The position numbers and the translations under genes are program-made. A stretch of DNA of 64,000 bases, taken from NCBI RefSeq assembly GCF_000015205.1, contig NC_008701.1:1739436-1803435 (forward strand), read 5' to 3'. The DNA comes from Pyrobaculum islandicum DSM 4184 (lineage in GTDB: Archaea > Thermoproteota > Thermoprotei > Thermoproteales > Thermoproteaceae). How positions within the stretch are numbered: position 1 is the first letter of the stretch; every line of letters begins with the position of its first letter. The notes beneath the pieces are model-generated. The model made no database searches and was not told where the DNA came from. It saw only the letters and a program-made list of their open reading frames with translations. This document shows, piece after piece, positions 1-64,000 of this stretch.

Positions 1-60
1 GTCTACGCCGTATCTCACGAGCGTATACGCATGAGCCCCCAACACGTCGACCACCACCAT
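1..60 (-). CDS. N-terminal fragment, possible thiamine-diphosphate enzyme (acetolactate synthase-like)
   Basis: The minus strand opens with ATG at 60 and runs off the left edge. It encodes MVVVDVLGAHAYTLVRYGVD. The pattern of a short hydrophobic strand, G-A-x-x-x-x-x-L-x-x-Y-G-V-D, resembles the N-terminus of acetolactate synthase and related ThDP enzymes, where it precedes a V-F-G-x-P-G motif that would lie outside the window. An AT-rich TATA-like stretch at 81-90 lies 25 nt upstream, which favours this ATG over the in-frame ATG at 75. Only 20 residues are visible, so the family call is tentative. Confidence 0.4.
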   Translation of the reverse strand, partial: MVVVDVLGAHAYTLVRYGVD

Positions 61-178
61 GTGTACGACATACATCCAGTTTAAAAAATCCTCCGTAGCG
101 GCTTTCAATTATGCTTCGGCGGCTATTGTGCGGCTAGTTTTACCTGATGGATATATAACTGGGCACTTCTCTTGACCT

Positions 179-358
179 GTGTTCTATGTATACGTTAACA
201 AGAGAAAGCAGAGAGTATTGATAACTAGAGAAAAGATTAGAGATCCCCACTGGAGACTAGCTGGGACACACTCGACAGTCACAGCGGCGAAAAGACATGC
301 AAGATTTATCGCCGACGCCCGCGACTACATACTGGAGTGGGACCTGCTGACCTTCTAG
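179..358 (+). CDS. small hypothetical protein (59 aa)
   Basis: A GTG at 179 opens a 59-codon frame ending with TAG at 356-358. The product starts MFYVYVNKRKQRVLITRE and ends in a charged helix followed by LEWDLLTF. A TATA-like GATATATAAC at 149-158 lies about 25 nt upstream of the GTG, the spacing seen for the leaderless genes of this window, and this is the main reason to believe it. I do not recognise the family. Basic residues (KRKQR, AAKRHARF) dominate the first two thirds, so nucleic-acid binding is possible but only a guess. Confidence 0.45.
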   Translation: MFYVYVNKRKQRVLITREKIRDPHWRLAGTHSTVTAAKRHARFIADARDYILEWDLLTF

Positions 359-881
359 CCTTTCAGCTTCTTCTAAGTAATGTAGGGGCGGGTAGTTCTC
401 ACCTCTTCGCATATCGAAGACAAAACCGGAGACAATATTGACAATTTGTCATCGAAGTGTTTGGACGCTATTTTTAAGAGCTGGAGGGACACGTAATGCT
501 TGCGAGGGTCTCGAAATTCTTACAAAGACTATATCAGTCCATTTAGTCTATAATTTCAATAGCAGTGTAACATAACTTTTGAAGAGACAAATCGTATGTT
601 TGGTGAGGATATGTTCCAATGTTAACAGCATACGCTTTTACAACATAAAAGAGTCTAAATTTCCACTACGTCGCTTTGGCAGCCTTGGCGCTTATTTCAG
701 TACATTAATACCGTAGTTATTGTAGCGAGAGTTCCTCATTTGTGTTATATCAAGGGGTATCTATGTCTTACTTACCTACGGCGGCGGTTTACTACCGCAA
801 TCTCGGGAATTTAGGAATAATAAATGTTTTGTAGGTATAAATGCATTAAAAATTACATATGACGTAACTAAATGCTTTGTC
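359..881. other. intergenic stretch without recognisable gene
   Basis: About 520 AT-rich bases between the small plus-strand ORF and the end of the minus-strand operon. Every frame is broken by frequent stops. I saw no tRNA-like, CRISPR-like or transposase-like sequence in it. Its base composition differs from the GC-rich core genes of the window, which fits an accessory region. Confidence 0.5.
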
Positions 882-2609
882 TTAAGACATAACAGAGCCG
901 TCTTGAATTAATCTATCATGGATTCTCCTGGCTAGATCGGCTAATTTGATAAGTCCTCTACCCTCTAGGTCCAAAGTGAACAATTCAGCCCACCTCCCGT
1001 ACCTTTCTATACTCCAACGCCTGAATTTGAGAAGGAGCGGCAGGTAGAGCACAGCCTGAGGGTTTGGAATTACAATCCATAGCATATTCACGCGGCCATA
1101 CCTACTCTCTACCACTTCTCTAAGTTTATGAATCACAGCGCCTGTTCCGTACAAAGTCTCCACCTCGACGGCTAAATCTCTGTACGGCCCTTCGCACTCC
1201 ACATACACATCAACTCTAATACTGCCCAGTCCGCGCTCGGTATCGACACAACTCAGCGCTCTTTCCCACGCAGTCTTGTCGTCATGTTCTGTCTGTTTTA
1301 ACTCTTCTGATATTTTCCCCGCTAGATAGCTTACGACAAACGCTTTAACGAGGTAATGCATTTTAGATTCACTGCCGCTATCATCACTAGGTTTAGTCCT
1401 TAGTAATATGTCAAACACCCCTGTAGCTCTTTCTAACTCCTTCCAGAACCAATCCTCTAGGTAAACTATACGTTCATCAAGATCGCCATATGGCTTGCCA
1501 GAAAGAGACGACATTCCCCACATGGCGTCCGCCAATACATTGAGAATCTGAATGTCCTCTCTTGCTAGGGCTATTTCTATAGGTCTTGGCGTGTCGGACA
1601 TCCCCTTTTTCCAGAAGTTTTTGACCTCTCTTAACCTCTCCCCGCTCCCGTAGAACACGAAAAAGCCCAGACGTTGTGAATAAAGCTCTCTCAACCTATC
1701 AAGAATGCCGTCTCTTATCAACTCTATTCGAAATCTTCCACCCCGCAGATCAAATACAAAGATCCTACCCCCGGCGCTTACGTCTACCGGCATGATCTTT
1801 TCAAGATCGTCCGAGTTGCTAATGTGTTTGGAATTTGTAGGGAGACTCCCAGCTCTGACCAAATATATCTCTCTTAACACTCTCTTAAGAAATTCGATAT
1901 AGTCTTGCGACTCCCTCTCGGCTAATATCACAAGGGGTCTATCGGCTAAGATTGAGCTCAGTCTCAAGACGGGGTTCCGCGCGTAAAGGTCCTCAAAGAA
2001 GCTGAAGAGCTCTATATCGTAATCTCCTCCAGACGCCTGCGGCACCCCCGTCGTCGAGACGCGTGGAGCTGAGATCTGAGGCACGTCGGAAGACAGAGGA
2101 GACAAGAAAAATGAAGGTTTCTCAGCCCAAGAGACCGTAGCCGGCTGAAGATGTGGCTCTGCCGTTTTGATCTCAGGTACTACGTCATTAAGAGCTAGAG
2201 GGCCGAGCCTCTGAGCCTCTTTGAACACGACATCGACAAACGCTAGTTTAGGGGCTACACCGGGAAGTTGAGGAAGGTCAGTCGCCAGGTCGGGAACAGT
2301 TATGCGAGGCCTCTGGTGTATCTTCACCACGACGGGCTCTAAATATAGAGCCTTTTCACCGAGTTGAGGCACCTCTGACGTCAAAGAGAGACTATATGTC
2401 TGCGGCGACCTAAAGGTCACCGCGGGCATATCAAAGTTCAATGCCGTATTAACTACTACTCTATCGCCAACTCTTTCAACAGTAGCCGATTTAAAGAACT
2501 TTACAACTCTCTCGACTTCTCCTTCTCTCAATTTAAGCCAAGCTAAGATTATAGTCTCGTCGCCGCGCTTACCGCGAATCTCTACTTGGACATAGCGCTG
2601 AGAGGACAT
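882..2609 (-). CDS. hypothetical protein with nuclease-like C-terminus (575 aa)
   Basis: Last gene of a three-gene minus-strand operon, with one base between it and the upstream gene. Residues 1-65 look like a compact beta-rich domain. Residues 70-195 form a proline-rich linker that repeats VPQ/LPQ/VPE motifs about five times. The C-terminal third has a pattern reminiscent of the PD-(D/E)xK fold: helix with MHYLVKAFVVSYL, strand RVDVYV (Asp about 467), then LAVEVETLYG (Glu about 482 and 484). The usual catalytic Lys is not visible (E-V-E rather than E-x-K), so activity is uncertain. No named family is recognised. Context suggests a defence or mobile-element effector. Confidence 0.7.
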   Translation of the reverse strand: MSSQRYVQVEIRGKRGDETIILAWLKLREGEVERVVKFFKSATVERVGDRVVVNTALNFDMPAVTFRSPQTYSLSLTSEVPQLGEKALYLEPVVVKIHQRPRITVPDLATDLPQLPGVAPKLAFVDVVFKEAQRLGPLALNDVVPEIKTAEPHLQPATVSWAEKPSFFLSPLSSDVPQISAPRVSTTGVPQASGGDYDIELFSFFEDLYARNPVLRLSSILADRPLVILAERESQDYIEFLKRVLREIYLVRAGSLPTNSKHISNSDDLEKIMPVDVSAGGRIFVFDLRGGRFRIELIRDGILDRLRELYSQRLGFFVFYGSGERLREVKNFWKKGMSDTPRPIEIALAREDIQILNVLADAMWGMSSLSGKPYGDLDERIVYLEDWFWKELERATGVFDILLRTKPSDDSGSESKMHYLVKAFVVSYLAGKISEELKQTEHDDKTAWERALSCVDTERGLGSIRVDVYVECEGPYRDLAVEVETLYGTGAVIHKLREVVESRYGRVNMLWIVIPNPQAVLYLPLLLKFRRWSIERYGRWAELFTLDLEGRGLIKLADLARRIHDRLIQDGSVMS

Positions 2610-2610
2610 A

Positions 2611-3915
2611 TCAAATAAATACGTATAATACCCCGTTTTTCAAATCTTTTGTCTCAAGCCGGGCCAGGCCTAAAAACAATAGCTGAGAGAAGACCTCAAG
2701 GAAATTACTATAACTGATAGTTCTAAGTCTTAACCTTAGTCGCGCGCCGTCACGCGGTCTAGGATTTTCACAGAACGAAGTTTTACATCCTTTAACAAAA
2801 TCCCCATCTGAATCCGAGATATTTACAATGCTTGCTTTTACTTCCAGTTTAAAACCTAGATAATATATCAATGGACTTTTATCTAGTTGTTTTTCTATAT
2901 ATCCTGTTGCATAAGAAGAATGATAATAATAATACGCTAAGTATTCTGTTGAAAACCTATCTATATATGAAGAGTAATGGGTTACGTATTCTCTCAGCTC
3001 ATCTCTTGACAAGTTATAATCTCTTGACAAGCGATACATTAAGTCGTATACTACGTCTAACAAGCGTAAGACTCTATTGCCAACGCTGTCGGCTGTATGG
3101 CCTACTACTGCAAGCTCTCTATCTAGTTCGCCGCCTAAGTCTGGCACTAGCTTGACTGTTAGCTTTATGCCAAATCTCTCCATAAGTGCCTTTGTCTTAT
3201 CGCTAAAGAGCTCTTCGCCATACATAAGTTTCAGATATGGTCTCGGTGTTGAGCCTAAAGACTGTAGGAAGAACGTAAACGGGTTATAGAGCGGAAGTAT
3301 GCCAACTGCGGCGTTTATAACATCAACAAACGCATTAACAAGATCTTGGGCATCCTTAACATCGTACTTTTCCGCATTTACCCTCATATTAGTTCGCAAA
3401 TATAGATAATCCAATAAGTTATATATTTCTATTATCCACTCCATTAGCGTGTGTTCTGACTTAATATGCTGAATACGGAACCCTTTGGCCGCTTCTTCCA
3501 GTAATGTGTGTCTCGCTTTAGCTAAAAGTCTGTTTCTGTTATCTATGTCGGCCTTAAGATCGTCGCCCAGCCCTATTCCCAACACTTGCCGATAGAAATA
3601 GGCCATTGAGTTCTTCGGTATACACTCTTCCCTCATTACGCCAGATTTTACACAGTCTTGACTTACGCCTCCTAGGAGGATTCTTAGGGCAAGTTCTCTA
3701 TGTGGGCCTTTGAGCACTTGGCCTAGGTCGTCTGAGAGTATACGCAAAAGGTTTTCTCGTGCGCTTACAAAGCCCAAGACTTTGGCGTACAAATCTCCCA
3801 AGGTTGTATATTTGATGTCGCAACCCGTAGCGCCTCTTGGCAAAAGATGACATCTCCACCAATTCTCATCCCAATACTGGATATCCGGCACCTTGGTTTG
3901 CGAAGGCATGCTCAT
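2611..3915 (-). CDS. hypothetical helical protein (434 aa), middle gene of operon
   Basis: The start ATG overlaps the stop of the upstream regulator gene in an ATGA arrangement (3912-3915), showing translational coupling. The protein is predicted mostly helical, with Tyr-rich stretches (EYLAYYYYHSSY near residue 320) and Cys residues near both ends. I see no P-loop, no nuclease motif and no membrane segment. The family is not recognised. Its fixed position between a DNA-binding protein and a nuclease-like protein suggests a structural or sensor subunit of one complex. Confidence 0.7.
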   Translation of the reverse strand: MSMPSQTKVPDIQYWDENWWRCHLLPRGATGCDIKYTTLGDLYAKVLGFVSARENLLRILSDDLGQVLKGPHRELALRILLGGVSQDCVKSGVMREECIPKNSMAYFYRQVLGIGLGDDLKADIDNRNRLLAKARHTLLEEAAKGFRIQHIKSEHTLMEWIIEIYNLLDYLYLRTNMRVNAEKYDVKDAQDLVNAFVDVINAAVGILPLYNPFTFFLQSLGSTPRPYLKLMYGEELFSDKTKALMERFGIKLTVKLVPDLGGELDRELAVVGHTADSVGNRVLRLLDVVYDLMYRLSRDYNLSRDELREYVTHYSSYIDRFSTEYLAYYYYHSSYATGYIEKQLDKSPLIYYLGFKLEVKASIVNISDSDGDFVKGCKTSFCENPRPRDGARLRLRLRTISYSNFLEVFSQLLFLGLARLETKDLKNGVLYVFI

Positions 3916-4883
3916 GTCTCCTCAGGAGGCCCTTCCATTAGCCGCGCCCCCTCAAACCCCCTAAGGTTGAGAACCTCCGCCATGAACTTAGGCGCCGTAT
4001 ACCCTGTAGGCAAGACGCTGTAGAGCGCCAACGGCCCCTTCTCATCTCTAGATAGTGCGACCACGCCGTCTATTAACAAGCCGCCGCGATTTTCGCCAAA
4101 GAGCATCCCTGAAACGGCGTCTAGTATGAACACGTAACTAAGGGTATAGGAGAGCAGAACGCTCAGCGGAGCATAGAACCCGCCCTCTCCCACTGCGTAA
4201 TCTCGATAGTATTTAAATTCATCGTCGTAAGCCGCAAGAGACCACACCTCTACATGTCTCCCGTCCTTAAACAGCTTGATTATAATATTATAGATCGGCG
4301 GCTCAAAGAAGTCGAAAATATAGGATTCGTCATTTTCACACCACCTCCTCCAAGCGGTTGGCTCGTGTTCACACGCGTCAACACGTAGGGCCTCCCTTGT
4401 CCACCCTAGTTTATCTAGCAACACTCCCAAGTCTACAGGCTTTGCGAAGTGTCCCCTTATGCGGATTGCATCGATATCATCCATAATATTGCCTACCTTC
4501 TCACGAACCTCGTGAGCCCACATAAGGTCGGCCAACTGCGGCGGCTTCTCCTCCGTCGAGGGGCCGAAGTCGGGGTTCCAGCCTTCGAAGGTCGCCCTTG
4601 TGAAGCCCAGGGCGGCTACCCACTTAGCGAGTTCGGTTTGAAACTCCGCTATATAGTACTGGGTCTTTTTCAATTCTTCCAAGCCCTTCTCAGTAAGCTT
4701 GTAACACCCCCTTTTCTCCTTTTCTAGAAGGCCTTTCTTTATGAGATTTTTCAGCAAATTCCCGATAGCCCCCTTTGATCTGCCGAGTTTCTTTCTTACG
4801 TCAGATGGCCTTAGACAGTTGCCATTTTTTGTTGCGTTGTAGGCTAGTTCGAGAATGAGCAAGCTTGTCCTTATTTGATACAT
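3912..4883 (-). CDS. winged-helix DNA-binding protein (323 aa), first gene of operon
   Basis: Residues 1-75 form a winged helix-turn-helix: LLILELAYNA, then RPSDVRKKLGRSKGAIGNLL as helix 2/recognition helix, then KKGLLEKEKRGCYKLTEKG as the wing. The remaining 250 residues are of unknown fold and probably carry a sensor or protein-interaction function. The ATG at 4883 lies about 25 nt from a TATA-like CTTAAAAG read on the minus strand (about 4904-4911), so the mRNA is probably leaderless. It heads the 4883-882 operon and faces the divergent 5007 gene across a repeated AGAACTT operator-like region. It is a likely autoregulator. MarR-like or PadR-like ancestry is possible. Confidence 0.75.
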   Translation of the reverse strand: MYQIRTSLLILELAYNATKNGNCLRPSDVRKKLGRSKGAIGNLLKNLIKKGLLEKEKRGCYKLTEKGLEELKKTQYYIAEFQTELAKWVAALGFTRATFEGWNPDFGPSTEEKPPQLADLMWAHEVREKVGNIMDDIDAIRIRGHFAKPVDLGVLLDKLGWTREALRVDACEHEPTAWRRWCENDESYIFDFFEPPIYNIIIKLFKDGRHVEVWSLAAYDDEFKYYRDYAVGEGGFYAPLSVLLSYTLSYVFILDAVSGMLFGENRGGLLIDGVVALSRDEKGPLALYSVLPTGYTAPKFMAEVLNLRGFEGARLMEGPPEET

Positions 4884-4919
4884 GGAGACAAGTCCCGAGA
4901 GATCTTTTAAGTTTTACGC

Positions 4920-4970
4920 TAGAACTTTAAGTTCGAATAACCTAGAACTTTGATTTTTGCTCAAGTTCTA
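4920..4970. promoter_or_regulatory. operator-like array of AGAACTT / AAGTTCT half-sites between divergent promoters
   Basis: Four half-sites occur within 51 bp: TAGAACTT at 4920-4927, AAGTTC at 4929-4934, TAGAACTT at 4943-4950 and AAGTTCTA at 4963-4970. The first pair forms a near-perfect palindrome and the second pair an inverted repeat with a 12-bp gap. The block lies exactly between the TATA of the minus-strand operon (about 4904-4911) and that of the plus-strand gene (about 4978-4987), so bound protein could act on both. The winged-helix product of 3912-4883 is the obvious candidate ligand. Confidence 0.6.
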
Positions 4971-5006
4971 ACAAAAGTAATAAATAGGCCAGTATAGAAA
5001 AATTTC

Positions 5007-5816
5007 ATGCCGAAGTGGGAGATTCACAACGAAATCTGCAGTCACATACTGGGCCTAGACAAGCGCCTGTGCAACAGAGTGAATGAGCTTATTGACGCGT
5101 CCACCAAGTATCACGACATATTGTGCAGGCCGCCCAGCGATCCTATTACTGATCCTATTAATAGAATGTTGGTTATACGCATAGGATATCCTCCTTGGAC
5201 TTCTGCCTGTGAGCTCTTCAAAGAAGACAAGCTCTGTGGACGCAGTCTCTGGGACTGTCTGAGGGCGGGGATCCTACACTGTCTCGCAGACAGGGCCTAC
5301 GAGTCTCTGAGGAGAGGATGGCGTATGGATTTAGCTAAGGCAAGCCCGTCGGAGTACGTCGCCGATTTAGTAGATCGGTATTTGGCTGATTTGATGTATT
5401 ACGAAACATCTCTTGGCGGCGCTTTTCGTTGCGAAGCCTATGAACTCACATCAGTAGTGGAAAGCGTGGTGAGATCTCTATTGGATAACGCAGAGTTCTT
5501 TGTCAATACGATCTTGAGAGAAGCACAAAATGTGGGAATACGAAATGTAGAGGGCGTTAAGAAGGCGCTAGAGAGATGTCTAGGGAATTCTAAAAAGTTT
5601 GTGTGTATGTTTTTTGAAGACCTCATGCCAGGGTTCCGCCCTTTGCCATTGACGGCGGCCGCTAATAAAATTGAGACTATGCTTGGGCGCGGCGAGAAGG
5701 TCTGTATAAAATTTATAGCTGATGACTTTTTCTTACAATGCGACCCTGCCAAAACTATATGTTTTAGTAACCTAGACGAATTACTGGTTCAATGCATCCG
5801 CCTGTCTGTAACATAG
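5007..5816 (+). CDS. hypothetical protein (269 aa), divergent from the nuclease-like operon
   Basis: ATG at 5007 sits 24-25 nt downstream of TAATAAATAG (4978-4987), a leaderless layout. The N-terminus (MPKWEIHNEICSHILGL, then a helix ending in STKYHD) resembles a short helical module seen at the start of several archaeal hypothetical proteins of HD-like appearance, but I see no complete HD metal site. The rest is mainly helical and unusually Cys-rich for a hyperthermophile cytosolic protein (about 12 Cys). It is divergently paired with the 4883-882 operon and shares its operator region, so co-regulation is likely. Function unknown. Confidence 0.65.
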   Translation: MPKWEIHNEICSHILGLDKRLCNRVNELIDASTKYHDILCRPPSDPITDPINRMLVIRIGYPPWTSACELFKEDKLCGRSLWDCLRAGILHCLADRAYESLRRGWRMDLAKASPSEYVADLVDRYLADLMYYETSLGGAFRCEAYELTSVVESVVRSLLDNAEFFVNTILREAQNVGIRNVEGVKKALERCLGNSKKFVCMFFEDLMPGFRPLPLTAAANKIETMLGRGEKVCIKFIADDFFLQCDPAKTICFSNLDELLVQCIRLSVT

Positions 5817-5899
5817 AAAGCTTATCATTTTCAATATCCACATGATGTGCCATTTTCCGTAAGACCCCACCTTCCAGGGATCTTAAGAGTACCAAGACA

Positions 5900-6070
5900 T
5901 CACGTCATGTTTTGACTAACCAGCGGCAGACTCGCGTTGATCTGGTACCGCGCCACCTCCCGCCCGTAGTACTGAGGCGGGAGGTCAGGAGAGACCACCA
6001 CCTCAGCCGGCAGATCCACACACTGGCCCGCCCCAACTCCGGAGGTCTGTGATTCTTCTTTTTCCGTAGG
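5900..6070 (-). pseudogene. coding-like tail on the minus strand, possible transposase C-terminal remnant
   Basis: In a minus-strand frame different from cas6, about 55 codons read on from the cas6 3' end and stop at 5900-5902. The peptide includes GAGQCVDLPAEVVVSPDL and then QYYGREVARYQ. A similar peptide (DVVTSPDFRDYGVRYRED) occurs on the plus strand at 9950-10030. Both resemble the low-complexity tails seen after the zinc ribbon of IS605-type TnpB proteins, but no zinc ribbon is present here. It may mark where a transposase fragment joined the cas6 3' end. Confidence 0.3.
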
Positions 6071-6638
6071 CGCGGTATAGGGCCCAGCCGAGGAATCCTC
6101 TTGCTATTCCGCCGCCGGGGAGCTTTACTGTGGCTACGCAGCGGCTGTGGCAGCCGAGGTCGGTGAGGGCGACGTAGGTGTAGACCCAGCGGAGGAAGGG
6201 GGCGCCTAGCTTGGTGAGGCCTAGGGTTCTGCCGTGTTTTACGGCGGATTTGAAGAGGGAGAGGGGGCGGGGGTAGAACTCGTAGGTGGGTTTGCTCCTC
6301 CTGTAGAGGGGTGGGGTGGCGAACCTCAGGGGGCTGAGGAACTCCAGCTTGAAGCACTGCTCCTGGGGGAGGTCGTGGTGGGCGTCGCGCACCTCCACGG
6401 CCTCAGGGTCTAGCCTGGCGCCGAAGAGCTGTAGGCCGCCGGCGGCGGCCGCGGCGAATTGACTGGCCATGTCGTCGTCGGCGAAGCCCATCCTCACCTC
6501 GACGGGGTCTCCGGGGGCTACGGCGGCTCTCCAGAGAACCGGCCTCCCCCTGTGTAGGAGGGGCCACACGGAGAAGGGCTTCACCTTAGCGTCGTGTAGG
6601 TCGGGCCTGCCCAGGGTCTTGAGGACGAGGGACTCCAC
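6003..6638 (-). CDS. cas6: CRISPR repeat-processing endoribonuclease Cas6, probably frameshifted near its N-terminus
   Basis: Cas6 cleaves the CRISPR precursor RNA within each repeat. The open frame carries the Cas6 signatures KPFSVWPLLHRGRP, FKLEFLSPLRFATPPLY and a Gly-rich C-terminal loop (LPGGGIARGFLGWAL). The first 22 or so residues expected of the family are in another frame: ATG at 6705 opens MRIVIIKARA, and the frame of GTG 6638 reads SAFAVSGFSGTVVESLVLK just upstream. One extra base around 6669-6678 would explain this, so the full gene would be 6003-6705. The C-terminus after GFLGWALYRAYG also looks unlike a normal Cas6 end. No other cas gene lies in the window; the array is 11 kb away. 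Either an authentic decaying gene or a sequence error. Confidence 0.75.
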   Translation of the reverse strand: MESLVLKTLGRPDLHDAKVKPFSVWPLLHRGRPVLWRAAVAPGDPVEVRMGFADDDMASQFAAAAAGGLQLFGARLDPEAVEVRDAHHDLPQEQCFKLEFLSPLRFATPPLYRRSKPTYEFYPRPLSLFKSAVKHGRTLGLTKLGAPFLRWVYTYVALTDLGCHSRCVATVKLPGGGIARGFLGWALYRAYGKRRITDLRSWGGPVCGSAG

Positions 6639-6731
6639 GACTGTGCCGGAGAAGCCCGAAACGGCGAAGGCCGACCGCCCTGGCCTTTATAATGACGATC
6701 CTCATGTCTAGGAAAAGGTGGGGGTAAATAA

Positions 6732-7133
6732 CTACTGGCCCGCGGCGGCCTTCAACAAGTCTCTCACCTCCTTCTCGAAGGCGTCCATCTCGCTTGCTAT
6801 CCACAGGAGGAGGATGAAGGCGGCGAAGGCGAGGTGTGGCACGAAGAGGAGGACCAGGGCGAGGGGCCAGGGACCGCGGGTCGAGACCGTGCCCCTCCGG
6901 CAGTCCACCCTTACCTCCACGGGGATCAGGCCGTACCTCTTCCTAACGGCGAGGTAGGGCCCCACCCACGCCGCCTCCGCCCCAATTACGGCGAAGGCGT
7001 CCCGGAGAGCCGATAGGTCGCCGGGGCAGACAACACGCCTACGCCTTTGCAACAGGCGGATGACTAAGACGGCGGCGAGGACGGCGGCGGCAACCCCGAA
7101 GATTATAACGGTTGTCGGGCTGAGCCACTCCAT
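6732..7133 (-). CDS. small membrane protein with two transmembrane helices (133 aa)
   Basis: I start it at ATG 7133 (MEWLSPTTV) because TTTATAAAG on the minus strand (about 7154-7162) lies 25 nt upstream; the ATG at 7151 would be too close to the TATA box. One hydrophobic helix follows the N-terminus (TVIIFGVAAAVLAAVLVIRLL), a soluble middle region of about 60 residues contains two Cys, and a second helix lies near the C-terminus (PLALVLLFVPHLAFAAFIL). The family is not recognised and no operon partner is evident. Confidence 0.6.
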   Translation of the reverse strand: MEWLSPTTVIIFGVAAAVLAAVLVIRLLQRRRRVVCPGDLSALRDAFAVIGAEAAWVGPYLAVRKRYGLIPVEVRVDCRRGTVSTRGPWPLALVLLFVPHLAFAAFILLLWIASEMDAFEKEVRDLLKAAAGQ

Positions 7134-7210
7134 ATATATATCAACTAGCACTCCTCTTTATAAACCTAATGGCTCCCCTCCCGTCTCCCTGCCGCGCTTT
7201 GGCTCGGGGG

Positions 7211-8725
7211 CTATGGCCGGGGGCTGGTTATGTCTTCTCGCGCATATCTCCTGACGACGCTTGGGATCTTCTCTATGAGGTCGCTGGCGGTGATGTGGAA
7301 GCCTAGCTGAGCGGCGGCCTCCTCGCCGGCTAGCCCGTTGACGAAGGCCGCCACGGCCGCGGCCTCTAGGGGGTCACGTGTCTTGGTCATAAACGCAGCG
7401 GTGAGGCCTGTGAGTACGTCGCCTGTCCCGCCGACGGTCATGGCGGGGGTGCCGGTGGTGTTTATCTTGACCCGCCTCCCGTCTGACGCCACGTCGTATC
7501 TGCCCTTGAGTAGTATGACAGCGCCGATCCTCCCCGCCCACTCCCTCACCGCCTCGGCCCTCTCCCTTAGCCCCCTCGGCGGCTCTACGCCTGTCAGCGC
7601 TTTGAACTCCCCCGCGTGTGGGGTGTACACCACCTGGGGCCCCCCCACCGGCGACCCCCCGAGGGCTTTTATGGCGTCTGCGTCGACGACAAGCGGTTTT
7701 TTGACCCGCGCGGCTATTTCTTTAACCGCGTCGGGGGTCTCGCCCTCCAGCCCCAGCCCCGGGCCGATGGCCACCACGTCGAACTTCTCCGCCAGCCTCA
7801 GCACCTTCTCCACGTGGCGTAGGGAGAGCCTAGGCCCCTCCAGCGGGACGGCGATTATGTCTGGGCTGTAGGCCTTAGCCGCCTGCGCCGCCGGCTCAGG
7901 CGCCGCGATAACCGCCAGATCCACGCCAGACCTCAGCGCGGCCAGCGCCACGTACATAGGCGCCCCCGAGTACTCGAGGGACCCACCCACCACCAGCACC
8001 CGGCCGTGGTCTCCCTTCTTCGCGTCGGCCCGCCGGGAGAAGTCTAGATAGGCGAAGTCCCCCGGCCCAACTACCACCTCAGCCTCCGGCGGGATGCCGA
8101 TGGGCTCCACCACCAGCTCCCCCACGTACCTCCGCGCCCCCTCAGCCAGGAGGCCCCTCTTTGGCTTGTGGAAAGTGACGGTGAGGGCGGCCCTAACCGC
8201 CTTGTCCCGCACCTCCCCCGTGTCCGGGTCCAGCCCGCTGGGGACGTCCACAGCCACCTTCGGCGCAGGAGCCGCGTTCATGAGGTCGACCGCGGTGGCG
8301 TGCGGCTCCCTAAGCGCCCCCCTCACCCCAGTCCCCAACACTGCGTCTATAATTACATCCGCCCAGAGGAACCAGTCCTGAAGTGCAAGAAGCTCCAGGG
8401 GAGTCGCCGCCAGCGCCAGCTCCACCCCCCACAGCCTCCTCACAGCCTCGAAATTCGCCCTAGCCAACTCCTCCCTAGGCTCCCCAAGCCCCACCACCCT
8501 CACCCACAGCCCCGCCCCGTGGAGATGCCTAGCCGCCACGTAGCCATCCCCCCCGTTGTCCCCCGTCCCACACACCACCAAAACCCTCCTCGCCCCCGGA
8601 AACCTACCAACGACATTCCTCGCCACAGCCGCCCCCGCGTTCTCCATCAACACAAGCCGCGGCACCCCAAGCCACTCCGCGTTCCTATCCACCACATACA
8701 TCTCAAGAGAGGAGATAGCCTCCAT
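7211..8725 (-). CDS. nnr: bifunctional NAD(P)H-hydrate epimerase / ADP-dependent dehydratase
   Basis: Repairs hydrated NAD(P)H: the N-terminal YjeF domain (about 1-210) epimerises NADHX and the C-terminal ribokinase-like domain (about 225-500) dehydrates it with ADP. Visible motifs are VLMENAGAAVAR and VVCGTGDNGGDGYVAARHL in the epimerase, and KGDHGRVLVVGGS, VIAIGPGLG-type VVAIGPGLG, NTTGTPAMTVGGTGDVLTG in the dehydratase. Length (504 aa) matches the fused archaeal enzyme. I start at ATG 8725 because a TATA box (ATAAAAAC on the plus strand, 8747-8754) lies 25 nt upstream; an in-frame start at 8755 exists but would precede it. Cytosolic housekeeping gene. Confidence 0.93.
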   Translation of the reverse strand: MEAISSLEMYVVDRNAEWLGVPRLVLMENAGAAVARNVVGRFPGARRVLVVCGTGDNGGDGYVAARHLHGAGLWVRVVGLGEPREELARANFEAVRRLWGVELALAATPLELLALQDWFLWADVIIDAVLGTGVRGALREPHATAVDLMNAAPAPKVAVDVPSGLDPDTGEVRDKAVRAALTVTFHKPKRGLLAEGARRYVGELVVEPIGIPPEAEVVVGPGDFAYLDFSRRADAKKGDHGRVLVVGGSLEYSGAPMYVALAALRSGVDLAVIAAPEPAAQAAKAYSPDIIAVPLEGPRLSLRHVEKVLRLAEKFDVVAIGPGLGLEGETPDAVKEIAARVKKPLVVDADAIKALGGSPVGGPQVVYTPHAGEFKALTGVEPPRGLRERAEAVREWAGRIGAVILLKGRYDVASDGRRVKINTTGTPAMTVGGTGDVLTGLTAAFMTKTRDPLEAAAVAAFVNGLAGEEAAAQLGFHITASDLIEKIPSVVRRYAREDITSPRP

Positions 8726-8983
8726 ATCGTCTACAATACACACAGATAAAAACATACCCTCCCCAAGTTCGGCAAAATTTGCTATATGCTACACAACGCC
8801 GTGTGTCAAATAACCGGCGCTAAATACGATGGCAACGTCTCAAAATTTTTCCTGATCTCAGAGGAGGAGAGCTACTAAACCAGAGCTGGCGCGGGGAGAG
8901 AACACCTTACAAAATGCCGGCTAATGGCTGGTCAGGGTGTTTTGTATGTCGTAAGGTTTTTATGGTGGAGGTTTTGTCTTAGT

Positions 8984-9487
8984 GTGGCTGTAGTGTTGCC
9001 TGAGAGGTTGGTTAGGGAGGCAGAGCGGAGGGGTATTGACGTGGGGGAGGTGGCGCTGGAGGCCCTGGCTAGGGCTCTGGAGCTAGATCCGGCCGACGTG
9101 GCCGCCGCGCGTGTGGAGCTGGCGGAGAGGTTTCTCGCCGAGGCGGAGCAGTACGTCGAGAGGGGGGACGCGGTGCAGGCCAGCGAAAAGCTCTACAAAG
9201 CTGTGGAGGAGTGCGTCAAGGCGTTGGCGGAGGAGCTGGGGGTTGAGGCGCTTGGGGAGGTCAGGCGGAGGGGCCGGTGGGATACTTGGCTTCTGGGGCG
9301 GGCGGCGAGGGAAGCGGCGGAGAGACTGGGAGAGGACAGAGTTAGGCTGGCGTGGAAAGACGCCTATGATATACACGTGTGGGGCTTTCACGAGGCTAAA
9401 TACGACGTTAGGGACGTGAAGGCGGCTCTGCCTCTGGCCAGGTGGCTCGTCGAGTTTGTGAAGAGCCGCGTGGCCGGCCGCCCCTAA
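8984..9487 (+). CDS. PaREP1 family protein (HEPN-like, 167 aa)
   Basis: Matches the PaREP1 pattern known from Pyrobaculum: a short N-terminal motif (VLPERLVREAERRG), a helix starting AARVELAERFLAEAEQYV, then DAVQASEKLYKAVEECVKAL and a C-terminal helix with WGFHEAKYD. The paired long helices resemble HEPN domains, but no clear R-x4-6-H RNase motif can be assigned. I start at GTG 8984, 24 nt from GTTTTTAT (about 8956-8963); the longer frame from 8924 begins upstream of that TATA box. The families occur in many copies in Pyrobaculum genomes; function is unknown. Confidence 0.8.
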   Translation: MAVVLPERLVREAERRGIDVGEVALEALARALELDPADVAAARVELAERFLAEAEQYVERGDAVQASEKLYKAVEECVKALAEELGVEALGEVRRRGRWDTWLLGRAAREAAERLGEDRVRLAWKDAYDIHVWGFHEAKYDVRDVKAALPLARWLVEFVKSRVAGRP

Positions 9488-9617
9488 CCTGCGGGGGTTC
9501 TCCCGGCGTATGTTCGCGGGGTTGTGAAGCCCCTGAAAATGCGTTGAAGGTTTGGCCTTAACGGTGTTGACACGGGAAGTATCAGTGTGTTTAAAAATGG
9601 TGAAGGGGAAGGGACTA

Positions 9618-9690
9618 GCCCCTGGGAGGCCCGGACTTGAGGAGGTGGGCCGAGGCCAGGTCCAGGTGGGTCACGGATTAGATGTTTCCT
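9618..9690 (+). ncRNA. candidate small structured RNA with a TATA box
   Basis: TTTAAAAA at 9590-9597 would place a transcription start near 9618, where no good ORF begins. The sequence that follows folds into a nested hairpin: CCTGG (9621-9625) with CCAGG (9656-9660), enclosing GGCCC with GGGCC, and the two stems are separated by GA on one side and GAG on the other, which recalls a kink-turn. Kink-turns bind L7Ae in archaeal H/ACA and C/D guide RNAs. No guide target was checked, and the 3' end is only a guess. Confidence 0.25.
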
Positions 9691-9908
9691 TTGAGCCCTT
9701 TTCTCTGTCGTGGTTGGCTTCCTTCTTACGAAAATGTGTGTTCTGAGTGGGAGGGCCATGTGCCTTCGGCGGTGAGGGGTTGTTCTATGGAGGGCTCCGC
9801 GCCTGGAGGGGGCCGTGCCGTCGTTCACCATGTCCGACGAACCTGCGGTGGAGGCGCAGAGGAGGGGAAAGCCCCTAGGCGTGTGCGGTCAACGACTGTC
9901 GGCAATGA

Positions 9909-10034
9909 GCGCCCGGGACAAACGGTACACAGTGGTGGGGAGATACCGAGGTCGACGTGGTCACATCGCCCGACTTCAGAGACTACGGGGTCAGATACAG
10001 AGAGGATCGCCCCCTCGAGCTGAAAGCAGAGTGA
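9909..10034 (+). pseudogene. coding-like remnant, possible transposase tail
   Basis: Between two PaREP1 genes, a plus-strand frame bounded by a stop at 9906 and TGA at 10032-10034 reads QWWGDTEVDVVTSPDFRD and then YGVRYREDRPLELKAE. It has no start codon or promoter of its own. It resembles the minus-strand peptide at 5900-6040 (both contain a V-V-x-S-P-D core followed by Tyr-Gly and Arg-Tyr). The rest of 9488-10155 shows no intact gene, so this looks like debris of a mobile gene. Confidence 0.3.
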
Positions 10035-10155
10035 AGGAGGTAGTCACGTTGACCAAGAGAGGGGACGGTGGCCGTCCAAGGCTTTCTCGCGGGTCTCTAG
10101 ACGGCGTCCTTGCGCGCTGCTTAAGGTATTTATAAAGGTGGTTAAGTATGTGTAC

Positions 10156-10521
10156 GTGGAGGAGGCTTGGAGAGCCCTCAGGGCGGCGTATGAGGAGCTC
10201 GAGTGGTTTGGGAAGACGGGCGACCCCGCGCTTTTGAGAGACGCGGCTGAGAAGGGCTGGCTTGCCGTGGTGAAGGCAATCGAGGAGCTGTTGAGGGCGT
10301 ACGGCGTGGAGGCTAAGACGTACAGAGAGAAGAGAGACGCGCTGAAGAAGCTGGGGCTGAGGGATCTGGTGCGTAGCTTTGCGGCTATGTCGCAGTTGCT
10401 CCACGTCGACTGCTATCATGACGGCATGTGCGACGAGCAGTACGTCAGAGAGTATCTGAAAGACGTAGAGGATATCCTGGACGAGGTTCGGCGCCGGTTG
10501 CAGCGCTTAAGGGGCCTGTAG
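10156..10521 (+). CDS. PaREP1-like / HEPN-like helical protein (121 aa)
   Basis: A short all-helical protein with the PaREP1-like features EEAWRALRAAYEELEWFGK, a central WLAVVKAIEELLRAYG helix and a C-terminal helix YVREYLKDVEDILDEVRRRL. Between them lie H-V-D-C-Y-H and C-D residues. TTTATAAA at 10129-10136 is 24 nt from GTG 10156, which I take as the start; in-frame GTGs at 10138 and 10150 lie closer to the TATA box. It is related in architecture to the 8984 gene but clearly divergent. HEPN domains often act as RNases or toxins, yet no nucleotidyltransferase partner lies next to it. Confidence 0.65.
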   Translation: MEEAWRALRAAYEELEWFGKTGDPALLRDAAEKGWLAVVKAIEELLRAYGVEAKTYREKRDALKKLGLRDLVRSFAAMSQLLHVDCYHDGMCDEQYVREYLKDVEDILDEVRRRLQRLRGL

Positions 10522-10567
10522 GGGGGTGGGGGCCGCAATGTTTTAAACTGCGCCACATATCACAGAT

Positions 10568-11125
10568 ATGGACGTGGGGAGGCGGGCCCTTCTGTATCTG
10601 GTGGTGTCACACTGGCGGAGGTGGGGGGAGGTGTGGGGGAAGAAGAAGGTGCAGAAGCTGATGTTCCTAGTGGAGCACTGGGACGGGGGGAGGGGGGTGT
10701 CCAAGTCGCTGGGCCTCACTGGGTACAGGTTTGTGGTGTGGCTCTACGGGCCCTACTCGCCTCAGGTGGATGAGGATTTGGAGTGGCTTGTGGAGGAGGG
10801 GTACATCTCGGAGAGGGTGTACGGATACGACTCGTACCACAGCGTGGTGGCCGACGGCGAGGTGGTGAGGCTGGGCTTCTACGACGACGACGAGTCGCCC
10901 AAGGTGATATACGTGTACCGCCCAACCCTGCGCGCCAGGTTTGTGAGGATAGGGGAGCCCCTACGGGCGAGGATAGACGCCGTGGTGGACAAGTTCGGCC
11001 GCTATACTGCGAACGAGCTTGAGACCCTCACGACAGCGATGCTGGGCGTCGAGAAGAGGAAAGCACTCGGGAAGGCAGTAGACGAAATAGTCCAGCTAGG
11101 CGGTGGAACGCGTAATACAACCTAG
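10568..11125 (+). CDS. Panacea/SocA-like (DUF4065-type) protein (185 aa)
   Basis: The N-terminal half has the pattern of the Panacea domain, which neutralises toxins in some bacterial toxin-antitoxin pairs: KKKVQKLMFLVEHWDG followed by FVVWLYGPYSPQVDEDLEWL and a short beta segment. ATG 10568 is 24 nt downstream of TTTTAAAC (10541-10548), fitting a leaderless mRNA. The next gene follows in the same direction with its own TATA box 30 bp downstream. Assignment is by pattern only; the C-terminal 60 residues are unassigned. Confidence 0.6.
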   Translation: MDVGRRALLYLVVSHWRRWGEVWGKKKVQKLMFLVEHWDGGRGVSKSLGLTGYRFVVWLYGPYSPQVDEDLEWLVEEGYISERVYGYDSYHSVVADGEVVRLGFYDDDESPKVIYVYRPTLRARFVRIGEPLRARIDAVVDKFGRYTANELETLTTAMLGVEKRKALGKAVDEIVQLGGGTRNTT

Positions 11126-11155
11126 CACTTTTTACCCGGGTGCATACGGCTGCCC

Positions 11156-11821
11156 GTGGAGTTGCTACTCCGGGGGTTAAACGTGGGCGGCTTCGCCCTG
11201 AGGCCCACCTACAAAAACGAGGATAGGATCAGGGCTGTAGTGGCCATCCTGGAGCGTGGCGAGTTCCGCCTGGAGGATCTGCTCGCTGTGGCGCAGTACG
11301 ACCTAGCCAGCATGCGGGCGCCGGGCTGGATCAAGGAGAAGGCGGAGCGCCTCGCCCGTCTCCTGCGGCGCCGGGGGCTCAAGACGTCTGCCAAGACGGT
11401 GTTTAGGTGGACCTCCTCAAGTTGGCTGTTCTCCCTCGCGATCTACCGCCACCTCACCGAAAGGGGGCTCCCCGGCTACTTCGCCGTCGAGCCCTACGTC
11501 GGCCTTAGCGAGGCGGTTTACCCCTTCGACTACGCCCTGGTGAAAGAGGACAGGGCTGTCCCAGTGGAGGTGAAGCGGCTGGCAAGCTGGGCCAACCTAG
11601 AGCAGTACATCGGCGACTTCAGAGAGAAGGCCCAACGAATCACCACGGCAGTCCTCCACCTGCACTTGACAGAGGAGCTCTGCCACCTGACGCCGCCGGA
11701 GGGGCTCAGAGCCCTGCTCGCACTAGCCAACACGGGCCCCGAGACGAGAGTCATCCTCACCTACCACTGCGGAGACACCTGGAGCCTAGAAGACGTCTCC
11801 AGACTCGCGGAGGGACTGTAG
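11156..11821 (+). CDS. hypothetical protein with PD-(D/E)xK-like motif (221 aa)
   Basis: The N-terminal half is helical and basic (RLARLLRRRGLKTSAKT). The C-terminal half has the order expected of a PD-(D/E)xK fold: a helix before GYFAVEPYVGLSEAVYPFD, Asp in YPFDYALV, then VPVEVKRLASW (E-x-K), then a helix. This would make it a possible DNA nuclease. GTG 11156 is 25 nt downstream of an AT-rich TATA-like CACTTTTTA (11126-11135). It follows the Panacea-like gene, so the two may form a toxin-antitoxin or defence pair. Confidence 0.6.
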   Translation: MELLLRGLNVGGFALRPTYKNEDRIRAVVAILERGEFRLEDLLAVAQYDLASMRAPGWIKEKAERLARLLRRRGLKTSAKTVFRWTSSSWLFSLAIYRHLTERGLPGYFAVEPYVGLSEAVYPFDYALVKEDRAVPVEVKRLASWANLEQYIGDFREKAQRITTAVLHLHLTEELCHLTPPEGLRALLALANTGPETRVILTYHCGDTWSLEDVSRLAEGL

Positions 11822-11993
11822 GCCCCCCGTCGAAACACCCAGCCGCCGGCTACCGAGGCGTCCATGCAAGCGGGGTTGAGCCAGGGCGAGACGCGCCGGC
11901 GTTGAGCGCGGTTGCCGTGGAGCGTCTTGGCCCGGCCGCCGGCGGAGTTTAAGTCGGCGCTATGTACGGCGGACGGCCCCGGGCCTGCGACGG

Positions 11994-12374
11994 TTAAGCC
12001 AGCGCCCTCAGCGCTATAAGCAAGGCCCGCGCGACGTCCCCCCTCGCGGAGCCCTCGTCGTAGAGCTTTAGGAGGGCCACGCCGGCCTTCCCCAACATCC
12101 TTACGGCTTGTTGGTCGATTCTGTCGCTTTCGCTGTGCGCCAAGATCTTATGTGCCCGGCCTCCCGCGAGTTTTTCGCAAGCCTCGAGCTGTGTAGGTGC
12201 ATCCTTTACGTCGCCGATGGTTAAATGGCCTCCTTTCAACTCCACTAGGTAGACAGCGCCGATGGGTAGCGTGATGCATACGACGTCGCATCCGGCGTCC
12301 GACAGCGCGCCTTTGTACCTCATGCAGCAGACGATTGGGCTCGACCTAACGCACGCTGCGTTGCAGTTGGGCAT
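11994..12374 (-). CDS. small protein with nuclease-like ELK motif, partner of the ATPase (126 aa)
   Basis: Overlaps the 3' end of the ATPase gene by 29 bp, so the two are transcribed and probably translated together. The N-terminus has five or six Cys (PNCNAACVRSSPIVCC). A core of CDVVCITLPIGAVYLVELKG resembles the D...E-x-K arrangement of PD-(D/E)xK enzymes. The C-terminal half is helical. No family is recognised. ATPase plus small effector is a common layout of two-gene antiviral systems, and that is the basis of the functional guess. Confidence 0.6.
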   Translation of the reverse strand: MPNCNAACVRSSPIVCCMRYKGALSDAGCDVVCITLPIGAVYLVELKGGHLTIGDVKDAPTQLEACEKLAGGRAHKILAHSESDRIDQQAVRMLGKAGVALLKLYDEGSARGDVARALLIALRALA

Positions 12375-13617
12375 ATAGCTCTAGGGCCTCTCCGCTCAGC
12401 TCCTCTATCACGGAGGAGATGGACTTTATCTCGGGCACGCCCCCGCTTCTGTCGACGGGTAGCTCCTCCAGCTCGCCGTCGTGTAGGTAGTACAGCCTCA
12501 GGCTCTCCACCTCCCCCTTCGCGTAGAGGTGGGCCAGCTTCATCACCACTAGGTCCGAGTGGGTTGTCACGAAGAGAGGCCTCCGCCGCGCCTCCCGGGC
12601 CAGCAGCTCGGCCACCTGGACCTGCCTATTGGCGTGCAGGTTGATCTCGGGCTCCTCCACCACCGCCAGGTCGCCCCTCCTCACCATGAGGCCCAGCAGG
12701 AGCCCCGCCACCTGCGCCACGCCAGACGAGGCAAAAGCCGCCGGCAGCTTCAGCCCGCTCGCGTATTCATACACAATCGCCAGGGTCCCCCTGTCCACGG
12801 CCACGTCGCCGTCGAGAAGCGCAGTCTCAACGCCGCCGAACTGCCCACCCACTCTCTCCACCGCGCCGCTCCTAATGAGATTTATCACGTCGGCTGCATA
12901 CAGCGACAGAGAAGGCTTGAAAAACTGCCTGGGAAGCTCCTCCCTAACCACCTGGCTAATTCCGTACAGCCTAATCAACGCCTCCACGACTCCGTAGAAC
13001 GCCGTGAGGAGGGCAATCCTCTCGGCGGGAATGTAGACGGAGCGTCGCATGGGGAGAAGCCCTTTAAAGCTGAGGCTCGCCCCGCGGGCTGAGAACGCCG
13101 CCCACTCGACGTCCTCTACAGCGCGTTTTACGAAACTACTGGATATGTTTACCTCAACGCGCGGCCTCTCTCCCCTGGGAAGAAGCGCCTTAAAAGAGAC
13201 CTCCAGCGATGGTGCACTAGCCTCCACAATCGCCTCCTCTTCGCCGTATGTGACAAAGTCGCTTGTCCCCAACACGGATTGCAACTCTCGCTTTAAGGCT
13301 TCTCCTGTAGACATCTTCGACATCTCCAGTGCAACCCTCTCCACCTCTTCCAGATGCTCCCTGAGACACTCGGCGCCGGCCCCGGAGCACCTCCGCATAC
13401 CCACCTCAGACAGGGCGTGGTGTGCAATAGCAGGCAAGTGGAAGAAGACGAGGTTGTGAACCGCGTATATGAGGGAAGCCAGCCACGACTTACCCACGTT
13501 ATTCGGGCCTATGACGGCGGTGAGGTCCCCCGCCACCAGCTCAGCCCGTCTCACCGGCCCAAAATTAGACACAGACACCCTAACCCCACCGAAGTATGTA
13601 GCCACGTCCACACCCAC
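12346..13617 (-). CDS. AAA-family ATPase (AAA_15/OLD-like, 423 aa)
   Basis: RecF/SMC-like ATPase: Walker A GPNNVGKSWLASLIYAV near residue 36, after an N-terminal VSNFGPVRRAEL strand typical of the AAA_15 group; signature-like ASSGVAQVAGLLLGL; Walker B LAVVEEPEINLHANRQ; His-switch VTTHSDLVV. A long helical insertion separates the two halves (about 60-290). No TOPRIM domain follows, unlike OLD nucleases; instead the small 11994-12374 gene follows with overlap. Likely a sensor or motor of a two-gene defence module. The cellular role is inferred from context. Confidence 0.82.
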   Translation of the reverse strand: MGVDVATYFGGVRVSVSNFGPVRRAELVAGDLTAVIGPNNVGKSWLASLIYAVHNLVFFHLPAIAHHALSEVGMRRCSGAGAECLREHLEEVERVALEMSKMSTGEALKRELQSVLGTSDFVTYGEEEAIVEASAPSLEVSFKALLPRGERPRVEVNISSSFVKRAVEDVEWAAFSARGASLSFKGLLPMRRSVYIPAERIALLTAFYGVVEALIRLYGISQVVREELPRQFFKPSLSLYAADVINLIRSGAVERVGGQFGGVETALLDGDVAVDRGTLAIVYEYASGLKLPAAFASSGVAQVAGLLLGLMVRRGDLAVVEEPEINLHANRQVQVAELLAREARRRPLFVTTHSDLVVMKLAHLYAKGEVESLRLYYLHDGELEELPVDRSGGVPEIKSISSVIEELSGEALELYAQLQRSVR

Positions 13618-13811
13618 CTACGCCTAAAAAACATTTCCCCCGTAGCTATGGAACCGCCAACCCCAGCCCCCGCGGGCTAAGGCTCTGCGGAGGGCCGTTT
13701 GTCTCGGCGGACTGCCGGCCCCGGGGGGTCGCCGGCATAGAGGATTGAGTCGAGAACCTTGTGCGCTGTGGCGTGGGGAACACTGCTATATACCCCCGGC
13801 AACTTGTAGAT

Positions 13812-14705
13812 GTGATTGAGGTAATTGTTTTGGATCTAGACAGAGCTCTGAGGTTTGCCCGCGGCGAGGGAGAGCTGGAGTGGGTGGGCCGGGGCGAGCT
13901 TGCGGTGGTCTACGCCGCTGGTCTCGGCCCCGTGGCTCTTGTCGCTCCGGCGCAGGGCGGCCGGAGGGCGAGGGTCAAGGCGGTGCTTAAGTGCATCGCG
14001 GAGGGGCGGGGTGGCGGCAGGCAGTGTATAGAGGGGGCCGGCAGGGCGCTGAGCGCCCGTTGCGGCAGGCCTGACCCCCCGCCTTCGGGGGCGTGCTTCT
14101 GCCACATATACAGGCTTTTCGAGGTGAGGGGGCAGGAGTACGACCCCTGTGAGCTAAAGGTGCCGGATGATCTGCGGGACGTGCGGGAGACGCTTAGGTT
14201 CTTCGGCAGGCTTATACAGGCCGTAGTTTACAGCCAGTCGCTGGACAAAGACGCCGTGGCTGAAGCCGCGTGCCGCGCCTTAGAAGGGCGGGATCTCTAC
14301 TGCGACAGGGAAAAAAGGGCCTACGTCAAACCGCTCAACGACCTCCGGAGACTGGGGATCCTCACTGTTGGAGGCGGCGATTGGAAGAGAAATGTAGCCG
14401 CCAGACTAACCCCCTTGGGGGAGTTCATAAGGCGGCTGGGGCGCGGCGCGGATGCCGTGTTGGCGGGGTCGGCGCCATTTGTCCTTTGCCACAGCGGCTA
14501 CGCCGCCGGGAGTCTCCATGTCGCCGAGGCGGGGTACTGCTTGGGTCTGCAGAGCGCTGTGGGCGACTCCCTCCTGGAGACGGCCCTCGCCAGCTACTGG
14601 AGGTATGTGAAGAGGGAAGCCGCCTACCAGCTCGTCCCCTATGGTTGCCCCGTCGACAAGATTCCTCTGATGCATTCAATAAATTCCTCTTCCGACTTCT
14701 CATAG
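13812..14705 (+). CDS. hypothetical protein with C-terminal winged-helix-like region (297 aa)
   Basis: I start it at GTG 13812 (MIEVIVLDLDRALRF) because GCTATATACC, centred near 13789, lies 24 nt upstream; the frame is open from 13761. The N-terminal domain has alternating strands (ELAVVYAAGLGPVALVAP). The middle is Cys-rich (GACFCHIY and others). Residues about 180-225 (YVKPLNDLRRLGILTVGGG, then AARLTPLGEFIRRLG) look like a winged helix. Its 3' end overlaps the convergent mcrC-like gene by 67 bp. It lies between an ATPase module and McrBC, so a defence-related regulator is possible, but nothing specific is recognised. Confidence 0.6.
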   Translation: MIEVIVLDLDRALRFARGEGELEWVGRGELAVVYAAGLGPVALVAPAQGGRRARVKAVLKCIAEGRGGGRQCIEGAGRALSARCGRPDPPPSGACFCHIYRLFEVRGQEYDPCELKVPDDLRDVRETLRFFGRLIQAVVYSQSLDKDAVAEAACRALEGRDLYCDREKRAYVKPLNDLRRLGILTVGGGDWKRNVAARLTPLGEFIRRLGRGADAVLAGSAPFVLCHSGYAAGSLHVAEAGYCLGLQSAVGDSLLETALASYWRYVKREAAYQLVPYGCPVDKIPLMHSINSSSDFS

Positions 14706-15928
14706 TCCGGGTTTACTCTACTGAACCGAATTTCTGCCTGCGTCGAGTCTATGTTGGCTGACACCGCGGGGCATCCGCCGGCTTGATGTGGTGGCTCCAG
14801 CGCCGCCACGACCCCCCTTAGTCTGTGGTCTCTGGCCACGTCTGCTAGATATGCCACAAGCCTTATGGCGTCTGCCCTCCTCAGTCTCCTCTCGTCTAGA
14901 CGGCGGTATTTAGCCTCGACGACAATCAAGTTTCTCCCGCTCTCCACAACTATGTCAGGCCTGGGCGCTATCCCTGCGATCCTCCGTATCAGCTTAGACG
15001 TAGGCGCCTTGTTGAAGTACACCCTGCCATCGCCCTCTACGTCTACAGCAATCCCGCCCCTCAGCACTTTCGCGGCGAGCCCATCCCTCTTGAGCGTTCT
15101 CACGGTGAGGGCTAGGACGTAGGTTTCATATAGCTTCGTGCTGGGGATCAAGAAGAACTCGGACCCAACTCTTCTAGCGATGGCGGGTAGATAGAAGTAG
15201 TCACCTGGGTCGAGGTCCTCCACCCAGAGGTGTGGGATCTCCTCTTCGGCGTCTTTATGGAGCACTTTTAAGGCGGACTCCAGCGAGGAGATATAGAGTT
15301 CAAGCGCCTTTCCTACCCCCTCGGGCAAGCCGGACGTGTACCTCAGTGCTCCACGGAGGAATTGGCTCAAGTTGCTTAATGTCAAGAGCACCGAGCTGGC
15401 CAACCAGACGTTGGGCACCGAGATGTTTTTGACAAGGAGCTCTCTGTCTCCTCTGACGATGAGCTTGCCTGAGCTCGCCTCGACGGCGGCCCGGAAGTAC
15501 TTGGGCTCCCGCTGTATCAAGCCTCTGGCCTCCCAGATGATCCTCGTGATGCGGACTATGTTAGGCACGTTCGTGGCGACGAGGCTCTTCGAGAGCAAAT
15601 ATAAAGGGTAGACGTCGCGCAGAACCTCGTCGGTTCTCTCAACCATTCTGTAGTAGCGGCTTACCCTCGGCTTTATCACTAACTCAACCCCGCCTGCGTA
15701 TCTATAAACGCCGACCCAAAAGCCTGTGTGCGCTCTGTCTCCCACAACGTCAGGTCTCGGAGTGTCCAAGGCTATCCCGCCTACTGCCCCCCTTCTGAAA
15801 TAGCCGAGGGTCGCCCGCATGTCAAGCACCGCCTTCTTCAGCTCCTCTACCGATACGCCGGCGTCACATCCCTCGAGCGCCTCGCTTAAGGTCGGCGTCT
15901 CGCCCTCAGTTAAGACGCACCGGCGCAT
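14639..15928 (-). CDS. mcrC: McrC-like endonuclease subunit of a type IV McrBC restriction system
   Basis: The C-terminal domain has a full PD-(D/E)xK site, RPDIVVESGRNLIVVEAKY, with Asp about 325 and E339-A-K341. The N-terminal part has the McrC features GFWVGVYRYAGGVELVIKP and a later helical bundle, and IPSTKLYETYVL lies before the nuclease domain. It starts one base after the stop of the McrB-like gene. McrC supplies the nuclease that McrB, translocating on modified DNA, activates. Length (429 aa) is within the family range. Convergent with 13812-14705 with overlapping 3' ends. Confidence 0.85.
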   Translation of the reverse strand: MRRCVLTEGETPTLSEALEGCDAGVSVEELKKAVLDMRATLGYFRRGAVGGIALDTPRPDVVGDRAHTGFWVGVYRYAGGVELVIKPRVSRYYRMVERTDEVLRDVYPLYLLSKSLVATNVPNIVRITRIIWEARGLIQREPKYFRAAVEASSGKLIVRGDRELLVKNISVPNVWLASSVLLTLSNLSQFLRGALRYTSGLPEGVGKALELYISSLESALKVLHKDAEEEIPHLWVEDLDPGDYFYLPAIARRVGSEFFLIPSTKLYETYVLALTVRTLKRDGLAAKVLRGGIAVDVEGDGRVYFNKAPTSKLIRRIAGIAPRPDIVVESGRNLIVVEAKYRRLDERRLRRADAIRLVAYLADVARDHRLRGVVAALEPPHQAGGCPAVSANIDSTQAEIRFSRVNPDYEKSEEEFIECIRGILSTGQP

Positions 15929-15929
15929 G

Positions 15930-17111
15930 TCACTCAGGCAGCTCTTGGAGTAGTGCGTCAGCGATCTTATACGATATGGAGGCCTTTCCGAAGATCTCCT
16001 GGACTCGCCTGGCGAAGTCGGCGAATAAGGCGCGGGATTTGTCGTTAAACGAAAGCAGTGCCCTGAAGCGTAGCTTGGGGACTGCGGAGGAGAATTGTGA
16101 GAGAACTAGGGAGGAGTAGGCCAAGTCGGCCAGGGCCTCTTCTCTCAAGTCAGACAGAAGGTGTCTCAAACTTACGTAGACCACCAACAGCCGGGCCAAA
16201 TCGGTTAAGACGGAGGGGCCGAGCTCGAGGCCCAAGTCCTTGGCTACGCCCAGCGTCCAAGCGAGCAGTCCGCCGAGACCGAGCTTAGACCAGAGCCCCC
16301 TCACCTCCTCTTTAATCCCCGCGCGGTCGCTGAAGTTGAGCTTGACCAGCGTGGCTATGTCGCCTTCCACGGCGTCGCTGGGAGATAGCTCCTCGATTGC
16401 GCGGTCGACGAAGCGGTCTAGAGCTTCGTCAAGTTTCTTGGCAAACACGCCCCCCTCCTTCGGCGAGATCTCCCGGAGGCTGGGCTCGTAGTCCTCGTAG
16501 AAGGGCAAGACGTAGAGATAGGCGAACCTCCTGAGGAGGGCAAAGCTGAGCTTGAAGAGCTGCGCCCTATCCACGACATTCATAGTGGCGAATAGGCGGA
16601 AGGAGTAGGGCAAGGGCAAGCCCCCCAGCCGCCCCGCCAACTCTCTCAACCTATCGACTACGTCACCAACACCCCCCACGCACTCCTCTACAGCCGCCCT
16701 ATCCTCCAGCTCATGCGCCTTAACCACCGGCACCCTATATCTATACGCCAGGTCAAGCGCCGTGAAAAGATCTCCAAAGATGAGATCCACATTCGCCCTA
16801 TTCAACTCGTCAAACACCACGTGGCACGGCCCCACTCCCCTCAGTAGAGAAACCCACGACCGAAGCACCGCGCAGCCAAACCCACCAAACACCCGCCTAA
16901 GCCCACCACCAGCCCTCTCAAAACGCACCACAAGATCCTCAAACGAAAGGCCATCCCTACCCACCACAAGCACAGGCCCACACCCAGTCATAAACCCCGC
17001 AGACTCAAGCGCAAGCCTAGTCTTACCAACCCCAGGAGCACCCACAAACAACACATTCTTACCAGACACCAACAACAACGACACAAACCCCCTCAACACC
17101 CCCACCACCAC
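15930..17111 (-). CDS. mcrB: McrB-like AAA+ NTPase lacking a separate DNA-recognition domain
   Basis: AAA+ motor of the McrBC system. Walker A is FVGAPGVGKTRLALESA; Walker B is VVFDELNRANVDLIFGDL; the McrB signature follows as FATMNVVDRAQLFKLSFAL with sensor Arg-Arg-Phe (LLRRFAYLYV). I start it at GTG 17111, 24 nt from TTAATATA on the minus strand (17131-17138); the frame is open up to 17234 but that part is low-complexity and precedes the TATA box. With this start the P-loop begins only about 20 residues from the N-terminus, so the N-terminal domain that reads modified cytosine in E. coli McrB is absent. Confidence 0.85.
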   Translation of the reverse strand: MVVGVLRGFVSLLLVSGKNVLFVGAPGVGKTRLALESAGFMTGCGPVLVVGRDGLSFEDLVVRFERAGGGLRRVFGGFGCAVLRSWVSLLRGVGPCHVVFDELNRANVDLIFGDLFTALDLAYRYRVPVVKAHELEDRAAVEECVGGVGDVVDRLRELAGRLGGLPLPYSFRLFATMNVVDRAQLFKLSFALLRRFAYLYVLPFYEDYEPSLREISPKEGGVFAKKLDEALDRFVDRAIEELSPSDAVEGDIATLVKLNFSDRAGIKEEVRGLWSKLGLGGLLAWTLGVAKDLGLELGPSVLTDLARLLVVYVSLRHLLSDLREEALADLAYSSLVLSQFSSAVPKLRFRALLSFNDKSRALFADFARRVQEIFGKASISYKIADALLQELPE

Positions 17112-17532
17112 ACAAACCAACAACCACCCATATATTAACATAGACCCCCAAAACACCCCCCAGAAGCCGCCGAACCACCGCGCCGAACACCCCCACACAG
17201 AAAGGTGCGGCCAGGCGAGAGCCGCCCAGACCACCGGCCAACGCCATCAAAGGCCGTCCACGCCCCGACACACGGGGGGATCCACCATGTAAGGAGCGCA
17301 GAAGAGCAGTGTATAAACGTAAAGGTGGGTGGGAAACCGAACGCCGGCTTGAGAAAGGGCTATGAAAAAACATAAAGCTGAAGTAATAGAAAACCAAGCA
17401 TTAGTAGACAATGAAACACAGTACAAACTTGATAATCAAGATAAAGTCATATAGCTACACATGCCAATTTCTAAAAGTCACAAATTTCGTCGGCTCACCG
17501 TAAGTCAAGCACATGTGAATCATCGTGTAGTT
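17112..17532. other. intergenic region between mcrB promoter and CRISPR trailer end
   Basis: Contains the mcrB TATA box (17131-17138), then a GC-rich part to about 17300 with no convincing ORF, then an AT-rich part up to the first decayed repeat at 17533. No cas gene, tRNA or further repeat copy was recognised here. Confidence 0.5.
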
Positions 17533-20021
17533 GTTTCTTATCTTTTCTTTTGATTTCTGGTTCTTTCTGTTCCGCCGCGTTATGACCAAGATATTGTACC
17601 AGATGTTTCTACTATACTTTTGATTTCTGGCATCCCGCCGGCTGAGGTTAAACCGCAACCTGCGCTTGTCTATGCGCTTGAGTTTCTACTATCTTTTGAT
17701 TTCTGGCCCAGGCGGAGGCCGTGAGCGCAGTCCTCATGCCACGCGTTTGAGGTTTCTACTATCTTTTGATTTCTGGATCGTAGAGATAAGTGCGGCACTA
17801 GAAGATGCAATGATGCTGTTGTTTCTACTATCTTTTGATTTCTGGGTCTGAACAGGGTCTTCGTGGTGGTGCCCCGCCACATAGCTGTTTCTACTATCTT
17901 TTGATTTCTGGCAGAGCCGCCGGGGACTGCCCCCCCCCGGCGACCACTCGAAGAGGCCGTTTCTACTATCTTTTGATTTCTGGCCTGGACGTCATATACA
18001 TGTGCCAGGGAGGGAGAGTATACGGTTTCTACTATCTTTTGATTTCTGGGCACCTCCTGCGGTGGGCGGTTAAGCGGTTGCAGAAAGACAAGTTTCTACT
18101 ATCTTTTGATTTCTGGACAGCCCGGCGTGCCCCAGTCTTTGTCGACGCAGACTACCGCGTTTCTACTATCTTTTGATTTCTGGAGTGCGGCTCCCAAGTC
18201 CACGGGTCGCGGTACATGTTGCCGAAGGTTTCTACTATCTTTTGATTTCTGGTGCCATGGGGGGACAGTCGTCGTCCTCTTCACGTCTGATGGATATGTT
18301 TCTACTATCTTTTGATTTCTGGTCGACGACATCCGCCACAGCGACGGTGGCGGTTAGGGGCATACAGTTTCTACTATCTTTTGATTTCTGGGCCACTTAC
18401 AGGCGTGATTATTGCGAAAGCGCCTAGGTGGTCTAGGTTTCTACTATCTTTTGATTTCTGGGAAAAATTGGTAGTGAAGGGGAGGATGGCCAAAGAGCTT
18501 ATGGTTTCTACTATCTTTTGATTTCTGGGGCAGTAGTGAAAACCAGGGGTTAATAAACGTTTCGCCCTTGAGGTTTCTACTATCTTTTGATTTCTGGGGT
18601 CTTGGGGAGCGGCACAGCGGCCAACTCCGCCAAGGCCCCCACGTTTCTACTATCTTTTGATTTCTGGCCTCATCTCCCGCAGGGCGTGGTACCTCGCGAT
18701 GGCGGTGACTAGGTTTCTACTATCTTTTGATTTCTGGCTGTTGACCTTCCCGCTGTCTAGAAATGAGTACGAGGGCCTGTTTCTACTATCTTTTGATTTC
18801 TGGCAATCACTGAGCTGACGACTGAGTAATCGCGGAGATAACATTGTTTCTACTATCTTTTGATTTCTGGCGTTATCCGAAAGGAGGATGCTGTAAAAGT
18901 AGCGCGGTATCTTGTTTCTACTATCTTTTGATTTCTGGAGCTATATTCCTACTAGTTGAAGCGCGTAAACTCATTAAGAGTGTGGTTTCTACTATCTTTT
19001 GATTTCTGGACCAACTATCCTTATCGGCTGTCCCACGGCGTACCTCGGCTCGTTTCTACTATCTTTTGATTTCTGGATGCAGTACCTCGAGACTACGCCG
19101 CGTGTCTCGCCGTGATTAAGGTTTCTACTATCTTTTGATTTCTGGCTTTGCCACTGCTTCAAATATCACCTTTGGCAAGCCTCTGTTTCTACTATCTTTT
19201 GATTTCTGGGCGGACATAGTCGAGCCAGACGAGCGTAACTCGATAACGTTTCTACTATCTTTTGATTTCTGGCCACGTGATTATTACACCGAGGATTTAG
19301 CAATGATGTTACGGTTTCTACTATCTTTTGATTTCTGGGCCTGGCAACAGAAGTGGCCCCCGTAGTCGGGAAAGTGCTGTTTCTACTATCTTTTGATTTC
19401 TGGGTGACAGCTGTGACCCAGCCGCTTGCCCACGTGCCCTGTAAGAAGTTTCTACTATCTTTTGATTTCTGGTCGTGGAACGTGTCGAAGCTAGGTGAAC
19501 ATGCCCTGTAGAGATGTTTCTACTATCTTTTGATTTCTGGGTAGTCAACTGGCTCAGAGGCCTCATTTAAGCCCAACTTAGTCCTGTTTCTACTATCTTT
19601 TGATTTCTGGTACATCTGGCGCGCACGCTGTTGCCGGGGCTGTACATTATGCAAGTTTCTACTATCTTTTGATTTCTGGTCTAAACTCTACGCTCATGCC
19701 ACCTCCTCGGGTTTGTTTTTCAGTAGGTTTCTACTATCTTTTGATTTCTGGCTGGCATAAAGTTCAACTGAACGGGGGCCATTGGGTAATCGTTTCTACT
19801 ATCTTTTGATTTCTGGTCAGGACTGGGACAGGGCCCAGGCACCGACGCAGGCCAGGGCCCGTTTCTACTATCTTTTGATTTCTGGGCCGATCTTCTACGC
19901 CGTCTTACCCCAAGCCGATGTTGGAGCTGGTTTCTACTATCTTTTGATTTCTGGCGCGCGTAGTCCACGTAGCCGAAGAAGTCGTACATGTGGGGAGTTT
20001 CTACTATCTTTTGATTTCTGG
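17533..20021 (-). CRISPR. CRISPR array: 35 identical 25-nt repeats, 34 spacers, two decayed trailer repeats
   Basis: On the plus strand each repeat begins GTTTCTAC and ends GATTTCTGG (25 nt). The first perfect copy is at 17682-17706 and the last at 19997-20021; by my count there are 35 perfect copies, and the 34 spacers between them are 38-47 nt. Two degenerate copies lie outside: 17605-17630 (one inserted A) and 17533-17560 (several changes). Decay at the low-coordinate end, together with the minus-strand repeat ending in AGAAAC (the usual crRNA 5' handle type), indicates transcription on the minus strand with the leader at 20022 and above. Many short frames across the array only translate the repeat and are not genes. 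Confidence 0.97.
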
Positions 20022-20277
20022 GGCTTGTATTTTCGGATCTTTTGGGTTTTTAAGTTTTTTCGTGGTTTTTTGTTCCCTCGGCGGTCGCTTTTCCACCGCC
20101 CTTTACATTCATACATTCTCCTGTCTGAGAGACGGCGTGCGCCATTCTTCGCCTTTACGATCGTGACAACGCCTCAGAGACGGCGTGACCCAGCGCCGTT
20201 CTTCGCGTTTGACTGTCAAGCCTCTTGTCTGAAGTATATTGCGTCCTTTACCGACATATATGGGAATGTTTTAATGT
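20022..20277 (-). promoter_or_regulatory. CRISPR leader with a duplicated motif
   Basis: This AT-rich, non-coding stretch abuts the last intact repeat and on the minus strand would precede the array. It carries a tandem motif: AGAGACGGCGTG followed by CCATTCTTCGC-TTT (from about 20128), and about 45 bp on, AGAGACGGCGTG followed by CCGTTCTTCGC-TTT (from about 20176). Leaders carry the promoter and the sites used by the adaptation proteins, so the duplicated motif may be a regulator or integrase site. The exact promoter was not resolved. Confidence 0.65.
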
Positions 20278-20295
20278 GTGGGTTTTGTGGCTGGT

Positions 20296-20661
20296 GTGTA
20301 TCTCTACTTTGGCCGTGTGAAGATAGGCCCTCTCGTTGGCTACTTGTGGCTTTTGGGCAGGCGGCTGTACCTCAAGCTGGGCTGGCGCCCTCGCGACACT
20401 GTCTACCTCGGCTCTGTGGACGATCTTCTTGGCGTCGCCGTGAGGGTTAGGCGTCTCGTCCCGAGGCCCCTCCCCGTTAGGCAACTCGTCGCTGCGCTGG
20501 TGGACGCCCTCAGGAAGGCCTACTACGTGGCGAGCCGTTGCCGGGACTCGCCGCGTTGGAAGATACGCGCCTGGGAGGCGGCAATGGCCATAGAATACGC
20601 CGCCACCGCCCTCGCCATGTACTGGCCAAGCGCGGCTAAGAAGATACTAGACGACGGCTAG
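20296..20661 (+). CDS. hypothetical protein (121 aa) next to the CRISPR leader
   Basis: I choose GTG 20296 (MYLYFGRVKIGPL) because the TATA-like GTTTTAAT, centred near 20271, lies 25 nt upstream; the frame opens at 20278. The protein has an N-terminal hydrophobic/basic stretch (LVGYLWLLGRRLYLKLGW), then helices rich in Arg, Lys and Ala, ending with WEAAMAIEYAATALAMYW. It might be a membrane-associated or HEPN-like helical protein. It reads away from the array. No family recognised. Confidence 0.55.
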   Translation: MYLYFGRVKIGPLVGYLWLLGRRLYLKLGWRPRDTVYLGSVDDLLGVAVRVRRLVPRPLPVRQLVAALVDALRKAYYVASRCRDSPRWKIRAWEAAMAIEYAATALAMYWPSAAKKILDDG

Positions 20662-20894
20662 GCGTGGGGGGCTTGGGGAGGGGGGTCGTGGGTGGGCTTT
20701 GGCCGCTGTGATGGCTCTAGTGGGGGGTTGTGGTGGTGCGTGGAGGTGGCGGCTCTTTTAGCGGTTGGCTGTATCACGTAAGCGGTTGTGTGGCGTGTCT
20801 TGGTTCCCGAATTTCTGAGGGGTGGAAGCATTACCTGTGCTGTATGGAGGGCGTGGTATCTAGGGGGGCTGTTCAGTGTTTTACAGCTGTCCTG

Positions 20895-22019
20895 CTAGGT
20901 GGCGGGTTGCGTGGCGCTTGGCGTCGTGGGGCTTTTGGCGTATTTGGCGAGGATTTCGGCGGGGGGCGTGAGCATGATGTCTTCGGTGGTGGCTAGGTCC
21001 TGTGCCATTTTTCTTATGTTTATTTCGGCGGCGGCTGTGGCGCCGTGTTTGTCGCGGTGGATGTAGTATGTTTTGACTCCGGCGGCGCGGTCCCAGAGGG
21101 CTGAGACGAGGAGTGGGTTGTGGGTGGCGAGCACCACGTGGACGGTGGAGGTGGCCTGGGCTATGTGGTCGGCGAGCAGATCCAGGAGGAGGGGGAATAT
21201 GTGCGCCTCGGGCTCCTCCAGCGCGACGACGAGGCGCCCCTCTAGGCCGTAGAGCTTGGCGTAGCTGGCGGCGGACCTCAGGGCGGCTAGGTAATACACC
21301 AACCGGAATAGGGTCTCGGATACGGAGGGCGACGTCACCTCGTAGTCGTAGTCGTAGATGGCGATGGCGCCCTCCTTGGACACCTTGAGCTCTATCTTCT
21401 CGCCGAGCCTTTCCGAAAGCGCCTCGTTGATCTCCCTCACGACGTCTGGGGTGTATCTGATGACTCGGCGTATGTTCCAGCCCAGGTCGCTTAGGATGTT
21501 GCGGGGGGTGAACCTGCCCTGGGTGGTTAGGTAGTCGTAGAAGCCGCAGTGGCCCTGTCGGCACCCCGTGGCCGGCAGGCCGTATCTGTCGTATCCGTAG
21601 AGGCGGGTCTCCACGAGGATGTCCTGGAGGGGGGCCAGGTCGCCCCCGGCGGTGAGGTACTCCATATTTATCTCGGCTGTCGCGTCTCCTGCCTTCACCT
21701 GTAGCCTTAGGCCTCGCCTGTAGTGGATGGAGACGGAGTATTTGGGCGTCTCCACGGTTGGGGTCTTGGTTAGGTCGTAGTTCCGGAAGAGGGCTCTGGG
21801 CTCTGTGTACCTGGCAACCAGTCCCAACGGCTCCAGGGCGTTTTTATCGCCGCCGTATTCCTCGTCAAGGCGTAGGAGCCTGGCGGGGTAGCCCAAGACG
21901 GCGAGGGCGTCTAGTATGTTTGACTTGCCCCCCGCCGGGGGGCCTATCAGTATGGTGAGGGGGGCTACCTCCAGCTCGGCGTGTGCGACGCTTTTGAAGT
22001 CTCTGATGACCGCCCGCAT
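20895..22019 (-). CDS. AAA-family ATPase (AAA_21-like, 374 aa)
   Basis: Starts with the RecF/SMC-like N-terminal strand MRAVIRDFKSVAHAELEV, then Walker A LIGPPAGGKSNILDAL near residue 25. Walker B is VVALEEPEAHIFPLLLDLL and the switch is VVLATHNPLLVSAL. The middle part contains a Cys pair (GCRQGHCGFYDY). It stands alone: downstream on its strand is low-complexity sequence, upstream is a broken winged-helix gene. This type is common in archaeal defence islands, but I see no effector partner, so function remains open. Confidence 0.8.
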   Translation of the reverse strand: MRAVIRDFKSVAHAELEVAPLTILIGPPAGGKSNILDALAVLGYPARLLRLDEEYGGDKNALEPLGLVARYTEPRALFRNYDLTKTPTVETPKYSVSIHYRRGLRLQVKAGDATAEINMEYLTAGGDLAPLQDILVETRLYGYDRYGLPATGCRQGHCGFYDYLTTQGRFTPRNILSDLGWNIRRVIRYTPDVVREINEALSERLGEKIELKVSKEGAIAIYDYDYEVTSPSVSETLFRLVYYLAALRSAASYAKLYGLEGRLVVALEEPEAHIFPLLLDLLADHIAQATSTVHVVLATHNPLLVSALWDRAAGVKTYYIHRDKHGATAAAEINIRKMAQDLATTEDIMLTPPAEILAKYAKSPTTPSATQPAT

Positions 22020-22091
22020 GTCTCTCCCGCCGCCCCGGTTTTTATATGAATCTCGGCGCCGTGGGGCGGCTGCCGGCCTCCGGCGGCTTCT

Positions 22092-22323
22092 CTAGGGGTT
22101 CTGCCCCCTTTCCTGCCTTAGGAGGTGTCTGCCCTTTCTGGTGAGGCGGTAGTAGACGTGGCGTTTCTGCACCTCGTGGCTTGTGGCGGTCCGTTTGTGG
22201 GTTTTGCCGCTCTGCCCGCTCGACGAGACCCATGGCCTCCAGCTTTTCCAAGATCTGGAGTCTGTAGGGGAGGTCTGTGTTTACCGCGGGCTTGAGGTGG
22301 CGGAGGACGGCCAGCTTCTCCAC
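22092..22323 (-). pseudogene. winged-helix regulator remnant with a frameshift
   Basis: GTG 22323 opens a frame reading VLRHLKPAVNTDLPYRLQIL and EKLEAMGLVERAER, the helices of a winged-helix domain. The expected wing and last helix continue in another frame as THKRTATSHEVQKRHVYYRL and TRKGRHLLRQERGQNP, ending at TAG 22092-22094. A single-base shift around 22185-22200 joins the two into one normal 76-residue winged-helix protein. No TATA box is seen upstream. It is a broken gene or a sequencing error. Confidence 0.55.
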
Positions 22324-22407
22324 TGGTGGTGGCCGGCTTGTACAGGTTGCCTCCCGCGTCGCGCCGCGCTGGGGGGTTGGCTTGGGCCGCCGGGGGGTTG
22401 GGTGTGT

Positions 22408-22785
22408 TTACTCTAGTTCGCGGGGGCCTTGGGCTTTTTCGAGTTTGCCCTGGAGTAGGGCTTGGAGTGCCTCTTCTATGGGTATTAGGCCTCTTCTCGG
22501 CGGGTAGTAGTACACCTCTATGCCGGCGGCTTGTAGGTGTCTATATGCGCCGTGGCCTACCGAGAGGGCTACTACGGCTTGGACGCCTCTTGCCTTGAGC
22601 ATCTCCACCACGGCTCTCCCGCGGCCGCCGCCTTCTTGGCCCGGCGGGTGGGGGTTCTGGAGCACCTCGACTATTTCGTATCTGCCGGCTTCGGTTCTGG
22701 CTATTACGAATTTTGCCGCCATGCCGAAGTGTGGAGACATGTAGTACTTACCTCCCGACTCTACGGCTGGAACAGCCACTAGCAT
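22408..22785 (-). CDS. NifX/NafY-like (dinitrogenase Fe-Mo cofactor-type) domain protein (125 aa)
   Basis: Single domain of the RNase H-like Nitro_FeMo-Co family: MLVAVPAVESGGKYYMSPHFGMAAKFVIAR at the N-terminus (a conserved S-P-H-F-G), then RGRAVVEMLKARGVQAVVAL, and GHGAYRHLQAAGIEVYY. Such proteins in non-fixing archaea bind metal clusters or act in molybdoenzyme maturation; the exact role is unknown. ATG 22785 lies 24 nt from the TATA GTTTTTAAAC (22804-22813), so it is preferred over the frame start at 22815. Single-gene unit. Confidence 0.8.
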   Translation of the reverse strand: MLVAVPAVESGGKYYMSPHFGMAAKFVIARTEAGRYEIVEVLQNPHPPGQEGGGRGRAVVEMLKARGVQAVVALSVGHGAYRHLQAAGIEVYYYPPRRGLIPIEEALQALLQGKLEKAQGPRELE

Positions 22786-23002
22786 GGCGGACTGTCTGGC
22801 CGGGTTTTTAAACACTGCCGCCGGGGGCCAAGGGGTGGTAGAGAGGAGGTGGTTTATGTTGTTGCCTGAGGGGGTTCTGAGGTCTGTGGGGGTGGTGGCT
22901 TGGTGATGGGTCTGGGGCGGCCTGCGGTCTCTAACGTGTGGGTGGTGTATGAGAGGGTGGCTTTCGGCTGGTGAGTTTTTAAGCTGTTGGTGTCTTTGGG
23001 TT

Positions 23003-23731
23003 GTGATTGTGGTAGTTTTTGGGCCTGCTGGTAGTGGGAAGACTACGTTAGTTGGGGAGTTTGGGAGGTATCTGTCGGAGCAGGAGTTTAGCGTGGCTTA
23101 TGTAAATCTGGACTGTGCTGTTGAGTCTCTGCCCTATAGGCCGAATTTCGACGTGAGGAACTACTTTACTCTTGTAGACATAATGAGGAGGTTTGGCCTT
23201 GGGCCTAATGGGGCTTTGGTGAAGAGTATGGAGCTCCTCCTAGACCTCGTTGGCGAGGTCTCTTCTAAGTTGGAGAAGCTCGGCTTGTTATACGACTATG
23301 TATTTGTCGACACGCCTGGCCAGCTCGAGCTTACGTTGTTTCACGACGCCGTGGTGAAGCTCGTCGAGTCTTTCGCCAGGAGGGGTCTTGCGTTGTTTTT
23401 GACGCCGGCGGATATGCTCAAGAGGCCTAGAGATTTAGTCTTTCTCAACCTCATGGCGCTGGCAGTTAGAGTGAGGTTTGAGATCCCGCTTGTCACGGTC
23501 TTGACGAAGGCCGATTTGTTAGATAGAGAGTTTGTAGAGAGGCTACGCGCCAGGGTTGCGCAGGGGCTTGGCGGGCTTGAGGAAGACCTCGTGGCTGAGC
23601 TAGCCTCTATTGTAGATAGGCTTGAAAAGAAGCAGAGGCTTATCAAAGTCTCTGCCATAACTAGAGAGGGTTTTGACGACTTGCAGACAATTCTACACGA
23701 GGTCTTCTGTACCTGCGGCGAGTTGACTTAA
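23003..23731 (+). CDS. GPN-loop GTPase
   Basis: P-loop GTPase of the GPN family, involved in assembly of RNA polymerase in eukaryotes and of unclear role in archaea. Motifs: Walker A FGPAGSGKTTLVGEFG at the N-terminus, YVNLDCAVESLPYRPNFDV (switch I), the diagnostic G-P-N in FGLGPNGALVKSM, G3 FVDTPGQLELTLF and G4 TVLTKADLLD. GTG 23003 (MIVVVFGPAG) is 24 nt from TTTTTAAG (22976-22983) and removes an unlikely 18-residue extension. 242 aa is normal for the family. Confidence 0.92.
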   Translation: MIVVVFGPAGSGKTTLVGEFGRYLSEQEFSVAYVNLDCAVESLPYRPNFDVRNYFTLVDIMRRFGLGPNGALVKSMELLLDLVGEVSSKLEKLGLLYDYVFVDTPGQLELTLFHDAVVKLVESFARRGLALFLTPADMLKRPRDLVFLNLMALAVRVRFEIPLVTVLTKADLLDREFVERLRARVAQGLGGLEEDLVAELASIVDRLEKKQRLIKVSAITREGFDDLQTILHEVFCTCGELT

Positions 23732-23815
23732 TAGCGGTAGATTTATTAGACTGTGGCAATTGGGAACCATGGATAGATTTTGGCCGTCGACAACGGCGTT
23801 GAGACGGCCTAGGTT

Positions 23816-24787
23816 ATGTTAGCGGCTAGGCTCTACGGCCCGCGCGACTTGCGCGTCGAGGAGATTCCGGCGCCCAAGCCAGAGCGGGGGTGGGCGCTGG
23901 TGAGAACGCTGGCGGTGGGGATCTGCGGCACAGACAAGGCCTTCTACAGGGGGACCTACCGGCTGTTTAAGACGCCTCTTGTACCGGGCCACGAGGCGGT
24001 GGGGGTGGCGGAGGGGGGCGAGTTGGACGGGAGGGTGGTGGTGAGCGAGATCAACTTCGCCTGTGGTAGGTGTGAGATGTGTAGAGCTGGTCTCTACACG
24101 CACTGCCCCTACAAGAGGACGCTTGGGATAGACTTCGACGGGGGGATGGCGGAGTACTTCGTGGCGCCTCTCGAGGCCCTCCACCCCGCCGAGGGGCTGG
24201 ACCCAGCCGCCGCCACTCAGGTAGAGCCGCTGGCGGCTGTGTTGAACGCCCTTGCCCAGGTGCCGCCTCCGCCGGGGGCGAAGGTGGCTATCCTGGGGAC
24301 GGGGAACGTGGCCTACCTCGCGGCGCAAGTCCTCCGGGGGTTCGACCCCGTAGTGGTGGCTAGGCGGGGGAGCGCCAAGGCGCACCTCTTCAGGGGGCTG
24401 GGGCTGGAGGTGGTGGAGTTGGGCGAGCTGGGTGAGTACATGGCGGAGAACGCGCCGCTGGGGTTCGACGTCGTGTTTGAGGCCACTGGCGACCCCTCTG
24501 CGATTAATACGGCTATAGAGATAGCGAGGCCCCGCGGCGTGATACACCTAAAGTCCACCCCCGGCTCCCCCGCCCCCGCCAACCTAACGCCGGCGGTGGT
24601 CAAAGAGCTGAGGATAGTGGGCACTAGATGCGGCACATACAGAGAGTTCAGACACGCCATCAAGCTCATTAGAGAAGGCATCGTGAAGCCCCTCATCACC
24701 TCCGTAGTAACGGGGATACACAACGCGAGAGAGGCTTTCGAGAGGGCCCTCCAACCCAACGAGGTAAAGGTAGTACTGAAGCCCTAG
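23816..24787 (+). CDS. zinc-dependent medium-chain dehydrogenase (MDR/threonine or alcohol dehydrogenase-like)
   Basis: Oxidoreductase of the MDR superfamily. The N-terminal GroES-like domain has the catalytic zinc region GICGTDKAFYRG and VPGHEAVGV, and a structural zinc site CGRCEMCRAGLYTHC. The Rossmann domain follows with VAILGTGNVAYLAAQ (G-x-G-x-x-A). 323 aa is slightly shorter than average. The substrate cannot be told; glucose/galactose dehydrogenase or alcohol dehydrogenase are both possible. No clear TATA box lies at the standard distance. A GC-rich hairpin of CCCC/GGGG lies just after the stop. Confidence 0.85.
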   Translation: MLAARLYGPRDLRVEEIPAPKPERGWALVRTLAVGICGTDKAFYRGTYRLFKTPLVPGHEAVGVAEGGELDGRVVVSEINFACGRCEMCRAGLYTHCPYKRTLGIDFDGGMAEYFVAPLEALHPAEGLDPAAATQVEPLAAVLNALAQVPPPPGAKVAILGTGNVAYLAAQVLRGFDPVVVARRGSAKAHLFRGLGLEVVELGELGEYMAENAPLGFDVVFEATGDPSAINTAIEIARPRGVIHLKSTPGSPAPANLTPAVVKELRIVGTRCGTYREFRHAIKLIREGIVKPLITSVVTGIHNAREAFERALQPNEVKVVLKP

Positions 24788-24865
24788 CCCCCGGACCGGG
24801 GCCCCCGGCGCCCCCAGACCCACCTCCGCCGCACTGTATATGCCTATAAAGGCAGATTCCTACGA

Positions 24866-24962
24866 GGCCGGGGGAAGCCCGATGAGGGGGGATGATGTAC
24901 CTCCGCTAGGCCGACCTCTGACGAACAGCGTGCAAGCCGACCCCGGAGGGCCCCCGCCGGCC
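24866..24962 (+). ncRNA. candidate structured RNA of about 95 nt with its own TATA box
   Basis: CTATAAAG at about 24844-24851 would put a transcript 5' end close to 24870. There the sequence GGCCGGGGG (24866-24874) can pair with CCCCCGCCGGCC (24951-24962), so the ends of the transcript would form a closing stem with one bulge. Inside lie GATGATG and CTGA, which loosely recall C and D boxes, but their spacing is not normal for an archaeal C/D RNA. No good ORF overlaps it. Class unknown. Confidence 0.4.
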
Positions 24963-25055
24963 CTACAATCTATGATTTCTAGCTTAAAAATCTTCCGCCT
25001 CTGGCGCGTTGGCGCGAGGGGTGAGTGTATTTAAACGTGGTTTATGTCGCATGTG

Positions 25056-26426
25056 ATGTATGTGTTTGTTAGGAAGGTCGTTGTTAGGAACTTTAAGAGC
25101 ATTGGGGAGCTGGAGCTTGAGCTGAGGCCGGGGGTAAACCTCCTGGTGGGCCCCAACGGGGCTGGGAAGTCCAACGTCTTGGAGGCGATTAGGTTCGCCA
25201 GGAGGGCTCTGGTGGAGGCGACCTCGCCGTATCTCCCACATGTGCCGGACTACCTCTCGCCGCTTGACGTAATATACGGCCGGGACCCGAGGCGGGAGGT
25301 GGCGCTGGGTCTGGGCCTGGAGCTCTACGGCGAGGTGGGCGGGGAGTGGCTGTCGGCCTACGCGGAGTTCACCACCTACCTCAGATACAGGCCGCAGCCC
25401 TACGAGACGATTGAGCCCGTCCGCCACGTGGTAAAAATCGGCGACACCCAGGCGGAGATAGACAGAGGAGGCATCGCCATCACAGCCCCAAAGGAGCACT
25501 TCGACAGAGCGCTGAAGTGGATCGAGGAATATGCGAAGCGCATACCTTTCAAACTAGCCGAGCCCAAGGAGGAGGGCGGCAGGACAGTCGTCTCGTATAG
25601 GTGGGACATGGAGGCGCCGCTACAGCTCGAGGGCCTTAGACACGTGCTGTGGCCGGGGCCGAGGGGGAGGGCGTCGGAGGACTTGCTGGCGTGTAGCCAA
25701 GTCGCCGGGGGGACTCTCCTGCCGTTCCCAGTCGCGTTGGGGAGGGCCAGGAGGCCAAGGGGGATCCGCCTTGGGCTGCCGCCGGGGTTCTGTCTGGATG
25801 ATGTCTTGGAGGCCGTGAGGGGGGCTCTCGGGAGGGTGGTCTTTCTCCGGCATGTGGAGAGGCGTGCGGAGCCTGTGCCTATCGCCGGCGGGGATGTGCT
25901 TGATGAGCGGGGGCGGAACGTGGCCGCGGTGCTGTTTAGCTACAGGGGGAGGTTTGGGAGGAACCCGGAGTCTGTCGACAGAGCTCTGGCCGCCCTCTTT
26001 CCGGGCGTCGTGCTGGAGGTTAGGCAGCTTTACAACAGCGCTCTTCTTGTCGCCAGGGAGGGGGATGTGGAGCTCCCCCCCTCCAACATCCCCGACGGTC
26101 TGCTTAAGCTGGTGGTGCTGATGCTGGCAGTGGATCTGGGCCCCTCGCTGCTCCTCGTGGACGAGGTGGAGAACAGCATGCACGCGAGACTCCTGGAGTA
26201 CGTCGTGGACGTGTTTAACGGGCTTGGCGTGCCGGTTCTCCTAGCCACGCACTCGCCCGTGGTTGTGGACTTGGTGGACCTTGAGAGGATCTACTTCCTG
26301 TCTAGAGGCCCCGAGGGGACTAGGGCTGAAGCTGTCCAGAACCCAGAGGAGCTGAGGAGGAGGCTGAGCGAGGCCGGGATTGCGGTTAGCGACTACTTCT
26401 TTTACACGAAGAGGTACGGCGGGTGA
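25056..26426 (+). CDS. SMC/RecF-like AAA ATPase (456 aa) of a possible ATPase-TOPRIM system
   Basis: N-terminal VVVRNFKSIGELELEL strand, Walker A LVGPNGAGKSNVLEAIRF near residue 35, then a long central insertion (about 60-300), and C-terminal Walker B LLLVDEVENSMHARLLEY followed by LLATHSPVVVDLV. I start at ATG 25056, 24 nt from TATTTAAAC (25028-25036); the ATG at 25044 is too close to it. Immediately after its stop comes a structured non-coding element (26431-26613) and then a TOPRIM-like gene. ATPase plus TOPRIM nuclease is the layout of OLD, PARIS and RloAB-like antiviral systems. Role inferred. Confidence 0.82.
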   Translation: MYVFVRKVVVRNFKSIGELELELRPGVNLLVGPNGAGKSNVLEAIRFARRALVEATSPYLPHVPDYLSPLDVIYGRDPRREVALGLGLELYGEVGGEWLSAYAEFTTYLRYRPQPYETIEPVRHVVKIGDTQAEIDRGGIAITAPKEHFDRALKWIEEYAKRIPFKLAEPKEEGGRTVVSYRWDMEAPLQLEGLRHVLWPGPRGRASEDLLACSQVAGGTLLPFPVALGRARRPRGIRLGLPPGFCLDDVLEAVRGALGRVVFLRHVERRAEPVPIAGGDVLDERGRNVAAVLFSYRGRFGRNPESVDRALAALFPGVVLEVRQLYNSALLVAREGDVELPPSNIPDGLLKLVVLMLAVDLGPSLLLVDEVENSMHARLLEYVVDVFNGLGVPVLLATHSPVVVDLVDLERIYFLSRGPEGTRAEAVQNPEELRRRLSEAGIAVSDYFFYTKRYGG

Positions 26427-26430
26427 TCGT

Positions 26431-26613
26431 CCCCCTACCTCTCTCTTGGCACCTCCCCGGGGGACTTAAGGGCCCGCCCCGGGTGCGCCGGGGTGAGGGG
26501 GCGGGTCATCCGGGGAATGTGGCGTTTGGTTTTGTAATAGTTTGACGCCCCCGTCTGCCGCCCCAGGGGCCAGGTGTCGTTCATGAAACAAGAAAACTTA
26601 CGAGGTTAAAAAT
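26431..26613 (+). repeat. structured non-coding element, copy A, between ATPase and TOPRIM-like genes
   Basis: This 183-bp GC-rich segment recurs in reverse orientation at 55762-55957. Shared blocks include GGGGGACTTAAGGGCCCGCC, a GGGGGCGGGTC block, a GACGCCCCCGTC-like block, GTTCATGA and TTACGAGGTTAAAAATGTGA. It can fold: CTTGGC (26445-26450) pairs with GCCAGG (26569-26574) as a closing stem, and CCCGCCCC pairs with GGGGCGGG inside. A GAGGT ribosome-binding-like site at 26602-26606 and the start codon of the next gene lie at the right end. It could be an RNA component, a 5' leader or a mobile non-coding element. Confidence 0.65.
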
Positions 26614-27147
26614 GTGATGGTCGCGCGCTTTCTATTCGTGGAAGACCACCACGGGGTCGAATTCCACCGAAGGCTTATAGAAAAGCTACAGAACTCTGGC
26701 ATAGTACCTCGTAGCTTGGCTCCTAAGATCGAGAGGATACCGACCGGCCTCTGTAATTCCTCCATGGGGAGAAAAATTGTTGCGAGGTTATTCGGGTCAG
26801 AGCGGTGGCGTATATTATTCGTCATAGACTCTGAGGGGGAAGATAAGGGAGCGGCGGCCGACAAGAGAGTTCTCAGGCATTTAAGAAGCCACGAGTCACT
26901 CAGGGGTAGGCTGGATAATGTAAGAGTTGTGGTGGTTCATCCCCGTCATGAGAAGTGGCTTTGCATGGGGTTGGGCGGAGGTAGCTGTAGCGCAGATCCA
27001 GAGAGTGGGCTTGATAGAGTCCTCGGAAGGGTGTATAAGAAAGACGATTTAGGTAAGCTAGCTGACCGTATAGATGTGGAGAGGCTACTGTCGGAGGGCG
27101 ACTTTAGGGAATATGTCGAGGGGCTTAGATGGCTTTTGTCTTCTTAG
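26614..27147 (+). CDS. TOPRIM-like protein (DUF4276/RloB-like, 177 aa)
   Basis: The N-terminal strand ARFLFVEDHHGVEFHRRL carries the Glu expected of a TOPRIM fold, the centre RILFVIDSEGED supplies the acidic D-x-(E/D) cluster, and RVVVVHPRHEKWLC resembles the strand plus E-x-W motif of DUF4276/RloB proteins. Such proteins are nucleases or tRNA-targeting effectors paired with AAA ATPases. Start is GTG 26614 or ATG 26617, with GAGGT at 26602-26606; this is one of few genes here with an apparent ribosome-binding site, consistent with being downstream in an operon with 25056-26426. Confidence 0.65.
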   Translation: MMVARFLFVEDHHGVEFHRRLIEKLQNSGIVPRSLAPKIERIPTGLCNSSMGRKIVARLFGSERWRILFVIDSEGEDKGAAADKRVLRHLRSHESLRGRLDNVRVVVVHPRHEKWLCMGLGGGSCSADPESGLDRVLGRVYKKDDLGKLADRIDVERLLSEGDFREYVEGLRWLLSS

Positions 27148-27199
27148 CCGCGTTTAGAGGTGTGGTGGCGTATAGATATTTTTAAGGTTGTTGTTTATC

Positions 27200-27763
27200 G
27201 TGTTGCTTGAGGTTGGAGAGGATGGCGTATATGCCTATAGGGTTGGGGGTGACGTGTTGAGGGGGCGTGTGGTGGCTGTGGCGACGGCTGACGACATTAT
27301 AAAGGCGTCGAATTTGGGCTATACTTTTGTTGCGGCTAAAGTGTTTCTACCTGAGGCGGTTGAGGAGGCTGGGAAGAGGGGGATTAGGCTAGTGAGCATC
27401 GAAGAGATAGCCGAGCCGCTTTCTGTCTTGTTGGTCAATCTGTTGGCCAACAGGAGGGGCGACATGTTGATAAGGCTTTTCGACCAGTTGATACCGAGCT
27501 TTATGACCAGGACTTACTACTACTATGAGTATATGGACTACAATCGGGGCGACGTCTATGCGACGTCTTTTAAGGCCACGGTCAAGGTGCACGAGAGGTT
27601 CTACAGCGAGGTGTTTGGAGATCTCGTCGAGTTGTTAAGTGAGCTGTCTATGAGAATGGGCAAGACGAGGGGAGTGCAAGTGGAGTTTGCCACAAGGAGA
27701 GAGGCGAATAGCCACGTGGTTTCTCTAGAATTTACAGTAGAGAGACCTTCCAAGACGCAATAA
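27200..27763 (+). CDS. hypothetical protein (187 aa)
   Basis: An alpha/beta protein with an N-terminal beta-rich part (GVYAYRVGGDVLRGRVVAVA) and a helix-rich middle ending in Tyr residues (TRTYYYYEYMDYNRGDVY). The C-terminal strand (VQVEFATRREANSHVVSLEF) looks like a ligand-binding or dimer edge. I prefer GTG 27200, 25 nt from the TATAGATAT region (27171-27179), over TTG 27188. Family and function unknown. It stands between the TOPRIM-like gene and the M16 peptidase and may belong to the core genome rather than the island. Confidence 0.6.
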   Translation: MLLEVGEDGVYAYRVGGDVLRGRVVAVATADDIIKASNLGYTFVAAKVFLPEAVEEAGKRGIRLVSIEEIAEPLSVLLVNLLANRRGDMLIRLFDQLIPSFMTRTYYYYEYMDYNRGDVYATSFKATVKVHERFYSEVFGDLVELLSELSMRMGKTRGVQVEFATRREANSHVVSLEFTVERPSKTQ

Positions 27764-27886
27764 GGCGCGCCGCCGTTCAGACACAAGTCGGCGTATTTAG
27801 TTTTCTGTTGGGATACTTGAGAGCTTTTCTGCCGGCGTGCTACGGCCTATTTCGTTGTGTTTATATAGGACATCTTTCTACGAGGC

Positions 27887-29038
27887 GTGTTGTTGGATAA
27901 TGGGGTGAGGCTGGTGTTGGATAAGTTTGCCGCGCCTACGGCGGCTGTGGTGGTGGGGATTGGGGTGGGGTCGCTGTTTGAGGGGAGGGAGAGGAGGGGC
28001 ATAACCCACCTGCTGGAGCACATGTTGTTCCGGGTGCCTGGGTTCGACGTAGATGAGGCTGTGGAGTCGCTAGGCGGGTCTAACAACGCCTATACAGAGC
28101 GAGACGTCCTCCTCTTGGTTTTCGAGGGGGTCTCCGAGTCGGCTGTTGGGTTGGTGGAGCTGGCCTTCCGGCTGTATGCCAACGAGCGGTTTGAAGAGGC
28201 CGACTTGGAGCGGGAGAAGGACGTAGTGCTTTCTGAACTTAGACAGATTCGGGAGGACCCCTCCGACTGGGTTGGGGAGCTGGGGATAAAGGCGCTTTTT
28301 GGCGATTCGGACTGGGGGGATCCGGTGGGGGGCACGCCGGAGGCTGTGGAGTCCATCTCGCTGGGGAACCTCCTGGAGTTTAAGAGGAGGTGGTTCACGC
28401 CAGGGAACACTTTCGTAGTTCTGTCAGGTGGGTTTGGGGAGGAGGCTGTCGCCAAGGCGGTTGAGCTTTTTGGGAGACTTGAGGGGGAGGCTCCGCCTAG
28501 GCCGAGGCCTACGGCGGGGTCTGGCCCCAGGAGGATAGTGGAGAACCGGGAGGTAAACGGGGTGTATTACGCCAGGGCTGTGAGAGTGGCTGTTGGAGAC
28601 CCTGCAGAGGCCCTTGCCATGCTCCACGGGGCGGCCTTCCATCTGGAGTCTGGGACGAAGTCTGTCCTTTTTAGCCTCTTGAGGACGCTGGGCATCGCCT
28701 ACTCCTATTACGTAGATTACGACGTGGTGGGGGACGTGGCCTATTTGGAAGTGGTGGTGGAGTCGGCGAGGTCTCTAGAGGAGGCGAGGAGGGCCGTGTC
28801 GGAGGCTTTGAAGCCGAGGTCGCCGCCTCCCTACAGGCTTAGGTACTTCGACTACGTCTGGAGGGTTGCGTGGAGGAGCCCTGCGGATAGGGCCGTGTCT
28901 ATCGCCGAGTATGTGGCGAAGGGTGGGAGGCCGGAGGAGGCCGAGGCGGCTTTTAAGAGGGCGGCTGAAAGAGGCACTCTCTGGATTACGCCTCTGGAGG
29001 AGGCCGAGGCTGTTATAACACCAGAAAAACTTATATAA
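27887..29038 (+). CDS. M16-family zinc peptidase (insulinase/processing-peptidase-like)
   Basis: The inverted zinc motif H-x-x-E-H is seen in GITHLLEHMLFRVPG near residue 42, and a later Glu lies in EREKDVVLSELRQI, about 75 residues on, as in active M16 enzymes. The central FTPGNTFVVLSGGF and a second half-domain follow. At 383 aa it is a single M16 unit, about the size of the small archaeal members that work as dimers. GTG 27887 is 24 nt from TTTATATA (27860-27867). Cytosolic. Substrate unknown. Confidence 0.85.
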   Translation: MLLDNGVRLVLDKFAAPTAAVVVGIGVGSLFEGRERRGITHLLEHMLFRVPGFDVDEAVESLGGSNNAYTERDVLLLVFEGVSESAVGLVELAFRLYANERFEEADLEREKDVVLSELRQIREDPSDWVGELGIKALFGDSDWGDPVGGTPEAVESISLGNLLEFKRRWFTPGNTFVVLSGGFGEEAVAKAVELFGRLEGEAPPRPRPTAGSGPRRIVENREVNGVYYARAVRVAVGDPAEALAMLHGAAFHLESGTKSVLFSLLRTLGIAYSYYVDYDVVGDVAYLEVVVESARSLEEARRAVSEALKPRSPPPYRLRYFDYVWRVAWRSPADRAVSIAEYVAKGGRPEEAEAAFKRAAERGTLWITPLEEAEAVITPEKLI

Positions 29039-29056
29039 TGGCTCAATCTCCACATT

Positions 29057-30343
29057 ATGACTTCAAAAACTACTCTCGCCATAGCTATAATAGCTCTGTT
29101 TTTAGCTGTAGCGGCTTTTATACAGAGCTATTACGCAGTCCAGGGGGTAAACGATAGACTTACACAACTCCAAGCGAGAGTAGACGCGGTGGGAGCCGAG
29201 GTGTCGAGGGGCCTCGCGAGGCTTGAGGGGAAGTTGGCGTCTATAAACTCGACGGCGGCCGCCGCCTACAGAGAGGCCAAGTTGCTTAGGGAGATCTCGG
29301 AGAGGCCCTCTGGCTACGTGCCGCTGAGGTACGCCAGACTCTTCTCCATACAGTACGAGGGTGACGTCTACCTCCTGAGGGACGCCCTCGGGAGGAGGAT
29401 ACTCCTCCTGCCGCGGGGCATGTCGCAGGACCTCGCCGACTATTACAGGGCGAAGTACAGGCCGGACGTGGTGGTGTACTACCCCGTCAAGAGGGCCGTC
29501 TACATGGCCTCCACTGAGGTGGCCATGGCCTACAGGCTGTATAAAGAGATGGGGAGGGCCGACGTCCTTAGGTCGATCGTGGGGGTGATGTGGGGGAGGG
29601 AGTACCGGTGGTACCTCCCGGAGGTGGAGGCGATGCTTAACAACGGCACTATAGCCGACGTGGGGCCCGCCTACTCGCCCGACTTTGAGAAGATCGCCTC
29701 GCTGAAGCCCGACGTGATGTTTGTCTTCTACTACCCCGGCCCCTACGGCACTGAGTCTGTAGTGAAGAAGCTGGACCAGCTGGGGATCCCCTACGCCGTG
29801 GTAAACGAGTTCCAGGAGCAGACGGCGCTTGGGAGAGCCGAGTGGATCAAGTTCATAGCCGCCTTCTACAACGCCACTGACGACGCTGTCAAGATCTTCG
29901 ACAGGGTGGAGGCGAAGTGGAGCTCTCTCGCCTCCCTCGTGGCCGACTTAGATAGGCCTAGGGTGGCGTGGTTCACCATATTCGGCGGCGTTTTGTACCC
30001 CGCAGGGGCGGGGGTGAGGGATCTAATTAGGATTGCTGGCGGGAGGTACGCCTACGCCAACTACAGCAGGGTGGACCTCGAGGTGGTGATGAAGCATAAA
30101 AACGACGTAGACGTCTTGATCTGGTCTAGCTACGGCGTCTCTAGCGTGAAGGATCTGCTCAAGGTGGAGCCGAGACTGGCGGAGCTTAGGCCGGTGGTGC
30201 TTGGGAGGGTCTACGCCTACAGCCCCGCCTTCTACCAGCTGGCCAACGCCTACCCTGAGCGGCTGCTGGAGGAGCTGGTGTGGATCATACACCCCGAGGT
30301 GGCGCCGCCTGGCAACTTCACCCTATTTGTGCATCTGCAGTGA
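29057..30343 (+). CDS. ABC transporter substrate-binding protein (Fe3+-siderophore/cobalamin type)
   Basis: One N-terminal membrane anchor (TTLAIAIIALFLAVAAFIQS) is followed by a coiled-coil spacer (about 30-75), then a class III periplasmic-binding fold: DVGPAYSPDFEKIASLKPDVMF, AVVNEFQEQTALGRAEWIKF and IRIAGGRYAYANYSRVDLE. It is the first gene of a three-gene uptake operon with a FecCD-type permease and an ATPase. The TATA box AACTTATATAA (about 29028-29037) overlaps the end of the peptidase gene. The metal or cofactor carried cannot be told from sequence. Confidence 0.85.
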   Translation: MTSKTTLAIAIIALFLAVAAFIQSYYAVQGVNDRLTQLQARVDAVGAEVSRGLARLEGKLASINSTAAAAYREAKLLREISERPSGYVPLRYARLFSIQYEGDVYLLRDALGRRILLLPRGMSQDLADYYRAKYRPDVVVYYPVKRAVYMASTEVAMAYRLYKEMGRADVLRSIVGVMWGREYRWYLPEVEAMLNNGTIADVGPAYSPDFEKIASLKPDVMFVFYYPGPYGTESVVKKLDQLGIPYAVVNEFQEQTALGRAEWIKFIAAFYNATDDAVKIFDRVEAKWSSLASLVADLDRPRVAWFTIFGGVLYPAGAGVRDLIRIAGGRYAYANYSRVDLEVVMKHKNDVDVLIWSSYGVSSVKDLLKVEPRLAELRPVVLGRVYAYSPAFYQLANAYPERLLEELVWIIHPEVAPPGNFTLFVHLQ

Positions 30344-31263
30344 GGCGGCTCCTCCTCCTGGCGGCTCCCGTGCTTTTTTCCGCCGAACTCCTCCTCGGGC
30401 CGGCGGGCCTAGACTGGGGGATAGTGGGCGCCGTTAGACTCCCCAGAGCCCTCGGCGCCGCCGTGTCGGGCGCCCTCCTGGGGATGTCGGGGCTGTTGCT
30501 ACAGACCTCTCTGAGGAACCCCTTGGCGGATCCCTACGTTCTGGGGGTAAGCGGCACGGCAATGTTGGCGGCTCTAGGCTCTTATCTTCTCTGGCGCCTG
30601 TGGGGCCTCCCCTATGTGGGCTACTTCCTAGGCGCGGTGGTCGGGGCGGCTGTAGTAATTGTAGGATTGACGACGCTGGCTAGGAGAGCCTCTCTCTTTG
30701 TGGTGTTAATGGTGGGGATCCTCGTTTCCTTTGTCACTGGGGCGGCTCTCCAGTTGGCTCTCCTCTTGCTTCCGCCGGAAGAGCTTGGCTACATATACCT
30801 CGGCTTGCAGGGGAACTACGGGGCCTATCCGCCCGGCCTTCTGGGGTGGGCCGTGGCTGGAGCTTCTGTTGTCCTATTGGCAACGGTGTATCTAAACTCC
30901 CGGCACATCTCGGCGCTTGTCCATGGGGAGGAGGCGGCGGCTGGCCTGGGGGTAAACGTGAGGAGAGTCTCGGCGTTAGTGGTGGCGGCGGCTTCTGCGG
31001 GGGCCGGCCTTGCTGTGGCGTCGGTGGGACCGGTGGGGTTTGTGGGTCTTCTGGCGCCTCACATGGCCCGATGGGCGGCGGGTAGCCACAGGGTCGACAA
31101 GATCCTCTTCGACGCAGCGGCGATGGGGGCCGTCCTCTCGCTGGGGGCGGACCTCGCCATGAGGTTGCTCCTGCCGAGGGACGTGCCGGCGAACGTGGTG
31201 CTGTCTATCGTGGGGGCGCCGGCGGCGGCCCTCCTCATGTGGAGGTATGTACGTAGAGTTTGA
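30340..31263 (+). CDS. FecCD-type ABC permease
   Basis: Membrane permease with about nine hydrophobic segments. GTG 30340 overlaps the stop of the binding-protein gene (GTGA), which is why I prefer it to an earlier in-frame ATG at 30280. Family motifs: RLPRALGAAVSGALLGMSG, LQTSLRNPLADPYVLGVS, and the coupling region RVSALVVAAASAGAGLAV then GPVGFVGLLAPHMAR. 307 aa is normal. It forms the membrane channel for the uptake system of 29057-31900. Confidence 0.9.
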   Translation: MRRLLLLAAPVLFSAELLLGPAGLDWGIVGAVRLPRALGAAVSGALLGMSGLLLQTSLRNPLADPYVLGVSGTAMLAALGSYLLWRLWGLPYVGYFLGAVVGAAVVIVGLTTLARRASLFVVLMVGILVSFVTGAALQLALLLLPPEELGYIYLGLQGNYGAYPPGLLGWAVAGASVVLLATVYLNSRHISALVHGEEAAAGLGVNVRRVSALVVAAASAGAGLAVASVGPVGFVGLLAPHMARWAAGSHRVDKILFDAAAMGAVLSLGADLAMRLLLPRDVPANVVLSIVGAPAAALLMWRYVRRV

Positions 31264-31900
31264 CGTGGAGAAGAGGTTGGGGGACTTCCTCCTGAGGGCC
31301 GCCGGCAGGCTGGAGCCGGGGGTGACTTGCGTAGTGGGGCCCAACGGCTCGGGCAAGACCACCCTCCTCAAGATCTTAGCCGGCCTCCTCAAGCCCGACG
31401 GGGGGTGGGTTAAATACGGCGGGGTGTCGTCTAGGGTGTACGTAGGCGACCTCTACGTGCCTCCAGACGCGCCGGCGGGGGAAGTGGCGCTGTCGGGGAG
31501 GTCTAGGTTCTCCCCCCGGCCTGTAGAGCGGGAAGATGTAGAGGCGGCCCGGCGGTATATGGAGGCTCTGGGGGTGCTGAGGCTGGCGGGGCGGAGGTGG
31601 TCTACTCTCAGTGGGGGCGAGAGACAGCGGTTTGTAATAGCGGCCGCGTTGGCCTCGGAGGCAGATCTCCTTTTGTTAGACGAGCCTTTTTCTAACTTGT
31701 ATGGAGATTGGAGGGGGAGAGTCATGCGGGTTTTAAAAAGTTACGCATCTAGACGTATTGTAGTAGTTACTACTCATCATATGGACGTCTTAGGCTGTTG
31801 CCAATGGGTCTACGCGCTTAGAGACGGGGCTGTGGTCTGGAGTGGCGACGCATCTAGCTACAAGCCGTCTGTAGAGACTACCTGCGGCTTTGAGAATTGA
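31247..31900 (+). CDS. ABC transporter ATP-binding protein for the FecCD-type system
   Basis: Overlaps the permease by 17 bp. Walker A VVGPNGSGKTTLLKILAG, Q-loop region degenerate, signature STLSGGERQRFVIAAAL, Walker B LLLLDEPFSNLYGDW and switch VVTTHHMDVLG. 217 aa, somewhat short because the segment between Walker A and signature is trimmed (RVYVGDLYVPPDA). It energises uptake with 30340-31263. The operon ends here. Confidence 0.88.
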   Translation: MYVEFDVEKRLGDFLLRAAGRLEPGVTCVVGPNGSGKTTLLKILAGLLKPDGGWVKYGGVSSRVYVGDLYVPPDAPAGEVALSGRSRFSPRPVEREDVEAARRYMEALGVLRLAGRRWSTLSGGERQRFVIAAALASEADLLLLDEPFSNLYGDWRGRVMRVLKSYASRRIVVVTTHHMDVLGCCQWVYALRDGAVVWSGDASSYKPSVETTCGFEN

Positions 31901-31915
31901 TGGCACTCTGCCCCC

Positions 31916-32034
31916 CGTCTCAGTCTTGGCATATTCCTAGGCCGGGGCCTGGCCACGGGGGCCGCCAAGTCTCTGCCCAGGGCACATATTTGGCTCCAGG
32001 CGGTCTGCCAGGCGCCTATGGGGCCCCGGAGACG
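31916..32034. other. GC-rich structured intergenic segment upstream of the EF-2 promoter
   Basis: CGTCTC (31916-31921) can pair with GAGACG (32029-32034), closing a 119-nt region that contains a CTTGGC (31925-31930)/GCCAAG (31964-31969) hairpin and further GC stems near 31995-32025. The EF-2 TATA box follows it, so it is not part of the leaderless EF-2 mRNA. It may be the 3' end of the ABC operon transcript or a separate RNA; the strand is not known. Confidence 0.3.
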
Positions 32035-32066
32035 AAAAATTAATATATATCCTCTCAACGGGGGGC

Positions 32067-34289
32067 ATGTCTTCAGCTGTTAGAATTGTAGAGAAGCAGT
32101 TAGATGAAATATTAGCAATAGCTAGAAATCCGGCTCAGATTAGAAACGCGGGTACTCTCGCCCATGTAGACCACGGCAAGACGACTACAACCGATTCTCT
32201 ACTCATGGGCGCCGGTCTCCTATCGCCGAAGGTCGCGGGGAAGGCCCTCGCCATGGACTACGTCCCCATCGAGCAGCTGAGGCAGATGACGGTCAAGGCG
32301 GCGAACATATCGCTTTATTTCGAGTACGGGGGCAAGCCCTATCTGATTAACTTCGTAGATACGCCAGGCCACGTGGATTTCACGGGCCATGTCACTAGGT
32401 CGTTGAGGGTTATGGACGGCGGTTTGGTGGTGGTGGATGCGGTGGAGGGGGTGATGACGCAGACCGAGACGGTGGTGAGGCAGGCGCTGGAGGAGTACGT
32501 AAGGCCTGTCCTCTTCATAAACAAGATCGACCGCCTGATCAAGGAGCTTAGGCTTTCGCCTCAGGAGATCCAGCAGCGGATCTTGACCATAGTGAAGGAC
32601 TTCAACGCCTTGATCGAGATGTTCGCCCCGCCGGAGTTTAAAGACAAGTGGAAGATAGATCCGGGCAAGGGCCAGATGGCGATGGGATCTGCGCTTCACA
32701 AATGGGGCATTACCATCCCCATGGCGCAGAAGGCAGGCATAAAGTTTAGTAATATTATAGACGCTTATGAGAAGGGATATGTAGACCAATTGGCGCAAGA
32801 GTTCCCACTGTATAAAACACTCCTATCTATGATTATTGAACATGTGCCGCCGCCTAATGTAGCACAGAAGTACAGAATCCCGAGGTTGTGGCGCGGCGAT
32901 TTAAACAGCGAGGTTGGGAAGGCCCTCCTAGAGGCCGACCCCAATGGCCCGACGGTGATCGCCGTGAGCAAGGTCAACAAAGATCCACACGCCGGGTTGA
33001 TAGTCACCGGCCGCGTCTTCTCTGGCACAATTAGAGAGGGGGACGAGATATATATCATCGGGAGGAAGATGAAGAAGAAGGTACTCCAGACCTATATCTA
33101 CATGGGCCCGTCGAGGATTATAGTGCCCTATATGCCTGCGGGCAACATAGTCGCTTTAATGGGGGTAGATGAGGCTAGAGCCGGCGACACTCTCGTCGAT
33201 CCTAGAATATCTGACATTCCGCCTTTTGAAAAAATGAGATATATCGCAGAGCCTGTGGTGACTGTAGCCATCGAGCCTAAGAATCCGGCAGAGTTGGCGA
33301 AGTTAGTAGAGGCTCTTAAAGACTTAGTTATCGAAGACCCAACGCTCGATTTGAAAATCGACCAAGAGACAGGCCAGATCCTACTCTCTGGCGTCGGTAC
33401 ATTACATCTAGAGATCGCCACGTGGCTTCTCAAAGAGAGGTCTAAGACAGAGTTTACTGTATCTCCGCCGTTAATCCGCTTTAGAGAGACTGTGAGAGAG
33501 AGGTCGCAGGTGTGGGAGGGCAAGTCGCCGAATAAACACAACCGTCTCTACTTCTATGTGGAGCCCCTCGACGAAACCACCATAGAGCTTATTGCAACTA
33601 AGGAAATTACGGAGGATCAAGACCCGAGGGAGAGGGCTAAGATCCTTAGAGAGAAGGCAGGCTGGGATACAGACGAGGCTAGAGGCATATGGGCGATAGA
33701 CGATAGATATTTCAATGTAATTGTAGACAAGACCTCCGGCATTCAATACCTCCGCGAGATTAGAGACTACATAGTACAGGGCTTTAGATGGGCCACTGAG
33801 GCAGGCCCCCTGGCGCAAGAGCCTATTAGAGGCGTAAAGGTAGTTCTAGTAGATGCAGTAGTACACGAGGACCCCGCCCACCGCGGCCCTGCGCAAATTA
33901 TGCCAGCTACAAAAAACGCCATATTTGCAGCTATGTTGTCAGCCAAGCCAACGGTGTTAGAACCTTTGTTAAGACTAGATATAAAAGTAGCCCCTGATTA
34001 CATAGGCGCGGTGACCTCTGTGCTTAATAAACACAGAGGGAAAATACTCGATATGACACAACAGGAATATATGGCGTATCTAAGAGCTGAACTCCCCGTA
34101 TTAGAGTCTTTTACAATTAGCGACGAGCTCCGCGCGGCGGCGGCTGGCAAGATCTTTTGGTCAATGCAGTTCTCTAGATGGGCGCCTGTGCCGGAGTCTA
34201 TGCTTCTCGACTTGGTAAAACAACTTAGGAAGAAGAAGGGGTTGAAGGAGGAGATTCCAAAGCCGACAGATTTCGTCGAAGTGTATTAA
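32067..34289 (+). CDS. fusA: archaeal translation elongation factor 2 (aEF-2)
   Basis: GTPase that drives ribosomal translocation. G1 is AHVDHGKTTTTDSLLMGAG, G3 NFVDTPGHVDFTGHV, G4 FINKIDRLIKEL. Domain IV/V features include GQILLSGVGTLHLEIATWL and the diphthamide loop region DAVVHEDPAHRGPAQIMPA, where the His of H-R-G is the expected modification site. 740 aa is the usual archaeal length. The TATA box AATTAATATATA (about 32039-32050) lies about 23 nt from ATG 32067, so the transcript is nearly leaderless. Single gene. Confidence 0.98.
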   Translation: MSSAVRIVEKQLDEILAIARNPAQIRNAGTLAHVDHGKTTTTDSLLMGAGLLSPKVAGKALAMDYVPIEQLRQMTVKAANISLYFEYGGKPYLINFVDTPGHVDFTGHVTRSLRVMDGGLVVVDAVEGVMTQTETVVRQALEEYVRPVLFINKIDRLIKELRLSPQEIQQRILTIVKDFNALIEMFAPPEFKDKWKIDPGKGQMAMGSALHKWGITIPMAQKAGIKFSNIIDAYEKGYVDQLAQEFPLYKTLLSMIIEHVPPPNVAQKYRIPRLWRGDLNSEVGKALLEADPNGPTVIAVSKVNKDPHAGLIVTGRVFSGTIREGDEIYIIGRKMKKKVLQTYIYMGPSRIIVPYMPAGNIVALMGVDEARAGDTLVDPRISDIPPFEKMRYIAEPVVTVAIEPKNPAELAKLVEALKDLVIEDPTLDLKIDQETGQILLSGVGTLHLEIATWLLKERSKTEFTVSPPLIRFRETVRERSQVWEGKSPNKHNRLYFYVEPLDETTIELIATKEITEDQDPRERAKILREKAGWDTDEARGIWAIDDRYFNVIVDKTSGIQYLREIRDYIVQGFRWATEAGPLAQEPIRGVKVVLVDAVVHEDPAHRGPAQIMPATKNAIFAAMLSAKPTVLEPLLRLDIKVAPDYIGAVTSVLNKHRGKILDMTQQEYMAYLRAELPVLESFTISDELRAAAAGKIFWSMQFSRWAPVPESMLLDLVKQLRKKKGLKEEIPKPTDFVEVY

Positions 34290-34394
34290 TTCAGTTATAG
34301 AAACACTTCTTCACGTTTCGTGTCACGGCCGTTTCATCATCTGTTTTTCCAACTGTCTAGCTTAATATTTTTATAGAGATTCGAAATTTCTTGC

Positions 34395-35411
34395 ATGTCC
34401 ATTAGGACTTTATTGGCAGTTGTAATAATAATAGCCGCCCTCTTGGCGGCGCTCTTGGCTTGGCAAGCGTTTCAACAACAGTCGGCGAAGAGACTTGTGA
34501 TAGTGGGCCCCGCCGGCATCAGCGATTTGGGCAAGGAGTTGGCTAAGAAGTTCAGCGAGAAATATGGCGTAAACGCCACCTTTGTCCCCCTAGGCGGCGC
34601 TGTGGAGATGGTAAACGAGTTGGTTAGAAACAGAGACAACCCGCCCTGGGACGTGACCATTGGGGTGCCTGAGTTCTACTACATGGTGCTTATCGAAAGG
34701 GGCGTGCTCTATTGTCCGGGCTTCAAGGTGGAGGGGGTGCCGGCCGAGGAGTACTGGGATCCCCACGGCTGCGTCTACCCGCTTGATAAGTCGTACATAG
34801 GGATTGTCTACAACGAGACAGCTCTCGCCGCGCGGGGCCTCAAGCCGCCTCAGACCCTCGACGATCTTCTGAAGCCTGAGTACAAGGGGCTTATCACATA
34901 TCCCAACCCGGTTCAGTCCGGCACCGGCCTCGCCGTGCTCTCGTGGGTGATGTCTGTGAAGGGGGAGGAGGAGGGCTGGCGCTACCTCAAACAGCTGGCC
35001 GGCCAGATCTCTAAGATCGGCTATCCTTCAGGATTTACGCCATTGAGAAACGCATTGAAGAGGGGTGACGTATTGATCGCCCTCTCGTGGTACAGTCACG
35101 CCATCGACCCAGGCACGCCGAATATAAAGGCCGCGACGTACAGCGCCTTCTTGTATAGGGAGGGGGTGGCTGTGTTGAAAAACGCCAGGAATAGGGATCT
35201 GGCTGTGGAGTTCGTCAAGTTCGCACTGAGTAAAGAGGGGCAAGATCTTGTCGACCCATACAACTACATGCTCCCGGTTAGGCCAGACGCCGTTATTAAA
35301 AACAACAAGGGCCTCCCGCAGCCCCAGTCTGTGGTGGTGTACAACTCTGCCCTGGGCGCAAAGGCCGACGAGTGGAGGCTGAGGTGGCAGAGAGAAATCG
35401 CCTCTGGGTGA
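34395..35411 (+). CDS. thiamine/iron-type ABC transporter substrate-binding protein (TbpA-like)
   Basis: N-terminal anchor TLLAVVIIIAALLAALLAW, then a class II binding-protein fold: RLVIVGPAGISDLGKELAKKF, PPWDVTIGVPEFYYMVL, PLDKSYIGIVYNETALAA, DDLLKPEYKGLITYPNPVQSG and ALSWYSHAIDP. This order matches thiamine-binding TbpA and related Fe3+ proteins. TTTTTATAG at about 34367-34375 lies 24 nt upstream of ATG 34395. First gene of a transport unit with the double permease 35408 and the ATPase on the opposite strand. Two TenA-like genes elsewhere in the window support thiamine as substrate, by inference. Confidence 0.82.
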   Translation: MSIRTLLAVVIIIAALLAALLAWQAFQQQSAKRLVIVGPAGISDLGKELAKKFSEKYGVNATFVPLGGAVEMVNELVRNRDNPPWDVTIGVPEFYYMVLIERGVLYCPGFKVEGVPAEEYWDPHGCVYPLDKSYIGIVYNETALAARGLKPPQTLDDLLKPEYKGLITYPNPVQSGTGLAVLSWVMSVKGEEEGWRYLKQLAGQISKIGYPSGFTPLRNALKRGDVLIALSWYSHAIDPGTPNIKAATYSAFLYREGVAVLKNARNRDLAVEFVKFALSKEGQDLVDPYNYMLPVRPDAVIKNNKGLPQPQSVVVYNSALGAKADEWRLRWQREIASG

Positions 35412-36823
35412 AGCCCTACGGAATCCCAGCCCTCTTTTTCTTAACCGTATTTTCAACGCCATATGTCCTACTCCTGACGCAACTCGGGGTTTCCCTCCAG
35501 CTGGACTCCTATACTCTCTGGGTTTTTCTCTTCACGGTGGTTCAGGCGGCCGCCTCCGCCATCTTGTCTATAGCGCTGGGGCTGGCGCTCCTCCCCGCCT
35601 ACCTGAGGGCCCCCTGGGTGAGACCTCTTGTTTTAATTCCATTTTTCGCCCCTGCTCTATCAACAGTAGACGCGTTGGTTCGTATCCACGGCGACTTTAT
35701 GTACGGGCCCTGGGGGATTGTTGTCGCACACGCAGTTTACTACAGCCCCTACGTCGCTTTGCTTCTAGAGTCTAACCTGAGGTCCATCCCCTCGGATCTT
35801 CTTGACGCGCTTATTCTTTATACAAGACGCCGCATAACTGCCATAAGGGTCTTCTTAGCAGAGCTCAAGCCATCTCTCCTCTACTCTCTATATACGACCT
35901 TTGTCTTTAGCTTCTTGAGCTTTACCACGCCGCTTCTCCTCGGCGGGCGCTACCCAACTGTAGAGCTTCTCGTCTATATATACGCTACTTCCTTCGCCAC
36001 AACAAACCTAGTCTCTACGTTGGTCTTGGTTATGTTAATATCTTCAATAGCTCTCGCCATCCCCCTTTTTAAGATCCCCCCGCCGCCTGCCGCAGGCCCA
36101 TCTCTCTCGGCTCCCCGTCCAAGTCTACTTATGCTGTTTCTCTCATTTATAGTTGTGTCATATTTCGCGGCGGTTGCCACATATATATTCCTCCCTCTGT
36201 CAAATCCTAGAGGTCTTGAAGCTATGGCGCAACCGCTTGCTAATAGCGTTTCTGTAGCTTTTGTTTCCTCGGCGGCGGCTATAGCATTTTCTCTCGCTCT
36301 TTTAGTTGGAGACGTAGCGATGTCTAAGACGTCGGCAGTCGCATATGTAATATCTCTCTCGCTTTCTAGAAGTCTTTTTGCACTCGGCTTTTTCCACCTT
36401 GCGCAACCTCTCTACGGCACGCTTTTTATTCTCGCCATAGCACACGCCCTGGTACTTACGCCTCTAGTATACTCAGTTATAAAGCCGGCGTGGGAGAAAA
36501 TTAGGGCAGACGCGAGAGAGTCTTGCGTACTTTATCTAGGCCCACTGAGGTGTGTTTTAAGAGTGGTCACAGAGTCTCTAGGCCCCACCCTAGTCCAAGC
36601 CTGGCTTATAGCCTTTGCCGCATCTATTTCAGAAACTACGCTGGCGTTTATACTTACCGCCGGCGGCGCGTCGACACTTGCAGCAGAGACAGCACGTCTT
36701 CTCACCTCTAGAGCGCCGGATTTTATAGAAACGGGGCATTTTTACTCGGCGGTTCTTGCGGCTTTAGTTATGGCGGCTGTGGCTATCTCTAGAGTTATTA
36801 AACCGCGGCCGTATTCGTTTTAG
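35408..36823 (+). CDS. ABC transporter permease with two fused permease domains (ThiP-like)
   Basis: Starts at GTG 35408, overlapping the stop of the binding-protein gene (GTGA). 471 aa with about 12 hydrophobic segments arranged as two permease units: the first around 1-230 (with SNLRSIPSDLLDALILYTR as its coupling motif) and the second after about 250 (with IRADARESCVLYLGPL). ThiP of thiamine transporters and the Fe3+ FbpB proteins share this duplicated form. The ATPase gene meets it tail to tail with a 4-bp overlap. Confidence 0.85.
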   Translation: MKPYGIPALFFLTVFSTPYVLLLTQLGVSLQLDSYTLWVFLFTVVQAAASAILSIALGLALLPAYLRAPWVRPLVLIPFFAPALSTVDALVRIHGDFMYGPWGIVVAHAVYYSPYVALLLESNLRSIPSDLLDALILYTRRRITAIRVFLAELKPSLLYSLYTTFVFSFLSFTTPLLLGGRYPTVELLVYIYATSFATTNLVSTLVLVMLISSIALAIPLFKIPPPPAAGPSLSAPRPSLLMLFLSFIVVSYFAAVATYIFLPLSNPRGLEAMAQPLANSVSVAFVSSAAAIAFSLALLVGDVAMSKTSAVAYVISLSLSRSLFALGFFHLAQPLYGTLFILAIAHALVLTPLVYSVIKPAWEKIRADARESCVLYLGPLRCVLRVVTESLGPTLVQAWLIAFAASISETTLAFILTAGGASTLAAETARLLTSRAPDFIETGHFYSAVLAALVMAAVAISRVIKPRPYSF

Positions 36824-37740
36824 ACAGAGAAACACCTCCCCCTAACTATATCAAATGTCACAACTCCAGAGGCCGGAGGCTGCGGCAGGATTAGCCTCAC
36901 CGGCTGTCCGCCGACTTCAGCCAAAACTTCGTAAAGCCCAGCCCGATACCAACTGGCTAAAATACGGCCGCTGTATTTACCGCCTGGCGTTATGTCCCAG
37001 GGCCTGAAATATAGATAGCCACAGTCGGCTCTGATCTTGTTGACGTAGCCTAAAAACTCTGCCACCTTAGGCGCCGGGGGGTTTTCAAATAGCTCTACGG
37101 CGTCTCCATCTGCTACAATACGCCCATCCATAAGGACTACGACCCGCTTGGCTATATACGTAGCTTCTTCAAAGTCGTGTGTCACATAGAGTACAGTCCG
37201 CCCTCGAGATGCCTCGTATATATATGGCAGAATCTCGCCGCGGAGCGGCGGGTCTAAGGCAGTGAGAGGCTCGTCTAATACTAAAATCGGCGGGTCTGCC
37301 GCCAGAGCTCTCGCTAATGCAACTCTCTGTTGTTGCCCTCTGCTGAGTTGTGCAGGATATCTACCGGCTAGATGCCCCAACTCAAGTCTCTCTAAGACCT
37401 CTTTCGCAATTTTAAACGCCTCTCTTTTTGCAACCCCCCTAGAGAGGAGGGGCTCCGCCACGTTTTCTAGCACAGTTAGAGAGGGGAAGAGGGCTGGGCT
37501 TTGAAATACAACTCCAACGCCGCGGCGCCACGGCTCTGTATCTGTTACGTCTACTCCGTTTATATATACGCGTCCCCTATCTGGTTTTATAAAACCCGCG
37601 ACTATGCGGAGGAGAGTTGATTTTCCAGAGCCCGAAGGCCCTATGATAGCCACTCTCCCGCCGTTTTCAATATCGAGATTTATGGGGCCCAGGCGGAAGT
37701 CTCTAAAATTCTTCTTAACGTCCTTAAGGGCTATCGACAT
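36820..37740 (-). CDS. ABC transporter ATP-binding protein (ThiQ/PotA-like)
   Basis: Walker A IGPSGSGKSTLLRIVAGF, signature AQLSRGQQQRVALARAL, Walker B ILVLDEPLTALDPPLRG and switch YVTHDFEEATYIAKR. The C-terminal 70 residues form a small regulatory domain (YFRPWDITPGGKYSGRIL). ATG 37740 is 25 nt from ATTTTTATA on the plus strand (37761-37769), so it has its own promoter. Convergent with and overlapping the permease gene, an unusual placement for the ATPase of one transporter, but no other candidate permease is near. Confidence 0.85.
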   Translation of the reverse strand: MSIALKDVKKNFRDFRLGPINLDIENGGRVAIIGPSGSGKSTLLRIVAGFIKPDRGRVYINGVDVTDTEPWRRGVGVVFQSPALFPSLTVLENVAEPLLSRGVAKREAFKIAKEVLERLELGHLAGRYPAQLSRGQQQRVALARALAADPPILVLDEPLTALDPPLRGEILPYIYEASRGRTVLYVTHDFEEATYIAKRVVVLMDGRIVADGDAVELFENPPAPKVAEFLGYVNKIRADCGYLYFRPWDITPGGKYSGRILASWYRAGLYEVLAEVGGQPVRLILPQPPASGVVTFDIVRGRCFSV

Positions 37741-37851
37741 CAACTGCCCTCACCTAAACAATTTTTATACACAAGCGCCTAACCCCTCTGCGAGTGACAA
37801 AATTCCCGACCGTCCTCTGTAACATGATAACTTTTAGAGAGGTAAAGGGGG

Positions 37852-38430
37852 TTACTTTTTCAGCGCTTTGACGCGGAGGATTCCTGGCGCCGTTACAACT
37901 TCTTTCAGCTCGTAGCCGAGTTCCTCTAGTAGACACTGGACTGCCCTGGCGGTGGCTTGTACACTTTCTATACTATAGCCAACCCCTACTGTATCCATGG
38001 AGAACTCTCCCCCTTTGGCCTTGATTTCAAAACGTCTGGCTGGCACAACTCTAGCTAAATGTGGCGACAGCTCTACTGCTTTCTCTAGGTCTCCAAACAC
38101 CGCCTTTATATATGCTGCGAGCATCCTCCCTGCGTCACACCAGGCGCGGTGTACGACCTCTGGGTTTTCTTTAGCCATATCTGTAATCATTCTATCGAGT
38201 AGTCTGCCGGGCACAGGCACGCTTTCGAGTTCTATCATAACTTTGTAAAATAGTGTAATTTCTTTAATTTGAGCCAGGCTGTAGCCTTGGCGTAGAAGTT
38301 CAAGCCCTACGCCGAGGATTTGATTCGCCAACGCATATTGCGTCATGCCGAGTTCTTCAGCTACCTTAGCCAGCTCTTCTGCGATTTCTTTAGCAACAGC
38401 TATGTTAACACGGTCTTTTCTCATGCTCAT
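37852..38430 (-). CDS. ribbon-helix-helix-like regulatory protein (192 aa)
   Basis: The N-terminus MSMRKDRVNIAVAKEIAEEL and the following helices EELGMTQYALANQILGVGLELL fit a ribbon-helix-helix DNA-binding domain. The remaining 130 residues form an alpha/beta domain of unknown role with a single-Cys VHRAWCDAGRM and a C-terminal repeat-like VGYSIESVQATARAVQ. A conserved hypothetical in Thermoproteales by my reading. ATG 38430 is 24 nt from the TATA box TTTAAAAATA (38451-38460). It may regulate the neighbouring ABC ATPase, but no operator is evident. Confidence 0.65.
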   Translation of the reverse strand: MSMRKDRVNIAVAKEIAEELAKVAEELGMTQYALANQILGVGLELLRQGYSLAQIKEITLFYKVMIELESVPVPGRLLDRMITDMAKENPEVVHRAWCDAGRMLAAYIKAVFGDLEKAVELSPHLARVVPARRFEIKAKGGEFSMDTVGVGYSIESVQATARAVQCLLEELGYELKEVVTAPGILRVKALKK

Positions 38431-38654
38431 AGTCTACAAAAATCCTCAGCTTTAAAAATATTGTATAAACATAACCACAATTATATGGCATATATCCAAT
38501 CTAACAAGGGGGTATAACATCTCTATGTGTTGAAGTACATACATAAACGCTTTCTCAGCCTTTATGTACGTAACATCTATCTTAGCTGTTTTAGTCGGCT
38601 AGGGCGCTGGTCTTGGGGAAGGCTATAACGGGGAAACCACGGTATTTCTCTCAC

Positions 38655-38800
38655 ATGAACCAACCGGCCTTGGGGCCCCGGCCGACTGCTACATCTGGCG
38701 AGCCCCTCCGCCCGGGCACGGCCGGGCCCCCCGCCCCCGCCCACCAAGGCGTCTGGCGGGGGCGGGCCCCGAGCCCCCCGGGGAAGGCCGGTTGTACAAA
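38655..38800 (-). other. GC-rich structured element 3' of the DsrK-like gene
   Basis: Within the gene-free stretch 38518-38808, CAACCGGCCTT (38661-38671) pairs perfectly with AAGGCCGGTTG (38784-38794), and inside it CCCGCCCCCGCC (38730-38741) pairs with GGCGGGGGCGGG (38755-38766). Read on the minus strand it follows directly after the stop at 38809, shares the GGGGGxCT...GGGCCCGCCCC layout with the elements at 26431 and 55762 and, like them, ends near GTTCATG. The similarity is weak in sequence. A 3' structure or RNA gene are both possible. Confidence 0.4.
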
Positions 38801-38808
38801 GGGGGGCA

Positions 38809-39981
38809 TTAGTCGGCTGCTTTATACAATAATTCGACGACCCCCGTCGTCTCTGCCTTTATACCCATTGTGTTAAACACTCGTTTTAGCTGTGCTTTAC
38901 ATGTCGCGCAGGGCCTTACGGCAGTTGTAAATTCAATGCCGCCATATGCCCTTTTCCAATACTCCACAGCTGTATTTAACATCTCTGGCGCTATGAGTCC
39001 GCCACCTCCTAGACAACATAACGACTCTCTTGGGTTTTTCCAAAGTTCTACATATTGGCCAACCGCCGCTTTTAACAACGCCCTTGGCTCCTCTATTAGG
39101 GGTACAGCCCCTCTGCTGTAGTTACATGGGTCCATATACACAACAAGCCCTCTAGTCTCTATACGCCTAATTTTCAACTCTCCACGTGTCAAAGCTCTAT
39201 GGAGTATCTGGTGGATATGGGCGGAGGGCCGCGGCGATTTTGGAGCTACAAGTCTAGTGAAGATATGCCAGCCGTGGCCGCATTCGCCAAATATCGTAAT
39301 GTGTGGTGAAACGCGTTTAATCTCCTCTAAATACATATTGGCAATTTTATACATATGCGCCCCGCTTAGGTAATAGCCGTAGTTTGCTGTGTCTGCAAGC
39401 CGTAGACTAATAACAACGTCGTATCCCACTCTATTGAGCAGATATATATAGCCCTTGAGCGCGTCTTCAAATTCAAAAATGTCGGAGGAGGAGGGGAATA
39501 GCAAGGCGTATCTACCGGAGGGCTTAACCTCGGCGCCTGAAACATCGGTGAATTTCTCGCCGTCGTATAAATATAAGCGCGCCGTCTCGCCTTTTTCACT
39601 CTCAATTTTTTTCACAACAACTCGGAGCGTCGCGGCTACAACTTTCGCCGGCATGCCTATGTTATTACCTCGCCTGAGGAAATTCTCAACGACTTTAGCC
39701 ACATATGGTTGCGCCATCCCCCTAGCCGCGAGGAAATCTCTAACTTGTCTAGTCACTTCTGCGACATCCAGCCCCAGGGGGCAGAAGTAGGCACATCTCT
39801 TACACATAGTACATAACGAAAAAACCTTAAATTTCTCCTCCTCAGAGGCTCCCTTCCTCAACAGCTCAAGTCTACCCATTGGCGAATATTTTATATCTCT
39901 AGTGGCGATATATGAGGGGCAAATCTCGACGCAGTTTCTACATTTAACACAAGCTCTCGCGGCTAGGGAGGCGTATGCCAT
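38809..39981 (-). CDS. HdrD/DsrK-like iron-sulfur oxidoreductase (390 aa)
   Basis: Two ferredoxin-type clusters open the protein: CVKCRNCVEICPSYI and CTMCKRCAYFCPLGL. Two C-terminal CCG motifs follow: MDPCNYSRGA with LCCLGGGGLIAPE, and RPCATCKAQLKR, the site for the special [4Fe-4S] centre of HdrB/HdrD/DsrK. With the divergent membrane gene at 40069 (DsrM-like) and the DsrC-like gene it forms a compact DsrMK/DsrC set that would pass electrons from the quinone pool to a DsrC disulfide. Start at ATG 39981 is 25 nt from GATTTATACA (40001-40010); an upstream frame to 40044 is not used. Confidence 0.8.
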   Translation of the reverse strand: MAYASLAARACVKCRNCVEICPSYIATRDIKYSPMGRLELLRKGASEEEKFKVFSLCTMCKRCAYFCPLGLDVAEVTRQVRDFLAARGMAQPYVAKVVENFLRRGNNIGMPAKVVAATLRVVVKKIESEKGETARLYLYDGEKFTDVSGAEVKPSGRYALLFPSSSDIFEFEDALKGYIYLLNRVGYDVVISLRLADTANYGYYLSGAHMYKIANMYLEEIKRVSPHITIFGECGHGWHIFTRLVAPKSPRPSAHIHQILHRALTRGELKIRRIETRGLVVYMDPCNYSRGAVPLIEEPRALLKAAVGQYVELWKNPRESLCCLGGGGLIAPEMLNTAVEYWKRAYGGIEFTTAVRPCATCKAQLKRVFNTMGIKAETTGVVELLYKAAD

Positions 39982-40068
39982 ATGCGTAATTCGGCGCGTG
40001 GATTTATACAGTCTGAAGCGTGCAGTATTTGCACAAAAAGCCATATAAAAAGACGCATGTATATTGCC

Positions 40069-40644
40069 ATGTTGACGGCCTTTCTCCTAGTCTTGGCGGC
40101 TTCGGCAGTTGTAACACTCTATAGAGCCTATAGAGCTATCTCTACATCTCCAACTGCCGTAGCTCCACAAGAGTTTATGCGGTTTTTGACATTTGGCGCG
40201 GTTAGAGATAGGAAATTTAGAACTACATCATTGGCCTTTCACATTGCCATAATTACATCATTAATGGGGCACCTATTTATATTTGTAAAAGATGTACCAA
40301 CGACGTTGTCTAAGGCAGGCATGGCGATTGGCCTAGTTGCCCTGGCGTCTCTAATCGCCTTGATAGTGAGGAGGATTTTTACAGGCGATGTTCTTGCGGT
40401 ATCTCTCATAGCTTTGGCAACTGTGCTGACGGGGACTATGCTTGGCTTTGTCGCGCCGAGGGATTACCTAGTGGAGATAGCCCTCTCTATGCCCACGTCG
40501 TTTGATTTAGCCACGGCGTTGTTGTTGATACATGTCGCGTGTGCATCTGCATTAGCCGCCGCGTTGCCTATCACCTCTATGTGCCATATTACGGCTGTCA
40601 TCACATATTTTGTCTATAAACTACGTAGAAGACAACACTTTTGA
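40069..40644 (+). CDS. membrane cytochrome b-like subunit (DsrM/HdrE-like, 191 aa)
   Basis: Five or six hydrophobic helices with His residues placed to bind heme (SLAFHIAIITSLMGHLFIF and LLLIHVACASALAAALPI). This matches a short DsrM/NarI-type quinol-linked subunit. ATG 40069 is 23 nt from ATATAAAA (40043-40050); the long frame back to 39982 would overlap the promoter. It is divergent from the DsrK-like gene, and its 3' end overlaps the DsrC-like gene by 24 bp. The heme count cannot be fixed from sequence. Confidence 0.7.
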   Translation: MLTAFLLVLAASAVVTLYRAYRAISTSPTAVAPQEFMRFLTFGAVRDRKFRTTSLAFHIAIITSLMGHLFIFVKDVPTTLSKAGMAIGLVALASLIALIVRRIFTGDVLAVSLIALATVLTGTMLGFVAPRDYLVEIALSMPTSFDLATALLLIHVACASALAAALPITSMCHITAVITYFVYKLRRRQHF

Positions 40645-40959
40645 CAGACAGCCGGCGGGAGGCTCCGCCCCCGCGAGTATACAAATGGCGTCGTAACTCC
40701 CGCCAAAGGCTTCTAGTAGCGTTTTCCTATCGATATTGAGCTCAGACTCTATTACAGAGACAGGGGGACATACCTCGTTTTCCAGCCAGAACCTCCTCAC
40801 GTATTCCACAACTCTTCTGGCTGTTTCTGTAAATTTTATGCCGTTTATCTCTGCCAACAATTTTGCAAGCTCTAGACTCCACTCGCTACGGTTTTTGGGT
40901 ATGCAGTTTTCTAGCTCAATTTTCTTGCCTGATATCACAACGGCGTTGGGACATTTCAC
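40621..40959 (-). CDS. dsrC: DsrC/TusE-like sulfur carrier protein (112 aa)
   Basis: Helical protein with the DsrC order: NRSEWSLELAKLLAEINGI, then ARRVVEYVRRFWLENEVCPPVS, then GSYDAICILAGAEPPAGCL. The two C-terminal Cys (A-I-C and A-G-C) are 11 residues apart, as in DsrC, where they form the reactive disulfide or trisulfide; five further residues (SKVLSST) follow, which is unusual because DsrC normally ends right after the last Cys. GTG 40959 is 25 nt from TTAAAAAC (about 40981-40988). It is the likely partner of the DsrK-like protein at 38809-39981. Confidence 0.78.
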   Translation of the reverse strand: MKCPNAVVISGKKIELENCIPKNRSEWSLELAKLLAEINGIKFTETARRVVEYVRRFWLENEVCPPVSVIESELNIDRKTLLEAFGGSYDAICILAGAEPPAGCLSKVLSST

Positions 40960-41061
40960 AGCTATGTCTACAGTCTCTTCTTAAAAACTTCTAAAGGGGT
41001 GCAAAAAATGCATTAACAGATGGCGAATAACTATTTTTAATGTGGCGATAATCAGCATTTA

Positions 41062-42204
41062 ATGTTTCCACAACTAGATGAAATACACACACTTGTTAGA
41101 AAAACAGCAAGAGAGTTTGTAGAGAAGAGAGTTGAGCCTAACGCTCGGCGTATAGACCAAGGCTGGTATCCCAAAGAGTTGCTTAGAGAAATGGGAGAAC
41201 TCGGCTTGCTGGCGCCACACGCTCCGCCGGAATATGGAGGCCCTGGGCTAGATTTTAGAAGTATGGTAATTGTGGTCGAAGAACTCGCCAAGGCAAGCCC
41301 CGCTTTGGCTACAGTTACAGAAGTCCAGGGGTCTATGATAGTTTACGACTTGATACATTATGCAAGCGGCGAGTTAAAAGAGAAGTGGCTTGAGCCGGCG
41401 ATTAGGGGAGAGAAGATAATTGCTTTTGCTCTCTCTGAGCCTTGTTGTGGTTCTGACGCCTTTTCGCTTGAAACTACCGCCGAGCGCGTCGGCGGCTCCT
41501 GGGTGATAAACGGAACTAAGCTATGGATAACCTCCGGCCTCTATGCCGACGCTTTTCTTGTCGCAGCTAGAACGGGGTCTCCAAAGGAGAAACACAAAAC
41601 GGTAACGCTATTTCTCGTAGAGAGAGGGCGTTGTGTAGAGACCGCCCCAGTTGCAGTAATGGGCGTTAGAGGAACTGGCACAGCTGAGGTTAAGTTTAAC
41701 AACTGTGAGGTAGGCGACGAGGCTATCGTCGGCGGGTTAAATGGCGCGTTTAAAGTTGTCCTCGAGGATTTAAACAACGGACGTACTTGCGTTGGGGCTA
41801 TTGGGCTCGGCATAGCACAAGGCGCAATTAAAGAGGCCGAGTCTTATACAAAGAGGAGAGTTGCGTTTGACATGCCGATTATAAACTTCCAAGTGGTTCA
41901 ACACTACATAGCGTCAATAAAGGCACAGATCGAGGCTGTGAGAGGCGTTGTTTATACGGCGGCGTATTTTAGAGATAAAAATAGCGAATTATTCCCACTA
42001 TACGCCCAGATAGCGAAATATCTAGGTTCTCGACTTGCCGTAGATGCAACTAGGACAGCTATGCAGATCATGGGGGGCTTCGGCTATTCAACAGATTCAA
42101 AAGTAGAGATGTTATATAGAGATGCAAAAGCCACGGAGATATACGAGGGTGCAAACGAGATTGTGCTCAACACTCTCTTTAAACTAGCGGAGAAATACGG
42201 CTAA
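41062..42204 (+). CDS. acyl-CoA dehydrogenase
   Basis: FAD enzyme of fatty- or branched-chain acyl-CoA oxidation. Motifs: IAFALSEPCCGSDAFSLET, WVINGTKLWITSGLYAD, TRTAMQIMGGFGYSTDS and the C-terminal RDAKATEIYEGANEIVLNTL with the Glu of YEG as the likely catalytic base. 380 aa is standard. CTATTTTTAA (about 41030-41039) lies 25 nt upstream of ATG 41062. The 3' end overlaps the convergent dihydroorotase gene by 4 bp. The acyl chain preference is unknown. Confidence 0.93.
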   Translation: MFPQLDEIHTLVRKTAREFVEKRVEPNARRIDQGWYPKELLREMGELGLLAPHAPPEYGGPGLDFRSMVIVVEELAKASPALATVTEVQGSMIVYDLIHYASGELKEKWLEPAIRGEKIIAFALSEPCCGSDAFSLETTAERVGGSWVINGTKLWITSGLYADAFLVAARTGSPKEKHKTVTLFLVERGRCVETAPVAVMGVRGTGTAEVKFNNCEVGDEAIVGGLNGAFKVVLEDLNNGRTCVGAIGLGIAQGAIKEAESYTKRRVAFDMPIINFQVVQHYIASIKAQIEAVRGVVYTAAYFRDKNSELFPLYAQIAKYLGSRLAVDATRTAMQIMGGFGYSTDSKVEMLYRDAKATEIYEGANEIVLNTLFKLAEKYG

Positions 42205-43346
42205 ACGTCGTACACTTCGCCATTTCTAAAGAAGATTTTTCCGCCAACTGCAGTGGCGACGACTACGCCAAATGCTCTAAACCCCTCAAACGGCGTATAT
42301 TTACACCTGCCGGCAAATTCCTCCCCCCTTACTGTAAACTCCTCGAGCTTGATAATTGTAAATACGCCGCCTATAATATCGTTGTTTACATTGAGGAAAC
42401 GCGCGGGTCTGTGGGAATATAGCCGTACGACGTCGTCTAGTGTTAACACCCCCCTCTTCCAGAGAGAAAGCAACAAGCTGAGCGCTATGTCTAAGCTACA
42501 TATGCCCGGCGGCGGGCTGTCTGACTTTTTCTCCTCCGGCGTATGCGGGGCGTGGTCTGTGGCGTATATATCCACAAGCCCGGCGGCGAGACGGGCGAGG
42601 AGTAGTTTTCTAAGTCCCGGCTCCCTAAGCCTCGGGTTGACTAGACATAAACCGCCTAGCTTACAGTTCTCTCTGTCTAGAAATAGATGGTGTGGAGTTA
42701 CGTCTACCGTGGCCCAGCCCCTGGCTATATCGACAGTCTGAGGTAGAGAGACATGCGTCAGATGGACTCTGGCCTCTGTATCCCAGGCGAGACGTCTCGC
42801 CTTTTCAACACACGCCATCTCAGCCTCCGGCGGCCTCTCGCCGTCTTTAAAATAAGCCGGGTCCTCACAGTGGAAGATTAATGTACATCCAAGGCCGGCA
42901 CATCTCCTCGCGAGCGCCTCTATATGCCCCCAGCCGAACTCTGCTACATCCTCTGGGTAAACCTTCACAGTAGGAGGCCTTGCTATATCTAACTCTCTAA
43001 GGTCCACAGGCACTCCCATATGCACTCTGTATACTATGGGCAACCGCGCCCCCTCCCCTAGCCTCTTCTTGTAGAGCTCTGCAGTTCTAATATGGGGTTT
43101 TGTATTTGGCATATCGCCCACGGCGACTACGCCTCCTGCCAACGCCGCCGCGGCTCCGCCTTCTAAAGTCTCCTTATGTGCCAACTCCCAGTCGCGGAAG
43201 TGGACGTGTATATCGACCATCCCGGGCAGTATTATGTAGTCGTTTGAAAACTGTACAGTCTTACACCCCTCCCTCCCCAGTCTTATCCGGACGAAATGTC
43301 CACCTATATACGCTCTGCCTTCGACTCTTATACACACGTCTAACAA
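42201..43346 (-). CDS. pyrC: dihydroorotase
   Basis: Amidohydrolase of pyrimidine synthesis. The zinc-binding signature VDIHVHFRDWE opens the barrel, GDMPNTKPHI and the later LIFHCEDP, LTHVSLPQ and IYATDHAPHTPEEK supply the remaining ligands and the catalytic Asp. Length 381 aa. TTG at 43346 is used and overlaps the end of the KaiC-like gene by 7 bp, so the two genes form an operon. Related hydantoinases have other motifs, so dihydroorotase is favoured. Confidence 0.9.
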   Translation of the reverse strand: MLDVCIRVEGRAYIGGHFVRIRLGREGCKTVQFSNDYIILPGMVDIHVHFRDWELAHKETLEGGAAAALAGGVVAVGDMPNTKPHIRTAELYKKRLGEGARLPIVYRVHMGVPVDLRELDIARPPTVKVYPEDVAEFGWGHIEALARRCAGLGCTLIFHCEDPAYFKDGERPPEAEMACVEKARRLAWDTEARVHLTHVSLPQTVDIARGWATVDVTPHHLFLDRENCKLGGLCLVNPRLREPGLRKLLLARLAAGLVDIYATDHAPHTPEEKKSDSPPPGICSLDIALSLLLSLWKRGVLTLDDVVRLYSHRPARFLNVNNDIIGGVFTIIKLEEFTVRGEEFAGRCKYTPFEGFRAFGVVVATAVGGKIFFRNGEVYDV

Positions 43347-44482
43347 ACAAGGCGGGGCGCCGGCTGCGTCTCAAAACGACATACGGCCCTCCCACTGGGT
43401 GTATACACCACGGCCTGATCCCGCTTTATATACGCCACGGCGTCTGCAAAATATCCAAAGCCAAAGTCTCGCTGGGCGCTTGCCAAAATTGTAACGCCGA
43501 GGTTTTTCAACTCGTCGGTTTCAAGCCGATTTATCTCGAGGGCCTTCTTCCCATATACTAAATATTCGACGTCAACACCTTCTGACACAACTACGTCTGC
43601 GTCTGTCTCAGTCAGCGCGTCGTAGAGACTTTTTACATGGGTGAAGTGACTCAGAGGGCTAGGCGATGCCCTCTGAACCACGGCCCTCCCGCCGAATTTT
43701 TCAACAAGCTTAGAGACGATATCTATGTCTCCAGAGAAGACGCGATAGAGTATTTTTAACCCCTCTTTAGACAACTCGGCAACTGTTTTTGCAAGAAGCG
43801 GCGTCACCATCTTTCCAACTAGGAAATACACATGTCCGCAAGCCAAGGGCCCAAAAGCCGGCGAGAGAGACTCAACCCACTTACCCCACGGGTTTTTCTT
43901 ATGTGGTTTTGGCAGTTCGTCTATAAACACCACGCCCCGCCCCTCTAATATGTCAAACTCTATGTAATACCCAGCGCGTCTCCCCCTCGCCTTGATTATA
44001 TACATCCTTCTCTCTGCAACGCCGTTTTCCATCCGGAGCTCTAGACGTATGAGGTTATCTGCTATATAATCCAGAGGTGTTGTAGTCTCTTCTTCGGCGA
44101 TTCCTATAAAGTCTATTTTTGCAGGCTTAAATACTCTATATACGGCGTTTGTAAGCCACTCTCTGCTCTGAGCCCCCTCTATAAGAGCTGAGATAGAGTC
44201 TGCCACAACCAGGTGATACTCGTTTTGAGAAACGGCTGAGACTATCTGGTTTAATATAGCATCAGTCTTTACAAAAATCATATCCCAAAATTCGGCATTT
44301 GAAAGATCATACCCAAGCCTAGCCGCATTTTCAAGGAAGGTCTCTCTGTCTTCATATAACGAGACCCACAAAACTCTCTTCCCTCTTGTCAAATATTCGT
44401 GGGCGATACGCATGGCGAGACTAGTTTTACCAGTTCCCGGCCTTCCAGAAATTGCTGTAACACCCCTAAAGTTAAACTCCAT
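43340..44482 (-). CDS. KaiC/RadA-superfamily ATPase (380 aa)
   Basis: Walker A AISGRPGTGKTSLAMRIAH at the N-terminus, then RVLWVSLYEDRETFLENA, Walker B VVADSISALIEGAQS and a second, degenerate domain (VYFLVGKMVTPLLAKTVAEL, ITILASAQRDFGFGYFAD type). KaiC-like ATPases in archaea are of mixed function. ATG 44482 is 24 nt from CTATAAAAAC on the plus strand (44501-44510). First gene of the operon with pyrC; the functional link is not obvious. Confidence 0.82.
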   Translation of the reverse strand: MEFNFRGVTAISGRPGTGKTSLAMRIAHEYLTRGKRVLWVSLYEDRETFLENAARLGYDLSNAEFWDMIFVKTDAILNQIVSAVSQNEYHLVVADSISALIEGAQSREWLTNAVYRVFKPAKIDFIGIAEEETTTPLDYIADNLIRLELRMENGVAERRMYIIKARGRRAGYYIEFDILEGRGVVFIDELPKPHKKNPWGKWVESLSPAFGPLACGHVYFLVGKMVTPLLAKTVAELSKEGLKILYRVFSGDIDIVSKLVEKFGGRAVVQRASPSPLSHFTHVKSLYDALTETDADVVVSEGVDVEYLVYGKKALEINRLETDELKNLGVTILASAQRDFGFGYFADAVAYIKRDQAVVYTPSGRAVCRFETQPAPRLVC

Positions 44483-44496
44483 ACTTAATATAACAC

Positions 44497-46107
44497 CTAT
44501 AAAAACTTGTGTTCTATATATCTCTCGGTATTACTCACTATAAGTTTATTTATGCCAACGGCGACGTCTACAGCCCCCCTGTGTATAACGAGCTCAGAGC
44601 GCCTTGTCTCAACCCACGCAGGCCCTTTGTAAAGAGCTAGTTCTCTCCTCGTCGTGTATAATCTCTTTAAAAACTCCCTAAGTGGGGAGTCGGGACAGGG
44701 GCTGTAAGGCCTTCTATTAGTGTGGTCTTCTGCTCTGCCGACTTCTCCACATTCGCCACCTGCGTAAATAGAGGGGACTCCCGGCAGTGAGAAAATCAGG
44801 GCATACCCTCTATATAGCGTATTTATGTCAAAAATAGAGGCGGCTCTGTCTGTATCATGGTTTTCAAGAAAGGTGTTCATATATGGCAACGCCGCCGGTG
44901 GCGTAAGCGCTATGTATAAGTTCGTCCACTTCACAAATCTATCTAGGTCTTTAGCCAGCCAATCTACCGCCGCCTTGTAGAGTAAATACGCTGTAAACCC
45001 TGGTACTGCCCAATAGAAAGGCGCTGGGTTTCCCATGTGTTCTCCAAATATATAAAGCCCTTCCGCCGGTTTTAAAATCTCCGCCCAGGCGCCAGGCGGA
45101 ATTCCGTGAGCTACATCTAGCCTAAATCCATCTACGTGGCTTTTCCAAAACTCGACGACTTTCCTCCCGTATTCCACAGCGCTAGGCTTTGAATAATCGA
45201 GCTTTGGCATTAGCCAGACGTCTAGAAAAGTCTCATATGGCGGCTCCCCCCTAAATAATTCGCGAAGCGCCTCCATAGGCATCTTCTCTGCTATCTTCTT
45301 GACAAGATGTGTATAGTCTAGGCTTTTAAAAACAAAGGGGCCCTCTGGAAATATGGCGTTTCGCAACCCCACGTGGTAAAGCACGATATCTAACACAAGC
45401 TTCATCCCCCGCCGTCTCAATGTCTCTCTCATCGTCACAAAGGCGCTCCAGCCGCCTAGTTTTTCGTCTACCTGTAGGTGGTCAACTACGTCGTAGCGGT
45501 GATAGCTCATTGCGGGGTATATCGGGTGGAGATAGAGCGTATCTGCTATATCAAGCGCCGTAATTGCAAGCTTAGCCACATCTCTTAACGTCCCGCCACA
45601 GTAACCCCGCCTGAGGTCTCTACAGCCGAGTCTATCGGCGGCTCGGTCTGGCAGAACTTCATACATCGCAGTCACTCCAGGCGCATTGGCCACCGGTGGG
45701 GATTTAAAACGCCTAGTTTTACCACAACAACGGAGTGTATATCTCCTCCCTTTGACTAACCCGAGGTAGATAGAGAAGGGCCCTAGGTCTGCAAGCTTTA
45801 CAACTCTGCCACGCCCCACCTCGGGCTCCTCTGGGGCGTATATACGGATTTCTACAACATCTCCCCAGTCCACCGCCATGTAGGGAACTACGAAATGCCA
45901 TGGGTATTCAGGCGGCGCCACTACACACTCCTCTCGTCTGTCGTCTACAACAACCTCATAGACCCCCGGCGGGAGCTCTACGTACTCTCTAAAAGCCCCG
46001 CGGATCCAGCCTGAGAAATCGCCTATAGTCTCGCCGCCGGCTATTCGTACTTTAGCAACCTCGCCGTAGTAGGGATGCGCCCTCCAGCCCTCAACTACGC
46101 AAGTCAC
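44497..46107 (-). CDS. alpha-amylase-family glycoside hydrolase (GH13)
   Basis: The four GH13 motifs are present: DIVLYHVG, GFRLDVAHGIP (nucleophile Asp), GEHMG (acid Glu) and FLENHDTDR. The N-terminal 130 residues form a beta domain (VYEVVVDDRREECVVAPP) that could bind carbohydrate. It lacks a signal peptide, so it is probably cytosolic, acting on maltodextrin or glycogen. GTG 46107 lies about 25 nt from TTAAATAT (46129-46136); an upstream GTG at 46113 is also in frame. It is divergent from QueF-L. The exact activity, for example cyclomaltodextrinase or amylase, is not resolved. Confidence 0.88.
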   Translation of the reverse strand: MTCVVEGWRAHPYYGEVAKVRIAGGETIGDFSGWIRGAFREYVELPPGVYEVVVDDRREECVVAPPEYPWHFVVPYMAVDWGDVVEIRIYAPEEPEVGRGRVVKLADLGPFSIYLGLVKGRRYTLRCCGKTRRFKSPPVANAPGVTAMYEVLPDRAADRLGCRDLRRGYCGGTLRDVAKLAITALDIADTLYLHPIYPAMSYHRYDVVDHLQVDEKLGGWSAFVTMRETLRRRGMKLVLDIVLYHVGLRNAIFPEGPFVFKSLDYTHLVKKIAEKMPMEALRELFRGEPPYETFLDVWLMPKLDYSKPSAVEYGRKVVEFWKSHVDGFRLDVAHGIPPGAWAEILKPAEGLYIFGEHMGNPAPFYWAVPGFTAYLLYKAAVDWLAKDLDRFVKWTNLYIALTPPAALPYMNTFLENHDTDRAASIFDINTLYRGYALIFSLPGVPSIYAGGECGEVGRAEDHTNRRPYSPCPDSPLREFLKRLYTTRRELALYKGPAWVETRRSELVIHRGAVDVAVGINKLIVSNTERYIEHKFL

Positions 46108-46143
46108 GTACACAAGTTCAAATAGTGTTAAATATGATAGGTT

Positions 46144-46473
46144 ATGCTCAAGCTTTCTAAAAACCCCTCTCTAGTCCGTTTAAAAACACGTGGCGAGTCT
46201 ATATGCCCCATTAGCAAAGTGGTAGACTCCTTTGAGATATCTCTAGAGTATATCCCAAGAGGCGTCGCGTTGTCTATAGAGGAGTTTAAAAAAATGGTAG
46301 ATAGCTATAGAGGCAGAGAAATACTTCACGAAGAACTCGCCGTAGATATAATGGAGAGAGTAAAAGCGGCTGTCAACCCGCCGTATGTCAAAGTAGTTGT
46401 AAAGTCTATATATATGGGCGTTGAGGTTGAAGTTATAGCCGAGTCTGGGGGCGTCCCGCCGGTGTATATCTAA
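46144..46473 (+). CDS. queF-L: QueF-like archaeosine amidotransferase (QueF-L)
   Basis: Stand-alone 109-residue T-fold protein matching the crenarchaeal QueF-L family, which converts preQ0 at position 15 of tRNA to archaeosine in organisms lacking archaeosine synthase. The catalytic Cys is in RGESICPISKVVDSFEISLEY, just after LVRLKT. Lys and Asp residues in KVVDS and the LHEELAVDIMERV helix also fit. ATG 46144 is used; the divergent GH13 gene shares the upstream AT-rich region. Its 3' end overlaps the ABC-2 permease gene by 4 bp (46470-46473). Confidence 0.9.
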   Translation: MLKLSKNPSLVRLKTRGESICPISKVVDSFEISLEYIPRGVALSIEEFKKMVDSYRGREILHEELAVDIMERVKAAVNPPYVKVVVKSIYMGVEVEVIAESGGVPPVYI

Positions 46474-47195
46474 GGCTCCCGCCACTTAGCCAGCTTAATA
46501 AGGAAGTAGAGGCCAGATATGCTCTGTATAGCTAATGCAACCGCCGCGGCGGCAGTCAGCCAAATATCATAAGCCGCAAGGCCGGCGGCTTGTTGTATAA
46601 GTATGCCGGCGGCGCCCGTGGGCATCACCACGCCGAGATACGGACTCGGCAAAAGACTTGCGGGGTAGTAGACGGGGGCGGCCACTGTGAAGACTGTAGA
46701 TAGTATCTGCGGCAGAGACCAAGCATATCTCATGTGTTTAACAAGAGAGGAGAGAGTGAAGCCAATTCCGGCTGAAGCTAGCCACAGCGTTATTAAGGCA
46801 TATGCGGCGGGCGGCGTGAGGAGCCCCAAGCCAAGCCACAGCGAGATAGCTACATACGCCGCTAGCGTTGGCAGAGAGAAGACAAAAGAGCTGAGGGCAA
46901 GGCCTAGGGCGTAGCCGATGGGAGATACAGGGGCCGCCGTGAGCATACTCTGGTATTTAATAGCTAAGCGGTAGTAGGCGGCGTCGCCAATAAGAGAAAT
47001 TCCGTTGGAGGCCACAGTCCACACCAAGCCGCCTGCCAGCCCCCACCTAAGGCCCTCGGCGCCTCCATAAACGGCGAGAATCACTAAGAAAGACAGCGGC
47101 GTGATGGCATTTGTAACTACCCACACCCAGCCCCTAACTGCGGCAATCCACCCATTTATCCAAGCTATGACGAGGGCGTCTCTAATCGCCTTCAT
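46470..47195 (-). CDS. ABC-2-type membrane permease (241 aa)
   Basis: Six hydrophobic helices (for example VVTNAITPLSFLVILAVYGG, LALSSFVFSLPTLAAYVAI and YALITLWLASAGIGFTLSSL) in the order of ABC-2 exporters. The start ATG at 47195 overlaps the end of the ATPase gene by 14 bp, showing translation coupling. With 47182-48048 it forms a two-gene export system, possibly for a drug, lipid or polysaccharide; the substrate is unknown. 3' end overlaps queF-L. Confidence 0.8.
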   Translation of the reverse strand: MKAIRDALVIAWINGWIAAVRGWVWVVTNAITPLSFLVILAVYGGAEGLRWGLAGGLVWTVASNGISLIGDAAYYRLAIKYQSMLTAAPVSPIGYALGLALSSFVFSLPTLAAYVAISLWLGLGLLTPPAAYALITLWLASAGIGFTLSSLVKHMRYAWSLPQILSTVFTVAAPVYYPASLLPSPYLGVVMPTGAAGILIQQAAGLAAYDIWLTAAAAVALAIQSISGLYFLIKLAKWREP

Positions 47196-48048
47196 GACCC
47201 CCCACGGCGCCTATCTTAAGGAGGATGTAGTCTTCCAGCGACTTAGGCCTTACAACTGCCCCCTCTACATAGGCGGGGGTTTCGACATAGTAAAGCCTCC
47301 TATCTCCCACCTCAGCAACTGCGAGACTGTTTAGCTTAGTTCCATCTCTGCCGTAGATCTCCACGACGTATTTACCGGGCACGCTTTCCACAAGCTTTGC
47401 GGGCGGGGCGAAGTCAACTACACGGCCGCCATTTAAGACTAACACCCAGTCGGCGAGGGCTGCCGCCTCTTCTGCGTAGTGAGTTGTCAATACGACAGTG
47501 GCGCCGCGGCGCTTTAACTCAACGACGGCGTTCCAAACGACTCTCCTCGAATACACGTCTAGCCCTGTCGTCGGCTCGTCGAGAAATACCACCTCTGCCT
47601 CTGCCGCAAAGACAGCAGCTACGAGAGTCCTCCTCTTCATCCCCCCGGAGAGAGTGTCTATCTCTCTATTACGCACATCCCATAAGCCGAACTGTTTCAA
47701 CACCTCGGCGCCCCGCCTCTTGGCCTCTTTGAGAGAGTAGCCCCTCAGGAGGAGGTAGCTTACTACAAACTCGTGGGGGGTGAGGAAGTCGATCGGTCTA
47801 GCCTCCTGAGGCACAGCGGCTATAACTCTCCTCAGCTTCTCCGCCTCTCTCACTACGTCAAACCCGGCGACTTGCGCCCTGCCCTCTGTCGGCGCGAGCT
47901 CTGTAGTCAATATTCTAACTAATGTCGTCTTTCCAGCGCCGTTGGGTCCCAGCACCGCCAGCACAACGCCCCTCCCCACCTCAAAGGTCACCCCCCTGAG
48001 AGCCCACGAACTGCCGAACCTCTTCCCGAGGTTTTCACACAGGATCAC
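47182..48048 (-). CDS. ABC transporter ATP-binding protein for the ABC-2 exporter
   Basis: Walker A VLGPNGAGKTTLVRILTTEL, Q-loop VPQEARPIDFLTPHEF, signature IDTLSGGMKRRTLVAAV, Walker B VVFLDEPTTGLDVYSRR and switch LTTHYAEEAAALADW. The C-terminal region has an extra beta segment typical of exporter ATPases (ALNTLAVAEVGDRR). GTG 48048 lies about 27 nt from CTTAAAAA on the plus strand (48073-48080). Operon with 46470-47195. Confidence 0.9.
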   Translation of the reverse strand: MILCENLGKRFGSSWALRGVTFEVGRGVVLAVLGPNGAGKTTLVRILTTELAPTEGRAQVAGFDVVREAEKLRRVIAAVPQEARPIDFLTPHEFVVSYLLLRGYSLKEAKRRGAEVLKQFGLWDVRNREIDTLSGGMKRRTLVAAVFAAEAEVVFLDEPTTGLDVYSRRVVWNAVVELKRRGATVVLTTHYAEEAAALADWVLVLNGGRVVDFAPPAKLVESVPGKYVVEIYGRDGTKLNSLAVAEVGDRRLYYVETPAYVEGAVVRPKSLEDYILLKIGAVGGHEGD

Positions 48049-48084
48049 AATTTTGAAAATTCTAGATGCCCCCTTAAAAACTCT

Positions 48085-48966
48085 TTAGGCCATGTAAACT
48101 TTCCGCCTGGGGTCTGTGGGGTCTATAATAGATTTTACCAAACCGGCTTTTCTAAGACGCTCAAGCGCATATCTAACAGTCCTGGGAGATAGGCCGGAGA
48201 GAGCGGCTATCTCTGAGGCGGCGAGGGGCCCTCTTTCTTCAATAATCTTCTTCACCAATAGAGCACTTGGGGGGAGCCCCGCCGCTTGTTGGAAATTCTG
48301 CACTCTCGTCACAAGTCTAGCTGTGCCGACTTTTCTAACAACGGCAACTCCCCTGTATTTAATCTTCTCTACGCCGTCTCCAATTAAATAGACGTCTGAC
48401 CTACTTTTTACATCGCGGAGTTCTATTACTACGTCCGATGGAAATACATGCGGCGGCTTTCTCAACGCGGAATTTACAGGCACCACCTCTACAACATGCG
48501 CCCTTGGGTTTATAACTGCGCCGCCTGCAGACAGAGCATAGGCGGTTGAGCCAATAGGCGTTGAGATTAAACAGCCGTCTCCCATGTCGTTAAACACAAA
48601 GGCCCCATCTACGTAGAGCGAATACCGCACAAAAGTCGCGGGTTCTGCAGACAGAAGCGCCACCTCATTTATTGCAGTCGCCCTCTGGCCCCCGCTCTCG
48701 GCTTCGAGCCTTATTACGTCGATGATTTCAAAGACAAACTCCGCCAATAGCGGCACCTCTCTAAGCTCCAGCGCGGCGAGTTTTGCATCTACCCCAGGCG
48801 GCGATATTCCCAACACAGGTCTCTCTTCGACACGGAGAGCTCTAAGTATGTCGCGGTCTCTGCCATATACAGCCACTACTGGCGCCCCCTTTCTCACCTC
48901 TATACCGTGTTTTACAAGCACCTCGGCAAGTGTCGTGCTGTCAGTTTCCACTTCTGTAATTTTCAC
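48085..48966 (-). CDS. NAD-kinase-like protein fused to a C-terminal winged helix
   Basis: The middle of the protein has the NAD-kinase motifs INEVALL and DGCLISTPIGSTAYALSAGG, with a following IGDG. The N-terminal motif that is normally G-G-D-G-T is replaced by a G-R-D-R-D sequence (VVAVYGRDRDILRAL). The last 60 residues form a winged helix (PLAASEIAALSGLSPRTVRY, ALERLRKAGLVKSII). Start at GTG 48966, 24 nt from AATAAAAA (48985-48992). It could be an NAD kinase, or a regulator that senses NAD(P)H. It is divergent from the MFS gene with only 42 bp between start codons. Confidence 0.8.
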   Translation of the reverse strand: MKITEVETDSTTLAEVLVKHGIEVRKGAPVVAVYGRDRDILRALRVEERPVLGISPPGVDAKLAALELREVPLLAEFVFEIIDVIRLEAESGGQRATAINEVALLSAEPATFVRYSLYVDGAFVFNDMGDGCLISTPIGSTAYALSAGGAVINPRAHVVEVVPVNSALRKPPHVFPSDVVIELRDVKSRSDVYLIGDGVEKIKYRGVAVVRKVGTARLVTRVQNFQQAAGLPPSALLVKKIIEERGPLAASEIAALSGLSPRTVRYALERLRKAGLVKSIIDPTDPRRKVYMA

Positions 48967-49008
48967 AGCGGCTTTACTTAGGTGAAATAAAAATTTGCCG
49001 GGTCTCTT

Positions 49009-50196
49009 ATGTCCAAGAGAGGGAAGGAGGAAAATTTTGACATATATACACTTAAAAAAGCGAGTTTTGCCAACTGCATGATTTCCCAATGGAAGTTGAT
49101 AACTATAACAGGCATAGGCTGGCTCTTCGACGCCATGGACGTCCTCCTCTTGTCGTACATACTAGTGGCGTCGGCGGCTGAGCTAGGGATGGGGGTCTGG
49201 GAGAGATCCGTGGTGGTACTAGCGAACAACCTCGGCATGTTAATCGGCGCAACTGCCTTTGGGAGACTGTCAGACAGGCTTGGCAGAAGGGCCGTCTTCA
49301 CAGCGACGCTCCTCCTCTACAGCCTTGCCACGGCTGCCACAGCCTTTGTAAAAACCGGATGGGAGCTTGCAGCTGTGCGTCTTATCGCCGGGCTGGGCCT
49401 AGGCGGCGAACTCCCCGTCGTCGCCTCCTACGTATCTGAGCTCTCGCCGCCAGACAGGAGGGGGAGAAACGTAGTTATTCTAGAGAGCTTCTGGTCTCTC
49501 GGCGCGTTGGCGGCAGCCGCCGTGGCGTACTTCCTCTTCCCCCGCCTCGGCTGGAGAACCGCCCTGCTCCTCCTCGGCCTCACCGCGTTATACGCCGCGG
49601 TGATAAGGGCAACGCTCCCCGAGCACAAACCCGCGGCCAAGGGGGCTGTCTCTATTGAGACGAGACGGCTCTACCCAGTGTGGTACATATGGCTAGTGCT
49701 GGCGTTTGGCTACTACGGCGTCTTCCTCTGGCTACCCACCATCCTCGTCAGAGAGAGGGGACTAGCCGAGGTGCAGACCTACCAGTTCATGTTAATTACG
49801 ACAATTGCTCAGATCCCCGGTTACTTCACCGCCGCTTACCTCGTGGAAAAAATCGGGAGGAGACCCACCGCAGCGATCTTCTTCCTCGGCTCCGCCGCAT
49901 CGGCGGCCGCCCTCATATACAGCGTTAGCTTGCCCCAGCTTTACATCTCTGCCATCGCGCTGAACTTCTTCAACCTAGGCGCCTGGGGCGTGGTATACGC
50001 CTACACGCCCGAGCTTTTCCCAGAACACGTCAGAGGTTTTGCCACTGGGACCGCCGGCTCTGCCGCACGGGTGGGGATGATCCTCGGCCCCTGGCTCTAC
50101 CCGGCGGCCGGTCTCTACGCCCTAGTGGCAGTGCCTCTCCTCTGGCTCACCGTCCCCGCCGCCGTATATACCCTGCCGGAGACCAAGAGACGCTAG
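49009..50196 (+). CDS. MFS transporter (395 aa)
   Basis: Twelve-helix permease. MFS signatures: AFGRLSDRLGRRAVFTATL between helices 2 and 3, RLIAGLGLGGELPVVASYVSEL, and a second-half VEKIGRRPTAAIFFLG. The YVSEL-PP-DRRGR motif fits organic-acid or sugar transporters. ATG 49009 is 20 nt from the AT tract 48985-48992, which the divergent NAD-kinase-like gene also uses. The 3' end overlaps the convergent second MFS gene by 4 bp. The substrate is unknown. Confidence 0.88.
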   Translation: MSKRGKEENFDIYTLKKASFANCMISQWKLITITGIGWLFDAMDVLLLSYILVASAAELGMGVWERSVVVLANNLGMLIGATAFGRLSDRLGRRAVFTATLLLYSLATAATAFVKTGWELAAVRLIAGLGLGGELPVVASYVSELSPPDRRGRNVVILESFWSLGALAAAAVAYFLFPRLGWRTALLLLGLTALYAAVIRATLPEHKPAAKGAVSIETRRLYPVWYIWLVLAFGYYGVFLWLPTILVRERGLAEVQTYQFMLITTIAQIPGYFTAAYLVEKIGRRPTAAIFFLGSAASAAALIYSVSLPQLYISAIALNFFNLGAWGVVYAYTPELFPEHVRGFATGTAGSAARVGMILGPWLYPAAGLYALVAVPLLWLTVPAAVYTLPETKRR

Positions 50197-51446
50197 GCCA
50201 GCTCCTCCAGCTCCCTCGCCGCGCTCTCAACGCCTCTTCTATGCCAGTAGCCCGCCGCGGCCGCCCCAGCCGCCCACAAGGCGACGAGAAGGGCGAAGAA
50301 GGCCTCCGCGCCTAGGACGCCCTCTGTGAAGACGGCGCCGGCGTTTATCAGCCAAGCCGCCGCAGTCACCACTCCCACGGCTGTCGACCTAACGGCTGTG
50401 GGGAAAAGCTCGCTCTCTAACACGCTCACCGCCGCCCACGCCCACTCTGAGAAGACCAGGTTGACAAAGAGTACGGCGAAGTAGAGCGAGGCGGGGGCCC
50501 CGTGCACCGCGGCGAGCGCTGTCGCAGTTGCCAAACCGCCGAGGAAAGCTGCTAGGAAGGACGCCCGCCTAGATCTGTCTATCAGCGGGAGGAGTAGGAA
50601 AGCCCCGGCCGCCGCCCCCGCGTTGGCTACTGCGATGTTCACCGCCGCCGCGTCTGCGCCGTAGGCGAAGCCCGGGGCGTAGGGGAGGTAGTAAGCCGCG
50701 ATGTTGTACGTCAGCAGCTGGGCGGTGAAGGCGGCCGCCAGGATGGCCACTCTCCCCCAGTAGCCCCTCAGCGAGGAAGACGCCGGCTGCGCCCTGGGGA
50801 GGGGAACTCCGTATCTCTCCGCCAGAGCCCTCGCATCGCCCTCCCTACCTCTTGCAAGTAGCCACCGGGGGGACTCGGGTATGTGGAGTCTCGCCAGAAA
50901 GACGATGGCGGCAAGCGCCACCGCGGTGAGGAAGGTGTAGAAGACGGCGGTCTTGGGATCCGTCGCCAGCGCCGTGTAGTAGAGGGAGGCCACGGCGATG
51001 GCCGCCGCCCCAATGTTCCAGAAGTTGGTAGAGAGCATCAGCGCGGCGCCCCTCCGCCTAGGCGGCGAAAACTCAGCGAGGGCGGCGTAGGCCGGCCCCA
51101 CCTCGCCCCCCACGCCGAAGTTAATGACGGAGGTGGAGAGGAGGGCAGACGCGAGGTCGAGCCGGCCGGCCCAAAACGCCGCGGCAAACCACAAGGCGCC
51201 AGCCGTATATATGGTGAGGGAAATGACAAGGCCCAGCCGCCTTCCCACCGCGTCCCCCAGTCTCCCGAGGAGGAAGGCCCCCAGCATGAAGGCTAGGGAG
51301 TTAGCGGCGAATATTACGGGGGCGTGTTGCGCCAGATCTGTCAGATATATAGTGGTGGGGACTAGGCTGAAGAGCACCCCGTCTAGGAAAAAGCTGGCGG
51401 AGACTATCGAGAAGAGAGTCCAGTGCACCCTCTTCCACTCGGCCAT
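50193..51446 (-). CDS. MFS transporter (417 aa)
   Basis: A second MFS permease, with LLGRLGDAVGRRLGLVISL, FGVGGEVGPAYAALAEFSP and FLARLHIPESPRWLLARGR. The PESPRWL motif is typical of the sugar-porter/organic-acid group. I start at ATG 51446 (MAEWKRVHWTLF), 23 nt from the TATA box CATATAAAA (51464-51472); a frame back to 51539 would cross it. Convergent with 49009-50196 with a 4-bp overlap. Divergent from the TenA pair, so a thiamine-precursor substrate is conceivable but unsupported. Confidence 0.85.
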   Translation of the reverse strand: MAEWKRVHWTLFSIVSASFFLDGVLFSLVPTTIYLTDLAQHAPVIFAANSLAFMLGAFLLGRLGDAVGRRLGLVISLTIYTAGALWFAAAFWAGRLDLASALLSTSVINFGVGGEVGPAYAALAEFSPPRRRGAALMLSTNFWNIGAAAIAVASLYYTALATDPKTAVFYTFLTAVALAAIVFLARLHIPESPRWLLARGREGDARALAERYGVPLPRAQPASSSLRGYWGRVAILAAAFTAQLLTYNIAAYYLPYAPGFAYGADAAAVNIAVANAGAAAGAFLLLPLIDRSRRASFLAAFLGGLATATALAAVHGAPASLYFAVLFVNLVFSEWAWAAVSVLESELFPTAVRSTAVGVVTAAAWLINAGAVFTEGVLGAEAFFALLVALWAAGAAAAGYWHRRGVESAARELEELA

Positions 51447-51501
51447 AACTAATTGATCTTTTCCATATAAAAAATTTTTATAGGCGGGAGATCTGACGTA
51501 T

Positions 51502-52140
51502 ATGGCAACGGAAAAACTCCGGGCCTGGGCAGACCCCATCTGGCAGGAGATCTTCCGCCACCCCTTCGTCGTAGAGGTTTACCGCGGCTCTCTCCCCATG
51601 GACAAGTTCAGATACTACCTACTACAGGACTACAACTACCTCGTCAACTTCACCAAGGCCCTCTCCCTAGCCGCCGCCAGAGCCCCCAGCGTGGAGCTTA
51701 TGAAGACGGCGCTGGAGCTGGCCTACGGGACTGTCACGGGCGAGATGGCCAACTACGAGGCCCTCCTGAGGGAGGCCGGCCTCACGCTGAAAGACGCCGA
51801 GGGGGCCGAGCCCAACTTCGTAAACGTGAGCTACATGTCCTACCTCCTCTCCGTCTGCTCTCTGGAGGGCTTTTATCAGTGTATGGCGGCCCTCCTCCCC
51901 TGCTTCTGGAGCTATGCCGAGATAGCCCAGAGACACAGAGACGCGCTGGAGAGAAACCCGGTGCCGCTGTATAGGAGGTGGGCCTCGGTCTACCTAACGC
52001 CGGAGTACAACGCCCTTGTGGAGAAGCTACGCGCCCTGCTGGACAGCTCCGGCGCGCCGCCGGAGGCCCTCTGGCCCTACTTCAGACAGGCGTCGATATA
52101 CGAGCTCAAGTTCTGGCAAGCCGCCTATGAGGGTCATTGA
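51502..52140 (+). CDS. tenA: TenA family protein (thiaminase II/aminopyrimidine aminohydrolase-like)
   Basis: All-helical TENA/THI-4 fold: DPIWQEIFRHPFVVEVYRGSL, KFRYYLLQDYNYLVNFTKAL, SYLLSVCSLEGFYQCMAALLPCFWSYAEI and ELKFWQAAYEG. The Cys in YLLSVCS and the downstream Glu near the C-terminus fit the usual active site. TenA salvages thiamine pyrimidine from base-degraded thiamine. TATA box upstream: TTTTTATAGG at about 51476-51484. The ATG of the next gene overlaps its end (ATG 52127, stop 52140). Confidence 0.88.
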   Translation: MATEKLRAWADPIWQEIFRHPFVVEVYRGSLPMDKFRYYLLQDYNYLVNFTKALSLAAARAPSVELMKTALELAYGTVTGEMANYEALLREAGLTLKDAEGAEPNFVNVSYMSYLLSVCSLEGFYQCMAALLPCFWSYAEIAQRHRDALERNPVPLYRRWASVYLTPEYNALVEKLRALLDSSGAPPEALWPYFRQASIYELKFWQAAYEGH

Positions 52141-52717
52141 GACGCTGAGGCGGGAGCTCGAGTCTCTAAACAGGGAGATACTAGCCGCCGCCAAGCCGAG
52201 CCACGAGGCGCTGAGGCGTTTCGTCGCCAACCAACTCTACATAGTCCCCCACGACCTGAAGGCCCTCTCAGCCGCCATGGCCAAGGCCAGAGAACCAGAC
52301 GAGTATAGACTAGTCAAGATGCTCATAGACGGCGACTGGGAAGCCCTAAAGGCCCTCTGGGATCTCGCCGCAGAGCTCGGCGTGGAGTTCTCCTGGGACC
52401 TGCTCGACCCCACCGCCGTGGCCTACACCCACTTCCTCTCCTGGCTGGCGCTAAACGGCACCATGGGAGACCTAGCCGTAGCCGCCGCCGTAAACCTCCC
52501 AGTCTGGGGCCAGAACTGCGCCGCCTTCGCCGCGTGGGCGAGGCGAAACGGCGTGAGAAACACCAGGTTCATGGACCTCTTCGCCGGCCCCTACACAGAG
52601 CTGGAGGAGCTAGCCGAGGGAGTGGCACAGCGCCACCTCGACTGGCCAAGATACCGCTTCATAGCAAAGGCGATCCAGAGATACGAACTAGACTTCTGGA
52701 GGGCGATAAGTTATTAA
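52127..52717 (+). CDS. second TenA-like protein (196 aa)
   Basis: Starts at ATG 52127, overlapping the TenA stop by 14 bp, so both are co-translated; a longer frame from 52016 lies wholly inside tenA and is not used. It keeps the helical TENA/THI-4 architecture (LRRFVANQLYIVPHDLKAL, FLSWLALNGTMGDLAVAA, RFIAKAIQRYELDFWRAI), but the active-site Cys of the first copy is not visible at the expected place, though WGQNCAAFAAWA holds a Cys. It may be a divergent partner or a regulator of the first copy. Confidence 0.8.
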   Translation: MRVIETLRRELESLNREILAAAKPSHEALRRFVANQLYIVPHDLKALSAAMAKAREPDEYRLVKMLIDGDWEALKALWDLAAELGVEFSWDLLDPTAVAYTHFLSWLALNGTMGDLAVAAAVNLPVWGQNCAAFAAWARRNGVRNTRFMDLFAGPYTELEELAEGVAQRHLDWPRYRFIAKAIQRYELDFWRAISY

Positions 52718-52738
52718 AAAAACAAAAAATGTATATAC

Positions 52739-53758
52739 GTGGTAGAAGAGGTTAGGAGGGTTTTGCTTGAGCATCCTGAGATTATTGCGGAGGCTCTTGA
52801 GGCTAGGCCTGAGGTTCTCTACAGGGCACTTGCCAAGCTTATGCCGTGGCAAAACCTAGCCACCAAAGAGGACGTGAGATCGCTGAGAGAGGAGATCCAG
52901 AGGATAGAGGAGAAGATGGCCACCAAAGATGACCTAAAACACTTGGCAACTAAAGACGACGTCAGTAGGCTTGAGGAGCGGCTTGAGGAGACGAGGAGAG
53001 AGATGGCTACGAAGGAGGAGGTTAAGGCTCTTGAGGCCAAAATGGCCACCAAGGAAGATCTAAAGGCCTTCGCCACTAAAGAGGATCTAAAGACTCTTGA
53101 GGCTAGAGTGGCGACGAAGGACGATCTAAAAGCTCTCGCCACGAGAGAGGAGCTGAGGGCTCTCGAGGAGAGGGTGGCCACCAGAGAAGACGTGAGAAGA
53201 CTTGAGGAGCAACTGGGAGAGGTGAGAAAAGTCATGGCTACCAGGGACGATCTCAAGGCCTTTGCCACAAAGGAGGACGTTAGGAGGCTTGGAGAGCAGT
53301 TGGAGGAGGTGAGAAAAGTTATGACTACGAAGGATGAACTTGTGGCGTTTGAAAAACGCCTCATGGCGTATGTCAACGCGCTGGGGGCTAGATGGGGGGT
53401 AGTTAGCGAGGATGTATATAGAGAGGGGGTGAGGGAGCTTCTGCGGGACGTGGGATACACGGTGGAGCGGTGGGTCTACTACGACGGAGAGGGCTACGTC
53501 TACGGCTACCCGGCGGAGGTGGAGCTAGACGTCGTGGCTAAAGACGGCAAAACAATAGCCGTAGAGCTCACAGCCGCCCTCAAGAGGGGAGACCTCCAGT
53601 ACATCAAAAAGAAGGCCGAGCTCTACCAGCGGACAGCCGGCAGGCCGCTGGACAGAGTGATAGTGGTGACGCCGTTTATACACGACAGAAACCCAGACCT
53701 GGTCAGAGCCAAGGCAAAGGAGTACGGCATAGACATCGTAGCCCCCGGAGACCTCTAG
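52739..53758 (+). CDS. coiled-coil nuclease-like protein (DUF3782-type, 339 aa), copy 1
   Basis: Residues 1-45 form a helical module (EEVRRVLLEHPEIIAEALEA). Residues about 45-200 are a string of heptad-like MATKEDLK / LATKDDV repeats, an extended coiled coil. The C-terminal 130 residues form a PD-(D/E)xK-like domain: YGYPAEVELDVVAKDGKTIAV, with Asp and then VELTAALK. GTG 52739 is 25 nt from TTATTAAA (52711-52718). The first 591 bp match the opposite-strand gene at 53879-54985 exactly, as far as I can read. Function unknown. Confidence 0.8.
   Translation: MVEEVRRVLLEHPEIIAEALEARPEVLYRALAKLMPWQNLATKEDVRSLREEIQRIEEKMATKDDLKHLATKDDVSRLEERLEETRREMATKEEVKALEAKMATKEDLKAFATKEDLKTLEARVATKDDLKALATREELRALEERVATREDVRRLEEQLGEVRKVMATRDDLKAFATKEDVRRLGEQLEEVRKVMTTKDELVAFEKRLMAYVNALGARWGVVSEDVYREGVRELLRDVGYTVERWVYYDGEGYVYGYPAEVELDVVAKDGKTIAVELTAALKRGDLQYIKKKAELYQRTAGRPLDRVIVVTPFIHDRNPDLVRAKAKEYGIDIVAPGDL
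52744..53334. repeat. left arm of a 591-bp perfect inverted repeat
   Basis: Identical, as read, to the reverse complement of 54384-54974. The arm covers the shared N-terminal and coiled-coil part of two convergent genes; the 1,049-bp spacer (53335-54383) holds their different C-terminal domains. Identity ends just after MTTK, where the two products diverge (MTTKDEL against MTTKEDL). Confidence 0.9.
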
Positions 53759-53878
53759 CGGCTGTAGGCGAAGCGCAACTCAACGACTCCAGCCGGCGAG
53801 ATGACTGAGCCGTCCACTAGAGGCCTTCGTTACCGCGCCGCCGCAGGTGTTCCCAAATTCCAGACTATCTATCTGTTG

Positions 53879-54985
53879 CTACTCCTGGGGTGGGGTTGGG
53901 TAGACTACCTCCAGCCCTAGGTCTTTGGCCATGGCCTTTACCCGCTCGGGGTATCTGTCGTCTATGTAGGGGGTGACTATGTAGACGGCGGCTACCTTGG
54001 CCCCTCTGGCCCTCTCGTAGAGCTCCCTCTTCTTCACTATGGTGGGCAGGTCGCTCCGCTTCAGCGAGGACGTGATCTCGACGATTATCAGCCTCCCGTC
54101 TCTGACCACCACGTCGTAGTCCACCTCGGAGGGGGTGCCGTATACGTAGCCCTCCCTGTCGTAGAGGATCTCCTTAGACACGGACCACCCGGCCTCCCTC
54201 AACATAGCCCTCATGCCCTCCCTAAACGCCTCCTCGCTGATTACCCCCCACCTGGCCCCCAGCGCGTCCAACTTCCTCTCCAGCCTGTTGATAGCCCTCC
54301 ACAGCTCCTCCACGTCCCTCTTTGTGGCCATCCTCTCCTCAAGCGCCTTGAGCTCCTCCTTAGTGGCGAGGCCCTTAAGATCCTCCTTCGTAGTCATAAC
54401 TTTTCTCACCTCCTCCAACTGCTCTCCAAGCCTCCTAACGTCCTCCTTTGTGGCAAAGGCCTTGAGATCGTCCCTGGTAGCCATGACTTTTCTCACCTCT
54501 CCCAGTTGCTCCTCAAGTCTTCTCACGTCTTCTCTGGTGGCCACCCTCTCCTCGAGAGCCCTCAGCTCCTCTCTCGTGGCGAGAGCTTTTAGATCGTCCT
54601 TCGTCGCCACTCTAGCCTCAAGAGTCTTTAGATCCTCTTTAGTGGCGAAGGCCTTTAGATCTTCCTTGGTGGCCATTTTGGCCTCAAGAGCCTTAACCTC
54701 CTCCTTCGTAGCCATCTCTCTCCTCGTCTCCTCAAGCCGCTCCTCAAGCCTACTGACGTCGTCTTTAGTTGCCAAGTGTTTTAGGTCATCTTTGGTGGCC
54801 ATCTTCTCCTCTATCCTCTGGATCTCCTCTCTCAGCGATCTCACGTCCTCTTTGGTGGCTAGGTTTTGCCACGGCATAAGCTTGGCAAGTGCCCTGTAGA
54901 GAACCTCAGGCCTAGCCTCAAGAGCCTCCGCAATAATCTCAGGATGCTCAAGCAAAACCCTCCTAACCTCTTCTGCAATACTCAC
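53879..54985 (-). CDS. coiled-coil nuclease-like protein (DUF3782-type, 368 aa), copy 2
   Basis: Same N-terminal and coiled-coil region as copy 1, then extra repeats (MTTKEDLKGLATKEELKALE) and a different C-terminal domain with the PD-(D/E)xK-like pattern: YGTPSEVDYDVVVRDGRLII followed by VEITSSLKRSDL. The expected Lys of E-x-K is replaced by Thr. GTG 54985 lies 24 nt from the TATA box ATAAAAAAC on the plus strand (about 55006-55014). A duplicated and then diverged partner of copy 1; the high identity of the arm suggests recent duplication or gene conversion. Confidence 0.8.
   Translation of the reverse strand: MSIAEEVRRVLLEHPEIIAEALEARPEVLYRALAKLMPWQNLATKEDVRSLREEIQRIEEKMATKDDLKHLATKDDVSRLEERLEETRREMATKEEVKALEAKMATKEDLKAFATKEDLKTLEARVATKDDLKALATREELRALEERVATREDVRRLEEQLGEVRKVMATRDDLKAFATKEDVRRLGEQLEEVRKVMTTKEDLKGLATKEELKALEERMATKRDVEELWRAINRLERKLDALGARWGVISEEAFREGMRAMLREAGWSVSKEILYDREGYVYGTPSEVDYDVVVRDGRLIIVEITSSLKRSDLPTIVKKRELYERARGAKVAAVYIVTPYIDDRYPERVKAMAKDLGLEVVYPTPPQE
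54384..54974. repeat. right arm of the 591-bp perfect inverted repeat
   Basis: Reverse complement of 52744-53334. Intramolecular recombination between the arms would flip the 1,049-bp spacer and swap the C-terminal domains behind the two promoters. Confidence 0.9.
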
Positions 54986-55030
54986 ATTATATCTTTACAA
55001 TGTCTTATAAAAAACTGACGGCCCTCGACT

Positions 55031-55560
55031 GTGGCCGATAGGCGGGTAATCGCTTCGGCTTTAACTCCCGCCGCGTCCTCCGTTATCGTCCTCAAGGACT
55101 TCGGCATGAGGATACGCCGGGGTGATAAAGTGGAGTGGGAAGCAGGGGAGGCTGGAGATCGTCTACAAGTGCGGCAGTTTCGGAAGTCTACGTTGGATAT
55201 CCAGAGGACATAGCCCACGATCAACAGAGCGAGTACGTAGTCGGCGTCTGGGGGTACAGAAGGCTTGTGCAGAGGCTGGCCGAAGTATTGGCAGAGTACG
55301 GGATAAGGCTGTACGCCGCCGACGAGCGCAATACGTCTAAGACGTGCTCTGTCTGCGGCGAGGTGCACGAAGACGGCAGAGTGTATAGAGGGCTGTATGT
55401 CTGCAAGAAGTTCAACATCGTGCTAAACGCCGTGGGAAACATAGCCGCGAAGCTCGGCCACAAGACGCCGACGCCGAGGAAGATAGAAACATATTGTCCG
55501 ACGTCAAACGGATTAACCCCGGGCAACGGCCGAGACCCCCACAGTGTGGACCCCGCATGA
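55031..55560 (+). pseudogene. decayed IS200/IS605-type TnpB remnant
   Basis: Only the C-terminal third of a TnpB-like protein is visible, and it is interrupted by frame changes around 55130-55210. EYVVGVWGYRRLVQRLAEVL and YGIRLYAADERNTSKTCSVC with GEVHEDGRVYRGLYVCKK match the RuvC/zinc-ribbon region, ending NIVLNAVGNIAAKLG. Two signs of decay: the second zinc-ribbon Cys pair is reduced to one (YVCKKFN), and the last RuvC Asp (normally N-A-D) reads N-I-V. No TnpA is near. The transposon right end follows at 55680-55755. Confidence 0.8.
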
Positions 55561-55679
55561 GCGGGAAGTGGTTACTGTGAATACAGGCAGAAGACTTAAA
55601 TACGTGTGTACACCCCCTTAGGGGCTCTGCCCTGAAGACGCCCGCGGAGGGCCGCGCGCCGCCCGGCCCCACGCCCGAT

Positions 55680-55760
55680 GACCCCACGCCGGAGGCATCA
55701 TGGATGCCCATGAAGGCGTGGGCAAGGAGAAACCCCGCCCTTTAAGGCGGGGAGCGCGGT
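55680..55760 (+). mobile_element. right end of the IS200/IS605-type element with two hairpins
   Basis: CCCACGCC (55683-55690) pairs with GGCGTGGG (55715-55722), enclosing GGCATC/GATGCC. Just after it CCCCGCC (55733-55739) pairs with GGCGGGG (55746-55752) around TTTAA. A pair of hairpins directly after TnpB is the usual right end and guide-RNA (omega RNA) scaffold region of these elements. The sequence of copy B begins right after it. Confidence 0.7.
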
Positions 55761-55761
55761 T

Positions 55762-55957
55762 ATCACATTTTTAACCTCGTAACTACTTCTCACTCATGAA
55801 CGGCATCTACTTGGCCCCGGGGCGGTTGACGGGGGCGCCAAACTGTTGTAAAAACAAGCGACTCGCGGCCGTCCCCCGGGTGACCCGCCCCCTCGCCCCG
55901 GTGCACCCGGGGCGGGCCCTTAAGTCCCCCAGGGAGGGGCCAAGAGAAAGATAGGGG
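55762..55957 (-). repeat. structured non-coding element, copy B (reverse orientation)
   Basis: Reverse complement of the element at 26431-26613, including the TTACGAGGTTAAAAATGTGA end. The closing stem is a perfect 9 bp here: CTTGGCCCC (55810-55818) with GGGGCCAAG (55936-55944), where copy A has a less perfect stem. On the minus strand the conserved GTG start-codon region at the end is followed directly by the TnpB transposon end, so the gene that once followed (as TOPRIM follows copy A) was lost or replaced. It lies divergent from the retropepsin-like gene. Confidence 0.65.
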
Positions 55958-55962
55958 GACAT

Positions 55963-56268
55963 GTGAAGGTTCGGGTTAAGATTTTCAACCCGGTCGAGCC
56001 TGGCACTTCTCTAGAGGTAGAGGCTCTGGTTGATACGGGAGCTATCTACAACGTGGTGGGGAGGGATTTGCTTGAGCGTCTTGGGGTGAAGCCGCTTGAG
56101 AAGACGAGGTTTAGAGTTTTCGGCGGCGTTGTGGAGAGGGAGGTGGGTGTGGAGCTGATAGGGAGGAGGAGGACGGCGGTGGTGGTCTTCGGCGAGACGG
56201 GGGATCCTGTGGTGTTGGGCGTGACGGCTCTTGAGGCCTTGGGGTTGACGTCGTTAGGGGGGTTCTGA
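55963..56268 (+). CDS. retropepsin-like aspartyl protease-fold protein (101 aa)
   Basis: LEVEALVDTGAIYNVVGRDLL contains the D-T-G motif of clan AA aspartic proteases, in the position expected for a single-lobe retropepsin-like protein, with a later hydrophobic G (VVLGVTALEALGL). Such archaeal proteins are DUF-type, usually homodimers, of unknown substrate. GTG 55963; the promoter is weak (AGAAAGATAG near 55936-55945). Its 3' end overlaps the minus-strand gene 56254-57258 by 15 bp. Confidence 0.75.
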   Translation: MKVRVKIFNPVEPGTSLEVEALVDTGAIYNVVGRDLLERLGVKPLEKTRFRVFGGVVEREVGVELIGRRRTAVVVFGETGDPVVLGVTALEALGLTSLGGF

Positions 56269-57258
56269 GGGAGGCTGAGCTGTTGTTGTTCTAAGGTAGA
56301 GGCGGCGTGGCTTTATCTCTACGCCGTAGATCTCCAGCTTGGGCTTGAGCCTGGGTATCTCTATGTCGAATTTGGCGAGGGCCACCACCCTCTTCCCCCT
56401 GTATTTCGCCAGCATCTTGTGGCCCACAGCCTCTACCGTGGGGGCCACCACCTCTCCGCCGTCTACATATACGCCAAATTCCTCGTCTAGCTCGGCCGCG
56501 TCTATGCGCTCCACTTGGAAAATTGCCTTCTTCGCGGCTTCTCTGTAGGTGGGGTTGAGCCTCCGGCCGTCGAAGACGCCAGGGAGTAGAGCAACATCGC
56601 CTATGAACTCGTCGTAGGGCACCACAGGCGTGTCTTTAAAGACGGCGGATCTGAAGTAGGCGTAGCCCCTGGGGTTCCAGAAAAGCCTCTCCACAAAGCT
56701 CTTGACGTAGGCGTAGGCCTCCCCGCCTAGCTCCTCCTTAACCGCGGCGGAGATCCGCTGGAAGACGGTGCTGTACCATCTGGGGGAGCAGTAGAAGTGT
56801 CTCGAGAGGGTTGGGTCGTACTTCCTGTAGACGAGGCCGGCGGCCCTCAGTTGCTCTGGCCGGCCCTGAGCCATCGCCAGGTAGGCCTCAAGCTCCTCGG
56901 CCTCCATACAGCGGCTGTAGGGCCCCTCCTCCGTCTCCCAGTAGAGGTGTTTAATGTAGAGCAACGCGGGGCCCCACAGCTCCTCCCTCCCGATTACGGC
57001 CTGGGAGATCCACTGGTGGAGACCGTTGAGGAACTGCTGGTCTTGGCCTAACTGGCTTAGAACCTCGGCCAACAGCTCCCGCTCCAACCGCTCTACGGCT
57101 TGCCTCACGTAGCTCCCCAACTCTCGCGGTAGGCCCATGGCCTCTGCCTCCTCAGCTGCGTCGCCTCCCTCGAACTCCACCAAGACGAGATAGGCCAGCG
57201 GCGGGAAGTAGCGGAGGAGGTTCCTCACTCCCGTCTCTTTAATGTGAAATGGAAGCAT
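56254..57258 (-). CDS. hypothetical protein (334 aa), second gene of a two-gene unit
   Basis: Overlaps the upstream winged-helix gene by 20 bp, so they form an operon. The protein is helical in its first 170 residues (AAEEAEAMGLPRELGSYVRQ, ERLERELLAEVLSQLG) and more mixed after, ending with a Lys/Arg-rich beta segment (KPKLEIYGVEIKPRRLYLR). Contains Tyr- and Arg-rich CSPRWYSTVFQR. No P-loop or nuclease motif seen. The order of genes (winged helix, then an unknown protein) echoes the 4883-2611 pair near the left end. Confidence 0.65.
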   Translation of the reverse strand: MLPFHIKETGVRNLLRYFPPLAYLVLVEFEGGDAAEEAEAMGLPRELGSYVRQAVERLERELLAEVLSQLGQDQQFLNGLHQWISQAVIGREELWGPALLYIKHLYWETEEGPYSRCMEAEELEAYLAMAQGRPEQLRAAGLVYRKYDPTLSRHFYCSPRWYSTVFQRISAAVKEELGGEAYAYVKSFVERLFWNPRGYAYFRSAVFKDTPVVPYDEFIGDVALLPGVFDGRRLNPTYREAAKKAIFQVERIDAAELDEEFGVYVDGGEVVAPTVEAVGHKMLAKYRGKRVVALAKFDIEIPRLKPKLEIYGVEIKPRRLYLRTTTAQPPSEPP

Positions 57259-57934
57259 AAATGATCTTTCTCACCTCTGGACATTCGTCGGGAAAGTCGT
57301 GAGAACATGTCCTCCACCGGGGACATCGGGCTGCAATTATATCTACATCCCCATTTCGAACTCTTATGAAGATCTCTATGTTGTCTCTTCTAAACATATA
57401 AGGCTTCATAATTTCGAGATGAGCTTCATAAGCTTTCACCAGAATCTCTCTTTCTATGCCGAGAATGTCACTAAGCGACCTAAATCCTCCGCGGATAAAC
57501 TCGGAGATATATACGGCGGCTCCGCGGGGTGAACAAATATAGGCCGATTTTATATCAAAACCGAGCTTAGAAAGCGACGCGCCGAGGATTATAAGCCAAG
57601 CGAGGATGGAGAGAGGAGGGGCTGTCAGACCCCATATCTTAGCCACGTAGGGCAACGCCAAGGTATTGCCGTGGAAGAGAAGCGCTATGGCAGCTTTTAT
57701 ACTGGCGATGTATTTTCCCCCAAGCAACGGAAGAACTAGTCTATTACCCACTAGTCCTCTAAAAGCTTTGTATACTGAAGAAAGCTGTAACGGCGTATTC
57801 TTATACACCTCGTAGGGACTACAGGGAGAGGGAAATCTAGAAAGACAGTATTCTAAAATAGCTCTCTGGTTCTCCGTAAGAGAGGGAACTAAGCCTTTCC
57901 ATACCTCTCTAAATCGAAAGAGAAAATATTCCAC
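57239..57934 (-). CDS. winged-helix DNA-binding protein (231 aa)
   Basis: Residues about 18-75 form a winged helix-turn-helix: LTENQRAILEYCLSRFPSPCS, VYKAFRGLVGNRLVLPLLGG. The C-terminal 130 residues include a hydrophobic helix (PLSILAWLIILGASLSKLGF) and a Cys-rich tail with ARCPRWRTCSHDFPDECPE, which could bind a metal. GTG 57934 is 23 nt from the TATA box CTTAAAAAATG on the minus strand (fwd CATTTTTTAAG, 57951-57961). First gene of a two-gene unit, possibly plasmid- or virus-derived. Confidence 0.65.
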   Translation of the reverse strand: MEYFLFRFREVWKGLVPSLTENQRAILEYCLSRFPSPCSPYEVYKNTPLQLSSVYKAFRGLVGNRLVLPLLGGKYIASIKAAIALLFHGNTLALPYVAKIWGLTAPPLSILAWLIILGASLSKLGFDIKSAYICSPRGAAVYISEFIRGGFRSLSDILGIEREILVKAYEAHLEIMKPYMFRRDNIEIFIRVRNGDVDIIAARCPRWRTCSHDFPDECPEVRKIIYASISH

Positions 57935-58008
57935 AAATTACTCTACCGACATTTTTTAAGTTTTTACTACACCGCATAGGTATAGCAAAGCTCATATATT
58001 TCTGCGCC

Positions 58009-58554
58009 ATGAGACAAGTGTCTAGTGCTGGGATGTATTTCTTCTTAGGCAGATTAATTCTCAAGGAGCTTGAGCCGAGCGAGTTACCCCTGGTGGAGAA
58101 AGTCGCCGCCGAGCTTCCAGAGCCCTATAGAAGCGCTATGTTAGGCGAGTTGAAAAAAGAGGACGCTTACCTCAGGCTGAGGGTGGATTATACCAAGACC
58201 TTTATCCAGTATGTCCACCCCTACGAGTCTGTCTTTAGAGACCCCTCTGGTTTGCTCTGTACAGATATATCAAGTGAGGTGATGAGGTTCTATAGGAAGA
58301 TGGGCTACGAGCCCGACCTCAGGGAGGCTAGGGTGAGATGTGGAGATCACCTAGGCCTAGAGCTGGCCTTCGTTGGAATACTCCTGGAGGGGGGTAAGAC
58401 GGCTGAAGCCCTCCAGTTTCTAGAACAGCACCTACTTAAGTGGGGGCCTCTCGCCGGGATCGCCATTAGAGAGACCGCCTCTACCCCCTTCTACTCGGCG
58501 GTGGGAGATCTCGTCGTGAAGTTCCTACTTGAGGACTATGAAAATCTACGCTGA
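58009..58554 (+). CDS. TorD/DmsD-family molybdoenzyme chaperone (181 aa)
   Basis: Cytosolic chaperone that binds the Tat signal of a molybdoenzyme catalytic subunit. The family pattern is visible: VDYTKTFIQYVHPYESVFRD, a central LLCTDISSEVMRFYRKMGY and CGDHLGLELAFVGILL. The protein is all-helical and of normal size. First gene of a plus-strand cluster that continues to the right edge. Its last 17 bp overlap the following ferredoxin gene. Confidence 0.85.
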   Translation: MRQVSSAGMYFFLGRLILKELEPSELPLVEKVAAELPEPYRSAMLGELKKEDAYLRLRVDYTKTFIQYVHPYESVFRDPSGLLCTDISSEVMRFYRKMGYEPDLREARVRCGDHLGLELAFVGILLEGGKTAEALQFLEQHLLKWGPLAGIAIRETASTPFYSAVGDLVVKFLLEDYENLR

Positions 58555-59395
58555 CTTCGGCAGGTGCGTCAGGAGCTTCTGGACAAGTGCAAGCTGTAGA
58601 AAATGCGTCGATGCGTGTCCCGCGGGCGCGCTCTACGTCGACGGGAGGTGGGTAAAGGCCGAGCCAAGCCTCTGTGTTGGCTGTGGCGTCTGCATGTCTG
58701 CATGTCCCACCGGCGTCTTCACAGCCCAGCTGGGGCCATATATCAGCTGTAGAGAGGGCGGCGTCTGTATAAACGGCCTAAGGGCGGAGGACTACGTGAA
58801 GCTGGTGGAGAAATACGGCGAGATTACGGTAGACGCCAGATGCGACGACTGTAGCCTCAGGGGTAGGGGGCTAGAGGAGCTGGAGAAGGCAATCAAGGCG
58901 GGTCTAAAAATTAGGGTTATCAGAGGCCGCGGCGGCGACATAGGCAGAAGGATGCTCCTCCGGAGGGGCCTCGCCAAGCTCGCCGGCGGCGATAATCTAC
59001 TTGAGGTGAAGAGGGGCCCGCCCCGGCGTATCTCTTACGACAGAGAGAAGGCGGTGGAGCTAGGCCTGGTCAACCCCAGGAGGCCAGTTATCGACATGGA
59101 GAAATGCACAGCCTGCTTCCTATGCGCCGGCGTGTGTCCAACTCAAGCCATTGAGGTAGACGAGGACGAAGTTATGCTAAAAGTAGATAGCTACAAATGC
59201 GCGGAGTGCGGCCTCTGCGCCGAGGCTTGTCCAGAAGGCGCGATCAAGCTCGTGGAGGGGGGAGAGCCCGTGGAGACCTACCTATTCGAAGTGGAGCAGT
59301 GCCCCAACTGCGGTACGGTGTATCCCAAGAAGAGGGGCGTGTGTCCTGTGTGTGGAGTTGGGAGAGAACTGATTAGGGAAGTGTATGGAGTGTAG
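58538..59395 (+). CDS. polyferredoxin with four [4Fe-4S] motifs and a zinc ribbon (285 aa)
   Basis: Starts at ATG 58538 (MKIYADFGRCV), overlapping the chaperone gene. Cluster motifs: CRKCVDACPAG and CVGCGVCMSACPT near the N-terminus; CTACFLCAGVCPTQ and CAECGLCAEACPEG in the second half. A C-terminal zinc ribbon CPNCGTVYPKKRG with CPVCGVG follows. A middle domain (PYISCREGGVCINGL) lies between the two pairs. It may hand electrons in the molybdoenzyme pathway. Overlaps the next gene by 11 bp. Confidence 0.8.
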   Translation: MKIYADFGRCVRSFWTSASCRKCVDACPAGALYVDGRWVKAEPSLCVGCGVCMSACPTGVFTAQLGPYISCREGGVCINGLRAEDYVKLVEKYGEITVDARCDDCSLRGRGLEELEKAIKAGLKIRVIRGRGGDIGRRMLLRRGLAKLAGGDNLLEVKRGPPRRISYDREKAVELGLVNPRRPVIDMEKCTACFLCAGVCPTQAIEVDEDEVMLKVDSYKCAECGLCAEACPEGAIKLVEGGEPVETYLFEVEQCPNCGTVYPKKRGVCPVCGVGRELIREVYGV

Positions 59396-61148
59396 CTACT
59401 GGCCCAGGCCCGTTGACCGGGAGGTGCTGGCAGATCTAGAGCAGAGGAGGCCCGGCGCGTTGTTAGGGCCGAGGAGATCCGGCGTTTCTACAACGGCAAA
59501 GAGACTAGCTAATATCGCAGGGGTGGAAGTTGGCGAGGATTTAAAATGCGGTTCTTACGCTGTCGTAGAAGTCTCTCTTGCAGAGGTTGAGAGGGCCGTC
59601 GAGTGTGGCGCTTTTGCAGTAGCCACAGGGCCGCTTGCAGAGGTGATGGAGGTGGCTGGGAGGGTTGGGGCCTACATTATGCCGCCGATGAGCAAGGCGG
59701 AACTGCTGGAGTTTCTCGCAACGTTCGGCCAAACGACTGACCCAGACGTCGCCGAAGACTTGATATACGTCACAGGCGGCTACCCCGAGGCCCTTTGCGC
59801 CGCCCTCGAGAAGTTGAACTACCCTGGGAAAATTACAAAAAGACACATTGAAGAGCTGGGCTTGAAGCCGCGGTGGTTCTTAGAAGCTGTGGAGTCCTTC
59901 GGGCCCGACTTTATAAAGGGCGCAATCCTCGGCTACCTCTCGGAGGAGGAGCTAAAGCAACTCGGCATTAGGCCGGGAGTGTGGTTCGAGAAGCGGGGAG
60001 ACATATATGTACTTAGGTTGCCGTGGCTTCAGTTTTTTGCCGTGAAGTACGACCCGGAGCTGGCCAAGGGGCTTCTAGAGGAGGCGCTGAAGATCGTCAA
60101 CGACCCCGTCCGCCGGCTCTACTACGAGGCGTTGCTCTGGAGGCTGGGGGTCGATAAATACTTGGAAGACAGTGCAAAATACGTTGACGCCCTCTTCCAA
60201 GCCCCACCGCAACTGGCGGCTGACCTAGCTATTTACTTTCTAGAAAGTCGGGCCGGCGGGAGGAGAGCTGAGGCGAAGGCGATTCTAGCCCTAAGCGAGG
60301 CTATGCGGTATTTAGAATTCACCACAGCCGACGTCGTATATCTCGCCAGAAGGGCCGCCGCATTGGCGCCGGCGGAGGAGGCCTACCGCGCCCTCTATAA
60401 CCTGGGAGCCCTCCTCCTGGGCCGGGGGAAGTACAGAGAGGCGGAGTCCGTCCTCTCGATAGTTGAGGACCTACTCTTCAAGCTGGAGGGCGAAGACTGG
60501 ATAAGGGCAAAGAGAGTCCTCCACCTCCTCCTCGCCTATAGAGAGGCTCTGTTAGGCAACTGGAAGGAGGTAAAGCGCCTCCTTGAGGAGGAGTACGCGG
60601 CTCTCCGCCTGGAGAGGAGCTTTGAAGACGTGGTGAAGCTAAACCTGGGCTGGGCCTACATCATGCTTGGGGAGTTCAAGGCGGCGCGGGAAATACTGAG
60701 GAAGTACAAGAGCTTCCAAACTGCGGCGTTGTTCTTCCTAACGTCGAAGAAGGCCGCTGCAGTTAGGGAGTACGCCAGGAAGGCGGGGGCGGACGTAATC
60801 GCAACGCTGGCTGGCCTAGCCGCGGGCTTAGACGTCAGAGGCGAGCTGGAGAAACTAGATATCAGGCCGGAGCTGAAGACGTTGTTGAAGCTGTTGGCCG
60901 AGGGGGCGGAGCCGAAGGCGCTCGCCTCTGTAGCCTCTAGGATAGACCCGATGGACAAGCTGACGCTGTTTTACCACGCGGTAGAGGCATATCTCCTCTT
61001 GAGATGGGGCGCCGCGAGGAGGGAGGAGGTGCTGGAGTTCTACGAGAGGCTGAAAAACGCAGTTGGCCAAGCCGGAATCCCCGGCGCGGCGCGGTTTATG
61101 AAGCCGGAGCTCCCCTCTCTAGCGAGGCTGGCTGTATTCTTTCTTTAG
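59385..61148 (+). CDS. TPR-like protein with a broken P-loop (587 aa)
   Basis: The N-terminal region has a P-loop-like LLGPRRSGVSTTAKRLAN in which the usual Lys before Ser/Thr is Val, so ATP binding is doubtful. The middle and C-terminal parts contain several helical pairs with tetratricopeptide character (LYNLGALLLGRGKYREAESV, LNLGWAYIMLGEFKAAREIL). This is the layout of STAND-like proteins. ATG 59385 overlaps the polyferredoxin stop. Its link to the molybdoenzyme cluster is only positional. A convergent gene overlaps its 3' end by 30 bp. Confidence 0.75.
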   Translation: MECSYWPRPVDREVLADLEQRRPGALLGPRRSGVSTTAKRLANIAGVEVGEDLKCGSYAVVEVSLAEVERAVECGAFAVATGPLAEVMEVAGRVGAYIMPPMSKAELLEFLATFGQTTDPDVAEDLIYVTGGYPEALCAALEKLNYPGKITKRHIEELGLKPRWFLEAVESFGPDFIKGAILGYLSEEELKQLGIRPGVWFEKRGDIYVLRLPWLQFFAVKYDPELAKGLLEEALKIVNDPVRRLYYEALLWRLGVDKYLEDSAKYVDALFQAPPQLAADLAIYFLESRAGGRRAEAKAILALSEAMRYLEFTTADVVYLARRAAALAPAEEAYRALYNLGALLLGRGKYREAESVLSIVEDLLFKLEGEDWIRAKRVLHLLLAYREALLGNWKEVKRLLEEEYAALRLERSFEDVVKLNLGWAYIMLGEFKAAREILRKYKSFQTAALFFLTSKKAAAVREYARKAGADVIATLAGLAAGLDVRGELEKLDIRPELKTLLKLLAEGAEPKALASVASRIDPMDKLTLFYHAVEAYLLLRWGAARREEVLEFYERLKNAVGQAGIPGAARFMKPELPSLARLAVFFL

Positions 61149-61547
61149 CCTTAGAAAGCCTTGGTAGATCCTGGCAGTCTCCCTAATCCTCTTCTTCAGC
61201 TCCTCAACCCTCTCAAGACTCCACCTGAGGTACTCGCCGGCCCTTGGATACCTGTTTACGTAGGTGGCCACCTCCCTCGCCCTTTCGTCTATGAGCTTAG
61301 TTAACTCCTCTAGAAACGCATCTAGCTTCTCCATGTCGAGAGCCGCCTTCATGACCTCCTCGAAAAACCACTGCCTATCGTTACGAGGCATGGCCGGCAC
61401 GCCGAGAGATTCGGCGATCTCCAAAACGTCGGGCACCGAGATGTAGAACCCCACCTTAGCCGGCGTAGAGAGAAGCCTAGCCAACTGCCTAATTGCCACA
61501 AGCACGCCGTAGCCTTGTACATACAGCTTCTTTTCATCGAGACTCAC
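61119..61547 (-). CDS. hypothetical helical protein (142 aa)
   Basis: Mostly helical with two coiled segments (DAFLEELTKLIDERAREVAT and LERVEELKKRIRETARIYQG). A central MPRNDRQWFFEEVMKAAL may be a functional loop. I start at GTG 61547 because a TATA-like AGTTTATA (61566-61573) is 23 nt upstream; the TTG at 61553 is also in frame. It is convergent with the TPR gene and divergent from the Fe-S subunit. No family recognised. Confidence 0.6.
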   Translation of the reverse strand: MSLDEKKLYVQGYGVLVAIRQLARLLSTPAKVGFYISVPDVLEIAESLGVPAMPRNDRQWFFEEVMKAALDMEKLDAFLEELTKLIDERAREVATYVNRYPRAGEYLRWSLERVEELKKRIRETARIYQGFLRLKKEYSQPR

Positions 61548-61632
61548 CCACAATGTTCTATCTCTAGTTTATAGACCTTGCTACACCGGACGTGGGAAAT
61601 TTGCAATATAAAACCTTGGCAGTAAAGGGGAT

Positions 61633-62520
61633 ATGCCTAAACTCGCGATGGCCACGATTGAGGACCTCTGTATGCTATGTTGGGCGTGCGTCGCGGCGTG
61701 TAAGCAAGAGTTCGACGTGCCACTTGGAAAATGGAGGCTGTTTATAACGGAGTATTACGCCGGCGAGTATCCAAACGTCGTTGGCTACATACTCCATCTG
61801 CCCCAGTGTAACCACTGTGAAAACGCCCCATGCGTCAACTCGTGCCCCACCGGCGCTCTTAGACACAACCCAGAGACGGGCATAGTCCAGCTGGACAAAG
61901 ACCTCTGCATCGGCTGTAGGGCGTGCACCAGGGCGTGTCCCTACAACGCCGTTTATATAGACCCCCGTACGAACAAGGCAGACAAGTGCACCTTCTGCGA
62001 GCACTTGGTCTACTCGGGCCTCCTCCCCGCCTGCGTCGCGGCGTGTCCCACGGGAGCCCGCATATTTGGAGACATCGAAGACCCCAACTCCCTCATTGGG
62101 AAGCTCTACAGAGAGGGGAGGATTAAGCCAGTGGGCAAGGTGGCGGAGGTGGTAAAGCCAAGGCTCTTCTTCGCGCCGTTTGGAGCAGAAAGGCCCATAA
62201 ACACAGACGCCGGCGCGTTTAAGAAAGTGGTCACAGCCGAGGCCAGCAACAGAGCTCTTGTCGACACCGTCGTTGACCTCAGCACTTGGAACCCAAACGC
62301 AGACCCTGCGCTACAGCCCGGCGCACACCCCGAGTGGTCTCCTGAGCCAAACGCGCTGGGGCTCTGGAAGCAGTACAGACCGACGAAGGACCCCTCAACT
62401 GCGGAGCTGAGCAACATAGTTAGGGATACCCGCCAGGCGTTGGTATACGCGGCCATTGCGCTGTTGGTAATCGCCGGCGCGGGCGCGGTATGGACAGGGC
62501 TAATAAAGCCGGCGCACTAG
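61633..62520 (+). CDS. Fe-S electron-transfer subunit of a molybdoenzyme (DmsB/NrfC-like, 295 aa)
   Basis: Four cluster motifs in the DmsB/NrfC order: CMLCWACVAACKQ, CNHCENAPCVNSCPT, CIGCRACTRACPYNA and CTFCEHLVYSGLLPACVAACP. A C-terminal hydrophobic helix (ALVYAAIALLVIAGAGAVWTG) would anchor it in the membrane. TATA box CAATATAAAA (about 61602-61611) is 25 nt from ATG 61633. The next gene begins 5 bp after its stop. Carries electrons between the membrane cytochrome b and the molybdopterin subunit. Confidence 0.9.
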   Translation: MPKLAMATIEDLCMLCWACVAACKQEFDVPLGKWRLFITEYYAGEYPNVVGYILHLPQCNHCENAPCVNSCPTGALRHNPETGIVQLDKDLCIGCRACTRACPYNAVYIDPRTNKADKCTFCEHLVYSGLLPACVAACPTGARIFGDIEDPNSLIGKLYREGRIKPVGKVAEVVKPRLFFAPFGAERPINTDAGAFKKVVTAEASNRALVDTVVDLSTWNPNADPALQPGAHPEWSPEPNALGLWKQYRPTKDPSTAELSNIVRDTRQALVYAAIALLVIAGAGAVWTGLIKPAH

Positions 62521-62524
62521 GGCT

Positions 62525-63247
62525 ATGAGGCCGTTGATAAAGACCGAGGGGGGCAAGGAATACGTCCTTAGGTTTAAGCCCGCTACGCAGATTGCACATT
62601 TGTTCCTACTCGTGGGCATGACCATCAGCTTCATAACGGGGCTCCCCATGTTCTTTAAATTCGGCGAGGTCAACATATTCGAGGGACTTGGGGTGGCGCT
62701 CGGCCTGCCGGCGCCGCACACCTCCAGCCAGCTGATAAGCATACTCCACGACTGGGTTGGGCCAATACTAATGTTCATAGGAGTGTTAATAGTCCTGGCC
62801 GCCTCAGACAAGAGGGCTGGGCTTAGGGAAATCACGAAGTTCGGCGAGGCGCTCCGCGTGTTTAAGGAAGTCGCCGAGTACAGGCTCGGCCGTAGAAAGG
62901 AGTATCCGCCTACGCCGTTTTACCACCCGTTCCAAGTTATGTGGGTGTGGGGCACGATCATAGGGTTGCTCCTCCTGGGCGTATCCGGGCTGTTCCTGGT
63001 GGTGGAGAAGTGGTTCTATATGCAGATCCTCCCGCCTTGGTGGAGGGGCTTCATGTCGCTGTTGCACATATTCGGCGCATTCATTTTCTTTGCCGCACTC
63101 CCCATACACTTCCTCATGGCGATCTTCCCCACCAACTGGCCGATGCTTAAGTCGCAGTTGTTGGCGAAAGGCTATGTGCCGATCGAGTGGTGGATGGCGC
63201 ACCACAAGGCGTATGTGGAAGAGGTGAAGAAGAGGGGTGGGCCATGA
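62525..63247 (+). CDS. membrane cytochrome b subunit of a molybdoenzyme (FdhI/PsrC-like, 240 aa)
   Basis: Four to five hydrophobic helices with conserved His in the positions of cytochrome b561/FdnI-like subunits (QIAHLFLLVGMTISFITG, ISILHDWVGPILMFIG, FMSLLHIFGAFIFFAALPIH). It would bind heme b and exchange electrons with quinone. The stop overlaps the start of the catalytic gene (ATGA, 63244-63247), so they are translationally coupled. Confidence 0.82.
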   Translation: MRPLIKTEGGKEYVLRFKPATQIAHLFLLVGMTISFITGLPMFFKFGEVNIFEGLGVALGLPAPHTSSQLISILHDWVGPILMFIGVLIVLAASDKRAGLREITKFGEALRVFKEVAEYRLGRRKEYPPTPFYHPFQVMWVWGTIIGLLLLGVSGLFLVVEKWFYMQILPPWWRGFMSLLHIFGAFIFFAALPIHFLMAIFPTNWPMLKSQLLAKGYVPIEWWMAHHKAYVEEVKKRGGP

Positions 63248-64000
63248 CGGAGGCGGTTCTCTCAAGGAGAGATTTCCTAAAGGCGAGCGCCGCAGCGATG
63301 GCGGTGGGGATCGCCGCCGGCGCCTTTGTAAAAGCTCAGCTCTACAGCGAGGTGGAGCAGGACCAGAACTGGTGGAGCGGCGCCACCGGCAAGTTCAAGG
63401 GGTACCCAACCCTCTACCGCGTCCCGCCCACTGGCGGGGTGAAGGAGGTGGGCGGCTCCTTCGAGGTGAGCACCCCCGACGGGCTGAAGACCATATCCCT
63501 GAAGTGGTGGGAGAACTGGATAGACTGGCGGGAGTACGACGCAAAGGCGTGGCCTAAGCCCAGGGAGAGGAGGTACTTCATAGCCACCGGCGGAGTCTGT
63601 GGCGGGTGCGAGGTGAGTTGCCACTTCGTGGTGTGGATAGACAAAGACACGAAACTGGCTCGGAAGGTAATGGTCAACCCGCTCAACAAGAGCAACTGGG
63701 GGCTCTGCGTGCGCGGCCAGAGCGCCGCCGCCGCGGCGGCCCACCCAGACAGAATAGTGTATATACTGAGCAAGATAGACCCCAAGACGGGCAAGAGGGT
63801 AGGCGCCAGAGGCGACGACAACTTCGTTAGGGTGACCTACGACGAGTCTCTCGAAATCGTGTCTGACTACTACGCCAAAGCCTTCTACGAGTACTTCGTC
63901 GAGGGCAACCCCATAGGCTCGACGAGGTTGCACTGGCACGAGGGCAGACCTCTACAGACCGGCTACTTCACCCACCACCCCTGGGTTAAAGACTGGGAGC
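63244..64000 (+). CDS. Tat-exported molybdopterin oxidoreductase catalytic subunit, partial
   Basis: Runs off the right edge; 252 codons are visible from ATG 63244. It opens with a twin-arginine signal, VLSRRDFLKASAAAMAVG, so the mature protein works outside the membrane. A [4Fe-4S] motif GGVCGGCEVSCHFVVW with Cys in GLCVRGQ lies at about residue 118-160, as in DMSO-reductase-family enzymes. The substrate (polysulfide, thiosulfate, tetrathionate, arsenate or another) cannot be decided from this portion. It is the last gene of the cluster beginning at 58009. Confidence 0.88.
   Translation, partial: MTEAVLSRRDFLKASAAAMAVGIAAGAFVKAQLYSEVEQDQNWWSGATGKFKGYPTLYRVPPTGGVKEVGGSFEVSTPDGLKTISLKWWENWIDWREYDAKAWPKPRERRYFIATGGVCGGCEVSCHFVVWIDKDTKLARKVMVNPLNKSNWGLCVRGQSAAAAAAHPDRIVYILSKIDPKTGKRVGARGDDNFVRVTYDESLEIVSDYYAKAFYEYFVEGNPIGSTRLHWHEGRPLQTGYFTHHPWVKDWE

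Follow-up and report, generated by a model that had tools for sequence, protein, structure and literature searches.

Organisation of the locus

The window, a stretch of 64,000 nucleotides from Pyrobaculum islandicum DSM 4184 (NC_008701.1), contains two convergent genes, here called A and B, each consisting of a head, a coiled-coil stalk and a nuclease-like tail. The features of the locus, in window coordinates, are as follows.

52711..52719, + strand: TATA-like box of A, TTATTAAAA; consensus match only, conserved in the sister species
52739..53758, + strand: gene A; DUF3782 + PDDEXK_10 protein, 339 aa, GTG start
52744..53334, + strand: left arm of the inverted repeat; head of gene A with the greater part of its coiled-coil stalk; 591/591 identical by exact comparison
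53335..54383, no strand: segment that recombination between the arms would invert
53378..53755, + strand: tail of A, nuclease-like domain; orthologous to the sister species tail
53879..54985, - strand: gene B; DUF3782 + PDDEXK_10 protein, 368 aa, GTG start
53882..54265, - strand: tail of B, nuclease-like domain; orthologous to the sister species tail; D291, E303 and K309 (B numbering) invariant in 12 relatives
54384..54974, - strand: right arm of the inverted repeat; head and most of the gene B stalk; exact comparison
55004..55014, - strand: TATA-like box of B, TTTTTTATAAG; consensus match only, conserved in three genomes

An exact comparison showed that the two arms, each 591 bp in length, are 100% identical as reverse complements; a repeat search stretched them to 598 nt by passing over two mismatches. 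The arm sequence occurs at only two places in the whole genome, which is a single contig of 1,826,402 bp. These results bear out a sequence-only reading of the locus, which had described a 591-bp perfect inverted repeat (52744-53334 against 54384-54974, 591/591 matches) and convergent genes with identical 5' halves; A (+) and B (-) do share identical arms, and we obtained the same coordinates for the invertible interval between them, 53335-54383.

That reading had also given each gene its own promoter, and we found a TATA-like box and a GTG start at both genes; as promoters, the boxes are consensus matches only. The A/T-rich boxes are located ~20-28 nt 5' of each GTG. The upstream regions of the two genes are unlike: the A box overlaps the stop codon of an upstream TENA-family gene, and the B box stands alone. 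As a GTG start and a conserved TATA-like box are present at each gene, neither of them resembles a silent cassette. The 3' halves had been thought to encode different domains; instead, both tails belong to DUF3782 + PDDEXK_10 and share 52% amino-acid identity. On their sequences, the tails of A and B are ancient, diverged paralogs of one nuclease family and not unrelated domains.

Protein family, stalk and putative nuclease domain

Family membership was assigned with Pfam PF12644 and PF07788 (DUF3782 and PDDEXK_10), whose curated cut-offs were exceeded by both the gene A protein (72.3 and 96.3 bits, respectively) and the gene B protein (94.1 and 114.7 bits, respectively). The stalk contains ATK-x-(D/E) beta-layer coiled-coil repeats, which are visible in the alignment, and it matched the solved alpha/beta coiled coil 5APZ in a profile search (E 3.7e-9). 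Alpha/beta coiled coils have been described as stalks of crenarchaeal PD-(D/E)XK endonucleases (eLife 2016, PMC4786415); this DUF3782/PD-(D/E)XK family has the same Pfam domains as A and B (PF12644 and PF07788), together with MATKDD-type beta-layer stalk repeats and a C-terminal nuclease-like domain. The A and B proteins are no different from this family, and what is odd about the locus is that the two genes converge and have identical stalks.

Residues D291, E303 and K309 were invariant in 12 sequences, though the motif reads E-x-T, with a lysine six residues further on. In the structure model, most of the nuclease tail had a pLDDT of 80-90 and its strands and helices followed a PD-(D/E)XK-like order; the full-length model was poor overall (pTM 0.34). 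A fold search with the tail model returned weak matches (best E 3.8e-3), with EndoMS/NucS among the best. We regard A and B as putative nucleases that would cleave DNA, and the shared stalk may let the two proteins assemble together.

A viral origin was considered and rejected: scanning IMG/VR with the family alignment recovered no relative, and the matches in PHROGs were either weak or limited to the head and coiled coil. A known defence system was likewise rejected, the PADLOC matches being weak only. An RNA element was rejected too, with no Rfam family matching at 50-58 kb of the window. Beside gene B, a short ORF at window 55135-55560 with a C-terminal TnpB/Cas12f-like zinc domain (PF07282) is probably a transposon remnant. 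A structured element of ~200 bp at window 55762-55962, which has a conserved TTTTTAA-type box at one end and a strong predicted fold, recurs across this genome as some 30 dispersed copies, full-length or nearly so (73-90%), and could represent either a small non-autonomous element or a family of RNA genes.

The locus in related genomes

An intact A/B pair was carried by two genomes only, the window genome and that of a sister species (G004), in which the same convergent pair has the same neighbours and the same orientation. Window positions 51000-54541 aligned unbroken to G004 at 91% identity; hence, the locus is colinear and lies in the same orientation in both genomes. In a third genome, from another genus (G015), B is present in full, together with the spacer and just the terminal portion of A, and the two are likewise convergent; the B upstream region is conserved there and the B promoter is still joined to the B tail. 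The tail-to-flank linkage was identical in all three genomes, none of which had the inverted form. As judged from this comparison, the A-B tail arrangement is older than the split of the two Pyrobaculum species.

These comparisons bear on how the arms came to be identical. One option in the sequence-only reading was a recent inverted duplication of the 5' half, whereby the arms would be identical because the copy is new. The zero differences across 591 bp agree with such an event, but this pair, with homologous heads, occupies the corresponding site in the sister species, the third genome keeps B and a remnant of A, and the tails are deeply diverged (dS about 1), each being joined to a head in both species. 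The sister locus rules out a recent duplication unless the pair arose twice independently at one site, and we consider it extremely unlikely. Perfect repeats are also prone to mis-assembly, by which one arm may have been collapsed onto the other. However, the genome is in a single contig, 591-bp arms are short enough for paired clone or long reads to span, and the sister assembly independently has near-identical heads with a different sequence, all of which make an artefact exceedingly improbable.

Between genera, the B tails of the window and G015 differed by a dS of 0.17 and the heads by a dS of about 1.9; the corresponding values for G004 and G015 were 0.17 and 1.0. The history of the heads differs from that of the tails across genera as well, which agrees with the 5' part having been replaced repeatedly. 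When the G015 locus (L072, 3185-4515) was compared with window 53580-55045, the B tail and spacer were far closer between the genera than the heads, which suggests cassette transfer and a separate head replacement.

Concerted evolution of the arms

The arms contain ~134 synonymous sites with 0 differences; since ~27 synonymous differences would be expected across the arm at the species-level dS, chance is excluded as the cause of arm identity. In a codon alignment, the head of A matched that of B within each species and the heads were ~92% identical between species, and the tails were ~97% identical between species. Within the first 192 nt of the arm, a concerted pattern (A with B in each species) was seen at 12 sites and an orthologous pattern at 0; in 360 nt of the tails, 118 sites were orthologous and 0 grouped A with B. 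The dS between the heads of A and B was 0 in the window genome and 0.026 in G004, compared with 0.21-0.24 between species. For the tails, dS was about 1.0-1.1 between A and B and about 0.085 between orthologs. In the tail tree, A and B formed separate strong clades, and joining them was rejected (p-AU 0.0006); in the head tree, all head copies from the locus fell into one clade (100/99).

In the heads, therefore, paralogs within a genome are closer to each other than to their orthologs in two lineages, and homogenisation is confined to the arms while the tails keep their orthology. This incongruence of head and tail in two species (concerted to orthologous sites, 12:0 against 0:118) supports gene conversion, one of the three options that had been proposed for the identity of the arms. 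The arm of the window genome is a mosaic, resembling A of G004 at ~nt 150-375 and B of G004 at ~nt 390-590; this suggests exchange in both directions, and repeat loss in G004 could partly explain it. Taken together, the sequence comparisons point with high probability to recurrent gene conversion confined to the arms as the best explanation of their identity. Because an intact pair is present in two genomes only, the conversion events are not firmly fixed in direction or number, and the same picture would result if inversion had taken place an even number of times.

On the conversion reading, A and B are a long-established convergent pair of crenarchaeal paralogs of the PD-(D/E)XK nuclease-like type. 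The heads and repeat-rich coiled-coil stalks of A and B would recombine with each other because they are close together as an inverted repeat, and repeated non-crossover homologous exchange would keep them alike in each lineage; the latest conversion in the window genome would have spanned 591 bp. The nuclease tails, located beyond the homologous tract, have remained distinct. The agent of arm exchange is presumably ordinary homologous recombination. The human Y palindrome P6 (PMC3723533) is likewise an inverted repeat in which conversion maintains near-identity between the arms; compared with that palindrome, the A/B locus is archaeal and small, and its arms constitute the 5' halves of genes whose 3' ends are distinct.

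Possible inversion at the locus and inversions elsewhere in Pyrobaculum

The main proposal of the sequence-only reading was an invertible switch, in which flipping 53335-54383 would swap the C-terminal nuclease domains, much as in restriction specificity loci. The geometry fits, in that inverted repeats flank alternative 3' domains. However, after in-silico inversion of 53335-54383, the A promoter was followed by a 366-aa protein that equals B after the leader residues, and the B promoter by a 341-aa protein that equals A after the leader residues. The protein set was unchanged except for the first 2-4 residues. Inversion yields the same two proteins because the arms are identical; thus, only the pairing of promoter and tail could change, with no domain shuffling. 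On this ground, a domain-shuffling switch was set aside as the main reading.

Invertible type I hsdS loci resemble the A/B locus in having shared inverted segments beside alternative domains. They keep a silent partner, and inversion hence brings a silent segment into the expressed gene and gives a new protein. At the A/B locus, in contrast, both genes appear to be expressed, as far as their promoter-like sites indicate, and the products are unchanged by inversion; with no new protein made and neither gene looking silent, the likening to restriction specificity loci does not carry over. Pfam scanning of ORFs at 48-59.4 kb, including part of the short ones, revealed no recombinase gene. A dedicated recombinase is not universal for invertible specificity loci, some of which invert by homologous recombination alone.

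Inversions are known elsewhere in the genus. In P. oguniense, three inversions are present in 17-35% of the population, one of which is bounded by an inverted glutamate dehydrogenase duplication and one by a paREP-associated gene (PMC3558965). As at the A/B locus, these are inverted gene duplications able to recombine; however, the P. oguniense inversions span 22-173 kb and are polymorphic (PMC3558965), whereas no inverted form of the A/B locus is known. In addition, a DUF3782/PDDEXK gene located between inverted coiled-coil genes has opposite orientations in two species, G003 and G009:

L127 (G003:C1:1694000-1713000), ~9300-11280, against L128 (G009:C1:1275500-1294500), ~8970-10900, opposite orientations: inverted locus pair, from alignment

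The outer flanks of this locus are colinear (85-93%), and the ~1.7 kb middle matches in opposite orientation. By this alignment, the difference between G003 and G009 is an inversion between inverted coiled-coil repeats. The P. oguniense inversions and the G003/G009 flip have the same kind of geometry as the A/B locus and, by analogy, make a physical inversion there plausible.

Two further loci have related arrangements. In L093 (G009:C1:1262500-1268000), inverted coiled-coil-only genes that are 97% identical (926-1340 and 4570-4982) flank a PDDEXK_10-type gene; no inversion can be claimed as a second case, the relatives being scattered in the other genome. In L085 (G002:C1:433000-438500), a 205-bp inverted repeat (2782-2984 and 4970-5171, 87%) surrounds a 616-aa ORF that has no Pfam match and adjoins a DUF3782 gene; the repeat and ORF are possibly a mobile element.

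A switch that alters the protein made could draw on the P. oguniense inversions, which are bounded by inverted gene duplications and occur at frequencies of 0.17-0.35 (PMC3558965), and on the inversion around another DUF3782 gene that separates two species. Against it stand the in-silico result, in which only the first 2-4 residues were altered, the promoter-like sites on both genes, neither of which looks like a silent store, the lack of a recombinase gene among the neighbours scanned, and the comparison across genomes, in which a single tail-to-flank linkage was found in the three. We therefore judge such a switch to be very unlikely. Flipping of the interval in the population with a promoter swap as its sole effect, that is, a change in which promoter drives which tail, is unlikely: the upstream regions of A and B do differ and inversion polymorphism exists in the genus (PMC3558965), but the inverted form was seen in none of the three genomes compared. 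A broader and quite doubtful idea is that inverted coiled-coil/nuclease modules of Pyrobaculum, with the window pair and the G003/G009 locus as members, form a class of flippable loci in which recombination would homogenise the stalks and change the orientation or promoter linkage of the nuclease gene. If true, this class would give heterogeneous nuclease expression in a population.

Implications

The A/B locus is a real and well-explained case of concerted evolution, and its role as a switch is unsupported. A switch should not be inferred from inverted arms next to alternative 3' domains alone; with identical arms and two genes that both look expressed, as here, inversion leaves the proteins unchanged. 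Recurrent gene conversion between inverted paralogs is cleanly illustrated by this natural locus of a hyperthermophilic archaeon, in which the homogenised and the independently evolving parts of one gene are sharply delimited. Together with the G003/G009 inversion, it singles out coiled-coil/nuclease genes as candidate hotspots of recombination in Pyrobaculum.
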